NCBI GenBank assembly: GCA_001657395.1
Contig: LYSY01000002.1
Span: forward strand, 310,001 to 374,000
DNA length: 64,000 bases
From: Rhodospirillales bacterium BBD 1991-14
GTDB taxonomy: Bacteria; Pseudomonadota; Alphaproteobacteria; Kiloniellales; Kiloniellaceae
Direction of reading: 5' to 3'
A program made the position numbers and the translations under genes. The notes under the pieces are model-generated. The model was not told the origin of the DNA and did no database searches. It saw only the letters and a list, made by a program, of their open reading frames with translations. Positions 1 through 64,000 of this stretch are shown here, in pieces. Each line of letters starts with the position of its first letter. The first letter of the stretch is position 1.

Positions 1-1970
1 ACGAACTGCTGGACGCCCTCGACGGGCTGGAGCGCTGGCCAGACAAGGTCCGCACCATGCAGCGGCGCTGGATCGGCCGCTCGGAAGGGGCGACCATCCA
101 GTTCGAGATCATCGGCCGCGACGATCCCCTGACGGTGTTCACGACGCGCCCGGACACCCTGTTCGGTGCCTCCTTCTGCGCACTGTCGCCGGGCCATCCC
201 CTGGCCGCAGAAATCGCCGCAGAGAACCCTGACGCGAAGGCCTTCATCGACGCCTGCAACCGCCTGGGCACCAGCGAGGAGGCCATCGAGAAGGCTGAGA
301 AGCAGGGCTTCAATACCGGGCTGACCGTGCGCCACCCCTTCAAACCGGATCAGACCCTGCCGGTCTACATCGCCAACTTCGTGCTGATGGAGTACGGCAG
401 CGGCGCCATCTTCGGCTGTCCGGCCCACGACCAGCGGGACCTCGACTTCGCCCGCAAATACGGCCTGCCCGTGGTCCCGGTGGTGCTGCCCGAGGGGGAG
501 GACGCCGGGGCCTTCACGATCGGCGACGAGGCCTATACCGGCGACGGCCTGGCCATCAATTCGGAGTTTCTGGATGGCCTGGGCGTCGAGGCCGCCAAGC
601 GGGCGGCCATCGACCGCCTGGCGACGGAGGGGCGGGGCGAGAGCACCACACGGTACCGGCTGCGGGACTGGGGCATCTCGCGCCAGCGCTACTGGGGCTG
701 TCCCATCCCCGTCGTCCACTGCCCGGCCTGCGGTGCGGTGCCGCTGCCCGAGGACCAGCTGCCGGTGGTGCTGCCGGAGGATGTCACCTTCGACAAGCCG
801 GGCAATCCGCTGGCCCACCATCCGACGTGGAAGCACACAAAATGCCCCACTTGCGGCGGCGCGGCCGAGCGCGACACCGACACCATGGACACCTTCGTCG
901 ATTCCGCCTGGTACTTCGCACGGTTCTGCAGCCCGCGTGCCGAGGAGCCGATGGCCCGGAAGGCGGTCGACTACTGGCTGCCGGTGGACCAGTACATCGG
1001 CGGCGTTGAGCACGCCATCCTGCACCTGCTCTATGCGCGTTTCTTCACGCGCGCGCTGGCAAAGGTCGGTCAGGTGGCGGTGCAGGAGCCCTTCGCCGGA
1101 CTTTTCACCCAGGGCATGGTCTGCCACGAGACCTACAAGGACCAGGACGGCAACTGGCTCTATCCGGAAGAGGTCGAAAAGCTGGCCGACGGCACCGCGC
1201 GGCGGATCGAAGGCCAGGGCCCGGTCACGGTGGGCCGCTCGGAATCCATGAGCAAATCCAAGAACAATGTGGTGGATCCGGAGGCCATCATCGGAACCTA
1301 CGGCGCCGATACGGCGCGCTGGTTCATGCTCTCCGACAGTCCGCCGGAGCGCGACATGGAGTGGACCGACGCCGGCGTCGAGGGCGCCTGGCGCTTCACG
1401 CAGCGGCTCTGGCGGCTGGTGATCGAGAACCTCGATCACATGGCGACGGCAGGCACGCCGGTGCCGGCCACCCTGGGCGGCACGGCACTCGACATGCGCC
1501 GGGCCGTGCACAAGACCGTGCAGGCCTTCGGCGACGACATCGAGAAGTTCCGCTTCAACCGTGCGGTGGCGCGGATCCACGAGATCGCCAACACGCTCTC
1601 GGGTTTCCAGCCTGCCGACGACGGTGGCCGCTTCGTGCTGCGCGAGGCCTGCGAGCTGCTTGTCCGCCTGATCGGGCCGATGATGCCGCACCTGGCCGAG
1701 GAGCTGTGGGAGCGGCTGGGATATCAGGACTTGCTGACCGACCAGTCCTGGCCCGAGGCCGAGGCGGCGCTGGTGGCAGACGAGCAGGTGGTTCTGGCGG
1801 TGCAGGTGAACGGCAAGAAACGGGCGACCGTGTCGCTGCCGATGGATGCACCCGAAGACCAGGCCCAGGCGTTGGCACTGGCCGAGCCGGCCGTGCAGCG
1901 GGCGATGGACGGAAAGACCGCGCGCAAGGTTATCGTGGTTAAGAATCGCATCGTGAACGTGGTAGTGTGA
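1..1970 (+). CDS. leuS: Leucyl-tRNA synthetase, 3' part (5' end outside window)
   Basis: Class I synthetase that attaches leucine to tRNA-Leu. The reading frame is open from base 3, so the start and the HIGH motif lie upstream of the window; about 655 residues are visible. They include the CP1 editing domain (TTRPDTLFG and [14 protein letters not shown], with the conserved editing Asp), two CxxC pairs (CPAC, CPTC) of a zinc module, and the KMSKS loop as SMSKSKNN at about 1245-1268, followed by the anticodon-binding domain. The stop lies 3 nt before lptE, so the two are probably co-transcribed. The order leuS-lptE-holA is common in alphaproteobacteria. Confidence 0.97.
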
Positions 1971-1973
1971 GCC

Positions 1974-2498
1974 ATGGAGAAATCGCGCAGGCGCTTTTGT
2001 GAAAAGATCGGGCGGATAACCGCAGCGGCGGCGTTGCTGCCCTTGGCGGGCTGCGGCTTTCAGCCGCTCTATGCCGAGAACGACGCCGGGCAGGCCGTTG
2101 CATCGGAACTGGCGGCGATCCGCATCCAGCCTCTGCGCGACCGGGTCGGCCAGCAGATGCACAACTTTCTGCGCGATCGGCTCAACCCCAATGGCCAGCC
2201 GGTCTCGCCGAACTATCAGCTGCGGCTCCGCCTTGAGGAGCGGTTGAGCGAGCTGGGAGTACGGCGGGACGAGACCGCAACCCGCGCCAACCTGAAGCTC
2301 ACCGCCGAGTTTTCCCTCCTGGAGGAAGGCAGCGGCAATCAGCTATTGACCGGGCGCTCCACCTCCACGACCAGCTACGATATCCTGGAGAACCCTTTCG
2401 CTTCGACGATTTCAGAGCGCGACGCGCGGGAACGCGCGCTGCGTGAGGTGGCCGACGATATCCAGACCCGTCTCGCCGTCTACTTCAAGAGCGTCTAA
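1974..2498 (+). CDS. lptE: LPS-assembly lipoprotein LptE
   Basis: Outer-membrane lipoprotein that plugs the LptD translocon during lipopolysaccharide export. The 174-residue product starts with a positively charged n-region, a hydrophobic stretch and a lipobox LAGC with the lipidated Cys at about residue 27, followed by GFQPLY, which is typical of LptE. It lies directly after leuS and before holA, the usual place for this poorly conserved gene, so the call rests on lipobox, size and neighbours together. The rest of the protein has the expected mixed beta character (repeated charged/hydrophobic alternation) but no catalytic motif. Confidence 0.85.
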   Translation: MEKSRRRFCEKIGRITAAAALLPLAGCGFQPLYAENDAGQAVASELAAIRIQPLRDRVGQQMHNFLRDRLNPNGQPVSPNYQLRLRLEERLSELGVRRDETATRANLKLTAEFSLLEEGSGNQLLTGRSTSTTSYDILENPFASTISERDARERALREVADDIQTRLAVYFKSV

Positions 2499-2532
2499 GC
2501 ACGGCCGCGCCGCGGGCCGGGGAGGGCGGACC

Positions 2533-3573
2533 ATGAAGCTGACGGGCGCCGCACTGCAGCGCTTTCTTTCCGAGCCCGGCGGCGCGCAGTCCGCCGTCCT
2601 TGTGTTCGGACCGGATACGGGGCTGCGCCGCGAACATGTCGCGCGGCTTCGCAAGGCCGTTGCCGGGGAGCCCGCGGATCCGTTTTGCGTCTCCGAGCTG
2701 ACGGGCGCCCAGATCAAGGACGATCCGGCCGGTTTGGCCGACGAGGCGGCGGCACTGACCTTCGGAGGGGGACGGCGCTTTTTGCAGGTCCGCGACGCCG
2801 GCGACGCCGTGACCGCGATCGTGAAGAGCTTCCTCGACGCCGGCCCGAGTGAGGCGCTCGTGGTGTTCGAGGCGGCGGACCTGCCGGCGCGCTCCAGCCT
2901 GCGCAAGCTCTTCGAGGGGCACAAGGCGGCCGCAGCCATCGCCTGCTATCACGACGATCAGCGCAGCCTCGGCGGTGTGGTGCGCGACTTTTTCGCCGAG
3001 GCCGGCGTCGGAATCGAGCGCGATGCGGCGGAGTTCCTGGCGGCACATCTCGGCGGCGACCGGCAGTTGACGCGCCGGGAGCTTGAGAAGGTTCTGCTGT
3101 TCAAGGGCACGGCCGAAGGGGCGGTCACTTTGGACGACGTGATGCTCTGCGTCGGGGACTCGGCGCTGCTGGGCCTGGACGATCTGGCGATGGCGACGGC
3201 AGGGGGAGACCTGCCCGGGCTGGAGCGCGGCCTCGGACGATGCTTCCTGGAGGGGAGCAACCCGGTGAGCCTCCTGCGGGCCGTCGCGCGCCACTTTCAA
3301 AGGCTGCATCAGGTCGCCGGCGCTGTCGGCGCCGGCAGCAGCGTCGACCAGGCCATGAAGGGCCTGCGTCCGCCGGTGTTCTGGAAATCGGCGGCGGGGT
3401 TCAAGGCGCAAGCGGGGACCTGGAAGCCGCGGGCGCTGACGGCGGCGATGGAAAAGCTTCTGGAGGCGGAAGCGGCCTGCAAGCGCAGTGGTGCACCGGC
3501 GGAGAGCCTGGCCGCCCGCGCCCTCCTGGAAATTGCCGCCAACGCGCCGGGGCGCCGCAGGCGGCAGGCCTAG
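2533..3573 (+). CDS. holA: DNA polymerase III subunit delta
   Basis: Delta subunit of the clamp loader, which opens the beta clamp at the replication fork. The product has 346 residues, the usual size. The start at 2533 follows a GGAGGGCGG ribosome site at 2521-2529; the longer open frame running back into lptE has no ribosome site. The family pattern is present: an N-terminal segment MKLTGAALQRFL, a divergent AAA+-like fold with no functional Walker A, and the middle FFAEAGVGIERDA region preceding a helical collar domain. It follows lptE by 34 nt and converges with parB. Confidence 0.92.
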   Translation: MKLTGAALQRFLSEPGGAQSAVLVFGPDTGLRREHVARLRKAVAGEPADPFCVSELTGAQIKDDPAGLADEAAALTFGGGRRFLQVRDAGDAVTAIVKSFLDAGPSEALVVFEAADLPARSSLRKLFEGHKAAAAIACYHDDQRSLGGVVRDFFAEAGVGIERDAAEFLAAHLGGDRQLTRRELEKVLLFKGTAEGAVTLDDVMLCVGDSALLGLDDLAMATAGGDLPGLERGLGRCFLEGSNPVSLLRAVARHFQRLHQVAGAVGAGSSVDQAMKGLRPPVFWKSAAGFKAQAGTWKPRALTAAMEKLLEAEAACKRSGAPAESLAARALLEIAANAPGRRRRQA

Positions 3574-3631
3574 AACAGGATTGTTCTGAGAGCAGGACCG
3601 GCCTGAGGACGAGCCGGAACCAGAAGGCTCG
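3571..3631. terminator. Weak hairpins between convergent holA and parB
   Basis: Two short inverted repeats sit in the 97-bp gap between convergent genes: AGAACA/TGTTCT (3572-3577 / 3582-3587, loop ggat) directly at the holA stop, and CGAGCC/GGCTCG (3610-3615 / 3626-3631, 10-nt loop). Neither is followed by a clear T-run. A termination role is only suggested by position. Confidence 0.25.
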
Positions 3632-3670
3632 CCGGAAAAGAGGGCGCCGCGCCGCTGCTGCGAAGTCGCT

Positions 3671-4600
3671 CTAGAGCCGCTCAGCCGCCGGCGGCATCTG
3701 GTTCAGGCGGTGGAGAACGTCGTCGAGCTGTTCGAGCGTTTTGTAGTGGATGGTCAGCGAGCCACCGCTGCCGTGAAACTTGATGCTCACCTTGAGGCCG
3801 AGGAGCGCGGTCAGATCCCGCTCCAGGGCGATGGTGTCGCTGTCCTTGGCGGGTTCTTCGGCAGCGGCGGCGGCCCCTTTGCGGGATTTCTGGGCGGGAC
3901 CGGCTTTGGCATCCTGCACCAGGCGCTCGGCCTGGCGCACGTTCAGTCCCTTGCTGACGATTTCCGCCGCCAGGTCCTCCGGCGCCGCGCAACCCACCAG
4001 GGCCCGGGCGTGGCCCGCCGAAAGCTTGCCGTCCATCACCATGGCCTTCACCGATTCCGGCAGCCCCAGCAAGCGGAGGGTATTGGCGATGTGGCTGCGG
4101 CTCTTGCCGAGCAGCTTCGCAAGTTCATCCTGGGTGTGCTGGAATTCCTCGAGAAGCCGCCGGTAGCCTTCCGCCTCTTCAATTGGGGTCAGGTCTTGCC
4201 TTTGGACATTCTCGACGATGGCAAGCTCAAGGGATTCCGCATCGGTCAGCTCGCGGATGACCACCGGGACTTCGTGAAGCTTCGCGATCTGGGCGGCACG
4301 CCAGCGGCGCTCACCCGCAACGATCTCGAATTCACTCGGCCGGTCCGGGTGGCGCCGCACCAGGATCGGCTGCAGGATCCCCTGGGCCTTGACCGACTCC
4401 GCCAGCGCCGCCACGGCGTCCTTGTCAAAAACCTGGCGCGGCTGGTAACGCCCGGGATGCAGATGCTCGACGGGAACGGCTTTCGTCGAGCGCACCTTGT
4501 CCAGCGAGGCGTAGTCCTCGTTCTCTTCGCCGAACAGCGCCGCGAGGCCGCGCCCCAGGTTGGTCTTTTTCCCTTGGTCCGATGATGCTCCGTCTGTCAT
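3671..4600 (-). CDS. parB: Chromosome partitioning protein ParB
   Basis: CTP-dependent DNA clamp that loads at parS and spreads, organising the origin region for segregation. The product has 309 residues from the ATG at 4600; a 19-residue upstream extension lacks family similarity. Visible parts are an N-terminal ParA-stimulating segment with NLGRGLAALFG (residues 14-24), the nucleotide-binding GERRWRAA box (about 96-103), ENVQRQDL (130-137), a helix-turn-helix at about 157-180 (QDELAKLLGKSRSHIANTLRLL) and a C-terminal dimerisation domain. It lies downstream of parA, 151 nt away on the same strand. Two perfect parS sites lie 1.6 and 3.7 kb away. Confidence 0.97.
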   Translation of the reverse strand: MTDGASSDQGKKTNLGRGLAALFGEENEDYASLDKVRSTKAVPVEHLHPGRYQPRQVFDKDAVAALAESVKAQGILQPILVRRHPDRPSEFEIVAGERRWRAAQIAKLHEVPVVIRELTDAESLELAIVENVQRQDLTPIEEAEGYRRLLEEFQHTQDELAKLLGKSRSHIANTLRLLGLPESVKAMVMDGKLSAGHARALVGCAAPEDLAAEIVSKGLNVRQAERLVQDAKAGPAQKSRKGAAAAAEEPAKDSDTIALERDLTALLGLKVSIKFHGSGGSLTIHYKTLEQLDDVLHRLNQMPPAAERL

Positions 4601-4751
4601 GGCCTTCACTTCCCCGAAACGGCGACTCCCCCAAGCCTCATGGCGACAGCGCCCCAAGCATGCCAGGGCGCAGACACGCGCCGCAGATCATCTGATACCG
4701 CACCCGCAAGACCATTTCGCCTACGAAACGATAGCGTGCCTGCCGGTGCCG

Positions 4752-5606
4752 TCAAGACACCATGGCGGCGCGGGCGGCCAGGCCGTCTTCGCGCTGAAGA
4801 ATTTCCCGCGCCAGACGCACATAGGCTTGGGAACCTGCGCAGCGCAGATCGTAGAGCAGGACCGGCTTGCCGTGGGACGGCGCCTCCGACACACGCACAT
4901 TGCGGGGGATGACGGTCTGATAGACCCTTTCGCCCAGGTGGCCGCGCACGTCCGCAGCCACCATCTCACAGAGGTTGTTGCGCCGATCGAACATGGTGAG
5001 CACCACGCCTTGCAGCGTGAGACCCGGGTTCAGGGCCCGCTGCACCCTGTCGATGGTGCGCATCAAATGGCTCAATCCTTCCAGCGCATAGAATTCCGCC
5101 TGCAGCGGCACCAGCACGGCATCGGCGGCCACCAGCGCATTCAAGGTGAGAAGGCCCAGCGCCGGCGGGCAGTCGATCAGCACGAAGTCGTAGCGCCCGC
5201 GCGCACGGTCCACCGCGTGCTTGAGGCGGTATTCCCGCCGGTCCAGGGCAATGAGTTCCAGCTCGGCGCCGGAGAGTTCGACCCCGGAGGGAACGATATC
5301 CATCCCCGGCACCAGGGTCGGGGTTTCCGCCTCCTCCAGTGCCAGGTCTTCCACCAGGAGTTGGTAGACACCCTGGCTGCGCTTTTCCGGAGCGATGCCA
5401 AGTCCGGTGCTGGCATTGCCCTGCGGGTCCATATCGACAATCAGCACGCGCTTGCCGCAGGCGGCCAGGGCGGTGGCCAGATTGACGGTCGTGGTGGTCT
5501 TGCCGACGCCGCCCTTCTGATTGGCGACAGCCAGCACCCGGGTGTCCACCGGGGCCGGTGTGATCACACCGTGCTCCGGACCCTCATCAACATGTTGTAG
5601 GTTCAA
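4752..5606 (-). CDS. parA: Chromosome partitioning ATPase ParA
   Basis: Walker-type ATPase whose DNA-bound gradient pulls ParB-parS complexes to the cell poles. The 284-residue product has the deviant Walker A KGGVGKTT (residues 31-38), a VDMDPQGN Walker A'-type motif and the Walker B segment FVLIDCPPALG. The first ~20 residues are a non-conserved extension that includes repeated Pro/Thr. The start codon overlaps the rsmG stop by 4 nt (ATGA type), so rsmG-parA-parB is probably one operon, the standard gid-par arrangement of alphaproteobacteria. Confidence 0.97.
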   Translation of the reverse strand: MNLQHVDEGPEHGVITPAPVDTRVLAVANQKGGVGKTTTTVNLATALAACGKRVLIVDMDPQGNASTGLGIAPEKRSQGVYQLLVEDLALEEAETPTLVPGMDIVPSGVELSGAELELIALDRREYRLKHAVDRARGRYDFVLIDCPPALGLLTLNALVAADAVLVPLQAEFYALEGLSHLMRTIDRVQRALNPGLTLQGVVLTMFDRRNNLCEMVAADVRGHLGERVYQTVIPRNVRVSEAPSHGKPVLLYDLRCAGSQAYVRLAREILQREDGLAARAAMVS

Positions 5607-6268
5607 GACGCGCCATCCTCAACAGATAGAAGTTTGAGACGCAGAATCGTTCCTTCAGGATCGGTCATGCTCTCAAAGCGCTCGATTCGCAGTCTCCATG
5701 TTTTGCGAGCCTCGGTCAATTCCAGATCGGCCGTCCGGCCCTTCAGAAACAGGCCGACAGCGCCGTCTTGTCCACAGCCAGGCTCGAGAAAGGGCGCGGA
5801 AAGAGCCAAAATCCGGGGCAAGGGCGCGAAAGCGCGACAGGTCACGACATCGCCGGGAAAGGGCGCCAGCGCTTCGATCCGTGCCGTGTGCACGGTCGCC
5901 TCCGCGCCGGTTTCCCGGACGACTTCGCGCAGAAACACGGCCTTGCGCTGATCCGACTCGACCAGATGGACGTGACCGCAGCCCAAGAGGGCCAGCACAA
6001 GCCCCGGAAAGCCGCCGCCGGACCCGAGGTCCAGGATCACCCTCGCGCGGCCTTCGGGGGCCGGTGGCAGGTGCGCGGCAAGCTGAGCGGAATCGAGGAA
6101 ATGGCGGCGCCAGAGGTCCGGCAGACTGCGCGGGCTGATCAGGTTGATCGCCGCGGTCCATTTGGTGAGAAGCGCCGCATACCGCTCAAATTTGTCCTGT
6201 GTTTCACGTGAAACATCGAGGATTCGTTGGAAATCGGCTGCCGCCAACCGCTCGGGCTCCCGTCCCAT
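5603..6268 (-). CDS. rsmG: 16S rRNA (guanine527-N7)-methyltransferase
   Basis: SAM-dependent methyltransferase acting on G527 of 16S rRNA. The 221-residue product has the SAM-binding loop DLGSGGGFPG (residues 80-89), the upstream HFLDS motif and the later TCRAFAPL segment, all typical of RsmG/GidB. Codons 19-23 (VSRET) are encoded by a perfect parS sequence, so this coding region doubles as a ParB loading site. It lies 18 nt after mnmG and overlaps parA by 4 nt. Confidence 0.96.
   Translation of the reverse strand: MGREPERLAAADFQRILDVSRETQDKFERYAALLTKWTAAINLISPRSLPDLWRRHFLDSAQLAAHLPPAPEGRARVILDLGSGGGFPGLVLALLGCGHVHLVESDQRKAVFLREVVRETGAEATVHTARIEALAPFPGDVVTCRAFAPLPRILALSAPFLEPGCGQDGAVGLFLKGRTADLELTEARKTWRLRIERFESMTDPEGTILRLKLLSVEDGAS
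6200..6215. other. parS site 1, inside rsmG
   Basis: The 16-mer TGTTTCACGTGAAACA is a perfect palindrome and an exact match to the conserved bacterial parS sequence bound by ParB. It lies in codons 19-23 of rsmG, about 1.6 kb upstream of the parB start. An identical copy is at 8298-8313. Confidence 0.95.
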
Positions 6269-6286
6269 GGCCCCTCCCCGGCCTGC

Positions 6287-8197
6287 CTAGGCGGCCGACT
6301 CCCGGGAGCCGGACCCGCGGGCCGGGCGCTTGCGCACGTGGCGCAGCAAGGCCATCACCGCCGCCGGCGTAACGCCGGGAATACGCGCGGCCGCGCCCAG
6401 GGTTTCCGGCCGGGACTGGCTCAGGATCTGGCGCACTTCCGCCGAAAGCCCGCCGATCGCCTGATAGTCCAGGTCTGCGGGCAGCAGGAGCGCTTCGTCC
6501 TTCTGGAAGGCCCTGACATCGGCCTCCTGCCGCTCCATGTAGCCCTGGTAGCGCCCTTCGATCTCGATCTGACGGGAAATATCGGCAGGGATTGTCCGCA
6601 GATCAGGCCAGATGTCGGCCAGCGACTCCAGCGTCAGCTCCGGGTAGCGCAGCAGCGCGTAGGCGCTGCGCTTTACGCCGTCCTGATTGATGGCCACCCC
6701 TCGGGCGGCCAGCGCATTCGGCGTGATCGTCAGGTTCTCGGTCAGGGCGCGGGCGCGGGACAAAGCCTCGACCTTGCGCGCAAAGGCCTCCTGACGCGCG
6801 GGTCCGATGGAGCCGACCGCCAGACCCAGAGGGGTCAGGCGCTGGTCCGCGTTGTCGGCCCGCAGGCGCAGGCGGTACTCGGCCCGGCTGGTGAACATGC
6901 GGTAGGGCTCGCTGACACCGCGCGTCACCAGGTCATCGATCAGAACGCCGATGTAAGCCTGGGAGCGGTCGAGGACAAAGGGCTCCGCCCGGCGGTCCGA
7001 TCCGCCTGCCCCGGCCTGCAGGGCCGCATTCAGGCCGGCCATCAGGCCCTGGGCCGCGGCCTCCTCATAACCGGTCGTCCCGTTGATCTGGCCGGCCAGG
7101 AAAAGCCCGGGCATCCGCCGGGTTTCCAAGGCGGCGGTCAGCTCGCGCGGGTCGACGTAGTCGTACTCGATGGCATAGCCCGGCTGCAGGATCGTAGCCC
7201 CCTCCAGGCCCGGGATCGTCTTCAGCAGAGCGCGCTGCACATCTTCCGGCAAAGAGGTCGAGATCCCGTTGGGATAGACCGTGTGATCGTCGAGCCCCTC
7301 CGGCTCCAGGAAAATCTGATGGCGCGTCTTGTCGGCGAAGCGCACCACCTTGTCCTCGATGGACGGGCAGTAGCGTGGTCCGACAGAATCGATCTGGCCC
7401 GAGTAGAGCGGCGCGCGATGCAGGTTATCGCGGATCAGCGCATGGCCGTCCTCGGAGGTGTGAGTAATGTGGCAGGCGATCTGCGGCTGCGTGATCGTCG
7501 CCGTCAGCATGGAGAACGGCTCCGGCGGATCGTCGCCCGGCTGCACCGTCAGGCCGTCATAGTCGATGGTCCGGCCGTCGAGCCGTGGCGGCGTGCCCGT
7601 CTTCAGGCGACCGAGGCGAAAGCCGGCGCGCTCCAGGGTGGCGGCCAGGCCGACCGCCGGCGCCTCGCCGACACGGCCCGCCGGGATCCGCCGCTCACCG
7701 ATATGAATGAGGCCGCGCAGAAAGGTGCCGGTGGTCAGAACAACCGCGGCGGCGCGGATCGTTTCCCCGGCGTCGGTGGTCACGCCGCAACACCGCCCCG
7801 CGGCGTCAAGGACCAGATCCTCTACAGCCGCCTCGTGAATCCGCAAACCCGGCTGCGCCCCGAGCCGTGCCTGCATGGCCTCGCGATAGAGCTTGCGGTC
7901 GGCCTGCGCGCGCGGTCCCCGCACCGCCGGTCCCTTGCTGGCATTCAGAACCCGGAACTGGATTCCGCCGGCATCGGCCACCTGGCCCATGACGCCGTCC
8001 AGGGCATCGATCTCCCGGACGAGATGCCCCTTGCCCAGGCCGCCGATGGCCGGGTTGCAGGACATCACACCGATGCTGTCTTTCCGGTGGGTGACCAGAA
8101 GGGTCCGCGCGCCCAGGCGCGCCGCCGCCTCGGCCGCCTCGCAGCCGGCATGGCCGCCCCCGACCACGATCACATCCACCGAGAAATCCTGCGCCAT
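6287..8197 (-). CDS. mnmG: tRNA uridine-5-carboxymethylaminomethyl modification enzyme MnmG
   Basis: FAD-dependent partner of MnmE; the complex installs cmnm5/nm5 groups at wobble U34 of several tRNAs. The 636-residue product has the FAD-binding [12 protein letters not shown] motif near residue 12, the [16 protein letters not shown] signature of the GidA family, the GTPPRLD motif and the C-terminal helical domain that contacts MnmE. It sits in the conserved mnmE-mnmG-rsmG-parA-parB order on one strand, 130 nt downstream of mnmE. The intervening gap carries a parS site. Confidence 0.97.
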
Positions 8198-8297
8198 CGG
8201 CTCTCTTCTCCCGCGTCGGCGCGGGTTATATCAGGCCTGCCGCTGGAGGCAAGCCACAGCCGCCACCGGCGCCGGCCGTCCCCCGCTCGATTTACCA

Positions 8298-8313
8298 TGT
8301 TTCACGTGAAACA
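8298..8313. other. parS site 2, mnmE-mnmG gap
   Basis: Second perfect TGTTTCACGTGAAACA palindrome, identical to the one at 6200-6215. It is in the 130-bp gap between mnmE and mnmG, 2.1 kb from the first site. Two close sites would let ParB clamps load at both ends of mnmG. Confidence 0.95.
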
Positions 8314-8327
8314 CCGCTACCGACACA

Positions 8328-9785
8328 TCATTTGCCAATACAGAAGTCCTGAAACACAATATCTAGTAGGTCTTCCACATCCACGCGACCGCTGACCCGG
8401 CCGAGGGCCCGCACCGCCAAGCGCAGCTCCTCGGCGCGGAGCTCCGGCAACGCGGCAGATTCCATGCGCTCCAGGGCCGAGACACAATCCTCCAGCGCGC
8501 GCCTTTGCCGCGCCCGGGTGATCTCCGCCGTTCCGCCTTCGAAACAATGCTCGGCGTGGCGGATCAGGGCTGCGATCAGGTCTTCAAGGCCCGCGCCGCC
8601 GAGCGCCGAGACCACAAGAGGAGCGGCCCCGCCCCCGCCCTCCGCACTCGCTGCCGCAGCCAGTCTCTCAACCGCCACTGCCGCCTCGGCCGGCGACACC
8701 AGATCCGCCTTGTTGAGCACCAGGAGACTGCGGTCGTCCGCGAACGCCAGCAGATTGCCGTCCGGGCCCGGGCCCGCCGCGGACCGCTCCGCTTCCAGAT
8801 CGAACACCAGCACTTTCAGGTCGGCCGCCTCCGCGCGCCGGCGGGCGCGGGCCATGCCCTCTCGTTCGATATCCCAGTGGGCCTGCGCCACCGCCGCAGG
8901 ATTGGAACCGCCGACCGCCGCCGCTGGCCGCTCGGCGGCCAGCGCCCGCAGCCCGGCGGTGTCGGCAAGGGTCACCGGATAGCCCCCCAGATCCAGATGC
9001 ACCTCGATGACGTCACGGGTGGTGCCTGCAGTCTCCGAGACGATCGCCACCTCGCGTTCCGCCAGCGCGTTGAGGAGAGACGACTTCCCGGCGTTGGGTG
9101 CCCCGAGAATCACAGCCGCCAGCCCCTCGCGCAGCCGTTCCCCGCGGCGGCCGTCGGCCAGCGCCGCACGGATCTCCGCCGCCACCGCCGCGGCGGCGGC
9201 CACGGCCTCGGCCTCCATGGCCTCCGGCAGATCCTCGTCGGCAAAGTCGATGGCCGCCTCGGCATAGGCCAGCATCCGCGTCAGCCGTCCCGACCACTCG
9301 GCAGTGCGGCGCGCCAGTCCACCCTCCATCTGACGCAGCGCCTGGCGGCGCTGGGCCTCGGTCTCGGCGTCGATCAGATCGGCAAGCCCTTCCACCTCGG
9401 TCAGATCCAGCTTGCCGCCATCAAAGGCGCGGCGGGTGAACTCCCCCGGCTCCGCCGGCCGCAAGCCCGGCTGCGCGCCGAGACACCGCAGCACGGCGGC
9501 GATCACCGCCCGCCCGCCATGAACGTGCAGCTCCGCCATGTCCTCGCCGGTGAAACTGCCGGGCTGCGGAAACCACAGCACCAGAGCGCGATCGATGGGC
9601 CGGCCATCGGCCGGATCGCAGAGCCGCCGGAGACTGGCCCGGCGCGGCGCCGGCAGCTCGGCGCCGGTGAGCGCCCGCAAGACGGCCCCTGCCCGCGGCC
9701 CCGAGAGACGCACGACCGCCACCCCGGCCCTGCCGGCCGCCGTAGAGGGCGCAAAAATGGTCTCTTCCTGGGGCGCGTTATTCAT
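8328..9785 (-). CDS. mnmE: tRNA modification GTPase MnmE
   Basis: GTPase partner of MnmG in wobble-uridine modification. The 485-residue product has an N-terminal formyl-THF-binding domain (ETIFAPSTA, GEDMAELHVHGG), a helical domain, an inserted G domain with P-loop GAPNAGKSS (residues 228-236), switch DTAGLR and NKADL, and the C-terminal CIGK that carries the catalytic Cys (482-485). Ala/Gly-rich stretches within the G domain (around AAVGGSNPAAVAQAHW) make it slightly longer than usual. It starts in an AT-rich pocket unlike the surrounding GC-rich DNA. Confidence 0.96.
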   Translation of the reverse strand: MNNAPQEETIFAPSTAAGRAGVAVVRLSGPRAGAVLRALTGAELPAPRRASLRRLCDPADGRPIDRALVLWFPQPGSFTGEDMAELHVHGGRAVIAAVLRCLGAQPGLRPAEPGEFTRRAFDGGKLDLTEVEGLADLIDAETEAQRRQALRQMEGGLARRTAEWSGRLTRMLAYAEAAIDFADEDLPEAMEAEAVAAAAAVAAEIRAALADGRRGERLREGLAAVILGAPNAGKSSLLNALAEREVAIVSETAGTTRDVIEVHLDLGGYPVTLADTAGLRALAAERPAAAVGGSNPAAVAQAHWDIEREGMARARRRAEAADLKVLVFDLEAERSAAGPGPDGNLLAFADDRSLLVLNKADLVSPAEAAVAVERLAAAASAEGGGGAAPLVVSALGGAGLEDLIAALIRHAEHCFEGGTAEITRARQRRALEDCVSALERMESAALPELRAEELRLAVRALGRVSGRVDVEDLLDIVFQDFCIGK

Positions 9786-9853
9786 CTTATTCTTGTATTA
9801 ATAAAGACACCTTAGACGAATACTTACTCTATACTGTATTCGCCCGGCTCTGG
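9786..9853. promoter_or_regulatory. AT-rich mnmE leader with inverted repeat
   Basis: This 68-bp gap between the DUF6489 gene and mnmE is strikingly AT-rich. It contains the inverted repeat CGAATAC (9817-9823) / GTATTCG (9836-9842) around a 12-nt AT-rich core, and several TATTAAT-like stretches. A promoter or regulator site for mnmE is likely from composition and position. No precise -35/-10 pair is assigned. Confidence 0.4.
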
Positions 9854-10108
9854 CTACTCGTCCGAAGGTTTGTCTCGGGCCGTCTTCGTCATCTGCGACC
9901 AGAAGGCTTTCTGCAGCTGCTCCCAGCCCTGGATGCCCGCCGGCAGCCAGGTCTTGATGAGCTGCTCCGGTTCCATGGCTGCCAGGCTCGCCATCATGCG
10001 CTTCTGCATCTCATCCATGACGGCCGTCTGCATTGGCGCGACGTCCGGCAGGCCGAGAAAGGCGCGCGCCTCCTCGGGAGTGCATTCGATGTCGATATGG
10101 ATCTTCAT
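9854..10108 (-). CDS. DUF6489 family small protein
   Basis: Small 84-residue acidic protein of a family common in alphaproteobacteria and of unknown function. It begins MKIHIDIECTPEEARAFLGLPDV and continues with a helical, Met-rich middle and an aromatic IQGWEQLQKAFW segment resembling short phasin-like sequences. No signal peptide or membrane segment is visible. It is transcribed toward mnmE, 68 nt away, and diverges from the DUF255 protein. Confidence 0.75.
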   Translation of the reverse strand: MKIHIDIECTPEEARAFLGLPDVAPMQTAVMDEMQKRMMASLAAMEPEQLIKTWLPAGIQGWEQLQKAFWSQMTKTARDKPSDE

Positions 10109-10452
10109 GGCTGCCCTATCCCTTTTTCCGTTGCCGCTTACGGCGCCCGATGCCGCAAACCCGATTCCGGGCCCGGGCCCGAGGTTCTCGGCGGCGCAGT
10201 CTTTTGCCCGGACATTGTGGTCCGGACACTATGGCCCGAGCACTATGGCCCGAACACTATGCCGGGGCGCCTCTCCCGAAACAGATTTTCCCTATATATT
10301 TCATGGTTGAGCCGAGGGGCCTTTGCCACCCATATAGAGGTCAGTGTTCGCACCCGGCAAGTGGGGAGAGCGCCGGCTTCGGCGTCTTTGGTCCCCCGGT
10401 CCGCTGCTCGTCCGCCGCCCCTCCGCCCCGTTTAGCGCAGAAGGACCCCGCC
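10109..10452. other. 344-bp divergent intergenic region
   Basis: The gap between the DUF6489 gene and the DUF255 protein holds four imperfect 14-bp tandem repeats (10211-10266) and a CCTATATATTTC stretch near 10291-10302 that may be a -10-like element for the rightward gene. No open frame in it resembles a protein family. A ribosome site AGAAGGA at 10438-10444 belongs to the next gene. Confidence 0.5.
10211..10266. repeat. Four tandem 14-bp repeats
   Basis: Units start at 10211, 10225, 10239 and 10253. The second reads GGACACTATGGCCC, the third GAGCACTATGGCCC, and the outer two are degenerate. The core CACTATG is kept in the last three. They could be binding sites for a regulator of either divergent gene, or a simple slippage product. 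Confidence 0.85.
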
Positions 10453-12573
10453 TTGACCGAACCACTCCCCTCCAAAGATCAGGACGGCGCAAGCCAGGCG
10501 GACGACAGCGATCTGAACAACCGCAGTCTGACCAACCGTCTGGGCGAGGAGACCAGTCCCTATCTGCTGCAGCACCACGACAACCCCGTGGCCTGGCAGG
10601 CCTGGGGCGACGAGGCCTTTGAGGCGGCCCGGAAGAGCGGCAAGCCGGTCCTGCTTTCGGTCGGCTACGCGGCCTGCCACTGGTGCCATGTCATGGCGCA
10701 CGAATGCTTCGAGGATCCGGAGATCGCGGCGCTGATGAACCGGCTCTTCGTCAACATCAAGGTCGACCGCGAGGAACGGCCGGACGTAGACACCATCTAT
10801 CAGACCGCGCTGGCGCTCCTCGGCGAACAGGGGGGCTGGCCGCTGACCATGTTCCTCACGGCAGAGGGCGAACCCTTCTGGGGCGGCACCTACTTCCCGC
10901 CGACGCCGCGTTTCGGCCGTCCCGGCTTTCCCCAGGTGCTGCAGGGCATTGCGGAGGTCTACGCCACCGACAGCGCCCGGGTCGAAAACAACACCAAGGC
11001 CCTGAAGGACGCGCTCGCCCGGCTGTCGGAAAACCAGTCCGGTCCCGGCGTCGCCCTGGCGACGATCGATCAGATCGCCGAGCACCTGGCCGGGGAGTTC
11101 GATCCGGAGCTGGGCGGCATCCGCGGCGCGCCGAAGTTTCCGCAGCCCGCGATCATGAAGCTGCTGTGGCGGGCCTGGAAGCGTGGCGGCGAGAAGTCCC
11201 TGTTCCAGGCCTGCGACACCACCCTCACCCAGATGAGCCAGGGCGGCATCTACGACCACCTTGGCGGCGGCTTCGCCCGCTACTCCGTGGATGCGCGCTG
11301 GCTGGTGCCGCACTTCGAGAAGATGCTCTACGACAACGCCCAGCTCCTGGAGATCCTGACCTGGGCCTGGCAGGACACCGGCAATCCGCTTTACGAGCAG
11401 CGCATCCGCGAGACCGTCGCCTGGACGCTCAGGGAGATGATCGCCGATGCGGACGGCAGCGGGCAGTCCCCCAGCGGTGCCTTCGCCGCCACGCTCGACG
11501 CCGACAGCGAGGGCGAGGAAGGCAAGTTCTACGTCTGGCAGGAAGCCGAGGTCGACGAGGTGCTGGGCGCCGAGGCCGCCCTCTTCAAGGCCCACTACGA
11601 CGTCGGGCGCTACGGCAACTGGGAAGGCAAGACCATCCTCAACCGCTCCGCCGCGCCGGAACTGGCCGATGCCGACACCGAAGCCCGCCTGGCGACGGCG
11701 CGGGACAAGCTGCTGGCGCGCCGCGGCGGGCGCATCCGGCCAGGCTGGGACGACAAGGTGCTGGCCGACTGGAACGGCCTGATGATCGCCGCCCTCGCCG
11801 AACTCGGACCGCTGTTCGGCGAAGCGGACTGGCTGGCCGCCGCCGAAGAGGCCTTCGCTTTCGTGTGCCGCGAGATGCTGCGCGACGGGCGCCTCTATCA
11901 CAGTTGGCGCCACGGCCGCCTGAAGCATCCCGCCACCCTGGACGACTATGCCAACATGGCCACGGCCGCCGTGGCGCTGTTCGAGGCGACGGCCAAGCGG
12001 CCCTATCTGGATCAGGCGGAAGCCTGGGTCGATGTGCTCGACCGGCACTACTGGGACCCGGCCGCCGGCGGTTACTTCCTCACTGCCGACGATACGCCCG
12101 GCCTGATCGTGCGCACCAAGAACGCCCACGACAACGCGGTGCCATCCGGCAACGGCACGATCCTCGGCGTGCTCGCCAGGCTCTTCTACCTCACCGGCAA
12201 GGACGCCTACCGCACACGGGCCGATGCGCTTGTCGGGGCCTTCGCCGGAGAGGTGAACCGCAACTTCTTTCCGCTGGCGACGCTGCTGAGCGGCGTGGAG
12301 CTTCTCGGTTCCGCCACCCAGATCGTCATCATCGGCGAGCGCGCCGCCGAAGACACCCAGGCGCTGCTTGCCGCCGTCCGTGAGTGCTGCGCACCGAACC
12401 GGATCCTCATGACCTTGGAGCCCGGTGCGGCACTGCCCGACAGCCACCCCGCCTTCGGCAAGACCCAGAGCGGCAGCCGCGCGACGGCCTTCGTCTGCCA
12501 CGGGCCGACCTGTTCCCTGCCGATCACAGAGGCCGAGGGCCTGGCGCGCGCCCTGGGCGGGACGCCTGCGTGA
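10453..12573 (+). CDS. DUF255 thioredoxin-domain protein (YyaL/SSP411 family)
   Basis: Large protein (706 residues) with an N-terminal thioredoxin-like domain fused to a six-hairpin glycosidase-like alpha/alpha toroid, as in YyaL and SSP411. The family function is not established. Diagnostic sequences are [14 protein letters not shown] (about residues 28-41), a CHWC redox pair at 75-78 followed by MAHECFED, the [10 protein letters not shown] segment and [13 protein letters not shown]. No ATG exists between the upstream stop and the conserved core. The TTG at 10453, 8 nt after AGAAGGA, is the best start. The stop overlaps the next gene's ATG by 1 nt. Confidence 0.88.
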
Positions 12574-13061
12574 TGACCCGCCGGCACCGCGGCCTCGACA
12601 CGCCCACCGGCCCGCTGCGCGTGACCGAGGAAGACGGCACCATCGTGCAGGTGACCTGGACCGCCAAGCGCGCCAGCGGGGCGGATGATGCATCGGCGCT
12701 GCTCGATGCCGCCGCAGCCCAGATCGAAGCCTACTTCGCCGGCGCGCTGCGCGTCTTCGATCTGCCGCTGAAACCCAGCGGCAGTGTGTTTCAGCGGGCG
12801 GTCTGGGAGGAGATGCTGCGCATCCCCTATGGCGAGACGCGCTCCTACGGCGATCTGGCCGCGGCGACCGGCGGCGTCGCGCGCGCCGTGGGCGGCGCCT
12901 GCGGTGCCAACCCCATTCCCATCCTCATCCCCTGTCACCGGGTGCTGGCGGCCGACCGGGCGCTCGGCGGTTTCTCCGGCGGCCGCGGCGGCGAGACCAA
13001 AGCCGAACTCCTCACCCTCGAGGGCGCCTGGCCGATCCAGCACAGCCTGCTTTTTTCGTAG
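12573..13061 (+). CDS. ogt: Methylated-DNA--protein-cysteine S-methyltransferase
   Basis: Suicide repair protein that removes methyl groups from O6-methylguanine. The 162-residue product has the active-site IPCHRV (Cys at residue 121), the helix-turn-helix FQRAVWEEMLRIPYGETRSY and the downstream GGFSGG loop. There is no Ada-type regulatory domain, so it is the Ogt/single-domain form. The start ATG overlaps the preceding stop (TGATG), suggesting translational coupling with the DUF255 gene. Confidence 0.93.
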   Translation: MTRRHRGLDTPTGPLRVTEEDGTIVQVTWTAKRASGADDASALLDAAAAQIEAYFAGALRVFDLPLKPSGSVFQRAVWEEMLRIPYGETRSYGDLAAATGGVARAVGGACGANPIPILIPCHRVLAADRALGGFSGGRGGETKAELLTLEGAWPIQHSLLFS

Positions 13062-13162
13062 GACCGCAATCTCCCGCGCAGGCGTGGTGACAGGCGTCGC
13101 CGCCGGGGGATAAGCTCTGCTCAAAATCAAAGTCTGATGCATCACTTCAAGGGGGACATCCC

Positions 13163-13855
13163 ATGGCGGAAGTAAACATCGAAGGCAAGGACGGTACCTT
13201 CATGGTCTATGTCGCGATTCCGGAGGTCACGCCGGCGCCGGGAATCGTCGTCGCTCAGGAGATCTTCGGCGTCAATCAGGTGATGCGCGAGACCTGCGAC
13301 TGGCTGGCAGACCAGGGTTTCGTCGCCGCCTGCCCCGATCTTTTCTGGCGCATCGAACCCGGCATTCAGCTCACCGACCAGAGCCAGGCGGAGTGGGACC
13401 GCGCCTTCGAGCTCTTCGGGCTTTTCGATGTCGACAAGGGTATCGAGGACCTGAAGACGACCCTGGGCATGTTGAATGCGCACATGGTCTCCAACGGGAA
13501 GTCCGGCACCCTGGGCTACTGCCTGGGCGGCAAGCTGGCCTATCTCATGGCCACACGCTCCGACGCCGATGCCAACGTCGGCTACTACGGCGTCGGCCTG
13601 GGCGACCTCCTGGGCGAAGCCGGCAGCATCAGCCATCCCCTGATGCTTCACATCGCCGAGAAGGACCAGTTCTCCTCCGCCGAGGAGATCGCGAAGGTGC
13701 AGGAGGGCCTTGCCGGAAACGACCAGGTGACGGTGCATCTCTACGAGGGCCAGGACCACGCTTTCGCCCGCAAAGGCGGCGCGCACTACGATGGCGCATC
13801 GGCCGAGCTGGCCAACCAGCGCACCATCGACTTCTTCAAGACGGCCCTGGCCTAG
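13163..13855 (+). CDS. Dienelactone hydrolase family protein
   Basis: Cytoplasmic alpha/beta hydrolase of the dienelactone hydrolase family (carboxymethylenebutenolidase-like). The 230-residue product keeps the catalytic set: Glu33 in QEIFGVN, Cys120 in GYCLGG, Asp168 in AEKDQF and His199 in DHAF. The natural substrate cannot be told. No aromatic catabolism genes are next to it, so a general hydrolase role is as likely as a chlorocatechol pathway. It precedes a quinone oxidoreductase by 27 nt, probably in one transcript. Confidence 0.9.
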   Translation: MAEVNIEGKDGTFMVYVAIPEVTPAPGIVVAQEIFGVNQVMRETCDWLADQGFVAACPDLFWRIEPGIQLTDQSQAEWDRAFELFGLFDVDKGIEDLKTTLGMLNAHMVSNGKSGTLGYCLGGKLAYLMATRSDADANVGYYGVGLGDLLGEAGSISHPLMLHIAEKDQFSSAEEIAKVQEGLAGNDQVTVHLYEGQDHAFARKGGAHYDGASAELANQRTIDFFKTALA

Positions 13856-13882
13856 AAGAGCACAGCAAGGGAGAGCGAAGCC

Positions 13883-14860
13883 ATGACCAAAGCCGTCCGC
13901 ATTCATAAACCCGGCGGGCCCGAGGCCCTGGTCTACGAGGACGTCGAGGTGCCCGCACCCGGCGCCGGCGAGGTCCTGATCGAACAGACGGCCTGCGGCC
14001 TGAACTACATCGACGTCTATCACCGCAACGGTCTCTATCCCCTGGCCGCCCTGCCGGCTGTCATCGGCATGGAGGGGGCGGGTACCGTTGCCGCGGTGGG
14101 CGACGGCGTCACCGCCTTTCAGCCCGGCGACCGTGTCGCCTATGCCGACGCCCCGCCGGGCGCCTATGCCGAAGCGCGGCTCATGCCCTGGCACCGGCTC
14201 GTGAAGCTGCCCGATGCAATCAGCGACCAGCAGGCCGCGGCCATGATGCTGCAGGGCATGACGGTGGAGTACCTGATCCGCCGCACCTATGCGGTGCAGC
14301 CCGGCGACACCGTGCTGTTGCACGCCGCCGCCGGCGGCGTCGGCCTCATCGCCTGCCAATGGCTGAACCATCTGGGCGCCACCGTCATCGGCACCGTGGG
14401 CTCGGAGGAGAAGGCGGCGCTCGCCAAGACGCACGGCTGCCACCACACCATCAACTACCGCGAAGAGGATTTCACCGCACGGGTGCGTGAACTGACCGAG
14501 GGCGCCGGCGTGCCGGTGGTCTACGATTCCATCGGCAAGGACACTTTCGAGGGCTCGCTCGATTGCCTGCGTCCGCGCGGCCTGATGGTGACCTTCGGCA
14601 ACGCCTCCGGCCCGGTGCCGCCCTTCAACCCGGCCGTCCTCGGCCAGAAGGGCTCGCTCTATCTCACCCGGCCCAGCCTGATGGCCTACAACGCCCAGCG
14701 CGAAGAGCTGGAGGCCTCCGCCGCCGCGCTTTTCGCGGTGGTGACGTCGGGCAAAGTGAAGATCGCGGTGAACCAGACCTACCCCTTGAGCGAAACCGCC
14801 CAGGCCCACAGCGATCTGGAAGCCCGCAAGACCACCGGCTCGACGGTGCTGTTGCCGTAG
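13883..14860 (+). CDS. NADPH:quinone oxidoreductase (zeta-crystallin type)
   Basis: Medium-chain dehydrogenase/reductase of the zinc-free quinone oxidoreductase class that reduces quinones with NADPH. The 325-residue product has an N-terminal GroES-like domain (CGLNYIDVYHRNGLYP), a Rossmann segment HAAAGGVGLIACQ, and the family PLSETAQAHSDLEAR near the C-terminus. No zinc-binding Cys cluster is present. It follows the dienelactone hydrolase and converges with the sigma-54 activator gene. Confidence 0.92.
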   Translation: MTKAVRIHKPGGPEALVYEDVEVPAPGAGEVLIEQTACGLNYIDVYHRNGLYPLAALPAVIGMEGAGTVAAVGDGVTAFQPGDRVAYADAPPGAYAEARLMPWHRLVKLPDAISDQQAAAMMLQGMTVEYLIRRTYAVQPGDTVLLHAAAGGVGLIACQWLNHLGATVIGTVGSEEKAALAKTHGCHHTINYREEDFTARVRELTEGAGVPVVYDSIGKDTFEGSLDCLRPRGLMVTFGNASGPVPPFNPAVLGQKGSLYLTRPSLMAYNAQREELEASAAALFAVVTSGKVKIAVNQTYPLSETAQAHSDLEARKTTGSTVLLP

Positions 14861-14902
14861 AGAAGACATCGCTCGACGGCGCAGGAATGAACGGCCGCCG
14901 GC

Positions 14903-16158
14903 TTACGTTCCCTTCGCATCCCTTAGACCCGCAGCCTTCAGGCGCGCGGCCAGGGTCGTCGGCTTGATGCCGAGCAGGGCTGCAGCACCGTCCGGGCCGT
15001 AGATCCTGCCGCTGCAGCGTGCGAGCGCGGCCATCATGTTGTCGCGGGTGCGGCGTTGCATCTCCTCCTCCGTGACGACCTCCGCGGACCTTTCCGAAGG
15101 CTCTGCGCAGGGCAAAGGCTGCGCATCGGGGCTGATCGCAAGACGGAGCGGACCGCCCGCTCGATGATGTTCTGCAGCTCGCGAACGTTGCCGGGCCAAT
15201 CGTAGCGCTCGAGCTGGCGGAGGTTGTCCGGTGTCAGGCGCGCCGGTGGCAGATTCAGTCGGGCGCAGGCGCGCTCCAGGAACAGTGCCGCCAGCAGGGC
15301 AATGTCGTCCTTGCGGTGCCGCAGCGGAGCGACTTCGATAGGAAAGACGTTGAGGCGATAGTAGAGGTCCGGGCGGAAGCGCTGCGCCTCCATCTCCCGC
15401 GCGAGGTCGCGGTTGGTGGCGGCGATGATGCGGACGTCGATGCGGCGGGTGCGGTTCTCGCCGACCCGCTCGAACTCGCCCTCCTGCAGCGCGCGCAGCA
15501 GCTTGCTCTGCAGTGCCTGGGGAATCTCCGACACCTCGTCAAGGAACAGCGTGCCGCCGTCGGCCAGTTCGAAGCGGCCCATGCGATCTTGTGACGCGCC
15601 GGTGAAGGCGCCCTTTCGGTGGCCGAAGAACTCGCTTTCGAAGAGCTCGCGCGGGACCGACGCGCAATTGACGCTGACCATGGGCCGGTCCTTGCGCGGG
15701 CTGTCCGCGTGAATGGCGCGGGCGACCAGTTCCTTGCCGGTTCCCGACTCGCCGACGATCAGAACGCCGGCGTCGGTCGGCGCCACCACCGCGATCTGTT
15801 CGCGCACCTTGCGGAGCGCCAGGCTCCTGCCCACCATGGGGCCGAGTGCCTTGGCGGTTTCCACTTCCTCCTGGAGATAGGCGATCTGCCGTTCGGCCCT
15901 CCGGCGTTCTTCCAATTCTTCATGCAATGCGTCCTTCGTCCGCCGGACCTCTTCGATCGAGCGACGCGCCGTGGCGAGCACGAAGTTCGTCAGCATCTGC
16001 AGCTTTTCGGCGGTGTCGTCATCGCTGTCGATCTTGACAAGGAGATCGAAGCGGCCGCCGACGGTCAGGCAGAGCTGATCGGCAATCTGCTCGATGAGGC
16101 TGCGCAACTCCGTCTCGCTGGAAACCCGGGTGGTTGAAGCCTGGGTGTTCGCTGTCAT
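14903..16158 (-). pseudogene. Sigma-54-dependent activator, reading frame broken before its DNA-binding domain
   Basis: Bacterial enhancer-binding protein gene. The frame from ATG 16158 encodes an N-terminal linker and coiled coil (residues 1-108, no GAF or receiver domain) and an AAA+ domain with Walker A GESGTGKE (136-143), the sigma-54-contacting GAFTGA loop (183-188), [10 protein letters not shown] and [10 protein letters not shown] (321-330). Just after IIERA, near 15150-15159, the frame is lost and ends at 15034. The missing Fis-type helix-turn-helix (DGAAALLGIKPTTLAARLKAAGL) continues in another frame to 14903. The expected 4-5 residues at the joint are also missing, consistent with a small deletion or an assembly error. 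It lies 16 nt after the H-NOX-like gene. Confidence 0.85.
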
Positions 16159-16174
16159 GAGCCCGCTCCTCCCT

Positions 16175-16729
16175 TCACAATGTCCAGCGGATGTGGAATT
16201 CGCATTCGGGATCCCCCCGGTGCAGACACTGCGTTTCCTCGACGCCGGCCGCATCGCCGTAGTGGTCGATCACCCGCTGCGCCAGCGCGCGGTAAAGACG
16301 ACAAAGGCGGTTGGGCGAGCGGTAGTGCACGATCAGTTCCCGCTCCCGCTTCTCGATACGGAACTTCTGTGCGACCGCCCGGCTGGCCTCGGGATCGGCC
16401 AGGCCCGCGGCGAAGCCGTCGTGTATTTCGGGGTGACACTCCAGCAGCGCACGCGCATCGGCGCACATCGCGTACCAGGTGGGAAAGCGCTTCTGGGTGT
16501 CCTCGAGAAAGGCCGCCGCCCAGAGGTCGCAGATCTCCTCCGGACCCCGGTCGAGTACCTCGCCGGCCGCGGCCAGCACGCGCTGGCACTCGGTGTCGCT
16601 GTAGATTTCACTCATCCGGTAGCTGCGGTCGGCGGGCACGCCGGCCCGGCGCTTCACCTCGCCGACGGCGGCCGCTCCACCTGCAGCTTCGATTGCCTGC
16701 AGAAGCGGCCGGAAGGGATATCCCAGCAT
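16175..16729 (-). CDS. H-NOX-like heme NO-binding domain protein
   Basis: Probable heme-based nitric oxide (or oxygen) sensor of 184 residues, the usual size of a stand-alone H-NOX domain. The pattern fits bacterial H-NOX proteins: an N-terminal helical part, a proximal-His region [12 protein letters not shown] (His99 or His103), an YRSPNRLC segment (136-143) at the place of the heme-propionate YxSxR motif, and a C-terminal C-x7-C (CLHRGDPEC, Cys168 and Cys176). The third residue of YxSxR is Asn instead of Arg, with Arg one place later. The start ATG at 16729 has AAGGAG 9 nt upstream. A V4R-type ligand domain is the main alternative. It lies directly upstream of the sigma-54 activator. Confidence 0.7.
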
Positions 16730-16777
16730 GGCGGGGATCTCCTTTCGGTCTGAGCCTGCGGCGAAGGCCGGACGCGG

Positions 16778-16793
16778 CGCCAGCAGTCTACCA
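16778..16793 (-). promoter_or_regulatory. Weak sigma-54-like -24/-12 sequence before the H-NOX-like gene
   Basis: On the minus strand TGGTAGACTGCTGGCG has the GG-N10-GC spacing of a sigma-54 promoter but differs from consensus at four core positions. It lies 49 nt before the start codon. The call is tentative. Confidence 0.25.
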
Positions 16794-16805
16794 CAAACCC
16801 CAGGA

Positions 16806-16826
16806 TCTTGCGGCAGCACCGCAAGA
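16806..16826. promoter_or_regulatory. Inverted repeat, candidate activator (enhancer) site
   Basis: Perfect 8-bp arms TCTTGCGG / CCGCAAGA flank a 5-nt spacer, in the divergent region between the H-NOX-like gene and the globin. It is 83-103 bp upstream of the sigma-54 promoter at 16909, the distance expected for an enhancer-binding protein. A partial ACCGCAA half-site follows at about 16836-16842. Confidence 0.55.
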
Positions 16827-16908
16827 ACGCGTGAAACCGCAAAATGTTGGGATGTTCCGCCGCGCCAAAAGGGCCGGTGAATCAGAGCGTCGCGGGAGCG
16901 GCGCCGGG

Positions 16909-16924
16909 TGGTACGGATCCTGCT
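16909..16924 (+). promoter_or_regulatory. Sigma-54 (-24/-12) promoter of the globin gene
   Basis: TGGTACGGATCCTGCT matches the TGGCACG-N4-TTGCW consensus with two transitions and has exact GG-N10-GC spacing. It lies 77 nt before the globin ATG, giving a leader of about 65 nt. Its pairing with a divergent sigma-54 activator gene makes the call more than a chance match. Confidence 0.65.
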
Positions 16925-17000
16925 CTGGTCTCCCGGCAAGCCGGAGACGGCGCCGCTGCGGCGTCCCGGCGTTTCCGATCTGCAAAAGGAGACCCCGTCC

Positions 17001-17411
17001 ATGACCGAAGAAGAACGCGATCTCGTCCAGGAGAGCTGGGCGAAGCTGCAGCCGATCTCCAGCCAGGCCGCCGCCCTGTTCTACGGCCGGCTGTTCATTC
17101 TGGCCCCTGGCCTGAAGTCCCTGTTCAAAGGCGACATGACCGCACAGGGCGAACGCCTCATGCGCATGATCGACACGGCGGTCGGCGGACTGGAGAACCT
17201 GGACGAACTTGTCCCCGCCCTGGAAGCGCTCGGCGAACGCCATGCCGGGTACGGCGTCACCGACGGAGACTACGACACAGTCGCCGAAGCCTTGCTGTGG
17301 ACCCTGGAACACGGCCTGGGGGAGGCCTTCACGGACGAGGTGAAGGCCGCCTGGGTTACCGCTTACAGCGTTCTCGCCGACACCATGAAGCGCGCCGCGG
17401 CGGTGGCATAG
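17001..17411 (+). CDS. Single-domain globin (flavohemoglobin-type heme domain)
   Basis: 136-residue bacterial hemoglobin resembling the heme domain of flavohemoglobins, whose usual role is NO dioxygenation or O2 delivery. Visible markers are FYGRLF with the B10 Tyr at residue 28, a distal-side Gln49 in TAQGERLM, the proximal His81 in LGERHAGYGV, and the C-terminal AW...Y helix. There is no reductase domain, so an external reductase would be needed. The start at 17001 follows AAGGAG by 9 nt. It is divergent from the H-NOX-like/sigma-54 activator pair and has its own sigma-54-like promoter, which suggests NO-induced expression. Confidence 0.92.
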   Translation: MTEEERDLVQESWAKLQPISSQAAALFYGRLFILAPGLKSLFKGDMTAQGERLMRMIDTAVGGLENLDELVPALEALGERHAGYGVTDGDYDTVAEALLWTLEHGLGEAFTDEVKAAWVTAYSVLADTMKRAAAVA

Positions 17412-17468
17412 GGAAGCGCCGGTCGCAATCGACGAACGCGTCCTCCGCTTGTCGGACCGCAGATCGTC

Positions 17469-17798
17469 TCAATGCACCGTGGCGTTCGAGAAGACGTTGA
17501 TGATGACGACACCGCCCAGGATGAGGGCGATGCCCAGGATGGCCGGCGCATCGAGGCCCTGCCGAAACACCACCACGCCGATCAGCGAGATGATGACGAT
17601 GCCGACCCCGGCCCAGATCGCATAAGCGATACCCAGGGGAATCGCCCGCAATGCCAGGGACAGGAAGAACAACGCGACACCGAAACTGACGACGGAGAAG
17701 GCACCCAGGCCGACGCGCGAAAAGCCGTCGGACTGCTTCAGCACGCTGGTGCCGATCACTTCGGCGACGATGGCAAGAGTCAGGTAGATCCAGTGCAT
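17469..17798 (-). CDS. SMR-family multidrug efflux protein (QacE/EmrE-like)
   Basis: Small proton-coupled drug antiporter of 109 residues with four predicted transmembrane helices. The essential membrane Glu is residue 13 (IVAEVIGT), and the helix-2/3 YAIWAGVGIV motif is typical of the Qac/EmrE branch rather than the guanidinium exporters. It is downstream of the TetR gene by 8 nt, so the regulator and pump form one operon, and the pump is the probable regulated target. Confidence 0.93.
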   Translation of the reverse strand: MHWIYLTLAIVAEVIGTSVLKQSDGFSRVGLGAFSVVSFGVALFFLSLALRAIPLGIAYAIWAGVGIVIISLIGVVVFRQGLDAPAILGIALILGGVVIINVFSNATVH

Positions 17799-17806
17799 GG
17801 CTGTTC

Positions 17807-18394
17807 CTATTCCCAGCTTTCCAGAAGCTTCAGCATGGCCCGGGAGACGTCGTCGATCATCGCGTCAACGCGCCCGGCTTCGGTGTTCCCATCGGCGGTC
17901 TGCAACTGCAGTGCGGCGCCGTCGATCAGGGCGATCAGAACCCGCGCGAGTCCGGCACAGCGCGCCGCGTCCAGGTGCGGTGCCATGACGGCGACAAGCC
18001 GTCCTGTGTCGCTGCGGAGATCGCCATAGCCCTCGGCCTTCAGCCGGGCGTAGCGCGGATCGTCCAGCGCCAGAAACTCGGCAATGGCATAGAAGCGGCC
18101 CGCCGGACCCGCGTAGTAGCGCAGCAGGGCCTCCACGGCCTCGCGGATGCAGCCTTCGGGCGCTTTCGGATCCCAGGCAATCTCGCGGAGAAACGCCGCG
18201 GCCCGCTCCGTCTCCTGGACGATCACCGCCGCGATCAGGCTGTCCTTGGTGGGAAAGTAGTATTGCAGATTGCCCAGCGAGATCCCCAGCGCCTGCGCGA
18301 TCCTCCGCAGCGAGACCCGGCTGTATCCGACATCGAGCAGGGCCCGCCGTGCCTCCGCCAGAATCGCTGCGCGCCGCGCTTCGCCCTTGAGCAT
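17807..18394 (-). CDS. TetR-family transcriptional repressor
   Basis: Ligand-responsive repressor, 195 residues, with an N-terminal helix-turn-helix (LRRIAQALGISLGNLQYYFPTKDSLI, about residues 29-54) and a helical ligand domain of C-terminal BetI/YjdC type. It lies 8 nt upstream of the SMR pump. A 17-bp palindrome fills the spacer of its likely promoter, so autorepression and joint control of the pump are expected. The start codon lies in a 14-bp tandem repeat. Confidence 0.92.
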   Translation of the reverse strand: MLKGEARRAAILAEARRALLDVGYSRVSLRRIAQALGISLGNLQYYFPTKDSLIAAVIVQETERAAAFLREIAWDPKAPEGCIREAVEALLRYYAGPAGRFYAIAEFLALDDPRYARLKAEGYGDLRSDTGRLVAVMAPHLDAARCAGLARVLIALIDGAALQLQTADGNTEAGRVDAMIDDVSRAMLKLLESWE

Positions 18395-18432
18395 CAGTCG
18401 TTGAGCATCAGTCGTTGGGCATCAGTCGTTGG
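18391..18432. repeat. Three tandem 14-bp repeats at the tetR start
   Basis: Units at 18391, 18405 and 18419 read GCATCAGTCGTTG plus A or G; a degenerate fourth follows at 18433. On the minus strand each copy makes ATG, three codons and TGA, overlapping the next ATG as TGATG. The last ATG is the TetR start. Confidence 0.9.
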
Positions 18433-18472
18433 GTATCGGCCATTGCGGCGTCCGTCAGGCAAGAGATCATCA

Positions 18473-18501
18473 ACCATAATAGGTCGATGACCTATAATCA
18501 A
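18473..18501 (-). promoter_or_regulatory. tetR-SMR promoter with operator in the spacer
   Basis: On the minus strand, -35 TTGATT (18501-18496) and -10 TATGGT (18478-18473) are 17 nt apart. The spacer 18479-18495 is exactly the palindrome ATAGGTC-gat-GACCTAT. A TetR dimer bound there would block RNA polymerase. The promoter boxes are only moderate matches; the palindrome is perfect. Confidence 0.6.
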
Positions 18502-18649
18502 GGAAACCCGGTCCGGAGCGGCCCCGACCGAAGGCCCGCAGATCGCCCGAAGATCCCCCGACGATCATTTGAACCCTCCGCCACGCTCCTTCGACCCATG
18601 AGCACCGACTGCACAGGACTTCACCGTCGGCCTGCGAAGGAGGAGAACC

Positions 18650-19306
18650 ATGATTCACAGGACATCGAAAATCGCGCTGCCAGCGCTGGCCGTGGCGGCG
18701 CTGCTTGCCGCGGGCCTGACCGGACAGGCTGCCGCCGAGACCGCTGCTGCCGAGACCCAGGCGCAGGGACCACGCCTGCTGCTCGCCCAGGCGGGCAAGG
18801 ACCAACAGATCAAGCCGGTCATCCGGCGCTTGGAGAAGAAGCCGACACGGCCGTCACGCGGCGGCGGCGTTCCCCAGGGGCCCGGCGGTCTCGATTCGGA
18901 GCCCCCGAAGCGGCTGCCCGATTTCGTCCTCCACCCCGGTCTTCCGGGCAGTGTGACCTCCGGCATGCCGAACACCGGCTTCTGCAAGCGCGAAAGCAAT
19001 GCCGGCGGCCCGGCAGACACCATCGCCTTCAAGGTGCAGTTCAAGACCAACGGTTCGCAGACACCGGCCGGCGGCTGGGGTGCGAGCCAGGTGACCGTTT
19101 CTTTCACCGGCGCCGGCATGGTCTCCGTGCCCCTGGTGAGCCCGATGTGGGACGGCACCATGCCTGTGGAGGTCGAGATCCCCAATGGCTGCTACAACGT
19201 CGGCGGCTGCCAATTCTCCATCATGATCGATCCGGCCAACATCGTCCCGGAAACCAGCAACGCCAACAACAGCACGACGAAGATCTGCGCCGCACCGGCC
19301 GGCTGA
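18650..19306 (+). CDS. Secreted CARDB-like protein of unknown function
   Basis: 218-residue protein with a clear Sec signal peptide (charged start, ALAVAALLAAGLTG core, cleavage near AAA-ET). It is followed by a Pro/Gly-rich linker and a single Ig-like domain resembling CARDB adhesion modules: alternating VTVSFTGAG-type strands and the closing IVPETSNANNSTTKIC, where the N-x-x-N-N pattern is typical. Several Cys residues suggest disulfides in the periplasm or outside. A GGAGGAG ribosome site precedes the ATG, and a strong terminator follows. No function is assigned. Confidence 0.75.
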   Translation: MIHRTSKIALPALAVAALLAAGLTGQAAAETAAAETQAQGPRLLLAQAGKDQQIKPVIRRLEKKPTRPSRGGGVPQGPGGLDSEPPKRLPDFVLHPGLPGSVTSGMPNTGFCKRESNAGGPADTIAFKVQFKTNGSQTPAGGWGASQVTVSFTGAGMVSVPLVSPMWDGTMPVEVEIPNGCYNVGGCQFSIMIDPANIVPETSNANNSTTKICAAPAG

Positions 19307-19335
19307 TCCCGGTCCTTGCGACTGCGCATAAAGAA

Positions 19336-19368
19336 CGGGCCCGGTCGCTGACCGGGCCCGCATCTTTT
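19336..19368. terminator. Strong terminator between convergent CARDB-like gene and rho
   Basis: Perfect 10-bp GC-rich stem CGGGCCCGGT / ACCGGGCCCG (19336-19345 / 19351-19360) with a 5-nt loop, followed by CATCTTTT on the plus strand and TTCTTT on the minus strand. It can serve both convergent genes. Confidence 0.85.
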
Positions 19369-19406
19369 GCAGCCGTTCGGGCGGCCTCGGCGCCGCCGCG
19401 ACGCCT

Positions 19407-20663
19407 CTACTGATTCATCGAGTCGAAGAAGTCCTGGTTGGTCTTCTGCTGCTTCAGCTTGTCCACCAGGAACTCCACGGAATCGGTGACGCCCATGGGC
19501 ATGAGGATACGGCGCAGCACCCACATCTTGGAGAGCGTGGCCTTGTCCACCAGAAGCTCTTCCTTGCGGGTGCCGGACTTGCCGATGTCGATGGCCGGGA
19601 AGGTGCGCTTGTCGGCCAGCTTGCGGTCGAGCACGATTTCCGAGTTACCGGTGCCCTTGAACTCTTCGAAGATGACCTCGTCCATGCGGCTGCCGGTGTC
19701 GATCAGCGCCGTGGCGATGATGGTCAGCGAACCACCCTCTTCGATGTTGCGGGCGGCGCCGAAGAAGCGCTTGGGGCGCTGCAGCGCGTTGGCGTCGACA
19801 CCGCCGGTCAGCACCTTGCCGGAGCTCGGCACCACGGTGTTGTAGGCACGCGCCAGACGGGTGATGGAGTCCAGCAGGATCACCACGTCCTTCTTGTGCT
19901 CCACCAGGCGCTTGGCCTTTTCGATCACCATCTCGGCGACCTGCACGTGGCGGCTGGCCGGCTCGTCGAAGGTGGAACTCACCACCTCGCCGTTGACCGA
20001 GCGGTCCATGTCGGTCACTTCCTCCGGCCGCTCGTCGATCAGCAGCACGATCAGGAAGATCTCCGGGTGGTTGGCCGCGATGGACTTGGCGACGTTCTGC
20101 AGGATCATCGTCTTGCCGGTGCGCGGCGGGGCGACGATCAGCGCACGCTGGCCTTTGCCGATGGGCGCCGTCAGGTCGATGACCCGCGGGGTCAGATCCT
20201 TGGTCGTGACGTCCTCGACTTCCAGCTTGATCTTCTCGTCCGGATAGAGCGGCGTCAGGTTGTCGAAGTTGATCCGGTGGCGGGAGTTTTCCGGCGGATC
20301 GAAGTTGATCTCGCTGACCTTCAGCAGGGCGAAATAGCGCTCGCCGTCCTTGGGGGAGCGGATCTGCCCTTCCACCGTATCGCCGGTGCGCAGACCGAAA
20401 CGGCGCACCTGGCTGGGGCTCACGTAAATGTCATCGGGGCCGGCCAGGTAATTCGACTCCGGCGAGCGCAGAAACCCGAAGCCGTCCTGCAGGATTTCCA
20501 GGACGCCCCTTCCGTAGATCGGCTGATCGTTCTCCGCCAGATGCTTCAGGATCGCGAACATCATGTCCTGCTTGCGCAGGGTGCTGGCGTTCTCGATTTC
20601 CAGCTCTTCAGCAAAGGCCAAAAGGTCTGCCGGACTCTTGGCTTTCAGTTCTTGAAGGTTCAT
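19407..20663 (-). CDS. rho: Transcription termination factor Rho
   Basis: Hexameric RNA helicase that ends transcription at C-rich unstructured RNA. The 418-residue product, nearly identical in length to the E. coli protein, has an N-terminal RNA-binding domain ([16 protein letters not shown]), Walker A APPRTGKT, Walker [17 protein letters not shown] and the secondary-site [18 protein letters not shown]. It starts the leftward block rho-hemJ-hemH-hemE conserved next to alphaproteobacterial origins. The 273-bp leader upstream holds no recognised riboswitch. Confidence 0.98.
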
Positions 20664-20936
20664 GGGCGCTTACGCCTGTGTTCGATCGAAGGGGAGAGAA
20701 AGAGGACTGGTCTGGAACTGCATCCTGGGTTTGCTACGCATGCGGACGCAGGATGATCGGAAAAGACCGCTGACCGGGGGAAGAAATCCCAACTACAGCC
20801 TACACTTGGCTGGTTAACGAAACATGACTCGACATATGGGATCGACACCGCCGGACGGCAAGGTGCTGAGGATTGGCTGATCGTTACTGCAGGCCGCACA
20901 CTAAGTCAAGCGGGGTAAATCCCTGCAACAACAGCA

Positions 20937-21380
20937 TCAAAACGGCTTCACGACGACGAAGACAACGATCCCGATCATCAGCACCGCCGGCACTTCGTTC
21001 ATGACGCGATAGAAGCCTTCGCTGTGGCGGTTGGCGTCCTCGGCAAAGGCGCGGCGCCAGCGCGCGGCCACCATGTGCAGAACCGTGAGGACCAGCAAGA
21101 GGGTCAGCTTGGCGTGGAACCAGCCGTCGCCCCAGGCCTCGATATGGGCGGCCAGCGCCAGCCCGGCGGCCCAGGCCACCAGCATGGAAGGGTTCATGAT
21201 CGCCCGCAGCAGGCGCCGCTCCATGACCTTGAAGGTCTCGGATTGTTTGGAGCCCACCTCCGCCTGGCAGTGATAGACGAAGAGCCGCGGAAGATAGAGG
21301 AATCCAGCCATCCAGGCGATCACCGCCAGGATGTGCAGGCTCTTCACCCAGAGATAACCCTCGCCCAGAAATCCCGCCAC
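20937..21380 (-). CDS. hemJ: Protoporphyrinogen IX oxidase HemJ
   Basis: Membrane protein of about 147 residues that oxidises protoporphyrinogen IX to protoporphyrin IX, the penultimate step of heme synthesis. It has four predicted helices, the His of VKSLHILAVIAWMAG and the later RFMN-like YRVMNEVPAVLMI segment. A GTG at 21380 after AGGA fits the family start; the same frame runs further back, overlapping hemH, without similarity. It follows hemH on the same strand, so the three last heme steps are grouped. Confidence 0.85.
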   Translation of the reverse strand: MAGFLGEGYLWVKSLHILAVIAWMAGFLYLPRLFVYHCQAEVGSKQSETFKVMERRLLRAIMNPSMLVAWAAGLALAAHIEAWGDGWFHAKLTLLLVLTVLHMVAARWRRAFAEDANRHSEGFYRVMNEVPAVLMIGIVVFVVVKPF

Positions 21381-21450
21381 AACCGTTTGTTCCTGTTCAG
21401 ATGTTTCAAGGCCCGTTCTGAGCAGCAGCCCCGTGCATGAACCCGGGGAA

Positions 21451-22503
21451 TCACTCCGGGGCCTGGGGGCAGCCGCTCCAGGAGCCCGGGCAGAAGCGCC
21501 CGACGGCGTGGGAGCAGATCGCCCGGCCGCTGCCGCGCAGGCGACGGATCTGCTCGCCGAGGCCGGCGATGAAGGCCGCATCGCTGGAGACCGTCGGCAC
21601 CCGCAGATAAGCCGGCACGCCGGCCTGCTCGGCCAGTTCGCGGTACTCGATATCGAGCTCCACCAGGGTTTCCGAATGCTCGGAGACGAAGGCGATGGGA
21701 ACCACGATGACCGCCCGGCCGTCGCGTCCCGCCCGCTCGATCTCCGCCTCCGTCGCCGGGCCGATCCATTCCAGCGGGCCGACCCGGCTCTGGTAGCAGA
21801 CCACCCAATCCAGGTTGACCTCGCCCATGGCCTTCACCACCGCGGCGACCGACTGTTCCACCTGCCACTGGTAGGGATCACCCTTCTCGACAATCTTCTT
21901 CGGCAGGCCATGGGCGGAGAACAGCACACGCGGCGGTGCCTCGCTCTCGCCCCCGATCTCACGCAGGGCCTTGCGCAGCCCCTCCACCGAGGCGGCAACG
22001 AAGCCGGGCTCGGCCGGATAGCAGCAGAGCGTGCGGCTGGGCGCGTTCACCCCGGCCGCCGTGGCCTCGCGCGCCCACTCCCTCAGCGAGGAGGCCGAGG
22101 TGGTGGTCGAAAACTGCGGATAGAGCGGGACCAGCAGAACTTCGTCGGGAGCGTAGTCGGCTACGGCCCGGGCCGCTTCCGACGCCCGTGGATGCCAGTA
22201 GCGCATGGCGATGAAGACACGCCATTCGGTGCCCTCGCCATCCTGCCCGTCCAGATCGGCCAGCAGCGCCGCAGCCTGGTCCTCGGTATTGGGGAGGAGC
22301 GGCGATCCGCCGCCCAGCTCGCGGTAGATCTCCTGCGCGATGGGGGCCCGCCGCTTGGAAATGACCTTGGCCAGCAGCCAGCGCAACGGTCCCGGAAGGC
22401 CGATGATCGCCGGATCGTTGAAGAGGTTGAACAGAAAGGGCTGCACGGCCTCCTGACTGTCCGGCCCGCCGAGATTGAAGAGAACGACTGCGACTTTGCT
22501 CAT
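21451..22503 (-). CDS. hemH: Ferrochelatase
   Basis: Inserts ferrous iron into protoporphyrin IX to make heme. The 350-residue product begins MSKVAVVLFNLGGPD, with the metal-site region LFSAHGLPKKIVEKGDPY and the SEHSETLVELDIEY segment containing the conserved His and Glu. The C-terminus carries three Cys (ICSHAVGRFCPGSWSGC), like the [2Fe-2S] cluster ligands known in some alphaproteobacterial and animal ferrochelatases; a fourth could come from the internal LCCYPAEP. Start at ATG 22503; an upstream in-frame start adds nine unrelated residues. Confidence 0.96.
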   Translation of the reverse strand: MSKVAVVLFNLGGPDSQEAVQPFLFNLFNDPAIIGLPGPLRWLLAKVISKRRAPIAQEIYRELGGGSPLLPNTEDQAAALLADLDGQDGEGTEWRVFIAMRYWHPRASEAARAVADYAPDEVLLVPLYPQFSTTTSASSLREWAREATAAGVNAPSRTLCCYPAEPGFVAASVEGLRKALREIGGESEAPPRVLFSAHGLPKKIVEKGDPYQWQVEQSVAAVVKAMGEVNLDWVVCYQSRVGPLEWIGPATEAEIERAGRDGRAVIVVPIAFVSEHSETLVELDIEYRELAEQAGVPAYLRVPTVSSDAAFIAGLGEQIRRLRGSGRAICSHAVGRFCPGSWSGCPQAPE

Positions 22504-22519
22504 GGGATGGTTCCGCGCC

Positions 22520-23575
22520 CTATCCGGCATGCTCGGCGCTGAAGGCGTGAATCTGCTCCATCAGGCGGCTGACGTGCTCCGGGGGCGTCTGGGGCACGAT
22601 GCCGTGGCCCAGATTGAAAACGAAGGGTCCCTGCCCCAGTTCCCGCAGAATGCGGTCAACGGCTGCGGTCAAACCTTCGCCGCCGGCGACCAGCATAATC
22701 GGATCGAGGTTTCCCTGAACTGCGACATGGCGCTGCAGTTCCGTGCGGGCCCAGGCGAGCGGCACCGTGGTGTCGAGACCCAGCGCCTGGGCACCGGTCT
22801 CCCGCGCGAAATCGACGTACAGCAGGCCTGCACCGCGGGGAAAGAGGATGACCGGGACCTCCGGCCGCTCCCGCCGCAGGCGGGCTGTCAGCGTCTTCGC
22901 GGGCTCCAGGCACCATTCGCGAAAGGCGGCCTCCGGCCAGACGCCGGCCCAGGAATCGAAGATCTGCACGGCCTCCGCACCGGCGTCGATCTGGGCGATG
23001 AGATAATCTCCGGTGGCGTCGACCAGAAGATCGATCAGGCGCCGGAAATCCTCTGGCGCGCCATAGGCCCAGCGTTTCCCGGCCGCGAAGTCCTTGCTGC
23101 TTCCGCCTTCCAGCATATAGCTGGCAACCGTCCAGGGGGCGCCGGCAAAGCCGATCAGCGCGACCTCTTTCGGCAGGCTCTCGCGCAGGCGCCGCACCGT
23201 CTCGTAGACCGGTGCCAGGGCCGCATGCAGGCCGTCTTTGGACAGCCGGTCGAGACCGGCCGCCGTCTCGATCGCCTCCAACCGGGGGCCGACACCCTCT
23301 TCGAACCAGACCTTCTGCCCCAGAGCGTGGGGAACCACCAGGATATCCGAGAACAGGATCGCCGCGTCGAAACCGTAGCGCCGGATTGGCTGCAGCGTGA
23401 TCTCGACCGCCAGATCCGGCGTGAAACAGAGGTCCAGGAAGCCGTCGGCCTCGGCCCGCAGCTTGCGGTATTCCGGCAGATAGCGCCCGGCCTGGCGCAT
23501 CAGCCAGACCGGGGGTCTCGGCAGAGTTTCGCCGTTCAGGGCGCGCAACAGCAGTTTTTCGTCGGTTTGCGTCAC
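22520..23575 (-). CDS. hemE: Uroporphyrinogen decarboxylase
   Basis: Removes four acetate carboxyls from uroporphyrinogen III to give coproporphyrinogen III. The 351-residue product from GTG 23575 has [17 protein letters not shown] near the N-terminus (substrate Arg residues), the [12 protein letters not shown] segment with the catalytic Asp, and [13 protein letters not shown]. The frame can be extended upstream from a TTG, but the added part has no similarity and reaches into the predicted origin. It is 16 nt before hemH. hemE beside the origin is the same arrangement as in Caulobacter. Confidence 0.97.
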
Positions 23576-24163
23576 TCGGCCTCGTTGCGGGAAAGGAAGT
23601 CCGTGGAGAGTGTTCTGAGGGTTCCGCGATAGCGAAATGTAAGGAGCCAGAACAGACAAGATGGCCTTTTCCGCAGGCTTGGCAAAGCCCCCTTCTTCCA
23701 AAAAAGAATCTTAAAAGGGTTTTGGATTTTGTTGTTTATCCCTGTGAGAGTCGGGGATCTGCGCTTTGCCGGAAGTTGTCCCGAGAGTCGTCCGCAAGGG
23801 GCCGGCAGCCGCCCCCGTTCTGTGCACGAGCATGGCACAAGCAGTCCGAAGGGGCGGTTATCCGGCGGCTTGCGCGAACCCGGTAAGCAGGGGATAACGG
23901 GGAAAACCCCGGCGGCCAGGGTGCCGTTGTGGGGTTTTCGGCTGTTGTGGGTGTCTGTGGTTCACAAGGGAAGACTCGTCTGACGGATTGCAGGCCAGGC
24001 GTGATGAAAATCCGCCCTGGCCGGGGCGACTCGGATTTTCCCCCGGTTTTCATCCCGGCTGCACAGGTCATACACAGAATCGCCGCCCGGACCGGCGCGC
24101 GGCTGGTCCGCCCCGGGAGGTCCATCTGGCGGCGGTGCGAGGAGAGGGGCAAGGAGAGGCCGG
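23576..24163. other. Predicted chromosomal replication origin (oriC), hemE-ppsR gap
   Basis: 588 bp without a credible gene between divergent hemE and ppsR, the place of the mapped Caulobacter origin and of predicted origins in other alphaproteobacteria. It has an AT-rich patch (about 23690-23745) in otherwise GC-rich DNA and DnaA-box-like 9-mers: TTATCCCTG (23736-23744), TTATCCGGC (23858-23866), TTATCCCCT on the minus strand (23889-23897) and TCATACACA (24068-24076). None is a perfect TTATCCACA. Genes on both sides mostly point away from it, and parS lies 15-18 kb to the left. The call rests mainly on synteny. Confidence 0.75.
24003..24054. other. Nested inverted repeats inside predicted oriC
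   Basis: GAAAATCCG (24006-24014) is the exact reverse complement of CGGATTTTC (24032-24040), while the overlapping GATGAAAA (24003-24010) pairs with TTTTCATC (24047-24054). Two mutually exclusive stems are possible. They could be an origin structure, a protein site, or part of the ppsR leader. Confidence 0.6.
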
Positions 24164-24985
24164 ATGGCGACCCATCATCTGCATCTGGTGTCGGACTCGA
24201 CCGGCGAGACGATCAACTCCGTCGCGCGGGCCTGCCTGGTGCAGTTCAGTGGCGTGGAGCCGGTCGAGCATGTCTGGAGCCTGGTGCGCACCCGCGGCAT
24301 GATGAACAAGGTGGTCAGTCAGATCGAAGCCCATCCCGGTCCGGTCCTGTTCACTCTGGTCAACCACAGTCTGCGCGATCAGCTCACCAGTTGCTGCATG
24401 CAGCTCGGGGTGCCCTGCATTGCCATTCTCGATCCCGTGATCCACACCATGGCCAATTATTTCGGCGTCGAGATGAAAGGCACACCGGGGCTGCAGCACG
24501 CCCTCGATGCCGAGTACTTCGGGCGCATGGATGCCATGACCTTCGCGCTCACCCACGATGACGGCCAGCACTGCAGCGACCTGGCCAAGGCGGACATCAT
24601 TCTGGTCGGCGTTTCGCGCACCTCGAAGACGCCGACCTGCATGTATCTGGCCAACCGCGGCATCAAGGCGGCGAACATTCCCGTGGTGCCCGGCTGCCCG
24701 ATTCCGGATGAACTGCTGCAGGCCGACGGGCCGCTGATCATCGGGCTCACCAAGGATCCGGCGCGCCTCGTCCAGGTTCGCCAGAACCGCCTGCGCATGC
24801 TCACCGACGACCGCCAGGAGACCGACTACGTGAACCTCGAGTCGGTGCGCGAGGAAATCGCCCAGGCGCGGCGCTTCTGCGTCGAACACGGCTGGCCGCT
24901 GATCGACGTCACGCGGCGGTCGATCGAGGAAACGGCTGCCACCATCATGAGCTACTACGCGCGGCACATCGGCGGCGAACCATGA
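24164..24985 (+). CDS. ppsR: Pyruvate, phosphate dikinase / PEP synthase regulatory protein (kinase/pyrophosphorylase)
   Basis: Bifunctional DUF299 enzyme that phosphorylates with ADP, and dephosphorylates with phosphate, the catalytic region of PEP synthase or pyruvate phosphate dikinase. The 273-residue product has the P-loop GVSRTSKTP (residues 149-157), an N-terminal LVSDSTGETI, and the closing RSIEETAATIM. Its target dikinase is not in the window. It is the right-hand neighbour of the predicted origin and begins the rightward block ppsR-maf-aroE-coaE-dnaQ. A GGAGAGG-type ribosome site lies just before the ATG. Confidence 0.95.
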   Translation: MATHHLHLVSDSTGETINSVARACLVQFSGVEPVEHVWSLVRTRGMMNKVVSQIEAHPGPVLFTLVNHSLRDQLTSCCMQLGVPCIAILDPVIHTMANYFGVEMKGTPGLQHALDAEYFGRMDAMTFALTHDDGQHCSDLAKADIILVGVSRTSKTPTCMYLANRGIKAANIPVVPGCPIPDELLQADGPLIIGLTKDPARLVQVRQNRLRMLTDDRQETDYVNLESVREEIAQARRFCVEHGWPLIDVTRRSIEETAATIMSYYARHIGGEP

Positions 24986-24995
24986 AGAGGCCGTC

Positions 24996-25658
24996 ATGAC
25001 GGCGGGTGCGAAAACGGCGAATGCGACACCGGCTGGCGCGCCGGTTCTGATGGCGGAAAACGCACCGCAACTCATTCTTGCTTCCGGCAGCGCGACACGG
25101 GCGGCACTCTTGACGGCGGCCGGGCTCCGCTTCACGGCCCGGGCCGCCGCGGTGGACGAGGCCGCGGTCAAGGACTCGCTGCAGGCCGAGGGGGCGACAG
25201 CGGCGCAGACCGCCGAAACCCTGGCCGAGTTGAAAGCCCAGCGGGTCGCCGCCGGCCATTCCGGCGCCCTGGTCATCGGCGCCGACCAGATGCTCTCCTG
25301 CAACGATCTGTGGTTCGACAAGCCGCCGGACCGCGACCACGCCGCCGCCCAGCTTCGCGCACTCAGCGGCAAGACCCATGAGCTTTCCACAGCCGTCTGC
25401 GTGGTGCGCGACGGCGGCCGGCTCTGGCACCACAACGCCGTGGCGCGCCTGACCATGCGCAGTCTCTCCGATGCGTTCATCGAGGCTTACCTCGAGGCCT
25501 GCGGTCCGGAGGTCCTCGGCTCCGTCGGTGCCTATCAACTGGAAGGCAGGGGCGCTCAGCTCTTCACCCGGGTCGAAGGGGACTTCTTCACCGTGCTCGG
25601 CCTGCCGCTGCTGCCGCTGCTCGACTTCCTGCGCGCCAACAAGGTGCTGTCGTCATGA
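24996..25658 (+). CDS. maf: Maf-family nucleotide pyrophosphatase
   Basis: House-cleaning nucleoside triphosphate pyrophosphatase thought to remove non-canonical or methylated nucleotides. The 220-residue frame has the phosphate-binding LASGSATR (about residues 28-35), the GADQML acidic motif and the closing DFFTVLGLPLLPLLDFL. A second ATG at 25050 (MAENAPQL) gives a 202-residue protein closer to the normal size, so the true start may be there. The stop overlaps the aroE start by 4 nt. Confidence 0.92.
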   Translation: MTAGAKTANATPAGAPVLMAENAPQLILASGSATRAALLTAAGLRFTARAAAVDEAAVKDSLQAEGATAAQTAETLAELKAQRVAAGHSGALVIGADQMLSCNDLWFDKPPDRDHAAAQLRALSGKTHELSTAVCVVRDGGRLWHHNAVARLTMRSLSDAFIEAYLEACGPEVLGSVGAYQLEGRGAQLFTRVEGDFFTVLGLPLLPLLDFLRANKVLSS

Positions 25659-26494
25659 TCCTGAGCGGCAAGGCGGCCCTCGCCGGGGTGATCGGCTGGC
25701 CGGTCGGACACTCCCGCTCGCCGCGTCTGCACGGCTTCTGGCTGGACCACTACGGCATCGACGGCGCCTACCTGCCCCTGCCGGTGGCACCGGAGAACCT
25801 GGAGAGCGCTCTGCGCGGCCTGCGCGATGCGGGCTTCCGCGGCCTGAACGTCACGATCCCGCACAAGGAAAGCGTGATGGCGCTCTGCGACCGTGTCGAC
25901 GATGCCGCGCGGCGCATCGGTGCGGTCAACACGCTGGTCTTCGGTGCCGACGGCATCAAGGGATCCAACAGCGATGCCTTCGGGTTCTTCGAGAACCTCA
26001 AGGCGGCAGCGCCGGACTACAATGCGGCGAGCGGCCCTGCCCTTCTGCTGGGCGCGGGCGGCGCGGCGCGGGCGGTGGCGGTGGCGCTTCTGGATGCCGG
26101 TCTCGCGGAACTGAGGATCTGCAATCGCAGCCCGGAGCGGGCCGAGCGCCTTGCGGCAGAGCTCGGTTCCAGGGTGAAGGTCGTGTCCTGGGACGATCGG
26201 GCTGCAGCCCTCGACGACCTCGGCCTTCTGGTCAACAGCACCTCCCTCGGGATGACCGGCCAGCCACCGCTGGCATTGGACCTGAACCGCCTGGCCGAAG
26301 GCGCGGTGGTCTACGATCTCGTCTATGCGCCCTTGGAAACGCCACTCCTGGCGGATGCCCGGGCACGTGGCGCGCGGGCCGTTGACGGACTCGGCATGCT
26401 GCTGCATCAGGCGCGCCCCGGCTTTGCCGCGTGGTTCGGTGTCGAGCCGAAGGTGACGGCGGCGCTGCGCGACTTCGTTCTGCAGGACGGCTAG
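25655..26494 (+). CDS. aroE: Shikimate dehydrogenase (NADP+)
   Basis: Reduces 3-dehydroshikimate to shikimate in the aromatic amino acid pathway. The 279-residue product has the substrate-binding [14 protein letters not shown] (Ser20, Ser22), NVTIPHKE with the catalytic Lys, the NADP-binding [10 protein letters not shown] and [11 protein letters not shown], and the closing [18 protein letters not shown]. It overlaps maf by 4 nt and precedes coaE by 5 nt, so it is read in one operon. Confidence 0.97.
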
Positions 26495-26499
26495 ACGGC

Positions 26500-27144
26500 A
26501 TGCTGGTGATCGGTCTCACCGGGTCCATCGGGATGGGCAAGTCCACGGCGGTGGGCATGCTGCGCCGGCTCGGCCTGCCGGTCCACGATGCCGATGCCGC
26601 CGTCCACGCCCTGATGGCCAAGGGCGGCGCTGCGGTCGCCGCGGTGGAGGCGGCCTTTCCCGGCGTCGTGGTCGACGGCGCCGTGGACCGCCAGCGCCTC
26701 GGCGACCGGGTGCTGGGCGACGCGGCGGCCCTGCAGCGTCTCGAGGCGATTCTCCACCCCCTGGCGCGGGCCAGCGCGCGGCGCTTCCTCGCCAAGCAGG
26801 CCCGCCTGCGCCGGCCCTTGGCGGTGCTGGACATTCCGCTGCTGTTCGAAACCGGCGGCGAAGCGCTCTGCGACGTCGTGATTGTGGTCTCCGCACCGGC
26901 GGCGACACAGCGCCTGCGCGTGCTGGGCCGCCCCGGGATGACCGAAGCCCGCTTGCAGGCGGTGCTCGATCGGCAGATGCCGGATGCCGAGAAGCGCCGG
27001 CGCGCCGACTTCGTGGTGCAGACGGGGCTCGACAAGGCCCACAGCTTGAACCAGCTGCGCCGCATCGTCACACTGTTGCGCGCAGGTGCCGAAGCGGCAG
27101 GGCGGCCGCGGCCGCTGCGCGAGATCATCGGGAGATACGGCTGA
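26500..27144 (+). CDS. coaE: Dephospho-CoA kinase
   Basis: Final enzyme of coenzyme A synthesis, phosphorylating the 3'-hydroxyl of dephospho-CoA. The 214-residue product starts [16 protein letters not shown] with the P-loop at residues 8-16, followed by [19 protein letters not shown] and the lid segment [15 protein letters not shown]. The frame extends upstream into aroE without similarity. The stop overlaps the dnaQ ATG by 1 nt. Confidence 0.97.
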
Positions 27145-27815
27145 TGCGGGAAATCGTGCTGGATACCGAGACCACCGGGCTGGACCCGGCGGCGGGCCAC
27201 CGGATCGTGGAAGTGGCGGGCCTCGAGCTGCTGCACCACGTTCCCACCGGGCGCACCTTCCGGGAGTACATCAACCCGGAACGGGACATGCCGGAGGAAG
27301 CGGAGAAGATCCACGGTCTGAGCAGCACTTTTCTGGCCGACAAGCCGGTCTTCGCCCAGATCGCCACGGCCTTCCTCGATTTCATCGGCGATGCCAAGCT
27401 GGTCATCCACAACGCCCAGTTCGACATGAAGTTTCTCAATGCCGAACTGAAGGCTGCCGGCATGGACACCCTGCCCGGCGACCGCGCCGTCGACACCGTC
27501 GCCATGGCGCGCAAGCGTTTTCCCGGCGCCCAGGTCAGTCTCGACGCGCTCTGCCGGCGCTTCGAGATCGACAACTCCGCGCGCACCTTTCACGGCGCGC
27601 TTCTGGACTGCGAACTGCTGGCGGAGGTCTATCTGGAACTCTCAGGGGGGCGTCAGCCCGGTCTGACCCTGGAGGGTCAGCAGCCGCGGCGCGCGGCGGT
27701 CTCCCCCCTGGCCCGGGACGCGCGGCCGCCGCGCCCGCACAGTGCTTCGCCGGAGGAGAAAGCGGCCCACGAAGCGATGCTCGCCAAGCTCAGCGACCCG
27801 CTCTGGCGCCAGTAA
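27144..27815 (+). CDS. dnaQ: DNA polymerase III subunit epsilon (proofreading exonuclease)
   Basis: 3'-5' exonuclease proofreading subunit of the replicase. The 223-residue product has the DEDDh exonuclease set: [10 protein letters not shown] (Exo I), [11 protein letters not shown] (Exo II) and [14 protein letters not shown] (Exo III), followed by a low-complexity Pro/Arg-rich tail that would hold the polymerase-binding segment. It closes the operon and converges with secB. Confidence 0.96.
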
Positions 27816-27832
27816 AGGCTGCGCTGACCGGA

Positions 27833-27846
27833 CCCTGTCGGCAGGG
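27833..27846. terminator. Weak hairpin between convergent dnaQ and secB
   Basis: CCCTG-tcgg-CAGGG forms a 5-bp stem in the 57-bp gap between convergent genes. There is no T-run, so the function is unsure. Confidence 0.3.
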
Positions 27847-27872
27847 CTGTACTGTGATGGCGTGAAGTAGGG

Positions 27873-28463
27873 TCAGGCCTGGCCGTTGGCCGCCGTGTTC
27901 TCTTCGGCGCCCGCGTCCCCGCCATCGCCTTCCGCCGGAGCAGCCGCTTCCGTCCCGCCACCCTGGGTGTCTCCCTGGGAGTCCCCCTGGGCGTCCCCTT
28001 GAGTGCCGGCCTGGCCTCCCGCGGCGGCCATCTTGCGGCTCACGTACATCTGGTGGAAGTCGATGGGGTTCATGATCAGCGGCGGAAAGCCGCCGTCGCG
28101 GGTGTCGTCGGCCAGAATGGCGCGGGCGAAGGGAAAGAGGAAGCGCGGCACTTCGATCATCAGCATCTGTTCGCGCACCGCCTCTTCCAAGCTCTCGGCC
28201 AGGGTGACCACGGCGGCGTAGTGCAGATCGATCTGGAAGGCCGAGATCTCGCCGATCTTCGCGCTGGCTTCCAGCCGCAGCGCCACCTCGTAGAGGCTGC
28301 CCTGCAGATGCGTCGGCGTCACCTCGACGTTGATGTTCAGCTGCGGGCTTTCCTCGCGCATCTTGCCGTAGATGCCGGGCGCATGAGGGTTTTCGAAGGA
28401 ATGATCCTTCACGTATTGGCTGTTGATGGTCAGCGGTGCCTGCTGCGCGGCTTCTTCGGCCAT
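27873..28463 (-). CDS. secB: Protein-export chaperone SecB
   Basis: Tetrameric chaperone that holds preproteins unfolded for SecA. The 196-residue product has the SecB core (QYVKDHSFENPHAPGIY, LNINVEVTP, YEVALRLEASAKI, LFPFARAILAD, GFPPLIMNPIDFHQMYV) in about the first 150 residues. A low-complexity tail of about 45 residues follows, with GTQGDAQGDSQGDTQGGG repeats and an acidic end; the core alone is normal length. secB close to dnaQ and the origin is a conserved alphaproteobacterial arrangement. Confidence 0.96.
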   Translation of the reverse strand: MAEEAAQQAPLTINSQYVKDHSFENPHAPGIYGKMREESPQLNINVEVTPTHLQGSLYEVALRLEASAKIGEISAFQIDLHYAAVVTLAESLEEAVREQMLMIEVPRFLFPFARAILADDTRDGGFPPLIMNPIDFHQMYVSRKMAAAGGQAGTQGDAQGDSQGDTQGGGTEAAAPAEGDGGDAGAEENTAANGQA

Positions 28464-28629
28464 ATGCGCCTCCTCTCAAACTGGGCGGGCTTGGCTATCA
28501 CGGATTTTCGCCCCGCACAACCAAGGCAGCCCCAGCAACTCAGGCGGTCCAACGGGGGCGGCGCCAGGGAACCTGGGTTGCCGTCCGCCCGCCCGTCACG
28601 GCGGCGCGGCCTGGGGGGCTGCCCGGCCC

Positions 28630-29175
28630 TTAGAAGGCGCCCGAAACGAGCCCCGCGTCGGGATCGAAGCGCAGGGCCACGCCGTTTCCGACCGCTTCGC
28701 CGGTCAGGCCGCGGATAAAGCCCCAGTGGCTCACGATCAGCAGATCGTCCCACTGGCCGTCATCCAGCACGGCGCGGCGAAAGCCCTCGCAGCGCACGGC
28801 CAGCGCTTCCTCGGTTTCCTCTTCTTCCGGCCACCAGCGTTCCGCCAGATCGCCGAAGCTGAAGTGCGGCCAGCGTTCGTTCAGGGCGCTGCGGTGGCTG
28901 CCGATGTCGCAGGTGAAGAAGTAGCGCTCGCGCACCCGCGGGTCGATGGTGACCGGCAGCCCCAGGGCCGCGGCGATGATCTCCGCCGTGTGCAGGGTGC
29001 GCCAATAGGGGCTGGCGACAATGCGGCTGACCCCTTGGTTCTTCAGGCTGTCGGCGGCGGCCTGGGCCTGGCGCTCACCCTCCTCGGTCAGGCCCGGATC
29101 CTCGATGCCCGGATCGATGCGCGTCTTGGCAAAATGCACGTTGAAGTGCGACTGGCCGTGGCGCACCAGGATCAT
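28630..29175 (-). CDS. Histidine phosphatase family protein
   Basis: Phosphoglycerate-mutase-like phosphatase of 181 residues. The phosphohistidine motif VRHGQS is at residues 4-9, with a second catalytic His in VSHWGFIRGL and the acidic ERYFFTCDIGS segment in the middle. The substrate is unknown. The start overlaps the fxsA stop by 4 nt, so both are co-translated. Confidence 0.9.
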   Translation of the reverse strand: MILVRHGQSHFNVHFAKTRIDPGIEDPGLTEEGERQAQAAADSLKNQGVSRIVASPYWRTLHTAEIIAAALGLPVTIDPRVRERYFFTCDIGSHRSALNERWPHFSFGDLAERWWPEEEETEEALAVRCEGFRRAVLDDGQWDDLLIVSHWGFIRGLTGEAVGNGVALRFDPDAGLVSGAF

Positions 29176-29774
29176 GGCTCCAGCCTCCGCGGTCCGTCGT
29201 TGCGCCGGTCTTGGGCGCCGTCCCGAGGACTCTCCGGGTCTGAGTCGCGCCGCCGGCCGGGCCGGTAGGGCCGGTCCAGATCGTCCACCTCCTCGAAATC
29301 GCCGTCGATGACCGTCGAGCGGCGGTCGCCGTCCGGCCGCGGCGGGCCGCCCCGCTCCCAGGAGTTGGGATTAACCTCCTGACCGTCGACGAAGATACGG
29401 GTGCGCCCCTGGCCGCCGCGCGCGGCGAGGCGCTGGCCGATGAAGCGCCGCAGAAGCTCGCGAAACGGCGGGACGAAGAGCAGCAGTCCCAGGGCATCGG
29501 TCACGAAACCGGGCACCAGCAGCAGCGCACCGGCCAGCACCAGGCAGATCCCCTCGAACATTTCCCGGGCCGGCACCTGGCCTTGATCCATCTGGGCGCG
29601 GGCGCGCAGCAGGGTTGCCAGACCCTGTGCCCGCAGCAGCAGGCTGCCGGCGATTGCGGTTGCGACGGTCGCGGCGATGGTCGGCCAGACGCCCAAGGCG
29701 CTGCCAACCTCAATAAAGACGGCGATTTCCAGCAGCGGCAGCCCAATAAAGACAGCCAGAAGGACCAGGGCCAT
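29172..29774 (-). CDS. fxsA: FxsA-like membrane protein
   Basis: Cytoplasmic-membrane protein named for suppression of F-plasmid exclusion of phage T7; the cellular role is unclear. Of 200 residues, the first ~120 are the FxsA domain with hydrophobic helices (LLAVFIGLPLLEIAVFIEVG, LVLAGALLLVPGFVTDALGLLL) and a PPFRELLRRF cytoplasmic turn. The last ~80 are a hydrophilic Arg/Asp-rich tail. Upstream of the histidine phosphatase and divergent from the TimA-like gene. Confidence 0.9.
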   Translation of the reverse strand: MALVLLAVFIGLPLLEIAVFIEVGSALGVWPTIAATVATAIAGSLLLRAQGLATLLRARAQMDQGQVPAREMFEGICLVLAGALLLVPGFVTDALGLLLFVPPFRELLRRFIGQRLAARGGQGRTRIFVDGQEVNPNSWERGGPPRPDGDRRSTVIDGDFEEVDDLDRPYRPGRRRDSDPESPRDGAQDRRNDGPRRLEP

Positions 29775-29913
29775 ACTTGCTCTTTCTGCAGCAGTTGCCT
29801 ACATAATGCTCATAAATGGTGTGGCGAGGCCAGCCGCGCCAGATTACCTCTGTCCAGTGGCCTGACGAACTGACGGCCCCACGAAGCGGCGCACCTCACA
29901 GAATGCGAATCGG

Positions 29914-30642
29914 ATGAGCGACGGCAGCCTGTTAGAAATTGTCCTCCTCGCTGCCGTTGCGGCGTTTTTCATCTTCAAACTGCGCTCGGTCCTCGGCAAG
30001 CGCACGGGACACGAAAAACGGGATTTCGATCCCTTCAGTCAATCCCCGCGCGAAAGCGAGAGCGAGGAGGAGAAGGTGATCCAGCTTCCGGACCGCGGCA
30101 AGGGACCGCGAATCAACCAGGACGAACTCCTCGAACAGACGGAAGCCGAGCAGATGGCCGCCGAAAAGACACCGTCCGGCGAGGACGACCCGCTGGCGGC
30201 CGGCGTCACCCAGATCCGCCTGGCGGACCGGGATTTCGATCCCGATCAGTTCGCCTCCGGCGCTCGTGCCGCTTTCGAAATGATCATCGCCGCCTTCGCC
30301 GCGGGCGACACCAAGACCCTGCGGCCGCTTCTGGCCAACGATGTTTACGGCGACTTCTCCGGCGCCATCAAGGAGCGCGAGGCCAACAAGGAAACCCTTG
30401 AGACCACGCTCATCGGCATCACCTCGGCCGATCTGATCGAAGCCGAGATGCAGCAGAAGACCGCCTTCGTGACGGTGAAGTTCGTCTCCGAGCAGGTGAA
30501 TGTCACGCGCGATGCGGAGGGGCTGATCGTCGACGGCAACCCCAACGAGGTGTCCACGATCACCGACATCTGGACCTTCGCCCGCAACACCCGCAGCCGC
30601 GACCCCAACTGGGCGCTGGTTGCCACCCGCAGCCCCAACTGA
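29914..30642 (+). CDS. Tim44/TimA-family putative adaptor protein
   Basis: Inner-membrane-anchored protein of 242 residues related to the C-terminal domain of mitochondrial Tim44, found throughout alphaproteobacteria. An N-terminal helix (SLLEIVLLAAVAAFFIFKL) is followed by a charged linker and the Tim44-like domain (about 105-242: FASGARAAFEMIIAAFAAGD, ending NWALVATRSP). A link to envelope protein insertion is an inference from the family. It sits beside mltA as in many relatives. Confidence 0.9.
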   Translation: MSDGSLLEIVLLAAVAAFFIFKLRSVLGKRTGHEKRDFDPFSQSPRESESEEEKVIQLPDRGKGPRINQDELLEQTEAEQMAAEKTPSGEDDPLAAGVTQIRLADRDFDPDQFASGARAAFEMIIAAFAAGDTKTLRPLLANDVYGDFSGAIKEREANKETLETTLIGITSADLIEAEMQQKTAFVTVKFVSEQVNVTRDAEGLIVDGNPNEVSTITDIWTFARNTRSRDPNWALVATRSPN

Positions 30643-30655
30643 GCGGTTTGCCTGC

Positions 30656-31954
30656 GTGAGGCGGGGCGGCGGCAGGCGGTATCTTTCGAACAGCCTGAAT
30701 GTGCGGTTCGCCGGGCTTCTGGCCGCGGCGTTCGCGCTGACACTTGCCGCCTGCAGCGGAGAGACCCCGAAAGAAGACAGCACGGAGCGGGCGCCGGCCG
30801 AACAGCCGCCGCAAGCCGAGACACCGCAAGCCGAGACTGCGGCACCGGAGGCGCCGGCGCTGCTGCTGACCCCGGTGGGCTTCGACGCTCTGCCGGACTG
30901 GACCGCGGACAGGCCCGGCGAGGCCCTGCCCGCGCTGCTTAAATCCTGCGGCCGCCTGACGGTGCAGCCCCCCGAACGCGCCGTCGGGCCCGACGGGCTG
31001 GCCGGCACGGTCGCCGACTGGAGCGTGCCCTGCGCCGCCCTGGCCGCCGCCGATGCTGAAGACGACACTGCCCTGCGGCGCCTGCTGGAAGAGCACTTCC
31101 GGCCCTTCGCCGTGTCCGACGCCGGCGACACCGCCGGGCTCTTCACCGGCTATTACGAGGCCGAGCTCCAGGGCACGCGCGATCCTTCCGCGCCCGGCGC
31201 GACCCCGCTCTACAAGGTGCCGGCGGATCTGGTGACCGTCGATCTCGGGCGCTTCCGCGCCGACCTGCGCGGCGAACGTCTGGTCGGCCAGGTGCGGGAC
31301 GGGCGCCTGGTGCCCTATCTCACCCGCGAGGAGATCGACGGCGGCGCGCTCGACGGCCAGGGGGCGGAGCTGCTCTGGGCCGCCGACCCGGTGGACGTCT
31401 TCTTCCTGCATGTCCAGGGGTCCGGGCGCGTGGTCTATCCCGACGGCAGCGTCACCCGCGTCGGCTTTGCCGGGTCCAACGGCCACTCCTTCTATGCCAT
31501 CGGCCGTGCCCTGATCGCCGAAGGCCTGGTCTCCCGCGAGAAGGCCTCCATGCAGTCGATCCGCGACTGGCTGCGGGCCAATCCGGAAAAGGCGCGCGAG
31601 GTCATGCAGCGCAACGCCCGCTACATCTTTTTCCGCGAGATCGAGGGCGAGGGGCCGATCGGCGCCCAGGGTGTGCCCCTGACTGCCGGCCGCAGCCTGG
31701 CGGTGGACTCCAAGCTCCTGCCGCTGGGCGTTCCGCTCTACCTCGACACCACCTGGCCGGCGACCGACAGGCCGCTGCGCCGCCTGATGGTCGCCCAGGA
31801 CGTCGGCAGCGCCATCAAGGGCGCTGTGCGCGGCGACTTCTACTGGGGCTCCGGCGAGCCTGCCCTGGCCGAAGCCGGGCGCATGAAACAGACCGGCCGC
31901 TACTACCTGCTGCTCCCCAAGGCCGTCGCCGAACGGCGGCAACGGGCCAGCTAG
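30656..31954 (+). CDS. mltA: Membrane-bound lytic murein transglycosylase A
   Basis: Lipoprotein that cleaves peptidoglycan glycan strands to give 1,6-anhydromuropeptides. A lipobox LAAC follows a hydrophobic stretch, then a Pro/Glu-rich linker and the MltA barrel: FTGYYEAELQGTRD, PYLTREEIDGG, VDVFFLHVQGSGR, and the closing 3D domain with the Asp residues of VDSKLLPLG and VAQDVGSAIKGAVRGDFYWGSG. The start is GTG 30656 or GTG 30701; both leave the signal peptide intact. It follows the TimA-like gene by 13 nt. Confidence 0.93.
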   Translation: MRRGGGRRYLSNSLNVRFAGLLAAAFALTLAACSGETPKEDSTERAPAEQPPQAETPQAETAAPEAPALLLTPVGFDALPDWTADRPGEALPALLKSCGRLTVQPPERAVGPDGLAGTVADWSVPCAALAAADAEDDTALRRLLEEHFRPFAVSDAGDTAGLFTGYYEAELQGTRDPSAPGATPLYKVPADLVTVDLGRFRADLRGERLVGQVRDGRLVPYLTREEIDGGALDGQGAELLWAADPVDVFFLHVQGSGRVVYPDGSVTRVGFAGSNGHSFYAIGRALIAEGLVSREKASMQSIRDWLRANPEKAREVMQRNARYIFFREIEGEGPIGAQGVPLTAGRSLAVDSKLLPLGVPLYLDTTWPATDRPLRRLMVAQDVGSAIKGAVRGDFYWGSGEPALAEAGRMKQTGRYYLLLPKAVAERRQRAS

Positions 31955-32080
31955 AGGCCTTTCAGGCGAAAAAACCCCTCGCACAATAACGGGTAACGGG
32001 AGTTTCGGCTGGCCAGCCGGCAGACGGCGGCGCTACCTTGAGGCTGCCCAGCTGGCGAAGGGCTGTTCTTTCGAGGGAGC

Positions 32081-32824
32081 GTGGTCGCGGTGAAGTTCAG
32101 GGGATGCAGAATTGGAGCGCGCAGGGTCGGTCCTGCGGGGTCGCTGGCCGCCATGATGCTCCTGGTGGTCGTCCTGTCCGCCTGCGCAGGCTCCTTTGAC
32201 GCCAGCACCGCCACGCAGTTCGATGCCTCCAGCGACACGGCCATCGTTCTTGTCGGGACCAGCGTAAGCCGGCCGCAGGACAAGGGGGTCGGGGTTGTCA
32301 GGAGGCTGGAAACCTATTGGCAGGAGTATGACCCCTCCACCCTTCGTTTGCAGCCGGAGGGTGAGAGCTTCCTGACGCGGGTCAGCGCGGGCGCTGTGTC
32401 CGATCCCCAGTACCTGATCCCGACCGTCTCCGTCCTCCAGGTCGATCCCGGATCCTATGCGCTCATTGGGGCGGGGTTCCCCCACCTGATGACGCTGTAC
32501 GTGCCTCCCAAGGACACAATGACCCAGCGCGACAGCCGCGGCCGGCTGCAAAGCTGGACCCACACCGTCGACCCCAGGCGGCACATCGACCCCGAAGCCG
32601 ACGTTGACCCCAGGGGCAACGTCCTGTTCTCCGTGGAGCCGGGACAGATCCTCTACATCGGACACTTTACGTTCGAGAAGTGGAGCTACATCGACAGCCT
32701 GCGCTCGGTGGACTACTCCCTCGACGAAGAGGCGGCCCGGCAAGTCCTGGAAGGCTTCCCGGGCATCTCCGGCGAGATGATCACCCTCGACCTGCAGAAC
32801 CCGGCGCAGTCGGTCTCCCGCTGA
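32081..32824 (+). CDS. Uncharacterised lipoprotein
   Basis: A 247-residue product from GTG 32081 (GTG 32090 is also possible), with a basic start, a hydrophobic MMLLVVVLSAC stretch and a lipobox-like LSAC. I do not recognise the mature part. It is rich in beta-type sequence, has a DPRRHIDPEADVDPRG segment, and ends with a segment containing VEPGQILYIGHF and YSLDEEAARQVLE. No catalytic motif is visible. It sits alone between mltA and the lut operon. Confidence 0.7.
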   Translation: MVAVKFRGCRIGARRVGPAGSLAAMMLLVVVLSACAGSFDASTATQFDASSDTAIVLVGTSVSRPQDKGVGVVRRLETYWQEYDPSTLRLQPEGESFLTRVSAGAVSDPQYLIPTVSVLQVDPGSYALIGAGFPHLMTLYVPPKDTMTQRDSRGRLQSWTHTVDPRRHIDPEADVDPRGNVLFSVEPGQILYIGHFTFEKWSYIDSLRSVDYSLDEEAARQVLEGFPGISGEMITLDLQNPAQSVSR

Positions 32825-32847
32825 GCGTCTTGGTTCTGCGCTGTCGC

Positions 32848-32876
32848 TTGCTTTTGCGAAGTGGTAATACCATTAT
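32848..32876 (+). promoter_or_regulatory. lut promoter with GntR-type operator TGGTAATACCA
   Basis: The palindrome TGGTAATACCA (32862-32872) fits TNGTNNNACNA, the half-symmetric pattern bound by FadR/PdhR/LldR-type GntR regulators, several of which control lactate genes. It lies between a -35-like TTGCTT (32848-32853) and a -10-like CATTAT (32871-32876), 17 nt apart and about 90 nt before lutA. No GntR gene is in the window. Confidence 0.5.
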
Positions 32877-32963
32877 CGCAGCCAGGAAACGGCACCACTC
32901 CATAGAACCGTTTTGATAAGGGTCCGAACGCCAAGTCTCGACCCGGGAGAGAAAGGACGGCTC

Positions 32964-33764
32964 ATGGCAGAACAAGCGCAGCGCGTCGGACTTTTCGTGA
33001 CCTGTCTGGTCGACCTGATCCGCCCTTCGGTGGGCTTTGCGGCGGTGAAGCTGCTGGAGCGGGCGGGCTGCACGGTGGAGGTGCCGCGGGCCCAGACCTG
33101 CTGCGGCCAGCCGGCCTACAACTCCGGCGACCGCGCCGACACCCGCGCCATCGCCGAGCAGGTGATCGCCGCTTTCGCCGGCTTCGACTACGTTGTGGCG
33201 CCCTCCGGCTCCTGCGCCTCGATGATCAAGAAGCACTACCCCGGCCTCTTTGCTGACGATCCGCCGCTGCGGGCCAAGGCGGAGGACCTGGCCGCTCGGA
33301 CCTTCGAGCTGGTCTCCTTCCTCACCGACGTCCTGGGCGTGGAGGCGGTGGAATCCTCCTTCTCCGGCGCCGTCACCTATCACGATTCCTGCTCCGGCCT
33401 GCGCGAGCTGGGGGTCGAGACCCAACCCCGCAAGCTGCTGAACAACCTGCCGGGGGTGGAGATCCGCGAGATGGAGGAGTCCAACGTCTGCTGCGGCTTC
33501 GGCGGCACCTTCTGCGTGAAGTACCCGGACATCTCCAACAAGATGGTGACCAACAAAGCCGACTTCGTGGCGGCCAGCGGCGCCGGCACGCTGCTGGCCG
33601 GCGATCTCGGCTGTCTCATGAACATGGCCGGCAAGCTGCAGCGCCAGGGCGCGGCCGTTCAGGTGCGCCACGTGGCCGAGGTGCTGGCCGACATGGCCGA
33701 CGGCCCCGCCATCGGCGAGCCGGACCCAGGGTCCGAGCGGGAAAAGAGCGGGAGCGCGGCCTGA
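32964..33764 (+). CDS. lutA: L-lactate oxidation (Fe-S)-binding subunit LutA
   Basis: Subunit of the iron-sulfur L-lactate dehydrogenase complex LutABC. The 266-residue product has the paired CCG-type motifs of the heterodisulfide-reductase/GlpC family: TCCGQPA near residue 51 and NVCCGFGGTFC near residue 175, which bind an Fe-S cluster. Start ATG 32964 follows AAAGGA. An upstream in-frame start lacks a ribosome site. The stop overlaps the lutB start by 1 nt. Confidence 0.94.
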   Translation: MAEQAQRVGLFVTCLVDLIRPSVGFAAVKLLERAGCTVEVPRAQTCCGQPAYNSGDRADTRAIAEQVIAAFAGFDYVVAPSGSCASMIKKHYPGLFADDPPLRAKAEDLAARTFELVSFLTDVLGVEAVESSFSGAVTYHDSCSGLRELGVETQPRKLLNNLPGVEIREMEESNVCCGFGGTFCVKYPDISNKMVTNKADFVAASGAGTLLAGDLGCLMNMAGKLQRQGAAVQVRHVAEVLADMADGPAIGEPDPGSEREKSGSAA

Positions 33765-35194
33765 TGCAGAGCAGTTCCCCCGCCTTCAAGGACAATGCCC
33801 GCGCGGCCCTGGCCGACCAGACGCTGCAGAAGGCGCTGAAGAACGTCAAATCCGGCTTCATCGGCAAGCGCGCCAAGGCGCGCGAGCGGCTGCCGGAGTT
33901 CGACGACCTGCGCGATGCCGCCCGCGACATCAAGAACCACACCCTGGCCAACCTGGACTTCTACCTGGAGCGCTACGAAGAGAAGGTCCAGGCCAGCGGC
34001 GGCCAGGTGCACTGGGCGGCCACGGCGGAGGAGGCGCGCGCGGCGATCCTGAAGATCTGCCGCGACGTCGACGCCAAGGTGGTGACCAAGGGCAAGTCCA
34101 TGATCTCCGAGGAGATCGCCCTCAACCAGCACCTCGAAGGGGCGGGGCTGGAGGTGGTGGAAACCGACCTCGGCGAATACATCATCCAGCTCCGCAAGGA
34201 GGTGCCCAGCCACATTATCGCGCCGGCGGTCCACCTCACCAAGGACCAGATCGAGGCCGACTTCCGCCACCACCACGACAAGCTGCCGGCCGAACGGCCG
34301 CTCTCAGAACCGGTGCAGCTTGTCGCCGAGGCGCGCCAGATGCTGCGCCAGCGCTACCTCGACGCAGACGTCGGCATCACCGGCGCCAACTTCCTGGTGG
34401 CGGAGACCGGCACCTCCATCATCGTCACCAACGAGGGCAACGGCGATCTGACCCAGACCCTGCCCAAGGTGCACATCGTCATCGCCAGCCTGGAGAAAGT
34501 CGTCCCCAACCTGGAGGACGCCACAACCATCCTGCGCGTGCTGGCGCGCTCGGCGACGGGGCAGGAGTTCTCCGCCTACACCACCTTTTCGACGGGGCCG
34601 CGCCGGCCGGAAGATCCCGACGGACCGGAGCAGTATCACGTCATCCTGCTGGACAACGGGCGCAGCCAGATGCTCGGCAGCGAGTTCCAGGACATGCTGC
34701 GCTGCATCCGCTGCGGCGCGTGCATGAACCACTGCCCGGTCTACCACTCGGTGGGCGGCCACGCCTATGGCTGGGTCTATCCCGGCCCGATGGGGGCCGT
34801 GCTGACCCCCAGTCTGATCGGCGTCGACGAGGCGGGCCACCTGCCCAACGCCTCCACCTTCTGTGGGCGCTGCGAGGCGGTCTGCCCCATGCGCATCCCC
34901 CTGCCGCGGATGATGCGGCATTGGCGCGAGCGCGAGTTCGAGCGGCACCTCAGCCCCAAGGCGGTGCGCTTCGGGCTGGCCGCCTGGGCCTTCTTCGCCC
35001 GCCGGCCCGCGCTCTACCACCGGCTCATGGGGGTGAAGATGCGCCTGCTTGCCGCCTTCGGGCGCAACCAGGGGCGCTTCAACGCCCTGCCCTTTGCCGG
35101 GGGCTGGACCAGGCACCGCGACTTCCCGGCGCCGGAGGGCAAGACCTTCCAGCAGCTCTGGGCCGAGCGGCAGCGCGGCGGACCCGCCTCGTGA
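33764..35194 (+). CDS. lutB: L-lactate oxidation iron-sulfur protein LutB
   Basis: Large subunit (476 residues) of LutABC. The N-terminal two thirds are the LutB/YkgF domain (GKSMISEEIALNQHLE, VGITGANFLVAETGTSIIVTNEGNGD) and the C-terminal part holds two 4Fe-4S ligand sets: CIRCGACMNHCPVY and FCGRCEAVCPM. It overlaps lutA by 1 nt and lutC by 4 nt. Confidence 0.95.
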   Translation: MQSSSPAFKDNARAALADQTLQKALKNVKSGFIGKRAKARERLPEFDDLRDAARDIKNHTLANLDFYLERYEEKVQASGGQVHWAATAEEARAAILKICRDVDAKVVTKGKSMISEEIALNQHLEGAGLEVVETDLGEYIIQLRKEVPSHIIAPAVHLTKDQIEADFRHHHDKLPAERPLSEPVQLVAEARQMLRQRYLDADVGITGANFLVAETGTSIIVTNEGNGDLTQTLPKVHIVIASLEKVVPNLEDATTILRVLARSATGQEFSAYTTFSTGPRRPEDPDGPEQYHVILLDNGRSQMLGSEFQDMLRCIRCGACMNHCPVYHSVGGHAYGWVYPGPMGAVLTPSLIGVDEAGHLPNASTFCGRCEAVCPMRIPLPRMMRHWREREFERHLSPKAVRFGLAAWAFFARRPALYHRLMGVKMRLLAAFGRNQGRFNALPFAGGWTRHRDFPAPEGKTFQQLWAERQRGGPAS

Positions 35195-35946
35195 GCACCT
35201 CCCGCCAGCATATCCTGGGGGCGCTGCGCCGCTCCCTGCAGCGCGACCAGCCGAGCGCCGAGGAGCGCAAACAGCTCGAAGCGCGCCTCGCCGATCCACA
35301 GGCGGGGCTGGTGCCGGCCCGCGGGCAGCGGCCCCATGCCGAACAGCTCGACCTGATGGAGGAGATGCTGCGCGAACTGGCGGCGACGGTGGTGCGGCTG
35401 GACGATGCGGACCAGGTACCCCAGGCTGTGGCCGACTACCTGAAGGGCGAGAACCTGCCGCCGCAGGTGCGCCTGGCGCCGCGCGGCGATCTGCGTGCCC
35501 TGCCCTGGTCCGACCAGCCGCTTCTGGAGGTCACCGAAGGCCCGGCGCGCGAGCCCGACACCACGGCCGTGACCGGCGCCTTCGCCGGCATTGCCGAGAC
35601 CGGCACGCTGATGATGGCCTCCGGCCCCGAGGCGCCGATCACGCTGAACTTCCTGCCGGAGAACCACATCGTGGTGCTGCGCGGCTCACAGGTCGTCGGC
35701 GCCTATGAGGAAGCCTGGGCGCAGCTCCGCCGGCGCTTCGGCCCGGGTGCCATGCCGCGCGCGGTCAACATGATCACCGGGCCCTCGCGCACCGGCGATA
35801 TCGAGCAGACCATCCAGCTTGGCGCCCATGGGCCGCGGCGCCTCCACGTGCTGCTGATCGATGATGCCGGCCCGGACGAAGCTGCGCGCTCCGGCGCTTC
35901 CCCGAATAGCCTCAATGGGGATGGCAGCGATGGGCCGCAAGCCTAA
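35191..35946 (+). CDS. lutC: Lactate utilization protein C
   Basis: Third LutABC component (251 residues), YkgG-type. The GTG start at 35191 overlaps the lutB stop by 4 nt. Family segments are GAFAGIAETGTLMMASGPEAP, LNFLPENHIVVLRGSQVVG and the closing GPSRTGDIEQTIQLGAHGPRRL region. The C-terminal ~20 residues are low-complexity. Confidence 0.94.
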   Translation: MSTSRQHILGALRRSLQRDQPSAEERKQLEARLADPQAGLVPARGQRPHAEQLDLMEEMLRELAATVVRLDDADQVPQAVADYLKGENLPPQVRLAPRGDLRALPWSDQPLLEVTEGPAREPDTTAVTGAFAGIAETGTLMMASGPEAPITLNFLPENHIVVLRGSQVVGAYEEAWAQLRRRFGPGAMPRAVNMITGPSRTGDIEQTIQLGAHGPRRLHVLLIDDAGPDEAARSGASPNSLNGDGSDGPQA

Positions 35947-36568
35947 GGACCCTAAGGCGCCCCCGGCCAAGAAGGGCGCACTCTCCCCGGAAGACCGCCA
36001 GCTTTGGAGCCATGTGACGCGCCAGGCCGAGCCGCTGGCCGGGCGGGACCGGCTATGGTCCCTGGCCGATGCGTTGCGCGGAAGCGAGGGCCGTGATGGA
36101 ACGCGCGCGGCACCCCGCGCATCCGCCGGTCCCGAGGGAACACGCGCGCGGCTTTCAAAGGGGACGGCCGCGCAGGCGCCGGCCCAAACCCCCGCCGGAC
36201 CCAAGCGGCCGGCGCCCCCGCCGCTGGTCCACGGCGCGCGCGACGGGCTCGACCGGCGCAAGGCGGAGCGGCTGCGCCGCGGCAAGCTGCCCATCGAGGC
36301 GACCCTCGATCTGCACGGCCTGCGCCAGGCCGAGGCGCACCGCCGTCTCGAGCACTTCCTCGCCGACTGCCAGGCCGCCGGCAAGCGCTGTGTGCTGGTG
36401 GTCACCGGCAAGGGCGCGACCCGGGCCGAGCCCGGCGTGCTGCGCAGCGCCCTGCCTTTGTGGCTGAACCAGTCGCCCAACCGCGAACGGGTGCTGTCCT
36501 TCGATTACGCCCAGCAGAAGCACGGCGGCACCGGGGCGGTCTACATCCTGCTGCGCCGCCGGCGCTGA
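35930..36568 (+). CDS. Smr/MutS2-domain protein
   Basis: Protein of about 212 residues with a C-terminal Smr domain, a small fold with nuclease or nucleic-acid-binding activity in other proteins. The domain (about 120-205) has TLDLHGLRQAEAHRRL, VVTGKG and the closing GGTGAVYILLRR. The N-terminal half is a Pro/Ala-rich basic linker. Start could be ATG 35930 or 35915, both inside the end of lutC. It is probably the last gene of the lut transcript by overlap only; a functional link is not implied. Confidence 0.88.
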   Translation: MGRKPKDPKAPPAKKGALSPEDRQLWSHVTRQAEPLAGRDRLWSLADALRGSEGRDGTRAAPRASAGPEGTRARLSKGTAAQAPAQTPAGPKRPAPPPLVHGARDGLDRRKAERLRRGKLPIEATLDLHGLRQAEAHRRLEHFLADCQAAGKRCVLVVTGKGATRAEPGVLRSALPLWLNQSPNRERVLSFDYAQQKHGGTGAVYILLRRRR

Positions 36569-36968
36569 AGGCCGCTGCCGGGCTGGCCCACCGACAATCG
36601 ATGCGGCTCGCACTGGCACTCTATTGCCAACTCCCAATCGTCACCCTCGGACTTGTTCCGAGGGTCCATGGAACCGCAGGACCGGGCCTTTCCGGGAAAG
36701 CTCCGGTTTCGCCTAACGATGGATGCTCGGGTCAAGCCCGAGCATGACGATCAAGTAAGGATGCAGGCGCCTGGTGCGCCGTTGACCCTGTTTGCCGCCC
36801 CGGCACGCGGGAATCGCCTTGCCGGGGAAAACCCGCTAAACTCCGATCCGGTTATCTTTCCGGGAAAGGGGGAGCCGGTGTGCCGCAGCGTGAGGGGTTG
36901 GGTCACGGGTATCCTTTGATGTGCGCTGTGCGTGCCTTCGGGCGGGCCGGGCATCCGGGGCTGCGGCG
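36569..36968. other. 400-bp intergenic region with double-hairpin repeat
   Basis: The gap between the Smr gene and the XRE gene holds one copy of the double-hairpin repeat (36639-36749) and otherwise no credible gene. The rest has scattered short GC-rich palindromes but no clear promoter. Confidence 0.5.
36639..36749. repeat. Double-hairpin intergenic repeat, copy A
   Basis: About 110 bp with a hairpin at each end: CCCTCGG/CCGAGGG around ACTTGTT (36644-36664) and GCTCGGG/CCCGAGC around TCAAG (36725-36743). It begins CGTCA and ends TGACG, and GTCCATGG follows the left hairpin. The same plan occurs at 44854 and 61413. Confidence 0.8.
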
Positions 36969-37364
36969 ATGACACCGTTCGGCGAAAAGCTGCGGGCCAT
37001 CCGCTCCCAGCGCAAACTGGCCCTGAAAGATATGGCGGCCGGGCTTCAGGTCTCACCGGCCTATCTCTCGGCCATGGAGCATGGCCGCCGCGGCAAGCCG
37101 AGCCGCCGCTTCGTTCACCGGGTCTGCCAGTATCTCGGCATCATCTGGGACGATGCGGAAGACCTGCAGCGCCTCGCCGATCTCTCTCACCCGCGCGTGG
37201 TGGTGGACACCGCCGGCCTCAGCCCGCGGGCGACCCTCCTGGCCAACCTGCTGGCACAGCGTATCGATGCCATGGACGAGGCCGCCCTGGACCGCCTGCT
37301 GGCGCTGGTCGACCCGGCCGAAGCGCCGCCGGCCCCGGGCGACGGCACAGAGACAAAGACTTGA
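36969..37364 (+). CDS. XRE-family helix-turn-helix regulator
   Basis: 131-residue DNA-binding protein with an N-terminal Cro/C1-type helix-turn-helix (about residues 8-60: FGEKLRAIRSQRKLALKDMA, VSPAYLSAMEHGRRGKPSRR), followed by an acidic helical tail. ATG 36969 is chosen because the helix-turn-helix follows directly; an in-frame start at 36921 would add 16 unrelated residues. The stop overlaps the next gene's TTG by 4 nt. The target is unknown. Confidence 0.88.
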   Translation: MTPFGEKLRAIRSQRKLALKDMAAGLQVSPAYLSAMEHGRRGKPSRRFVHRVCQYLGIIWDDAEDLQRLADLSHPRVVVDTAGLSPRATLLANLLAQRIDAMDEAALDRLLALVDPAEAPPAPGDGTETKT

Positions 37365-37978
37365 GTGCAGACCCACCCACCTCGGATGACGTGGCGCCCG
37401 GGGAAACGACACCCGGGGAAACGACGCCTGGGGAAACGACAGCCGGTGAGCCCGGCAAGGCCATCCTGGAGCTGCCGCTGCGTCAGCTCTACGCGTATTG
37501 GGCCGGCAAGCGCAGCGGGCGGACTTGGCCCGCGCGGGCGGACATCCTGCCCTCGGAGATCCCGGCGATCCTGCCTTTCGTCGTGCTGGCCGACGTGCTG
37601 GAAGACGGTGTGTCGGAAGGGGGGCGGCATTTCCGCCTGCGGTTGGTAGGCACCGACGTCGCCTTCGGCATCGATCCCACCGGGCAGTTGCTGCACGAGG
37701 CGGTGCCCGAAGGGCCGTACCGTGCGCACGTCACAGCGCTGTTTCAGCGCGGCGCCGCCGGCCCGGGGGCGCTCTACAGCCGCACCCGCTACGACTATGC
37801 GGATGTCGCGGGTCCGCGCACCATCGCGCGCATCTTCATGCCGCTGGCAACCGACGGAGAAGTCATCGATATGATGCTTATGGGGCAGATGCGCGACCGC
37901 CAGATCCGCGCCGACCGTTCCGCCTGGCAGGCCAACCCGCCGACCATCAGCGAGGTGGAGGAGTTTCGTCTGCCTTAG
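37361..37978 (+). CDS. PAS-domain protein (DUF1478/PAS_5 type)
   Basis: A 205-residue protein resembling the single PAS-like domain family common in alphaproteobacteria, typified here by LRQLYAYWAGKRSGRTWPAR, HFRLRLVGTDV and FMPLATDGEVIDMMLMGQ. The ligand is unknown. The start is inferred to be TTG 37361, overlapping the XRE stop (TTGA), since no ATG or GTG fits; the N-terminus holds three PGETT repeats. The overlap suggests co-translation with the XRE regulator. Confidence 0.75.
   Translation: MSADPPTSDDVAPGETTPGETTPGETTAGEPGKAILELPLRQLYAYWAGKRSGRTWPARADILPSEIPAILPFVVLADVLEDGVSEGGRHFRLRLVGTDVAFGIDPTGQLLHEAVPEGPYRAHVTALFQRGAAGPGALYSRTRYDYADVAGPRTIARIFMPLATDGEVIDMMLMGQMRDRQIRADRSAWQANPPTISEVEEFRLP
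37397..37441 (+). repeat. Three tandem 15-bp repeats (PGETT)
   Basis: In-frame copies of CCCGGGGAAACGACA (with small changes) encode PGETT three times at the N-terminus of the PAS-like protein. Copy number could vary by slippage without breaking the frame. Confidence 0.9.
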
Positions 37979-38023
37979 AGCTTTTTGGTCCTGGCTGGAC
38001 GTGCTTCGGCGACGTCGAGCCGT

Positions 38024-39400
38024 CTAAAGAATGAACTTGGAGAGGTCGGCGTTCTTGGACAGCTCGCCGACACGTTCCTGCACCAGAGCGGCGTCGATGG
38101 TGATGGTCTCGCCGCCGCGGTCGGTGGCGGTGAAGGAGATCTCCTCCAGCAGCTTTTCCAGCACCGTGTGCAGGCGCCGGGCGCCGATGTTCTCGACCGA
38201 GGAATTGATCTCGGCGGAGAGATCGGCCAGTGCGTCGATGGAATCCTCGGTGAACTCCAGGGTCACCTCCTCGGTGCCCATCAGCGCCTTGTACTGGCGG
38301 ATCAGGCTGTTCTCCGGTTCGGTCAGGATGCGCTTGAAGTCGTCGCGGGTCAGCGCGTCCAGCTCCACGCGGATCGGCAGCCGGCCCTGCAGTTCGGCCA
38401 GCATGTCGGCGGGCTTGGCCATGTGAAAGGCGCCGGAGGCGATGAACAGCACGTGGTCGGTGCGCACCGCGCCGTGCTTGGTGGCCACCGTCGTGCCCTC
38501 GATCAGCGGCAGCAGGTCGCGCTGCACACCCTCACGCGAAACGTCGGCGCCGGCCCGGTCGGAGCGCGCGGTGATCTTGTCGATCTCGTCCAGGAAGACG
38601 ATGCCGTTCTGCTCCACCGCGGCGATGGCATTGGAGACCACGCTCTCCTCGTCGAGCAATTTGTCGCTCTCCTCGGCCAGCAGGACTTCGTAGGACTCGG
38701 CCACGGTCATGCGGCGCTGCTTCTTTCGCCCGCCCAAGGCCTTGCCGAAGATATCGCCCAGATTCAGCATGCCCATGGAGGCGCCGGGCATGCCGGGGAT
38801 CTCCATGGTCGGCAGCTGCATGCCGCCGCTGTCCATCACCTCGACCTCGATCTCGCGGTCGTCCAACTCGCCCTGGCGCAGCAGGCGGCGGAACTTCTGG
38901 CGCGTGTCGGCGCTGGCGTTGGCGCCAACCAGGGCGTCCAACACCCGCTCCTCGGCGTTCAGCTCCGCCTGGGCCTTCACGTCCTGGCGCAGGCGCTCGC
39001 GGGTCATGTGGATGGCGATCTCCACCAGATCGCGGATGATCTGCTCGACGTCGCGCCCGACGTAGCCGACCTCCGTGAACTTGGTGGCCTCCACCTTCAG
39101 GAAGGGGGCCTGGGCCAGGCGCGCCAGGCGGCGGGCGATCTCGGTCTTGCCGACGCCGGTGGGTCCGATCATCAGGATGTTCTTGGGCAGGATCTCCTCG
39201 CGCATCTCCTCCGGCAGCTGCTGGCGCCGCCAGCGGTTGCGCAGGGCGATGGCGACCGCGCGCTTGGCATCGTTCTGGCCGACGATGAAGCGGTCGAGTT
39301 CGGAGACGATCTCCCGCGGGCTGAAGAAAGCGCTGTCGGTTTTCTCGGTCATCGGTTTGGGCATCGGTTTGGGCATCGGCTTTGGCGTCGGGTTCAGCAT
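38024..39400 (-). CDS. hslU: HslU, ATPase subunit of the HslVU protease
   Basis: Hexameric AAA+ unfoldase that feeds substrates to HslV. The frame from 39400 gives 458 residues with Walker A GPTGVGKT (79-86), Walker [11 protein letters not shown], the intermediate domain around 130-200, the sensor [13 protein letters not shown] and the C-terminal SKFIL-type tail that docks HslV. The start may instead be ATG 39352 (MTEKTDS), since the N-terminus is a PKPM repeat made by 12-bp tandem repeats with multiple in-frame ATGs. It lies 11 nt after hslV. Confidence 0.95.
39350..39385 (-). repeat. 12-bp repeats at the hslU start
   Basis: Tandem units reading CCCAAACCGATG on the minus strand (two exact, one degenerate) encode PKPM and supply several in-frame ATG codons. 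They may be a recent local expansion. Confidence 0.75.
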
Positions 39401-39411
39401 GGTCGGGCCAC

Positions 39412-39990
39412 TCAGGCGTCTGTCGGCGCCGCGGCCTTGGAGGGCAGGCTCTCCACGACGATGCTCTGATTGGTATAGATGCAGATATCGGCGGCGATGC
39501 CCATGGCCTTGGTGGCGATGGTCTCGGCATCCAGGCCGTCGACGTCGTGCAGCGCGCGTGCCGCAGCCAGGGCAAAGGAGCCGCCGGAGCCGATGCCGAT
39601 CAAGCCGTCTTCCGGTTCCAGCACGTCGCCGGTGCCGGTCAGCACCAGCGATGTGGTGCTGTCGGCCACCGCCATCATCGCCTCCAGCCGGCGCAGGTAG
39701 CGGTCTGTGCGCCAGTCCTTGGCCAGTTCGACGCAGGCCCGGGTGAGCTGGCTCGGATAGGTTTCCAGCTTGGCTTCCAGCCGTTCGAAGAGGGTGAAGG
39801 CATCGGCGGTCGCCCCGGCGAAACCGGCGATGACGTTGTCCTTGCCGAGGCGGCGCACCTTGCGGGCGTTGGACTTCATCACCGTGTTGCCGAAGCTCAC
39901 CTGGCCGTCGCCGGCGACCACCACCGTGTCGCCCTTGCGGACCGAGAGGATCGTGGTGCCGTGCCAGATCGGGGGATTGGTTTCAGGCAT
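39412..39990 (-). CDS. hslV: HslV, peptidase subunit of the HslVU protease
   Basis: Proteasome-type peptidase of 192 residues that degrades substrates unfolded by HslU. The catalytic N-terminal Thr is within WHGTTILSV (Thr12 or Thr13), after removal of the propeptide; other markers are [27 protein letters not shown] and the closing [14 protein letters not shown]. It is divergent from hisB. A heat-shock-type promoter candidate ends 8 nt before the ATG, and no ribosome site is visible, so the mRNA may be almost leaderless. Confidence 0.96.
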
Positions 39991-39997
39991 GGACTGT

Positions 39998-40027
39998 CAC
40001 ATGGGCGAAAGCGCCGCCGGGGTCAAG
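39998..40027 (-). promoter_or_regulatory. RpoH-type promoter candidate for hslVU
   Basis: On the minus strand a -35 CTTGACC (40027-40021) and a -10 GCCCATGT (40006-39999) resemble the classic sigma-32 pattern CTTGAAA / CCCCATNT, 14 nt apart. hslVU is a heat-shock operon in many bacteria. The TSS would fall at or just before the start codon. Confidence 0.4.
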
Positions 40028-40251
40028 GCGGATTTCCCGGGGGCAGACCTGCGCCGGCCGGGGGCCTTGAGCGCCTGCCGCGACCCCGCAAAGCCGGCCG
40101 ACCGGGCCCCTGAACCCGGAAAATCGCCGAAAGACCGCCGAAACCGGGCGGCTCAAGGGTTCTGGCCTTGCCGGGGCCTTCCTGATACAAGGGCGCCTTC
40201 GTTTCACAACGGAATGCCAAAGGGGCCCCCGCGGCGGCGGGGCGATGGGAC

Positions 40252-40839
40252 ATGCGCAAGGCCACAGTCGAACGCAACACCAAGGAAACCAGGATCAGCG
40301 CCAGCGTGAACCTGGACGGCAGCGGAAGCTACGAGATCGCCACCGGGATCGGCTTTCTCGATCATATGCTCGAGCAGCTTTCGCGCCACAGCCTCATCGA
40401 CATCACGCTGAAGGCCGAGGGCGATCTGCACATCGACGGCCACCACACCACCGAGGACAGCGGCATCGTGCTCGGCCAGGCCGTCGCCCAGGCGCTGGGC
40501 GAGCGCCGCGGCATCTGGCGCTACGGCTCCGCCCTCATTCCCATGGACGAAACCCTCAGCCGGGTGGCCCTGGACGCCTCCAACCGCCCCTACCTGATCT
40601 GGAAGGTGGCCTTCAGCCAGGACCGCCTGGGCAGCATGGACACCGAGCTTTTCAAGGAGTGGTTTCAGGCCTTTGCCCAGCATGCCGGCCTGACCCTGCA
40701 CGTTGAGAACCTCTACGGCGCCAACAACCACCATATCGTCGAGTCCTGCTTCAAGGCCCTGGCCCGCGCGCTGCGCGAAGCGATCCAGATCGACCCGCGC
40801 AAGGCCGACGCCGTGCCCTCGACCAAAGGCAGTCTCTAG
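40252..40839 (+). CDS. hisB: Imidazoleglycerol-phosphate dehydratase
   Basis: Dehydrates imidazoleglycerol-phosphate to imidazoleacetol-phosphate in histidine synthesis. The 195-residue product is the monofunctional form. It has the metal-binding motifs [26 protein letters not shown] and [20 protein letters not shown]. First gene of the window's his block (hisB-hisH-GNAT-hisA-hisF-hisE); hisG, hisD, hisC and others are not here. Confidence 0.97.
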
Positions 40840-40890
40840 GGGAATTGCGCCACGGCCGCGCGGCCGTGGACACACCGTTTCGGAAGCGTC

Positions 40891-41553
40891 ATGACCGTTG
40901 CGATCATCGACTATGGCTCGGGCAACCTGCGCTCGGCCGCCAAGTCCCTGGAGCGGGCCGCCGCCGAGGCGGGCGGCGGGCCGGTGCTGGTAACCGACGA
41001 CCCCGCCCGGGTGCGCGCGGCCGACCGGGTTGTGCTGCCCGGGGTCGGCGCCTTTGGCGACTGCCGCGCCGGCCTGCACGGCCTGCCGGGCATGGTCGAG
41101 GCGCTGGAGGACTTCGTGAGCGCCCGCCAGCGCCCCTTTCTCGGCATCTGTGTCGGCATGCAGCTGATGGCGGAACGCGGGCTGGAACACGGCGTTCACC
41201 AGGGATTCGGCTGGATTCCGGGCGATGTGGTGGCGCTGGAGCCTTCGGCTGCGCCCGCCGACACGCCGCTCGGCGAACTGAAGGTGCCGCACATGGGCTG
41301 GAACCGCCTGGCCTTGCGGGTGCCGGATCATCCGGTGCTGGCGGACTTGCCGCAGTCTTCTTATGTTTACTTCGTTCACAGCTATCATCTGCGCCCGGCG
41401 CAGCCGGACCACCTTCTTGCGACCGTAGATTACGGTGAGGAGGTGACTGCAATCGTCGGTCGTGACAATCTGGTGGGAACCCAGTTCCATCCGGAGAAGA
41501 GCCAGGCCGCCGGCCTGAAGCTGCTCGCCAATTTCCTAAGGTGGTGCCCATGA
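40891..41553 (+). CDS. hisH: Imidazole glycerol phosphate synthase subunit HisH
   Basis: Glutaminase subunit that supplies ammonia to HisF. The 220-residue product has the triad Cys in [14 protein letters not shown] and the His and Glu in [11 protein letters not shown], with [10 protein letters not shown] at the N-terminus. The stop overlaps the ATG of a GNAT gene by 4 nt (ATGA). Confidence 0.97.
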
Positions 41554-42113
41554 CGGTCAGTGATTCCCGTGTAGAGATCTCAATGGACAGGCTGACCGGC
41601 TTCCACGGGCCCGACCTTCACGACCTCTGCGATGCCGCCGAGGCGGCGATCCTGGACGGCGGCGGTTTCGGCTGGCTCAGCCCGCCGCCGCGCCAGACCA
41701 TGGAGACCTATTGGCAGGGCGTGCTTCTGGTGCCGGAACGCGAGCTTTTCGTCGGCCGCCTGGACAACACCATCGCCGGCTCGGCGCAGCTCGTGCGCCC
41801 GCCGCGCAACAACGAGGCGCAGAGCCTGACCGGCCAGCTCACCACCTTTTTCGTGGCCCCCTGGGCGCGCGGCCACGGGCTTGCCCCCGGCCTGGTGCGC
41901 CAGGTGGAGGATGCGGCGCGCCGCAATGGCCTGCGGGTGCTCAACCTCGACATCCGCGCAACCCAGAAACGCGCCATCGAGGTGGTGGAGCACCTCGGCT
42001 ACGTGCGCTGGGGCACCCATCCGCACTACGCCTGGGTGCAGGACCGCTGGGTCACCGGCTACTTCTATTACAAGGACCTGATCGGCAACGGCGCGCTGCC
42101 CCAAGGCGATTGA
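41550..42113 (+). CDS. GNAT-family N-acetyltransferase inside the his block
   Basis: Acetyl-CoA-dependent acetyltransferase of 187 residues. The acetyl-CoA pocket is seen in [20 protein letters not shown] (motif A) and [21 protein letters not shown] (motif B). The substrate is unknown. Translation begins at ATG 41550, overlapping the hisH stop. It lies between hisH and hisA, where no step of histidine synthesis needs an acetyltransferase; a strong hairpin follows before hisA. Confidence 0.88.
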
Positions 42114-42159
42114 GGCGGGGGCGATTGAGGTGTTTGCGCTTCGCGCCGTTTCGGTTCCA

Positions 42160-42223
42160 GCCCGCTCCCCCTCCCGGCCACCCATAGGATACTGGTGCTG
42201 GGTGGCCGGGAGGGGGAGCGGGC
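42160..42223. other. Perfect 24-bp-arm hairpin between the GNAT gene and hisA
   Basis: Arms 42160-42183 and 42200-42223 are exact reverse complements with a 16-nt loop. The GC-rich stem (arm beginning GCCCGCTCCCCCTCCC) would be very stable in RNA. No T-run follows, so it is not a standard terminator. It could limit read-through to hisA, stabilise mRNA ends, or be a repeat element like those at 44939 and 61413. Confidence 0.85.
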
Positions 42224-42251
42224 CGGTGCCGCGCATTTGAGAAACAAAACC

Positions 42252-43016
42252 ATGATCCTGTTTCCCGCCATCGACCTGAAGGACGGCCAGGCCGTGCGCC
42301 TGCTGCACGGCAGGATGGAGACCGCGACGGTTTTCAACGAAGACCCGGCGGCCCAGGCCAAGGCTTTCGCCGAGCAGGGCTTCTCCTGGCTGCACCTGGT
42401 GGACCTGAACGGCGCCTTTGAGGGCCGGCCGGTGAACGCCGCCGCGGTGGAGGCCATCCTCGCTGCCGTCGACCTGCCGGTACAGCTTGGCGGCGGCATC
42501 CGCGATCTCGCGACCATCGAGCGCTGGCTGACCCTCGGTCTGCGCCGCGTCATTCTCGGCACCGTGGCGGTCAAGAACCCGGCCCTGGTGCGCGAGGCCT
42601 GCCGGGCGTTTCCCGGGCGCATCGTGCTGGGCATCGATGCGCGCGGCGGCCGCGTGGCGGTGGAGGGCTGGGCCGAGGTGAGCGAGGTCACCGCCCTCGA
42701 CCTTGCGCGCCGCTTCGAGGACGCCGGCGCGGCGGCCATCGTCTATACCGACATCGACCGCGACGGCGCGCTCGAGGGCGCCAACGTTGCGGCGACGGCG
42801 GAACTGGCGGCGGCTATCTCCACACCGGTCATCGCCTCCGGCGGCGTCGCCTCGCTGGACGACCTCGCCGCTCTGCTTCAGGTGGCCGCCAGCGGCATCG
42901 AGGGGGTGATCTCCGGACGCGCGCTCTACGACGGGCGCATCGATCCGTCCTCGGCGCTGGCACTGCTCGCATCCGCCCATGAAGGCACAGGCGACGAAAG
43001 GGTTGGCCCATGCTGA
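42252..43016 (+). CDS. hisA: Phosphoribosylformimino-5-aminoimidazole carboxamide ribotide isomerase
   Basis: TIM-barrel isomerase of histidine synthesis (254 residues). Catalytic Asp8 is in [14 protein letters not shown], the second Asp in YTDIDRDG; phosphate loops are GGGIRD and [10 protein letters not shown]. The start at 42252 is preferred; an upstream frame runs through the hairpin. It overlaps hisF by 7 nt. Confidence 0.97.
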
Positions 43017-43816
43017 CAGTCCGCGTCATTCCCTGTCTCGACGTGAAGGACGGACGGGTCGTCAAGGGCGTGAACTTCGTCGATCTGCGCGACGCCGGCG
43101 ATCCCGTCGAGCAGGCCAAGGTCTACGACGCCGCCGGCGCCGACGAACTGTGTTTTCTCGACATCACCGCCAGCCATGAGAAGCGCGGCATCCTGCTGGA
43201 CGTGGTGCGCCGTACGGCCGAGCAGTGCTTCATGCCGCTGACCGTGGGCGGCGGCGTGCGCACACTGGACGACATCCGCCAGCTCCTTCTGGCCGGCGCC
43301 GACAAGGTCTCCATCAACACCGCAGCGGTAGAGAACCCCGACTTCGTGCGCGAGGCGGCGGAGAAGTTCGGCAGCCAGTGCATTGTCGTCGCGGTGGACG
43401 CCAAGAGTGTGAACCCTGGTGACGGCGGCGGTTCAGAGAATACGGACAAGGATACGGGGCCGCGCTTCGAGATCTTCACCCACGGCGGGCGCAAAGCCAC
43501 CGGCCTGGATGCGGTCGCCTGGGCAAAGCGGCTCTGCGATCTCGGGGCGGGGGAGATCCTGCTGACCTCCATGGACCGCGACGGCACCAAGCAGGGTTAC
43601 AACCTGCCGCTCACCCGCGCGATCGCCGATGCGGTGCCGGTGCCGGTGATCGCCTCGGGCGGCGTCGGCACGCTGGACCACCTGGCCGCCGGGGTGCGCG
43701 AGGGGCATGCCTCCGCGGTGCTTGCCGCCTCCATCTTCCACTTCGGCACCCACTCCATTGCCGAGGCCAAGGCGGCCATGGCGGCGGCGGGCCTGCCGGT
43801 CAGGCCGGTTTCCTAG
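43010..43816 (+). CDS. hisF: Imidazole glycerol phosphate synthase subunit HisF
   Basis: Cyclase subunit (268 residues) that forms imidazole glycerol phosphate and AICAR. Catalytic Asp11 is in [13 protein letters not shown] and the second in VVAVDAKS; phosphate sites GGGVRTLDD and [10 protein letters not shown] are present. A Gly/Asp-rich insertion ([16 protein letters not shown]) follows the second Asp. Overlaps hisA by 7 nt. Confidence 0.97.
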
Positions 43817-44030
43817 CTTTGTGGACGGTCGCCGGTCTGCGATTTATCCACGCGATTTCCACGGCTTATCCCCTGGATTTCCAAGACCTTTCCCCGGGCA
43901 GGCGGCGTGACAGCCCGCACAATACCTGATAGGCCTCAGAGGTCTGGCGCGCCCGGCCCCAAGCCGCCGCTGCCGGGCCAAGCGAAAACCGAAACAACCG
44001 ACATCCGGACCAAGCAAGGATCTGAGCCCT
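43817..44030. other. hisF-hisE gap with DnaA-box-like cluster
   Basis: 214 bp with no gene. It holds TTATCCACG (43844-43852, one mismatch to the DnaA consensus), TTATCCCCT (43866-43874) and a TTTCCACGG motif within about 40 bp. Outside of these there is no clear feature. Confidence 0.4.
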
Positions 44031-44369
44031 ATGAAGCGCGGCCCCCTCAACGGTTCCGTTCTCGACTGTCTCTATGAGGTGATCGAGGAGCGGCGCGGCG
44101 GCGACCCGGAAAGCTCTCACACCGCCAAGCTGTTCGACCGCGGTCTCGACAAGATCGCCCAGAAGGTCGGCGAGGAAGCGGTGGAGACGGTGATCGAGGC
44201 GACCCGCGAGCGGCGCCAGGGTGTGATCGACGAGTCGGCCGACCTGCTTTATCACCTGATGGTGCTCTGGGCCGCCAGCGGCGTGAAGCCGAAGCACGTC
44301 TGGGCGGCGCTGGAGGGGCGCAAGGGCATCTCCGGCATTGCCGAGAAGGCGGCGCGCGCCAAGAGCTGA
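44031..44369 (+). CDS. hisE: Phosphoribosyl-ATP pyrophosphatase
   Basis: Second step of histidine synthesis, removing pyrophosphate from phosphoribosyl-ATP. The 112-residue product has the MazG-like fold with KIAQKVGEEAVETVIEA and the closing LLYHLMVLW. Stand-alone (not fused to HisI). 47 nt upstream of the HIT gene. Confidence 0.95.
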   Translation: MKRGPLNGSVLDCLYEVIEERRGGDPESSHTAKLFDRGLDKIAQKVGEEAVETVIEATRERRQGVIDESADLLYHLMVLWAASGVKPKHVWAALEGRKGISGIAEKAARAKS

Positions 44370-44416
44370 GGCGCGCCGCGCACGAGGAGCAAGCGATAAG
44401 GAAGAGGGGAGCGGCC

Positions 44417-44785
44417 ATGGCCTACGACGAGAACAACATCTTCGCCAAGATCCTGCGCGGCGAGATCCCCTGCAACAAGGTCTATGAAGACGACCACGTC
44501 CTCGCCTTCCACGACATCCAGCCGCAGACCAAGGTGCATGTGCTGGTGATCCCCAAGGGCGCCTATGTTTCCTTCGCCGACTTCTCCGCCAAGGCCTCGG
44601 AGGCGGAGATCGCCGGCTTCATCCGTGCCGCCGGCAAGATTGCCAAGGACCTCGGCATCGAAGACGACGGCTACCGCGTGCTGGCCAACACCGGAAACCA
44701 CGGCCACCAGGAGGTGCCCCACTTCCACCTCCACCTCTTCGGCGGCCAGCCGCTGGGCCGCATGATCAAACCGCCGCAGGGCTGA
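44417..44785 (+). CDS. HIT-family protein
   Basis: Small 122-residue histidine triad nucleotide-binding protein (HINT-like purine nucleoside phosphoramidase). The HxHxH catalytic motif appears as VPHFHLHLFGG; IFAKILRGEIPCNKVYEDD at the N-terminus is typical. Such genes often follow hisE in alphaproteobacteria. Confidence 0.93.
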   Translation: MAYDENNIFAKILRGEIPCNKVYEDDHVLAFHDIQPQTKVHVLVIPKGAYVSFADFSAKASEAEIAGFIRAAGKIAKDLGIEDDGYRVLANTGNHGHQEVPHFHLHLFGGQPLGRMIKPPQG

Positions 44786-44853
44786 GGTAGGCCTGCGGTG
44801 GCTTCGCTGTTTACCTGCGCAAGTATCACAAGGCCGCTGGCCGATGCTCCTCC

Positions 44854-44966
44854 CGTCATACTTGGGCTTGACCCGAGTATCCATGGCAGCGGCAATCTCG
44901 AATTCCTCCGGTAAGGCTCCAGCGAGCGGCACCAAGGACCCTCGGGTCAAGCCCGAGGGTGACCCG
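44854..44966. repeat. Double-hairpin intergenic repeat, copy B
   Basis: Left hairpin ACTTGGG/CCCGAGT around CTTGA (44859-44879 region), followed by ATCCATGG; right hairpin CCCTCGGG/CCCGAGGG around TCAAG (44939-44959), ending in TGAC. Same plan as copies at 36639 and 61413. Confidence 0.8.
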
Positions 44967-45000
44967 TCAAGGGTGTCCGCGTTCGGCACTGCTCCGTAAA

Positions 45001-45023
45001 CCCTCTCCCCTTGCGGGAGAGGG
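45001..45023. repeat. Short hairpin repeat CCCTCTCCC/GGGAGAGGG
   Basis: Perfect 9-bp stem with a 5-nt loop, followed by GAGGGTGAGGG. The sequence resembles common REP-like hairpins of proteobacterial genomes. Confidence 0.6.
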
Positions 45024-45082
45024 AGGGTGAGGGGGAAAGTTTCCTGCGATCAGAATCAAAGCGATGCGCCTGGGGTGCAGAT

Positions 45083-45106
45083 ACACTTCGATCGGTATCG
45101 ATGTGT
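45083..45106. promoter_or_regulatory. Candidate ArsR-family operator
   Basis: ACACTTCGAT (45083-45092) and ATCGATGTGT (45097-45106) form a 10-bp inverted repeat with one mismatch and a 4-nt spacer, 63 bp before the ArsR-type gene. Position and size suit autoregulation. Confidence 0.5.
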
Positions 45107-45168
45107 TTACACTTCATTTGCGAGGCCCCTTCCTTGCCCTGCTCCCATGACTCGCCTATCATCGAAAT

Positions 45169-45882
45169 ATGTCTGTCGATCCTTCCTTTGCCCTTGTGGG
45201 CTCTCTCATCGGCGTGCCGGCGCGGGCCAACATGATGGCGGCGCTGATGGACGGCCGGGCCCAGACCGCCAGCGAACTGGCCTTCGTCGCCGGGGTGACG
45301 CCGCAGACCGCCAGCAGCCATCTGGCGAAGCTGACCGAGGCCGGGTTGCTGGCGGTGGAGCGCCAGGGGCGCCATCGTTACTACCGGCTGGCCGGGCCGG
45401 GGGTGGCCGAGGCGCTGGAGCCGCTCACCCATCTCACGCCCAACCAGCGGGTGCCGGAACGCAGGCGGGTCCATGCGCGCCGCGTCGGCGAACTGCGCCA
45501 GGCCCGCATGTGCTACGACCATCTGGCCGGGCGCCTGGGCGTTGCCATTACCGACTCGCTGGTGAAGCGCCGCTTCCTGCGCCGGGTCGAGAGCGACTTC
45601 CGCGTCGGCCCCAAGGGCCGCGCTTTCCTAGAAGATCTCGGGGTCGATGTCGCGGCCGCCGAGGGTCAGCGGCGCCACTTCGCGCGCTGCTGCCTGGACT
45701 GGAGCGAGCGTCGCCCACACCTCGGCGGCGCCTTGGGTGCGGTACTTGCCGAGCGCCTGCTCGGCGCAAAGTGGTTGAAGCGTGACCGCAAGTCCCGCAA
45801 GGTAATCATCACGGCGGCTGGAGAGGCCGCCCTGCCGCAGGCCTTTCCCGGCATCATCGCCGCGCTCGCCCAGGACGACTGA
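45169..45882 (+). CDS. ArsR-family winged-helix regulator with long C-terminal domain
   Basis: 237-residue regulator. The N-terminal winged helix (about residues 10-90: QTASELAFVAGVTPQTASSHLAKL, LLAVERQGRHRYYRL) is ArsR-type. The ~140-residue C-terminal part, longer than usual for ArsR, has RMCYDHLAGRLGVAITDSL and CCLDWSERRPHLGGALG, with a Cys pair. The inducer is unknown. The adjacent alpha/beta hydrolase (106 nt downstream) is a possible target. Confidence 0.88.
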   Translation: MSVDPSFALVGSLIGVPARANMMAALMDGRAQTASELAFVAGVTPQTASSHLAKLTEAGLLAVERQGRHRYYRLAGPGVAEALEPLTHLTPNQRVPERRRVHARRVGELRQARMCYDHLAGRLGVAITDSLVKRRFLRRVESDFRVGPKGRAFLEDLGVDVAAAEGQRRHFARCCLDWSERRPHLGGALGAVLAERLLGAKWLKRDRKSRKVIITAAGEAALPQAFPGIIAALAQDD

Positions 45883-45988
45883 CCCGCCCCGAGAGACTCA
45901 CTCGCCAGGAACGCAGATCCGACTGGGGCGCCGACGCGCCGGGGATAGCGCCGGGGAGACCAACGCGACACGCTCGGCAGCGGCGGCC

Positions 45989-46864
45989 GTGACGACAGAA
46001 AGGCAAGGGATCATCGCCACCTTCGCATCGAGAGTTGTGCCGAGGCACTTTACGGTCACCAGCGGGCGGGCCGTGCTCGCCGGCGTCGAGGCCGGCGCGG
46101 AAGAGGTCTGGGGCCCTGCCGTGGTCTTCCTGCATGCCGGCGTCGCCGACCGCCGCATGTGGCAGGAACAGGTGAGCAGCTTTGCCGAGACCTACCGCGT
46201 TGTCGCCTATGACCGGCGCGGCTTCGGCGAGACCCGCTACGACGTCGAACGCTTTTCCCATGTCCACGATCTGCGCGCCCTGCTGGACGATCTGCAGATC
46301 CGCAAGGCGGTGCTGGTCGGCTGCTCCCAGGGCGGGCGTGTCGCCATCGACTACGCCCTGACCCATCCGGGCCGGGTGGCCGGTTTGTTTCTCGTCGCCC
46401 CGGCGGTGAGCGGACAACCGGAACCAGCGGACTATCCCCCCGCCGTGGCCGCCGTGGTCGATCTGCTGGAAGAGGCCGAAGCGGATGAAGACATCGAGCG
46501 CGTGAACGAGTTGGAGGCCTGGCTCTGGCTGGATGGACCGGCCCGCGAGGAGGGGCGCGTCTCCGGCAGGCTGCGCGATCTCTTCCTGGAGATGAACGGC
46601 GCCGCCCTCAGGGCCGCCGACCCGGGCGAGCAGAACCCGCCCTCCGGTGCGCCGGCCTACCGGCGCCTTGGCGAGCTCGACCTGCCGGCCCAGGTGGTCT
46701 GGGGCGATGCCGACTTCCCCCATGTGCAGCAGCGCTGCAATCACCTCGTTCAGGCCCTGCCCCAGGCCCTCGGCACGGTGATCGCCGGCACCGCCCACCT
46801 GCCCAACCTGGAACAGCCGGCTCTCTTCAACCACCACCTGGCCATGTTTCTCGACGGGCTCTGA
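45989..46864 (+). CDS. Alpha/beta-fold hydrolase
   Basis: Serine hydrolase of 291 residues from GTG 45989. Nucleophile elbow GCSQGG (Ser in the middle), oxyanion-hole region HAGVADRRMW and catalytic His in AGTAHLPNLEQP, with a helical lid near the middle. The substrate is unknown. The GTG start is uncertain; a later start would still keep the fold. Confidence 0.88.
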   Translation: MTTERQGIIATFASRVVPRHFTVTSGRAVLAGVEAGAEEVWGPAVVFLHAGVADRRMWQEQVSSFAETYRVVAYDRRGFGETRYDVERFSHVHDLRALLDDLQIRKAVLVGCSQGGRVAIDYALTHPGRVAGLFLVAPAVSGQPEPADYPPAVAAVVDLLEEAEADEDIERVNELEAWLWLDGPAREEGRVSGRLRDLFLEMNGAALRAADPGEQNPPSGAPAYRRLGELDLPAQVVWGDADFPHVQQRCNHLVQALPQALGTVIAGTAHLPNLEQPALFNHHLAMFLDGL

Positions 46865-46911
46865 GCGCTGCTGGCGACCTGTCGCCCGGACCTGCTGCCG
46901 CCCGGACTGCT

Positions 46912-47484
46912 CTAGGCGGCAGCCACCCTTCGCCAGAACACGAAATGCGGGCCGGTCCCCGGGTTCTCGAATTCTCCCCCAACCGCGGCAAAGCCCTGGC
47001 GCTCGTAGAAGCGCCGCGCGCCGGTGCGGCCCTGGCACCAGAGGACGGCGCCCGCCGCGCCGCGGCCCGCCAGGCGGCGGGCCAGCTCCGTGACGCCGAA
47101 GCCCAGGACCGCGCCGCCCAGCCCGCTGCCCTGCGCCTCAGGGTAAGTCGCCATGGACAGCAGCCGCCAATAGCGCTCGGCCCCATATCCCCGGGCCCCG
47201 GCCTCCGCCAGCAGCGCGGTACTGCCGGGTCCGTGCGGCTGTTCGATCTTGAAGCTGGCGGTGCTGACCACCCGTGCATCCGGCGCCGGGCCCGCGCGGG
47301 CGCCGACGTGAAAGCGCTCGGCCCCGTCGGCGTAAGCGGCCATGGCGCCCTCGGGCGTCAGCCAAGGGCGCAGCACGGTCTTGCGCAGATCGAAGAGCGC
47401 CTCCAGCGGCACCAGGTCGATGCGGTGACCGGCGTGGTCAATGGCGGCACTTTCGTCACCAGGGCGTTCGTCAGCGGATTGCAT
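46912..47484 (-). CDS. GNAT-family N-acetyltransferase
   Basis: 190-residue acetyltransferase. The acetyl-CoA motif is seen in LLSMATYPEAQGSGLGGAVL and the closing GARRFYERQGFAAVGGEFE. The start at ATG 47484 is chosen; the frame extends upstream with low similarity. The substrate is unknown. Convergent with the hydrolase. Confidence 0.85.
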   Translation of the reverse strand: MQSADERPGDESAAIDHAGHRIDLVPLEALFDLRKTVLRPWLTPEGAMAAYADGAERFHVGARAGPAPDARVVSTASFKIEQPHGPGSTALLAEAGARGYGAERYWRLLSMATYPEAQGSGLGGAVLGFGVTELARRLAGRGAAGAVLWCQGRTGARRFYERQGFAAVGGEFENPGTGPHFVFWRRVAAA

Positions 47485-47568
47485 GGGCCCCGCATAGCGC
47501 GCCGGCGCGGCCTGGGCAAGAGTTGGGGGGCAATGTTGGCGGCGGCACGGCCGGCCGCGCAAACGGGC

Positions 47569-47988
47569 TCAGGCGCTTCTCTTGCGGTCCCTGTCGGCAG
47601 TGGCGAAGGGATCGTTCAGGCCCAGGTGCTGGTAGGCCGCCGCGCGGGAGGGAAACATCTCGTAGCTGATGGGGGATCCCCTGAGTTCGGAGATCTTCTC
47701 GTAAAGCCGCACCAGCGGCTTTTCCTGCTCGCGCTTAACCGCGAAGAGGGTGCGCGGGTCCTTGCGGTTGCGGGCGTAGCCCCTGGCGACGTCGGAGACC
47801 TTGACCAGGGCGGCCATGTCCAGCCCCGAGAGGTCGGCTTCCCAGAGGTCCCAGACGGCGATGCTCGCCGGCCGGGCGCCGTAGTGGGTTTCCATCGCCG
47901 CAATGAGGTCCTCTGCCGACACGCTGCCGGCGACGATGAAGAGGGTGAGGTCGGGATCCTTGCTGTGGTACGCCTTAATCTCTGCCAT
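47569..47988 (-). CDS. STAS-like (SpoIIAA-type) protein
   Basis: 139-residue protein of the SpoIIAA-like STAS/SEC14-type group. It has the pattern of a beta-strand FIVAGSVSAEDLIAAME, the VWDLWEADLSGLDMAAL segment and the ending YEMFPSRAAAYQHLG. These proteins bind lipids or act in partner switching; the role here is unknown. An in-frame ATG at 48000 would add four residues. Confidence 0.6.
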   Translation of the reverse strand: MAEIKAYHSKDPDLTLFIVAGSVSAEDLIAAMETHYGARPASIAVWDLWEADLSGLDMAALVKVSDVARGYARNRKDPRTLFAVKREQEKPLVRLYEKISELRGSPISYEMFPSRAAAYQHLGLNDPFATADRDRKRSA

Positions 47989-48128
47989 GGGCGCCACCAT
48001 AGGCGGAATTTCGTTAACCGTTTATGGCCAAAGCGTTTTTTTGGCACACCCACGCAACCAGGGCGGATGGGGCCCCGGCATCCGTCAGGGGGCGCTTGTC
48101 GGGCGAGGAATGGTTCTCCGGCGGGGCC

Positions 48129-48368
48129 TCAGACCCGCACGTTGGCCTGCATGATCGCCAGCATCTCCTGCTCGATCGCGGCCCGGCGCTTGCGCAGTTG
48201 CTCGTCGCGCTGTGCCTGGTCCGGGTCTTCGCCGGGGTTCAGCCGGCGGATGTCGGAGGTCAGGGACGCATGGCGCTCGCAGAGATCCTCGAAGTCCGCA
48301 TCGTTGGCGGAAATCCGCGTCAGCATGTTCTTCATGCGGCTGGCGACAATGTCGAAATAGCTGCTCAT
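48129..48368 (-). CDS. YdcH-family (DUF465) small protein
   Basis: Small 79-residue helical protein with a central segment RHASLTSDIRRLNPGEDPDQ and charged helices, resembling the DUF465/YdcH family of unknown function. Start ATG 48368 follows GGAGGGG. A longer upstream frame has no similarity. Confidence 0.65.
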   Translation of the reverse strand: MSSYFDIVASRMKNMLTRISANDADFEDLCERHASLTSDIRRLNPGEDPDQAQRDEQLRKRRAAIEQEMLAIMQANVRV

Positions 48369-48523
48369 CCGACCCCCTCCGGTCTCTTCCGTCTGGCACT
48401 CCTGGCTGCCGGCAATATCCCCGGCGAGCGTGGGGACTTTAGCGCCCCGAATGGCGCGAGTCCGCTCTCCCGGCGACACCCAGCACCGTGTTCTCGCCGC
48501 CCCGAGAACGCCAATCCACCGCT

Positions 48524-50044
48524 TTAGCGCCCCGGCAGGCTGCGGCGGTAGGTCAGGGCTTCGGCGATGTGGGGGCGGCGCACGGCCTCGGCGCCTTCCA
48601 GGTCGGCGAGGCTGCGGGCGACGCGCAGAACCCGGTGATAGCCGCGCGCGGAGAGCTTCATGGCCTCGGCGGCCTCGGTGAGCAGGCGCCGGCCTTCGCT
48701 GTCCGGCGCCGCCACCTCTTCCAGCAACTGTCCGTCGGCTTCGGCGTTGCTGCGCGGGCGCCGCGCGGCCGGCAGCTTCTCGTAGCGGGCGGCCTGGCGG
48801 GCGCGGGCGGCGGCCACCCGGGCGGCAACCGCTTCGGAGCCCTCGGCCGGCGGCGGCAGCGAGAGGTCTGCGGCGCTCACCGCCGGCACGTCGACATGCA
48901 GGTCGATGCGGTCGAACAGCGGGCCGGAAATCCGCGCCTGATAGTCGGCGGCGCAGCGCGGCGCCCGGGCGCAGGCCTGGGCCGGATCGTCCAGGTAGCC
49001 GCAGCGGCAGGGGTTCATGGCGGCAATGAGCTGGACGCGCGCCGGATAGGTGACGTGGGCATTGGCGCGGGCGACGGAGACGCGGCCGGTCTCCAGCGGC
49101 TGGCGCAGCGCCTCCAGGGCGCCGCGCTGGAACTCCGGCAGCTCGTCGAGGAAGAGAACGCCGAGGTGCGCCAGGGAGATCTCACCCGGCTTGGCGCGCA
49201 GGCCGCCGCCGGCCAGCGCCGGCAGGGAGGCCGAGTGGTGCGGGTCGCGAAAGGGCCGGCGCCGCAGCAGCCCCGCCTCGCCCAGGGTGCCGGCAACGGA
49301 GTGGATCATGCTCACCTCCAGCGCCTCGGCGGGCGTGAGCGGCGGCAGGATGCCCGGCAGGCGCGCCGCCAGCATGGACTTGCCGGCCCCCGGCGGCCCG
49401 GCCATCAGCAGGTTGTGGCCGCCGGCGGCCGCCACCTCCAGGGCGCGCTTGGCACTCTCCTGGCCCTTGATGTCGGCGAGGTCGAGGCCGTCGGCGGCGC
49501 CCTCGGCGAGGCGCGCCTTGGGCGGGCTGAGGACCTGGCTGCCCTTGAAGTGGTTGACCAGCGCCAGCAGCGTGCCCGGCGCCAGGATCTCCAGGCCCTC
49601 GGCCCAGGCCGCCTCGCCCCCCTGGGCGGCCGGGCAGATCAGGCCGCGCTCCGCGGAGAGGCTGTGGATCGCCGCCGGCAGCACGCCGGCGACCGGGGTG
49701 ATGCGGGCATCGAGCGCCAGTTCGCCGAGGGCCGTGTAGCCGGCCATCTCCTCGGCCGGCAGCACGCCCATGGCGGTCAGCAGGCCGAGGGCGATGGGCA
49801 GGTCGAAATGGCTGCCTTCCTTCAGCAGGTCGGCCGGTGCCAGGTTCACGGTGATGCGCTTGGGCGGCAGGGCGAGCCCCAGGGCCGTGAGCGCCGCGCG
49901 CACCCGCTCGCGGCTTTCCGCCACCGCCTTGTCCGGCAGGCCGACGACGGCGAAGGCCGGCAGGCCGCTGCCCATCTGCACCTGCACGTCGATGTCCAGG
50001 ACCTCGACGCCGGCAAAGGCGACGGTGGTGATACGGGCGGTCAT
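48524..50044 (-). CDS. comM: YifB/ComM-family Mg-chelatase-like AAA+ ATPase
   Basis: AAA+ helicase-like protein of 506 residues; ComM promotes branch migration during natural transformation. Parts seen are an N-terminal Lon-like domain (VQMGSGLPAFAVVGLPDKAV), Walker A AGPPGAGKSM, Walker B LFLDELPEF, the CRCGYLDDPAQAC Zn-like segment and the C-terminal helical domain. It starts 22 nt after a long inverted repeat. Confidence 0.92.
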   Translation of the reverse strand: MTARITTVAFAGVEVLDIDVQVQMGSGLPAFAVVGLPDKAVAESRERVRAALTALGLALPPKRITVNLAPADLLKEGSHFDLPIALGLLTAMGVLPAEEMAGYTALGELALDARITPVAGVLPAAIHSLSAERGLICPAAQGGEAAWAEGLEILAPGTLLALVNHFKGSQVLSPPKARLAEGAADGLDLADIKGQESAKRALEVAAAGGHNLLMAGPPGAGKSMLAARLPGILPPLTPAEALEVSMIHSVAGTLGEAGLLRRRPFRDPHHSASLPALAGGGLRAKPGEISLAHLGVLFLDELPEFQRGALEALRQPLETGRVSVARANAHVTYPARVQLIAAMNPCRCGYLDDPAQACARAPRCAADYQARISGPLFDRIDLHVDVPAVSAADLSLPPPAEGSEAVAARVAAARARQAARYEKLPAARRPRSNAEADGQLLEEVAAPDSEGRRLLTEAAEAMKLSARGYHRVLRVARSLADLEGAEAVRRPHIAEALTYRRSLPGR

Positions 50045-50482
50045 GGGCGCTTCGGCGTTCCCCCTGATTGACGGCGGCGCGGCTTTGAGCGGACCTCCTG
50101 GAGGCCGGGTCCTGCCGCAGCCGCCGTCAATCTAGGGTGGAGGAAGAGGGCTGCCAAGGTCATCTTGGGCCGTGGGCGCCGACGGCCCTTGCGCGCCGCG
50201 ACTCGTGGCAAAGCAAAGGCAAATTGTCTCAGATCATTTATGGTTAATATCTGTTAGCCTATTCTCATAAGCGAGAAGCTCCGGCCGCTGGGGTCCCGTG
50301 AGCCACAACCAAGGCAGGTGGAGGCCTGGAGGGTCATACACTCATCGAGAACAACCGGCATTCCGAACGGAAGCCAAGGCCCTGGTCGCGGTTGGCGGGA
50401 GTACGCCAAGGAGACGGTCGTCACACGGGCGTCAGCCCGGTCCCCCCACCAATCAAATGCGTCGTGCAGGAGTAACCAAGCC
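50045..50482. other. 438-bp comM-phasin divergent region
   Basis: Holds a long inverted repeat beside comM (50066-50132), then an AT-rich stretch at about 50220-50275 with TTGTCT (50224-50229) and TAATAT (50245-50250) that may serve as the phasin promoter. The 200-nt phasin leader has no recognised RNA element. Confidence 0.45.
50066..50132. other. Long inverted repeat upstream of comM
   Basis: Perfect 13-bp arms GATTGACGGCGGC (50066-50078) / GCCGCCGTCAATC (50120-50132) around a 41-nt GC-rich loop that can itself fold. It lies 22 nt before the comM start and could shape its mRNA leader. Confidence 0.7.
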
Positions 50483-50932
50483 ATGGCAACGGCACGCAAG
50501 CAAACCAAGAGCAGCATATCTTCTTCAGGCAGCGGCGAAGGCACCGCCGCTGCCACCCCGGAGGTTCCGAACTACGAGGCGTTTCTCGGTTCCAACGGTG
50601 AAAACATCACCGCCGTGATGAGCGCCGGCGAGGCGATGTTCGCCGGTATGGCAGAAGTCAGTCAGGAGATGGTGAATTTCGCCGGCGCGCGCATGCGCCA
50701 GAACATCGAGTCTTCGGAAGACCTGATCAAAGCCAAGGGCCCGGAAGAGGTCTTCGACAAGCAATGCACGATCGCGCGTTATGCCGCCGAGCAGTACCTC
50801 GAGGAAACCAGCAAGCTGATGGCCATGATGGCCCGCATCACGCAGGAATGCTGGGCCCCGATGGAAAAGCGCACCAAGGCGGCCTTGCACGATATGAACG
50901 GGAACAACGGCAACGGGGCGGAGAGCAAGTAG
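50483..50932 (+). CDS. Phasin-family protein
   Basis: 149-residue amphipathic helical protein of the phasin family, which coats polyhydroxyalkanoate granules or acts as an abundant surface helper. The helix region (about 40-135) contains AMFAGMAEVSQEMVNFAGAR and the repeated Met/Ala pattern. ATG 50483 follows AGGAG. A strong terminator follows. PHA synthase genes are not in the window. Confidence 0.85.
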   Translation: MATARKQTKSSISSSGSGEGTAAATPEVPNYEAFLGSNGENITAVMSAGEAMFAGMAEVSQEMVNFAGARMRQNIESSEDLIKAKGPEEVFDKQCTIARYAAEQYLEETSKLMAMMARITQECWAPMEKRTKAALHDMNGNNGNGAESK

Positions 50933-50971
50933 CCGCGCTCTTCCTGTAATCCCGATACCGGTATCTTTCGC

Positions 50972-51004
50972 ACCGGCCGGCCCTGTGCCGGCCGGTCTTC
51001 TTTG
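50972..51004 (+). terminator. Terminator of the phasin gene
   Basis: Perfect 10-bp stem ACCGGCCGGC / GCCGGCCGGT (50972-50981 / 50987-50996) with a 5-nt loop, followed by CTTCTTTG. It lies between convergent phasin and gshB. Confidence 0.8.
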
Positions 51005-51056
51005 CGCAGGAAGGGACGCAGCGAGGATTTAACGAAACGCGTCCGGATCTGCGGAC

Positions 51057-52022
51057 TTACATCCGGGGGGCTGTGTGGGCGGCGCCGTGGCGGGCTTCGA
51101 TCACGTCCCAGATCTCCGCTTCCAGGGAGACGCCGTCGAAGCGGTTGATCTCCTGAATGCCGGTGGGCGAGGTCACGTTGATCTCCGTCATGAAGCCACC
51201 GATGACGTCGATGCCGACGAAAACCAGGCCGCGCTCCTTCAGCGCCGGGCCGATGGCCTCGCAGATTTCCAGGTCGCGGCGGCTGAGCTCCGCCTTCTCC
51301 GGCCTGCCGCCGACATGCATGTTGGAGCGGGCCTCCCCCTGCGGTGGGACACGGTTGGTGGCGCCGGCCGGGCGGCCGTCGACCAGGATGATGCGCTTGT
51401 CGCCGCCGCGCACCTCCGCGAGGTAGCGCTGCACGATGATGGGCTCGCGGTAGAGGTCGGTGAAGAGCTCCAGCAGAGCCGAGAGGTTCTCGTCACCGGG
51501 TGCGATGTGAAAGACGCCGGCGCCGCCGTTGCCGAACAGCGGCTTGACGATGATGTCCCGGTGCTCGGCGCGAAAGGCCTCGACCTCCGCACGGTCGCTG
51601 GTGATCAGGGTCGGCGGCATCAGCTCCGGGAAATGGGTGACGAAGAGCTTCTCCGGCGCGTTGCGCACGTGCACTGGGTCGTTCACCACCAGGGTCTCCG
51701 GATGCACGTGCTCCAGCAGGTGGGTGGCGGTGATGTAGGCCATGTCGAAAGGCGGGTCCTGGCGCATCAGCACCACGTCCAGGGTTGCCAGGTCGACCGC
51801 CTCCGGCGTGCCGAGGCTGGCATGGTTGCCCTGCTCGCGGCGCAGCTCCAGGGGCCGCATCCGTGCATAGACGCGCCCGTCGTGCAGGCTGAGGTTCTGC
51901 GGCAGGTAGTGATAGAGGCCGTGGCCGCGGCGCTGCGCCTCCAGCCCCAGGGCAAAGGAACTGTCCCCCTCGATATCGATGGTCTCCACCGGATCCATCT
52001 GAATGGCGACCGCCAAGCTCAT
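51057..52022 (-). CDS. gshB: Glutathione synthetase
   Basis: ATP-grasp ligase that joins gamma-glutamylcysteine and glycine to give glutathione. The 321-residue product has [13 protein letters not shown], the ATP-grasp [14 protein letters not shown], the [18 protein letters not shown] segment and the closing [15 protein letters not shown]. It follows the SirB1-like gene by 49 nt. Confidence 0.96.
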
Positions 52023-52071
52023 AACCGTTCTTCCCCGTCTTCTGTTGGGTAGTGCCCGCCTGCCGGCCGTT

Positions 52072-52926
52072 TCAGTTCAGCTTGATGCGCAGTTGCTGCA
52101 GCAGGGCGGCGATGTTCTGGCGGTCCGGGTCCGGACCGGCGAGTTCCAGGTAGTGTTCGAACGCCATGATGGCGGCGCGCATGTTGTCGAGGTGGGAGTG
52201 CAGGACCCCCGCCTCCTTCCACAGCGCCGCCTTCTCGGGTGCGAACATCAGCATGGTCTCGATGACCTCCAGGGCATCGGCGCTGCGTTCCTGTTGGATC
52301 AGCCGCAGTTTGATATTGTTCTGAAGCCGCAACAGGATGTCGCGGTTGCCGACCCTGTCGGTATGCTCGGGACGCAACTCCGCCTCCTTGCCAGCCACGG
52401 TCTTCACCAAGCTGCGCAGCGCCGCCGCGTCGCGGACTTCTCCGCCGTTGAAGGGGTCGATGATCGCGCGCTGGCTACCCAGGTCCAGCCGCAGCATGAA
52501 GTGCCCGGGAAAGCTCAGACCGCAGACAGCCCATCCCTGCGCGCGGGCGGCGTGCATGTAGAGGATGCCCAACGCGACCGGCAGGCCGCGCCTGCGGTCG
52601 ATCACCCGCATCAGGTTCGCGTTGTGCAGGTCGTCGTAGCTCTGGCGGTCCCCCTGGTAGCCGTAGCGTTCGACCATCACCTGGTTGAGGATCGCGATCC
52701 GGGCGTCCAGGTCGCGGTCGGCGCCGCGGCGGGCCGCCAGGTCCTCCGTATCCCGCGCCAGCAGGGACAGATGGTGGTAGTAGCGCTCCAGCCCCACCTG
52801 CGGCCGTTCCAGCGCCGCCAGAAGCAAGGCGGCGCCGGCAATGTCGATCTCGTCATCGCTCTGGCCGCCGAGTTGGCGCAGACGCGATTCGAGGTCCTTG
52901 CGGTTGCTTGCCGTAGACCAGCTCAT
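52072..52926 (-). CDS. SirB1-family transglutaminase-like/TPR protein
   Basis: 284-residue protein of the SirB1 family. The transglutaminase-like part has [20 protein letters not shown] and [13 protein letters not shown] with the conserved Cys and His; the C-terminal ~90 residues are TPR-like helices. The function is unknown. Upstream of gshB on the same strand. Confidence 0.88.
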
Positions 52927-53090
52927 GAGGGGGACCAGCTCATGAATGCGCTCGGGCTTGAAATCTCAAAGGGGGAAGGGCGGGCATGTCACGTCTTTCT
53001 TCAGCGGCGGGGGCCTCTTGGCGGCTAAGCCCGTCGGCGGCGCTGCCTCCGCAACGGCTGGCTCTTACTCCGGGTCCGTCTGGCGCGGGG

Positions 53091-53732
53091 TCAGGAGCTG
53101 CGGGCCGGATCGTCCTTCAGCAGAGCATAGCTTACCACGCGGCGGACGTAGGCAATGTCCTTTGCGTGGCCGACCACCCGGTCGAGCTCGGCCTCGGACT
53201 GGGCCACGCCCATGATGAAGATCGCCTGGTTCACGGTCTCGATGGAATAGTTGATGGCGGAGACGTCGCGGTCGAACAAGAGAGTGGTGCGAAGCTGGGT
53301 CGAAATCCAGGAGTCTCTTGCGGCATCGCTCAGTCCGGAGGTGTCGCTCACCTCGATCTCGTTGATCACCTCCCGCACGCCCGGTGCCTGCCAGGCCAGA
53401 CGGACCGCTTCAACGCGCTGCTCGGGCTGTGCGACATTGCCGCTGAGGAGCACGCGCTGCTCCTGCACCTGCAGGTTCACCTTGCGGAACATCTCCTCGT
53501 CGGCCTTGAACCAGAGGTCGTTAATGGCCAGGCGGATCTCGGTGTCCGCGACGCTGCGGCGAAAGCCCTTTTCGGTCTGCGCCGCGGTCACGCCCACGGC
53601 GCCGGCACCAGCCGCCGCCCCCCAGACGCTGCAGCCCGCCACAGCCATGCCCGCAAAGGTCACGGCCGCCAGCACCGCCAAGCTGCGCCTGGCACGACCG
53701 GCCCCCGCCCGGTCGCTTCCCGTCAAGCTCAT
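53091..53732 (-). CDS. BON-domain lipoprotein
   Basis: 213-residue envelope lipoprotein (OsmY/DolP-like). Lipobox VAGC near residue 34 after a hydrophobic stretch, then two BON domains: about residues 65-130 (TEIRLAINDLWFK, VLLSGNVAQPEQRVEA, VREVINEIEV) and 135-205 (TQLRTTLLFDRDVSAINYSI, IFIMGVAQSEAELDRV, VRRVVSYALL). Such proteins help envelope integrity. The start at 53732 is chosen; the open frame runs further upstream through yraN. Confidence 0.92.
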   Translation of the reverse strand: MSLTGSDRAGAGRARRSLAVLAAVTFAGMAVAGCSVWGAAAGAGAVGVTAAQTEKGFRRSVADTEIRLAINDLWFKADEEMFRKVNLQVQEQRVLLSGNVAQPEQRVEAVRLAWQAPGVREVINEIEVSDTSGLSDAARDSWISTQLRTTLLFDRDVSAINYSIETVNQAIFIMGVAQSEAELDRVVGHAKDIAYVRRVVSYALLKDDPARSS

Positions 53733-53779
53733 CTGTCGGATTCTCCCGCGAATCGGATCACTTGGGCGACTTTGCTCTG

Positions 53780-54208
53780 CTAATATGGCAATCTTGTGTC
53801 GCTTCGCCAGGCGTCTTTTTCGTGCCGCAGCGGCCACTCGCGCCGGCGCCAGAACTGCCGCGACAGCAGAACGGCATCGAAGCGCAGGGTCAGCGCCGCG
53901 AGATCGGGACGGGCCTGCAGGAAGGCCTCGGCGGCACGGGCGATGCGCCGGCGCTGACGCGGTGAGACGGCCGCGGCGGCCGTGGCCAAGGCGTCGCGCT
54001 GCTTCACCTCGATGAAGACCAGCGTTGCGCCGCGCTTTGCAATCAGGTCGATCTCGCCGGCCGGACAGCGAAAGCCGCGGACCAGCACACGATATCCCTT
54101 CAGGCGCAGCCACCATCCCGCCAGCCCTTCGGCGCGGCGCCCGCGGCGATAGGCGGCCTGGCGCGGCCGTGGCGGCGCTGCCTGCGGCGGAACCGGGGCG
54201 CGGGTCAC
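53780..54208 (-). CDS. yraN: YraN (UPF0102) family protein
   Basis: 142-residue protein with an endonuclease-like fold. The motif GEIDLIAKRGATLVFIEVKQR holds the conserved D-x-n-E-x-K residues. Function is unclear. It overlaps rsmI by 4 nt in the usual order rsmI-yraN-BON. Confidence 0.92.
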   Translation of the reverse strand: MTRAPVPPQAAPPRPRQAAYRRGRRAEGLAGWWLRLKGYRVLVRGFRCPAGEIDLIAKRGATLVFIEVKQRDALATAAAAVSPRQRRRIARAAEAFLQARPDLAALTLRFDAVLLSRQFWRRREWPLRHEKDAWRSDTRLPY

Positions 54209-55161
54209 CCGTCCTGTCCCGGCCCGCCGCCTTCCTTCGCCAGTTCCAGGGCGCGGGCATAGACCCTGCGCTTGGGCAGGCCGCTGGCCGCCGCGACGCT
54301 GGCGGCCGCATCGCGCAGGCTCGTCCGCTGCAGGGCATCGCGCAGCGCAGCATCCAGATCGAAGGCCTCGGCCCCGGCCGCATCCTCGGGCGGGCCGATC
54401 ACCACCACGATCTCGCCGCGCGGCGGGCCCGCCTCGGCATAGTGTGCCGCCAGTGCGGGCAGCGGGGCGCGGCGCAGCTCCTCGTGCAGCTTGGTCAGCT
54501 CGCGGGCGATGGCGGCGGGCCGGCCGCCCAGGACCTCTGCCATGTCCGCAAGGCTGGCGGCCAGCCGCGCGGCGCTCTCGAAGAAGATCAGGCTGGCTTC
54601 CAGCCCGCGCAGGTCCTGCAGGATCCGCCGCCGGGCCCCCGACTTTGCCGGCAGGAAGCCGCCAAAGAAGAAGCGGTCGCTGGGCAGCCCGGAGAGCTGC
54701 AGGGCCGCGACCGGCGCCGCCGGTCCCGGCAGGCTGGTCACCGGCAGGTCTTCGGCGATGGCGTCGCGCACCAGCTTGTAGCCGGGGTCCGAGACCAGCG
54801 GCGTTCCCGCATCGGAAACCAGGGCGACCGCTTTGCCGGCTCGGATTTCGTCCAGCAGCGCAGCGCGCGCGCCGGGGCCGCTGTGATCGTGATAGGCGCT
54901 GGTTTTGGTCGCGATGCCGTGGGCGTTCAGCAGCTTGCGGGTGGTGCGGGTGTCTTCGCAGGCGATGCGGTCGGCGCGGCGCAGCACTTCCAGGGCCCGC
55001 AGGGTGATGTCGCCCAGATTGCCGATCGGCGTTGCCACCAGATACAGCCCCGCCGGCAGCGCCGCGCTCTCTGCTGCGGCCTCTCCTGCGCCCTCTGTTG
55101 CGCTCTCTGGCGCGCCCGCCTCCGCAGGGCCGCCGGACGGTCGCCGATGCCTAGCGCCCAT
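54205..55161 (-). CDS. rsmI: 16S rRNA (cytidine1402-2'-O)-methyltransferase
   Basis: Tetrapyrrole-methylase-fold enzyme that 2'-O-methylates C1402 of 16S rRNA. The 318-residue product has LYLVATPIGNLGDIT, CEDTRTTRKLLNAHGI, LVSDAGTPLVSDPGY and FFFGGFLPAK. The first ~37 residues are an Ala/Glu-rich extension. It overlaps yraN and diverges from the LpoA-like gene. Confidence 0.95.
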   Translation of the reverse strand: MGARHRRPSGGPAEAGAPESATEGAGEAAAESAALPAGLYLVATPIGNLGDITLRALEVLRRADRIACEDTRTTRKLLNAHGIATKTSAYHDHSGPGARAALLDEIRAGKAVALVSDAGTPLVSDPGYKLVRDAIAEDLPVTSLPGPAAPVAALQLSGLPSDRFFFGGFLPAKSGARRRILQDLRGLEASLIFFESAARLAASLADMAEVLGGRPAAIARELTKLHEELRRAPLPALAAHYAEAGPPRGEIVVVIGPPEDAAGAEAFDLDAALRDALQRTSLRDAAASVAAASGLPKRRVYARALELAKEGGGPGQDG

Positions 55162-55238
55162 GGCGCTGCGCCGTTATCTGCTTGGCGATCAAAGCCATTC
55201 CATCTAGCCGGCGCATGCTCTAGGCTCTGCGCTGCGCG

Positions 55239-56660
55239 ATGAGGATGGGTGAACCTTTGACTCTGCTGACATTGAGGCCGCACCGGGGGGTCTTTGCTGA
55301 GCGTGTTCTGCGGGCATGGCGCATGCCCCTGCTGGCAGCGCTGGCACTCTCGCTCACCGCCTGCGCCGCCCCCAAGGTACCCAGCCCGGATGAGCAGGCG
55401 CAACCACCCAGCTTTCCCTCGGTGCCGCAGGCCGGCGAGACCGGTGGCGTGCCGGAGGAGAGTCTGCAGGCCCTCAACGAGGCCGAGGCGGCTGCCGAGG
55501 CGGCGCGCACGGCACCGGTGAAGGTCGGCCTGCTGTTGCCGCTGAGCGGCAGCCGCGCCAACGTCGGCCAATCCATCCTGAACGCTGCACAGCTTGCCCT
55601 CTTCGACCTGGCCGGCGATCGCTTCACCCTTGTGGTGCGCGACACGCGGGGCACGCCGGAAGGTGCGGCGGCGGCGGCCGAGGCGGCCCTGGCCGAAGAG
55701 GTGCAGTTGATCCTCGGCCCGCTGTTCTCCACTTCGGTCGAGGCGGTGAAACCCGTCCTGGCCGAAGCCCAGCTTCCGTTGATCACTTTCTCCAACAACA
55801 ACGCCATCGCCGATCCGCAAACCTTCGTCATGGGGGTCACGCCCAGCACCCAGATCGACCGCATGGTCGACTATGCGGTCGCCCAGGGCCTGCGCCGCTT
55901 TGCCGTTCTGGCGCCGGAATCGCCCTATGGCACGACGGTGGTTCAGTCGCTGCAGCAGGCCGTCTTCCGCAACGGGGCCGAAATCAGCCGCGTCGTCTTT
56001 TTCGATCCGCGGGCCCAGGACGTCTCCGCCGAGGTGCGCGCCCTGGCGGACTACGACCAGCGCGCGGCGGCCCTGCAGGCCCAGAGGCGCAGTCTCAGCG
56101 CGCGCAACGATGCGGCGGCCCAGCGCGCGCTGGCGCGCCTGCAGGGGCTGGAGACGCTGGGCCCGCCCTCCTTCGACGGCATCCTCATCCCCTCCAGCGG
56201 GCGCCAGCTTCTCTCCGTCGGCCCGCTGCTGGCGTTCTACGATGTCGATTCCAGTGAAGTCCGCTTCCTGGGCACGGCGCTCTGGGACGATCCTTCCCTG
56301 CGCAAGGAGCCTAGCCTTCAGGGCGCCTGGTTCCCGGCGCCGCCGCCGGCGCTCTGGCGCACCTTCGCCAACCGCTACCGGCAGGCCTATGGGCGCACGC
56401 CGCCGCGCGTCGCCTCTCTCGGTTACGATGCCGTGGCCCTGGCTGCGGTGCTGGAACAGCGCGCCGCGCGCGAAGGGGCCTTCCTCATCTACACGGCCGA
56501 GAGCATTTCCCAGCCGGTCGGCTTCTCCGGCATCGACGGCATCTTCCGCTTTCTGCCTAACGGACAGGTGCAGCGCGGGTTGGCGATCCTGGAGTTGCGG
56601 CCCGAGACCTTCGTCGAGGTGGACCCGGCCCCCCAGTCCTTCGATCAGGCCATCAACTGA
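55239..56660 (+). CDS. Penicillin-binding protein activator (LpoA-like) lipoprotein
   Basis: 473-residue lipoprotein. After a basic N-terminus and a hydrophobic LAALALSLTAC lipobox it has a Pro/Glu linker and a periplasmic-binding-protein fold of type LpoA: KVGLLLPLSGSRANVGQSIL, LGPLFSTSVEAVKPVLAEA, FSNNNAIADP and the Arg/Ala helical region in the middle. Such proteins stimulate PBP1A. A shorter start at ATG 55323 would also give a signal peptide. Divergent from rsmI. Confidence 0.88.
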   Translation: MRMGEPLTLLTLRPHRGVFAERVLRAWRMPLLAALALSLTACAAPKVPSPDEQAQPPSFPSVPQAGETGGVPEESLQALNEAEAAAEAARTAPVKVGLLLPLSGSRANVGQSILNAAQLALFDLAGDRFTLVVRDTRGTPEGAAAAAEAALAEEVQLILGPLFSTSVEAVKPVLAEAQLPLITFSNNNAIADPQTFVMGVTPSTQIDRMVDYAVAQGLRRFAVLAPESPYGTTVVQSLQQAVFRNGAEISRVVFFDPRAQDVSAEVRALADYDQRAAALQAQRRSLSARNDAAAQRALARLQGLETLGPPSFDGILIPSSGRQLLSVGPLLAFYDVDSSEVRFLGTALWDDPSLRKEPSLQGAWFPAPPPALWRTFANRYRQAYGRTPPRVASLGYDAVALAAVLEQRAAREGAFLIYTAESISQPVGFSGIDGIFRFLPNGQVQRGLAILELRPETFVEVDPAPQSFDQAIN

Positions 56661-56685
56661 CCTCTGATCCGCAGCTTCGAGGCGC

Positions 56686-57906
56686 TCAGGTCAGCAGGTA
56701 GGCGAGCACGGCGTCCAGGCGCTGGCGCCCCGCCGCGGTGGCGCGCAGGCTGCGGCCGTCGCGCTGCAGGAGACCCTCTTCGGACAGCCGCTCCAGGCGC
56801 CCGGACGGCAACAGGGCCTCGGGGCCGGCGCCAAGCACGCGCTGGAACGCGCCGTGCGGAATGCCGTCGGTCAGGCGCAGGCCCATCATCACCATCTCGG
56901 TCAGGCTTTCCTCCGCCGTGACCGGCTCTGCGCTGCGCCAGCCGTGGCCCTGGTGTTCCACCAGGTCCAGCCAGGGCTCGGGCGCGCGGTGCTGGCGCGT
57001 GGCGTGCTTCACGCCGTCCCAGGTCAGGCGGCCATGGGCGCCGGGGCCGACCCCCACGTAGTCGCCATAGCGCCAGTAGGTCAGGTTGTGACGGCAGGCC
57101 GCGCCCGGGCGGGCGTGGTTGGAGATCTCGTAAGCGGGCAGCCCTGCCTCGGTGAGCTGCCGGTCGGTCGCTTCGAACAGGGTGGCGGCTTCCTCCTCGG
57201 CCGGCAGCACCAGGTCGCCGCGCCGCCAGGCCGCCTGAAAGGCCGTCCCTTCTTCGATGGTGAGCTGATACAGCGCGATGTGTTCCGGCCCCAGCGCCAA
57301 GGCGTCGCTCAGCTCTCGCTGCCAGGCCGGGAGGCTCTGGCCGGGGCGTGCGTAGATGAGATCGAAGGAGATGCGCGCGAAGTTGGAGCGGGCCAGATCC
57401 AGTGCTGCCAGGGCCTCCGCCGCCGAATGCTGGCGGCCCAGAAAATGAAGTGCTTCGTCGTCCAGGGCCTGAACCCCGAGGGAGAGGCGGTTGACGCCGG
57501 CGCGGGCGAAGCCGGCAAAGCGCTCGGCCTCTGCCGAGGTCGGGTTGGCCTCCAGCGTGATCTCCGCGTCGGCGGACAGGTCCCAGAGGCCGGCGATACC
57601 TTCGGTCACGGCGGCGACCGTTTCCGCCGGCATCAGCGAGGGCGTGCCGCCGCCGAAGAAGACGGAGGTGACCCGGCGCCCCGCGCTGCGGGCGGCGGCG
57701 TGCTCCAGATCGCGCAGCAGGGCGCGGCGCCAGCGTGCCTGATCGACGCTTTCCCGTACATGGCTGTTGAAGTCGCAGTAGGGGCACTTGGATCTGCAGA
57801 ACGGCCAATGGACGTAGATGCCGAAGCCGGGGTCGTCCTTCACCGCGTCTGCCGCGGCGGGCGCCCGGCCGGGTGCTTCAGCCGCCCGTTTGGCTGTGGC
57901 CGTCAT
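56686..57906 (-). CDS. hemW: Radical SAM heme chaperone HemW
   Basis: 406-residue radical SAM protein that binds heme and delivers it to respiratory proteins (formerly annotated as HemN). The radical-SAM triad is CRSKCPYC (Cys37, Cys41, Cys44); after it come [10 protein letters not shown] and the [13 protein letters not shown] segment. The N-terminus is an Ala-rich extension. It overlaps rdgB by 4 nt. Confidence 0.95.
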
Positions 57907-58505
57907 GCCGGCTCCAGCAGCGCCTCGGAGAGTTGCGCGAAGGCCAGGGCGCGGTGGCTCATGGCATGCTTCTTCGCCGGGTCCATCTCGCCGAAGGTGA
58001 TGTCGAAGCCCTTGGGCTGGAACATCGGGTCGAAGCCGAAGCCGCGGTCGCCGCGCACCGGCCAGACCAGGGTGCCTTCCAGCCGTCCTTCGAAGGAGGC
58101 AGTCCGTCCGTCCGGCCAGACGACCGAGAGGTTGCAGACAAAGATGCCGCGCCGGTCCGGGCTGTCGCCCAGTTCGCGGTGCACCCGTTCCATGGCCACC
58201 ATGAAGTCGCGCCCCGGCCCGGCCCAGCGGGCGGTGTAGATCCCCGGCTGTCCGCCCAGCGCCGGGACGTCGAGGCCGGAATCGTCGGCGATCGCCGGCA
58301 GGCCGGTGGCCTCGCAGGCCGCCCGGGCCTTCAGCACGGCATTGGCCACGAAGCTGTCGCCGGTCTCCTCCGGCTCCGGCAGGCCGAGGTCTCCGGCGGA
58401 CAGCACCTCCAGGCCGTAAGGGGCGAGCAGTTCCGCGTTCTCACGGTACTTGCCCGCGTTGTGGGTGGCCAGGACCAGTTTCTCGCCGGCTTTGAGGCTG
58501 TGCAT
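57903..58505 (-). CDS. rdgB: RdgB/HAM1 non-canonical purine NTP pyrophosphatase
   Basis: Hydrolyses dITP/XTP and similar. The 200-residue product has the phosphate-binding [10 protein letters not shown], the [14 protein letters not shown] catalytic segment and FGFDPMF. The start is ATG 58505; a longer frame to 58595 has no similarity. Between rph and hemW. Confidence 0.96.
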
Positions 58506-58542
58506 GCTTTGGCTCCCGCTCGTCTTCGGCTTCCGCTCGTCT

Positions 58543-59268
<726 letters not shown>

Positions 59269-59505
59269 GGATGACCTCTCATTGGGGTTTCGGGGCTTGG
59301 GAATTTCCGGGTTTGCATGAAAACGGCAGACCCGCGGCCGGCGCCTCCGCGGCGGCAAGCTAGCCCAAGGTATCCGGCAGGTCCAGGGCCGGCAGACCGG
59401 GCACCGTCCAGCCCCTCTTTTGCGCCGCCGGCCGGCCCTTTTCTCCGCCTGCCCCTGCTGCGGCCCGCGTTGACCGCTTCCGGGGGGCTCACTACATTCC
59501 AGGCA

Positions 59506-60585
59506 ATGACAGAGTCCGCAAAATCCCTGGACGAGGCCCTGGCCGCCAGGGGCCTCAACGAGCGCTCCCGCGAGGTGTTGAAGCACATCGTCGACGCCTA
59601 CGTGGACACCGGTGCGCCGGTGGGCTCGCGCACGCTCTCGCGCAGCCTGGGCCTGGGGCTTTCGCCGGCGACCATCCGCAACGTCATGGCGGACCTGGAG
59701 GACCTGGGGCTGCTGTTCTCGCCCCATACCTCTGCCGGGCGCATGCCCACCGACATGGGGCTGCGGCTCTTCGTCGACGGCCTCCTGGAGATCGGCAATC
59801 TGACCAAGGACGAACGGGCCCATATCGAAAGCCAGTGCGCTGCCGACGGCCGGTCCTTTCCGGAGGTTCTGGAAGAGGCCTCGGAGACCATCTCCGGGCT
59901 GTCGCGCTGCGCCGGCCTGGTCGTCGCGCCGAAACTGGGCGAGCCCCTGAAGCACATCGAGTTCGTCTCCCTCGGCCCGGGCCGCGCACTGGTGGTGCTG
60001 ATCTCGGTCTCCGGCGTGGTGGAGAACCGCATCATCGACGTGCCGGCGGGCATGCCCGCCTCTTCCCTGGTCGAGGCCAGCAACTACCTGACCGCACGCC
60101 TCACCGGACGCACCCTGGAGGAAGCGCAGGCGGAGGTCCTGAAGGAGCTGGAGGAACAGCGCGCCGAACTGGACGGCCTCGCCTCACGGGTGGTCGAGCG
60201 CGGCCTCGCCAGCTGGTCGGGCCCCCAGGGCGGCGCCAAGGGCGGGGCCTTGATCCTGCGCGGCCAGTCCCAGCTTCTGGAAGACGTGACGGCGCTGGAG
60301 GACCTGGAGCGCATCCGCCAGCTCTTCGCGATGCTGGAGACCAAAGATGCGCTGATCAAGCTTTTGGACCTTGCAGGCGGCGCCGAAGGAGTCCAAATCT
60401 TCATCGGCGCCGAGAACGAGCTGTTCGGCCTTGCCGGCTGCTCCATGGTCATTGCGCCCTACAGCAACTCCCAGCAACAGATCGTCGGCGCGATCGGCGT
60501 CATCGGACCGACCCGCATCGACTATGCCCGCATCATTCCCATGGTCGACTACACCGCCAAGGTGATCGGCCGTCTGGTCGGCTGA
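59506..60585 (+). CDS. hrcA: Heat-inducible transcription repressor HrcA
   Basis: Winged-helix repressor of groE operons that binds CIRCE. The 359-residue product has the w[33 protein letters not shown] region, the insert [11 protein letters not shown] and [16 protein letters not shown]. Start is ATG 59506. No CIRCE element is seen in this window, so groE is the likely target elsewhere. 58 nt before grpE. Confidence 0.95.
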
Positions 60586-60643
60586 CGCGGCCCCAGAGAA
60601 GCACACAGAGAATTCAGAAGCGTGAGAAAGGAGCGTCCGTCCC

Positions 60644-61375
60644 GTGATGGCGCAGGAAAACAAACAGGATAAGGCGGCCCCCGAAGAGGCCGAAGCTGAA
60701 GCACCCGCCGATCCGTCGGGCGAGGGCGAAGCCGCCGAGGAGGCGCCGGTCGACACCAGCGCGGAGCCGCTGGTCGATCTCTCGGGCCTGGAGGCCGCGG
60801 CGGCCCTCTCGCCGGATGAGGACCCGGTGGCGGTGCTGGAAGGCGAGGTGGCCTCGCTGAAGGACCAGTTGCTGCGGGCCATCGCGGAGACGGAGAACGT
60901 GCGCCGGCGCAGCCAGCGCGAGCGCGAGGACAGCGTGAAGTACGCCGCCGCGCCCATCATCCGCGACCTTCTGGGGGTGGCCGACAACCTGCAGCGGGCG
61001 CTGGAAAGCGTGCCGGAAGAACTGGCGGCGGAAAACGAGGTGGTCAGCAACCTGCGCCTCGGCGTGCAGATGACCCAGAAGGAGCTGATGTCGGCCTTCG
61101 AACGCCATCAGATCCGCGTCATCCATCCGCTGGGCGAGAAGCTGGACCCGCATTTTCACGAGGCGATGTTCGAGATCGAGGATCCGGAGCAGCCCGCCGG
61201 AACCGTGGTTCAGGTCATCCAGGCCGGCTACCGCCTGCACGACCGCCTGATCCGCCCGGCCCGGGTCGGCATCTCCAAGGGCGGCCCCAAGGCGGGCGCG
61301 AAGGATGCACCGGAAGCCGAAGACAGCGGCAGCGGCGACACCGAACCCGGCAGCACGGTCGACACCTCGGCCTAG
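60644..61375 (+). CDS. grpE: Nucleotide exchange factor GrpE
   Basis: Releases ADP from DnaK. The 243-residue product has an acidic N-terminal tail, a long coiled-coil helix (LEGEVASLKDQLLRAIAETE) and the beta-domain MFEIEDPEQPAGTVVQVIQAGYRL. GTG 60644 is 10 nt after AAAGGAG; ATG 60647 is an alternative. dnaK lies 1.5 kb downstream, with alkB-like genes inserted on the opposite strand. Confidence 0.95.
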   Translation: MMAQENKQDKAAPEEAEAEAPADPSGEGEAAEEAPVDTSAEPLVDLSGLEAAAALSPDEDPVAVLEGEVASLKDQLLRAIAETENVRRRSQREREDSVKYAAAPIIRDLLGVADNLQRALESVPEELAAENEVVSNLRLGVQMTQKELMSAFERHQIRVIHPLGEKLDPHFHEAMFEIEDPEQPAGTVVQVIQAGYRLHDRLIRPARVGISKGGPKAGAKDAPEAEDSGSGDTEPGSTVDTSA

Positions 61376-61412
61376 CGTCAAGCTTGGCACGGTCGCTGTT
61401 GATTGCTCCGCC

Positions 61413-61519
61413 GTCATCCCGGACCTGATCCGGGATCCATCGTCCGGTTCGCAAGAACGGCTCTCGGTAGAAACCGCGCCTGCGGCGGCTATGGACCCCG
61501 GATCAAGTCCGGGGTGACA
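61413..61519. repeat. Double-hairpin intergenic repeat, copy C
   Basis: Left hairpin ATCCCGGA/TCCGGGAT (61417-61437, CCTGA loop) followed by CCAT; right hairpin CCCCGGA/TCCGGGG around TCAAG (61497-61515), ending TGACA. Same plan as copies at 36639 and 44854, here between grpE and the AlkB-like gene. Confidence 0.8.
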
Positions 61520-61588
61520 CGGCGTTCCGAATTTCGGCCGGCATGGCTCGATGAGGACGGCAGGTCCGTGAAGCGACCGCTCCAGTGC

Positions 61589-62248
61589 TCAGGCCGTCAC
61601 CCGGCGCAGGGTGACGTTGATGCGCCCGCCCTCGTTTAAGAGGCGGCTGGAGCCGCCGAGGATGCGGTCGACCCCGTGGTAGGCCAGGCGCGCCTCGCCG
61701 GCCAGGATCATCGCGTCGCCGGAATGCAGCTTGAAGGAGGTGGTGGGGCCGCGTCGGCTCAGCCCGCCGAGGCGAAACACGGCGCTGTCTCCCAGCGATA
61801 GGGAGACGACGGGGGCCTCGAAGGTCTCCTCGTCCTCGTCGCGGTGCAGGCCCATGCGCACCTTGGGGCCGTGGTAGAAGTTGATCAGGCAGCACTGCGG
61901 CGGGTCCGGATAGCCGGCCAGGTCGTCCCAGGCCGCCAGCAGGGCCGCGGGGATCGCCGGCCAGGGCTGCCCGCTCACCGGGTGTTCGCCGAGGTAGCGG
62001 TACCCCCCCTGCTTGTCCGAGTACCAGCCGTGGCTGCCGGCGTTGGTCATGCGCACAGACATCGGCTGCCCGCTGCGCGGCATGCGCGGCTGATAGAGGG
62101 GGGCCGCGCGGACAACGCGGCGCAGGTCCTCCAGCAGGCTCTGCTGTTCGGCCGCGTTCAGATAGCCGGGCAGGTAGCGGAAGCCGGCGGGCGCGGCGCG
62201 GCTTTGCGTCTTGGGCGGGGGCTTGGTCCCGGGCGGAGACTTGGTCAC
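61589..62248 (-). CDS. AlkB-like alpha-ketoglutarate-dependent dioxygenase
   Basis: Fe(II)/2-oxoglutarate dioxygenase of the AlkB family, which removes alkyl lesions from bases. The 219-residue product from GTG 62248 has QCCLINFYHG, the iron ligands His-x-Asp in GLHRDED, a distal His in RLAYHGVDRI and the 2-oxoglutarate Arg in GRINVTLRR. The frame could start at 62293, overlapping the next gene by 32 nt; 62248 is preferred for spacing. Confidence 0.9.
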   Translation of the reverse strand: MTKSPPGTKPPPKTQSRAAPAGFRYLPGYLNAAEQQSLLEDLRRVVRAAPLYQPRMPRSGQPMSVRMTNAGSHGWYSDKQGGYRYLGEHPVSGQPWPAIPAALLAAWDDLAGYPDPPQCCLINFYHGPKVRMGLHRDEDEETFEAPVVSLSLGDSAVFRLGGLSRRGPTTSFKLHSGDAMILAGEARLAYHGVDRILGGSSRLLNEGGRINVTLRRVTA

Positions 62249-62261
62249 GGGCCGGATCGTC

Positions 62262-62564
62262 TCATTCCGGGGGCGGCCGCTCACCGCGCTCACCCGCCCT
62301 GGTTTGGGCCATCCGCCGGGCCGCGGCGCGGGCCTTCAGGCGCAGGCCCCAGTAGGCGATGCCGGCCAGCACCGCCATGCCGAGGCCGACGTTGGCCAGC
62401 GGACGGCTGTCGAACAGCATCTCCCCGGTCAGGGTCAGCACGGCGCCGACCATGACCGAGCCCACCAGGACCATCATGATGGCGCGGTAGAGCCCGTCGG
62501 CCTCCGGGCCGCCTGCTTCTGACCCGCCCGCTTCTGATCCGCCCGGCGGCTGTTCTCGATCCAT
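62262..62564 (-). CDS. Small membrane protein of unknown function
   Basis: 100-residue protein with an acidic/Gly-rich N-terminus (PGGSEAGGSEAGGPEADG) and two hydrophobic helices (IMMVLVGSVMVGAVLTL and ANVGLGMAVLAGIAYWGL) then an Arg-rich tail. I do not recognise a family. 13 nt upstream of the AlkB-like gene. Confidence 0.7.
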   Translation of the reverse strand: MDREQPPGGSEAGGSEAGGPEADGLYRAIMMVLVGSVMVGAVLTLTGEMLFDSRPLANVGLGMAVLAGIAYWGLRLKARAAARRMAQTRAGERGERPPPE

Positions 62565-62697
62565 CCCGTCTATCTTCCTCCGCCATTCCGCTATGGCAGC
62601 CCCATAGCGGACCGCTTTCCATGAAAATCAAGGCCTTCCGGGCCCCGGCCCCGCAGCCAGACCTAGCGTTTACGTTTAGATTCTCGCCGCTTTGCGC

Positions 62698-62728
62698 CTT
62701 GCAGCAAGGCCCATGCTGCTTATATAAG
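62698..62728 (+). promoter_or_regulatory. RpoH (sigma-32) promoter of dnaK
   Basis: CTTG (62698-62701), a 17-nt spacer and CTTATATAAG (62719-62728) match the alphaproteobacterial RpoH consensus CTTG-N17/18-CYTATNTNNG without a mismatch. The TSS would be near 62735, leaving a leader of about 95 nt before the dnaK ATG. Confidence 0.85.
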
Positions 62729-62830
62729 CCCAGAACCCATGGTCATGAACTCTCTCTGGCGGAGATCCGCCGGGCGGTGCTGAACTGACAGGCTGCCCAA
62801 GGGGTCTGCTGATCGAAGTGAGGAAACGGA

Positions 62831-64000
62831 ATGAGTAAAGTAATCGGTATCGATCTCGGCACCACCAACTCCTGTGTCGCGGTCATGGATGGCAAGGATG
62901 CCAAGGTCATCGAAAACGCCGAGGGCGCGCGCACAACCCCCTCGATGGTCGCTTTCAGCGACTCCGACGAACGCCTCGTCGGCCAGCCGGCCAAGCGCCA
63001 GGCTGTCACCAATCCGGAAAACACCCTTTTCGCCATCAAGCGCCTGATCGGCCGGCGCTACGACGATCCCATGACCAAGAAGGACATGGACCTCGTCCCC
63101 TACAAGATCATCAATCACGATGGCGACGCCTGGGTCGAAGCCCACGGCAAGGAATACAGCCCCAGCCAGATCTCGGCCTTCATCCTGCAGAAGATGAAGG
63201 AAACCGCCGAGAGCTTCCTGGGCGAGCCGGTCAAGGAAGCGGTCATCACCGTGCCGGCCTACTTCAACGACTCCCAGCGCCAGGCCACCAAGGACGCCGG
63301 CAAGATCGCCGGCCTGGACGTGCTGCGCATCATCAACGAGCCGACCGCCGCGGCGCTGGCCTACGGCCTGGACAAAAAGGGCTCCGGCACCATCGTGGTC
63401 TATGACCTGGGTGGCGGCACCTTCGACGTCTCGGTGCTGGAAATCGGCGACGGCGTCTTCGAGGTGAAGTCGACCAACGGCGACACCTTCCTGGGCGGCG
63501 AGGACTTCGACGCGCGGATCATCAGCTACCTGGCCGACGAGTTCAAAAAGGAACAGGGCATCGACCTGCGCCAGGACAAGCTGGCCCTGCAGCGTCTGAA
63601 GGAAGAGGCGGAGAAGGCCAAGATCGAGCTCTCCTCGGCCAACCAGACCGAGATCAACCTGCCTTTCATCACCGCCGACGCCTCCGGGCCGAAGCACCTG
63701 AACATCAAGCTCACCCGCGCCAAGCTGGAAGCCCTGGTGGAAGACCTTGTCGAGCGCACCATGGGGCCCGTGAAGTCGGCCCTGAAGGACGCCGGCGTCT
63801 CCCCGGGCGAGATCGAAGACATCATCATGGTCGGCGGCATGACCCGCATGCCGAAGGTCTTTGAGACCGTGAAGAGCTTCTTCGGCAAGGACCCGCACCG
63901 CGGCGTCAACCCCGACGAGGTGGTGGCCATCGGCGCCGGCATTCAGGGCGGCGTGCTGAAGGGCGACGTGAAGGACGTCCTGCTGCTGGACGTGACCCCG
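62831..64000 (+). CDS. dnaK: Molecular chaperone DnaK, 5' part
   Basis: Hsp70 chaperone. 390 codons are visible and the frame is open to the window end. It has [43 protein letters not shown] and [13 protein letters not shown] of the ATPase domain. A GAGGAAAC ribosome site precedes ATG 62831. Transcribed from a strong RpoH promoter, in the grpE-dnaK neighbourhood. Confidence 0.98.

Follow-up and report, generated by a model that had tools for sequence, protein, structure and literature searches.

Where does replication of the main chromosome begin in a 5.51-Mb draft genome divided among 21 contigs, and does the gap between hemE and ppsR mark the place? We analysed a stretch of 64,000 nucleotides (hereafter, the window) that corresponds to bases 310001-374000 of contig C15 (1,009,797 bp). 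The PpsR protein encoded in the window shares 99% identity with that of Pelagibius sp. PL25a_bin.145 and 94% with that of P. litoralis, the closest named relatives; we therefore assigned the source, a marine bacterium, to Pelagibius, a genus that NCBI places in Rhodospirillales. The hemE-ppsR gap is the standard origin place for the alphaproteobacterial class, in which an origin of the hemE type is recognized by borders formed by hemE and COG1806, a cluster of DnaA boxes, an AT-rich unwinding region, a turn in GC skew, and nearby parS sites and parAB genes. Judged from sequence, the gap at 23576-24163 is very probably the DnaA-dependent origin (oriC) of the main chromosome, because gene context, parS, a nearby skew turn, box enrichment and conservation agree; several independent lines thus support this location.

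The gap is 588 bp long, and its limits are exact provided that hemE starts at the GTG at 23575. Using NCBIfam, we identified rho, hemJ, hemH and hemE (22520-23575; TIGR01464) on the minus strand to its left, and ppsR (24164-24985; NF003742, PRK05339 family), maf, aroE, coaE and dnaQ on the plus strand to its right, followed by secB on the minus strand. The gap is accordingly bordered by hemE and by ppsR, which we take to be the COG1806 type. A preliminary description of this DNA had given the same gene order and had stated that the flanking genes mostly diverge, and both statements hold, with secB again on the minus strand. It had also likened hemE beside the origin to the Caulobacter arrangement, which agrees with what the relevant part of PMC1914354 says of the borders: the origin of Caulobacter crescentus has hemE on one side and COG1806 on the other, and the borders in Rickettsia prowazekii are identical. 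Farther left of the rho-hemE block are mnmE, mnmG and parB (NCBIfam), with rsmG and parA among them assigned by eye alone. The genes mnmE and rho are neighbours in other alphaproteobacteria; in the window, about 9 kb of unrelated genes (10000-19400) lie between them, which by eye include a YyaL-like gene, a methyltransferase, a dienelactone hydrolase, an oxidoreductase and a sigma-54 regulator. An Rfam search of 23300-24400 returned zero matches at the gathering threshold.

The same arrangement recurs in relatives. In 62 of 80 loci, hemE and ppsR are divergent and 283-712 bp apart, and the two genes also diverge in 20 of 20 further genomes of the order, some of which may be the same species as members of the 80-locus set. 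At the other 18 loci, hemE was not found in the analysed DNA upstream of ppsR (five have <4 kb of upstream DNA), and up to 500 bp upstream of ppsR contained 0-5 box-like sites; we rejected these loci as a clean control, with L058 and L072 reaching contig ends within 700 bp. The 62 gaps total 27,073 bp and contain the exact DnaA box TTATCCACA 42 times, as compared to 0 copies in the coding DNA next to them (54,146 bp), and with one mismatch allowed the counts were 156 and 6, respectively. The motif TTATCCCC was present in 48 of the 62 gaps, as compared to a mean of 1.7 after shuffling.

By strict consensus, the gap in the window has no DnaA box cluster, as zero exact or one-mismatch TTATCCACA sites were found in 23576-24163. 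The preliminary description had reported four DnaA-box-like 9-mers, and we recovered all of them within two mismatches of TTATCCACA, at 23667 and 24068 on the plus strand and at 23889 and 23956 on the minus strand. By this crude count the gap is only mildly unusual: at least four such sites occurred in 21 of 4076 overlapping 588-bp windows in 400 kb, and 4 of these 21 overlap the gap.

A cluster is found with a profile trained on relatives, alongside the enrichment in homologous gaps. This 9-mer profile (219 sites, drawn from 56 homologous gaps of other genera) identified eight sites of at least 4 bits in the gap. The best two, TTATCCCCT (23889-23897, 11.3 bits) and TTTTCCCCG (23898-23906, 10.0 bits), abut on the minus strand. 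Weak DnaA-box-like sites on the plus strand are TCATACACA (24068-24076, 8.1 bits), at roughly the place of which relative G032 carries TCATCCACA; TTTTCCGCA (23667-23675, 7.5 bits); TTATCCCTG (23736-23744, 7.4 bits), at the edge of an AT-rich stretch; TTTTCCCCC (24036-24044, 7.0 bits); and TTGTCCCGA (23776-23784, 6.5 bits). At thresholds of 4, 6 and 7 bits, the count in the gap was unmatched elsewhere in 400 kb. At 5 bits, one other place tied it (windows starting at 486.2-486.5 kb), and at 8 bits it was exceeded at 484.8-485.3 kb and tied at 525.4-525.6 kb. The clusters at 484.8-486.5 kb overlap or adjoin open frames that by eye are transporter-like (L102 11,452-14,564), and we therefore rejected them as rival origins. 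Abutting pairs of 9-bp boxes were present in 16 of the 62 homologous gaps (a mean of 2.4 and a maximum of 11 across 2000 random placements) and in 4 of 20 gaps from a second genome set of the order, so that the tandem pair is frequent, not general, and was rejected as an order-wide rule.

Within the gap, the 50 bp of lowest stability (23690-23739) form the predicted DNA unwinding element, with a mean nearest-neighbour dG of -1.20 per bp as compared to -1.62 over 400 kb, where 0.1% of 50-bp windows are equally weak. The most AT-rich 50 bp, which bears out an AT-rich patch mentioned in the preliminary description, also starts at 23690; its 70% AT is reached by 0.08% of 50-bp windows in 400 kb, at 18 separate places. 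In 60 of 63 homologous gaps, the most AT-rich 40 bp are in the half nearer to hemE.

We aligned the gaps of six genus members, leaving out the near-identical L005, and found four runs of 6 or more invariant bases: AAGATG, TCCCTGTGA, GGGGAT and GGGATAACGGGGA. Together these runs hold 34 bases, a sum reached in 0 of 2000 column shuffles. Two of the four overlap profile-scored box sites: TCCCTGTGA (23739-23747, invariant in 6/6 members) overlaps the TTATCCCTG site, and GGGATAACGGGGA (23891-23903) overlaps the abutting box pair. In the genus, as in five aligned genomes of the family (g4), TCCCTGTGA comes after the AT-rich stretch. GGGGAT (23753-23758), which faces the TTATCCCTG site, matches only part of the box motif and has no profile match at 4 bits in the window. 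AAGATG (23658-23663) is without a match to the motif; it lies near hemE in a conserved AAGATGGCCTTTTCC-like block that is not box-like and could belong to the hemE leader.

The gap also contains six GANTC motifs, the CcrM-type methylation site, between 23706 and 24081 (starting at 23706, 23748, 23785, 23973, 24028 and 24077). The mean over 400 kb is 0.92 per 588 bp, and one other place (422 kb) reaches six. The 62 homologous gaps average 3.74 per 588 bp, versus 2.46 (sd 0.20) in dinucleotide shuffles, such that the excess is common to homologous gaps of other genera, more weakly; among seven further palindromes with this layout, AGNCT had the largest excess (1.78 versus 1.26, sd 0.17). At C10:170.8 kb, an open frame of 359 aa carries a RAMA domain and by eye is CcrM-like. 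GANTC motifs in the Caulobacter origin have already been reported, in the part of PMC3973325 that concerns them, and the cluster is therefore not new in kind. We found zero CtrA sites (TTAA-N7-TTAA within one mismatch) and zero matches to the IHF consensus in the gap, and hence none of the CtrA and IHF sites overlapping DnaA sites that characterize Caulobacter Cori. In the 62 gaps, CtrA-like sites with one mismatch occurred at 0.37 per 588 bp, as compared to 0.016 in 400 kb, a comparison made without a shuffle control.

A palindrome search identified two exact parS sites (TGTTTCACGTGAAACA) at 6200-6215 and 8298-8313. They are the only exact ones in the genome and lie within 18 kb of the gap (15-17 kb to its left), and the reversed control pattern had zero matches in the genome. 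Nearby on the minus strand are parB (3671-4657; NCBIfam TIGR00180) and parA (4752-5606), the latter assigned by eye from its Walker motif, with no NCBIfam match at E 1e-40. At least two parS matches occurred within 20 kb of ppsR in 6 of 6 relatives searched, as exact pairs in G046, G042, G033 and G029 and as sites with only 1-2 mismatches in G048 and G004. Away from ppsR, there are further matches with 1-2 mismatches in G029, G042 and G046, and one match to the control pattern occurred in G029.

For the genome of the window, nucleotide skew was computed on contig C15, one of the 21. In 400 kb of this contig, the cumulative minimum fell at 357,209 for GC and at 347,466 for keto skew, 13-24 kb from the gap at 333,576-334,163. 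Across 39 stretches (bases 1-533,000 complete plus 12 further 20-kb samples), a single change point fitted best at the block 353,001, with mean skew of -0.0127 to the left and +0.0132 to the right, and 0 of 2000 shuffles of the stretches were equally good. The skew in this contig is weak. In the closed relative G048 (a single contig of 4.18 Mb, same order), the homologous gap occupies 373,404-373,889, and the minima within 280-480 kb were at 373,925 for GC, 36 bp beyond the gap, and at 374,310 for keto, 0.4 kb beyond the gap, both inside hemE. Around the whole circle of G048, based on 28 sampled stretches, the minimum was at 358-360 kb and the maximum at 2.45-2.5 Mb. The preliminary description had named a skew minimum lying elsewhere as the observation that would count against an origin here; the sign change near the gap in C15 and the minimum just beyond it in G048 leave its proposal standing.

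In many bacteria the origin is located beside dnaA, and the gap might then be a conserved divergent regulatory region instead. This alternative, which we consider very improbable, draws on the presence of dnaA on the same contig (C15:471 kb, 137 kb from the gap) and on the fact that localisation by skew alone errs by tens of kb. Two relatives leave it room: in G004, a closed 4,621-kb circle on which ppsR lies at 29 kb and dnaA at 83 kb, the minima (GC 4,611 kb, keto 60 kb) are resolved only to ~40 kb, too coarse to choose between gap and dnaA, and the coarsely sampled keto minimum of G046 (413 kb) is at neither. However, dnaA lies in the positive-skew zone of C15, with positive values in 4 of 4 20-kb blocks from 393,001 through the block holding dnaA. 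In G046, which is of the same genus, cumulative GC skew keeps falling past dnaA (561.5 kb) to a minimum at 669-670 kb, which is closer to the gap (22 kb) than to dnaA (108 kb), and the local minimum of G048 adjoins the homologous gap, with dnaA 124 kb off. Exact parS sites occur near the gap alone, and among seven clusters of at least four sites within two mismatches in 400 kb, one is the gap and 0 of the 6 others are at the dnaA start. According to the relevant passage of PMC8116508, a dnaA position close to ori is not conserved in Rhodospirillales.

The minima in C15, at window positions 47,209 for GC and 37,466 for keto, could also be taken to place the origin in this neighbourhood and outside the gap, for example 13-24 kb rightwards. 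We give this reading marginally less credence still: weak skew is noisy at that scale, G048 puts the minimum beside the homologous gap, and profile-scored boxes cluster more densely in the gap than anywhere else in 400 kb at three of five thresholds, the places that tie or exceed it at the remaining thresholds (484.8-487 kb and 525 kb) being outside this neighbourhood. The chromosomal origin between hemE and ppsR that was originally proposed is supported by skew, parS, box enrichment and the AT-rich stretch. The parS sites, the abutting box pair and the GANTC cluster are additions to what the preliminary description had listed.

In the seven Pelagibius gaps (the window and L005-L010), we found 0-2 boxes within one mismatch of TTATCC[AC]CA, whereas the 56 other gaps hold a mean of 3.9 (range 1-7). 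Exact TTATCCACA was present in 0 of the 7 and in 29 of the 56, consistent with an earlier suggestion that the boxes are degenerate and that DnaA may rely on weak sites. As the exact box is missing from 27 of the 56 others too, it is the small number of near-consensus boxes that sets Pelagibius apart. Within the family, exact TTATCCACA occurred in 9 of 9 gaps analysed from two sister genera (of 12 genomes listed), and the one gap from a third genus was without it. The DNA-binding motif GGRDHTTVMHAV is identical in 7 of 7 aligned DnaA proteins, that of the window's genome included, and the weakening would therefore be in the origin and not evidently in the protein. Overall, DnaA sites of Pelagibius look weaker than those of most relatives examined, and the gap appears to be an ordinary, well-placed alphaproteobacterial origin with lineage-specific weakening of its boxes; the system is of a known kind, and the weak-box variant alone is mildly new. 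Tentatively, Pelagibius may have independently evolved a fully low-affinity origin, having lost consensus boxes while keeping the same DnaA binding motif, with initiation on the conserved abutting TTTTCCCCG-TTATCCCCT pair and perhaps timed by GANTC, a parallel to Caulobacter without CtrA sites that we regard as conceivable, with somewhat more doubt than conviction.

In E. coli oriC, the unwinding region lies beside the DnaA array and the adenine-methylation motif GATC is clustered. The gap resembles it in having a predicted unwinding region by the DnaA array and a clustered methylation motif, GANTC in place of GATC, and differs in its neighbouring genes and in lacking a consensus anchor box. 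Closer likenesses are to other, mostly Rhodospirillales gaps (e.g., Magnetospirillum L025 and Sneathiella L030) in place, AT-rich hemE side and the TTATCC[AC]C motif. Based on the pertinent parts of three reports, the gap shares with Caulobacter Cori its border genes, a small intergenic origin, weak DnaA sites, GANTC and parS within some kb (PMC1914354, PMC4468827, PMC3973325), although Cori, as described there, has both CtrA and IHF sites, unlike the gap in the window. In the Caulobacter origin, weak DnaA sites fall into two classes, and replication can drop when mutations raise their affinity (PMC4468827, in part). The weak boxes of the window are mostly CCCC variants, unlike those of Cori; the T-to-G change of the Cori G-box occurs in some genus members (TGATCCC, in the box beside the AT-rich stretch), not in the window.

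Literature searches for Pelagibius with origin of replication found no publications, and none of the titles listed on oriC, Rhodospirillales, hemE and GC skew defines this origin. Our analysis places an origin in the draft genome of a little-studied marine genus and offers a natural comparison between members of the family that have consensus boxes and a genus that lacks them, the DnaA DNA-binding motif being common to both; how weak sites suffice for timed initiation becomes testable outside Caulobacter and without CtrA sites.

From these features we infer DnaA binding, DNA opening and initiation at the gap, and the order of segregation. DnaA would bind the low-affinity array cooperatively, nucleating on the abutting TTTTCCCCG-TTATCCCCT pair at 23889-23906 and spreading from there to weak sites on both sides. 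The AT-rich 23690-23739 on the hemE side, with TTATCCCTG at its edge (23736), would then open, and helicase would load. Forks would leave bidirectionally, co-directional with hemE-hemH-hemJ-rho on the left and with ppsR-maf-aroE-coaE-dnaQ on the right, and parS, 15-17 kb leftwards, would segregate early via ParAB.

A one-mismatch parS-like site (CGTTTCACGTGAAACA or its complement) is located at C1:819796-819811, far from the par cluster, and this variant also occurs once each in G042 and G046.
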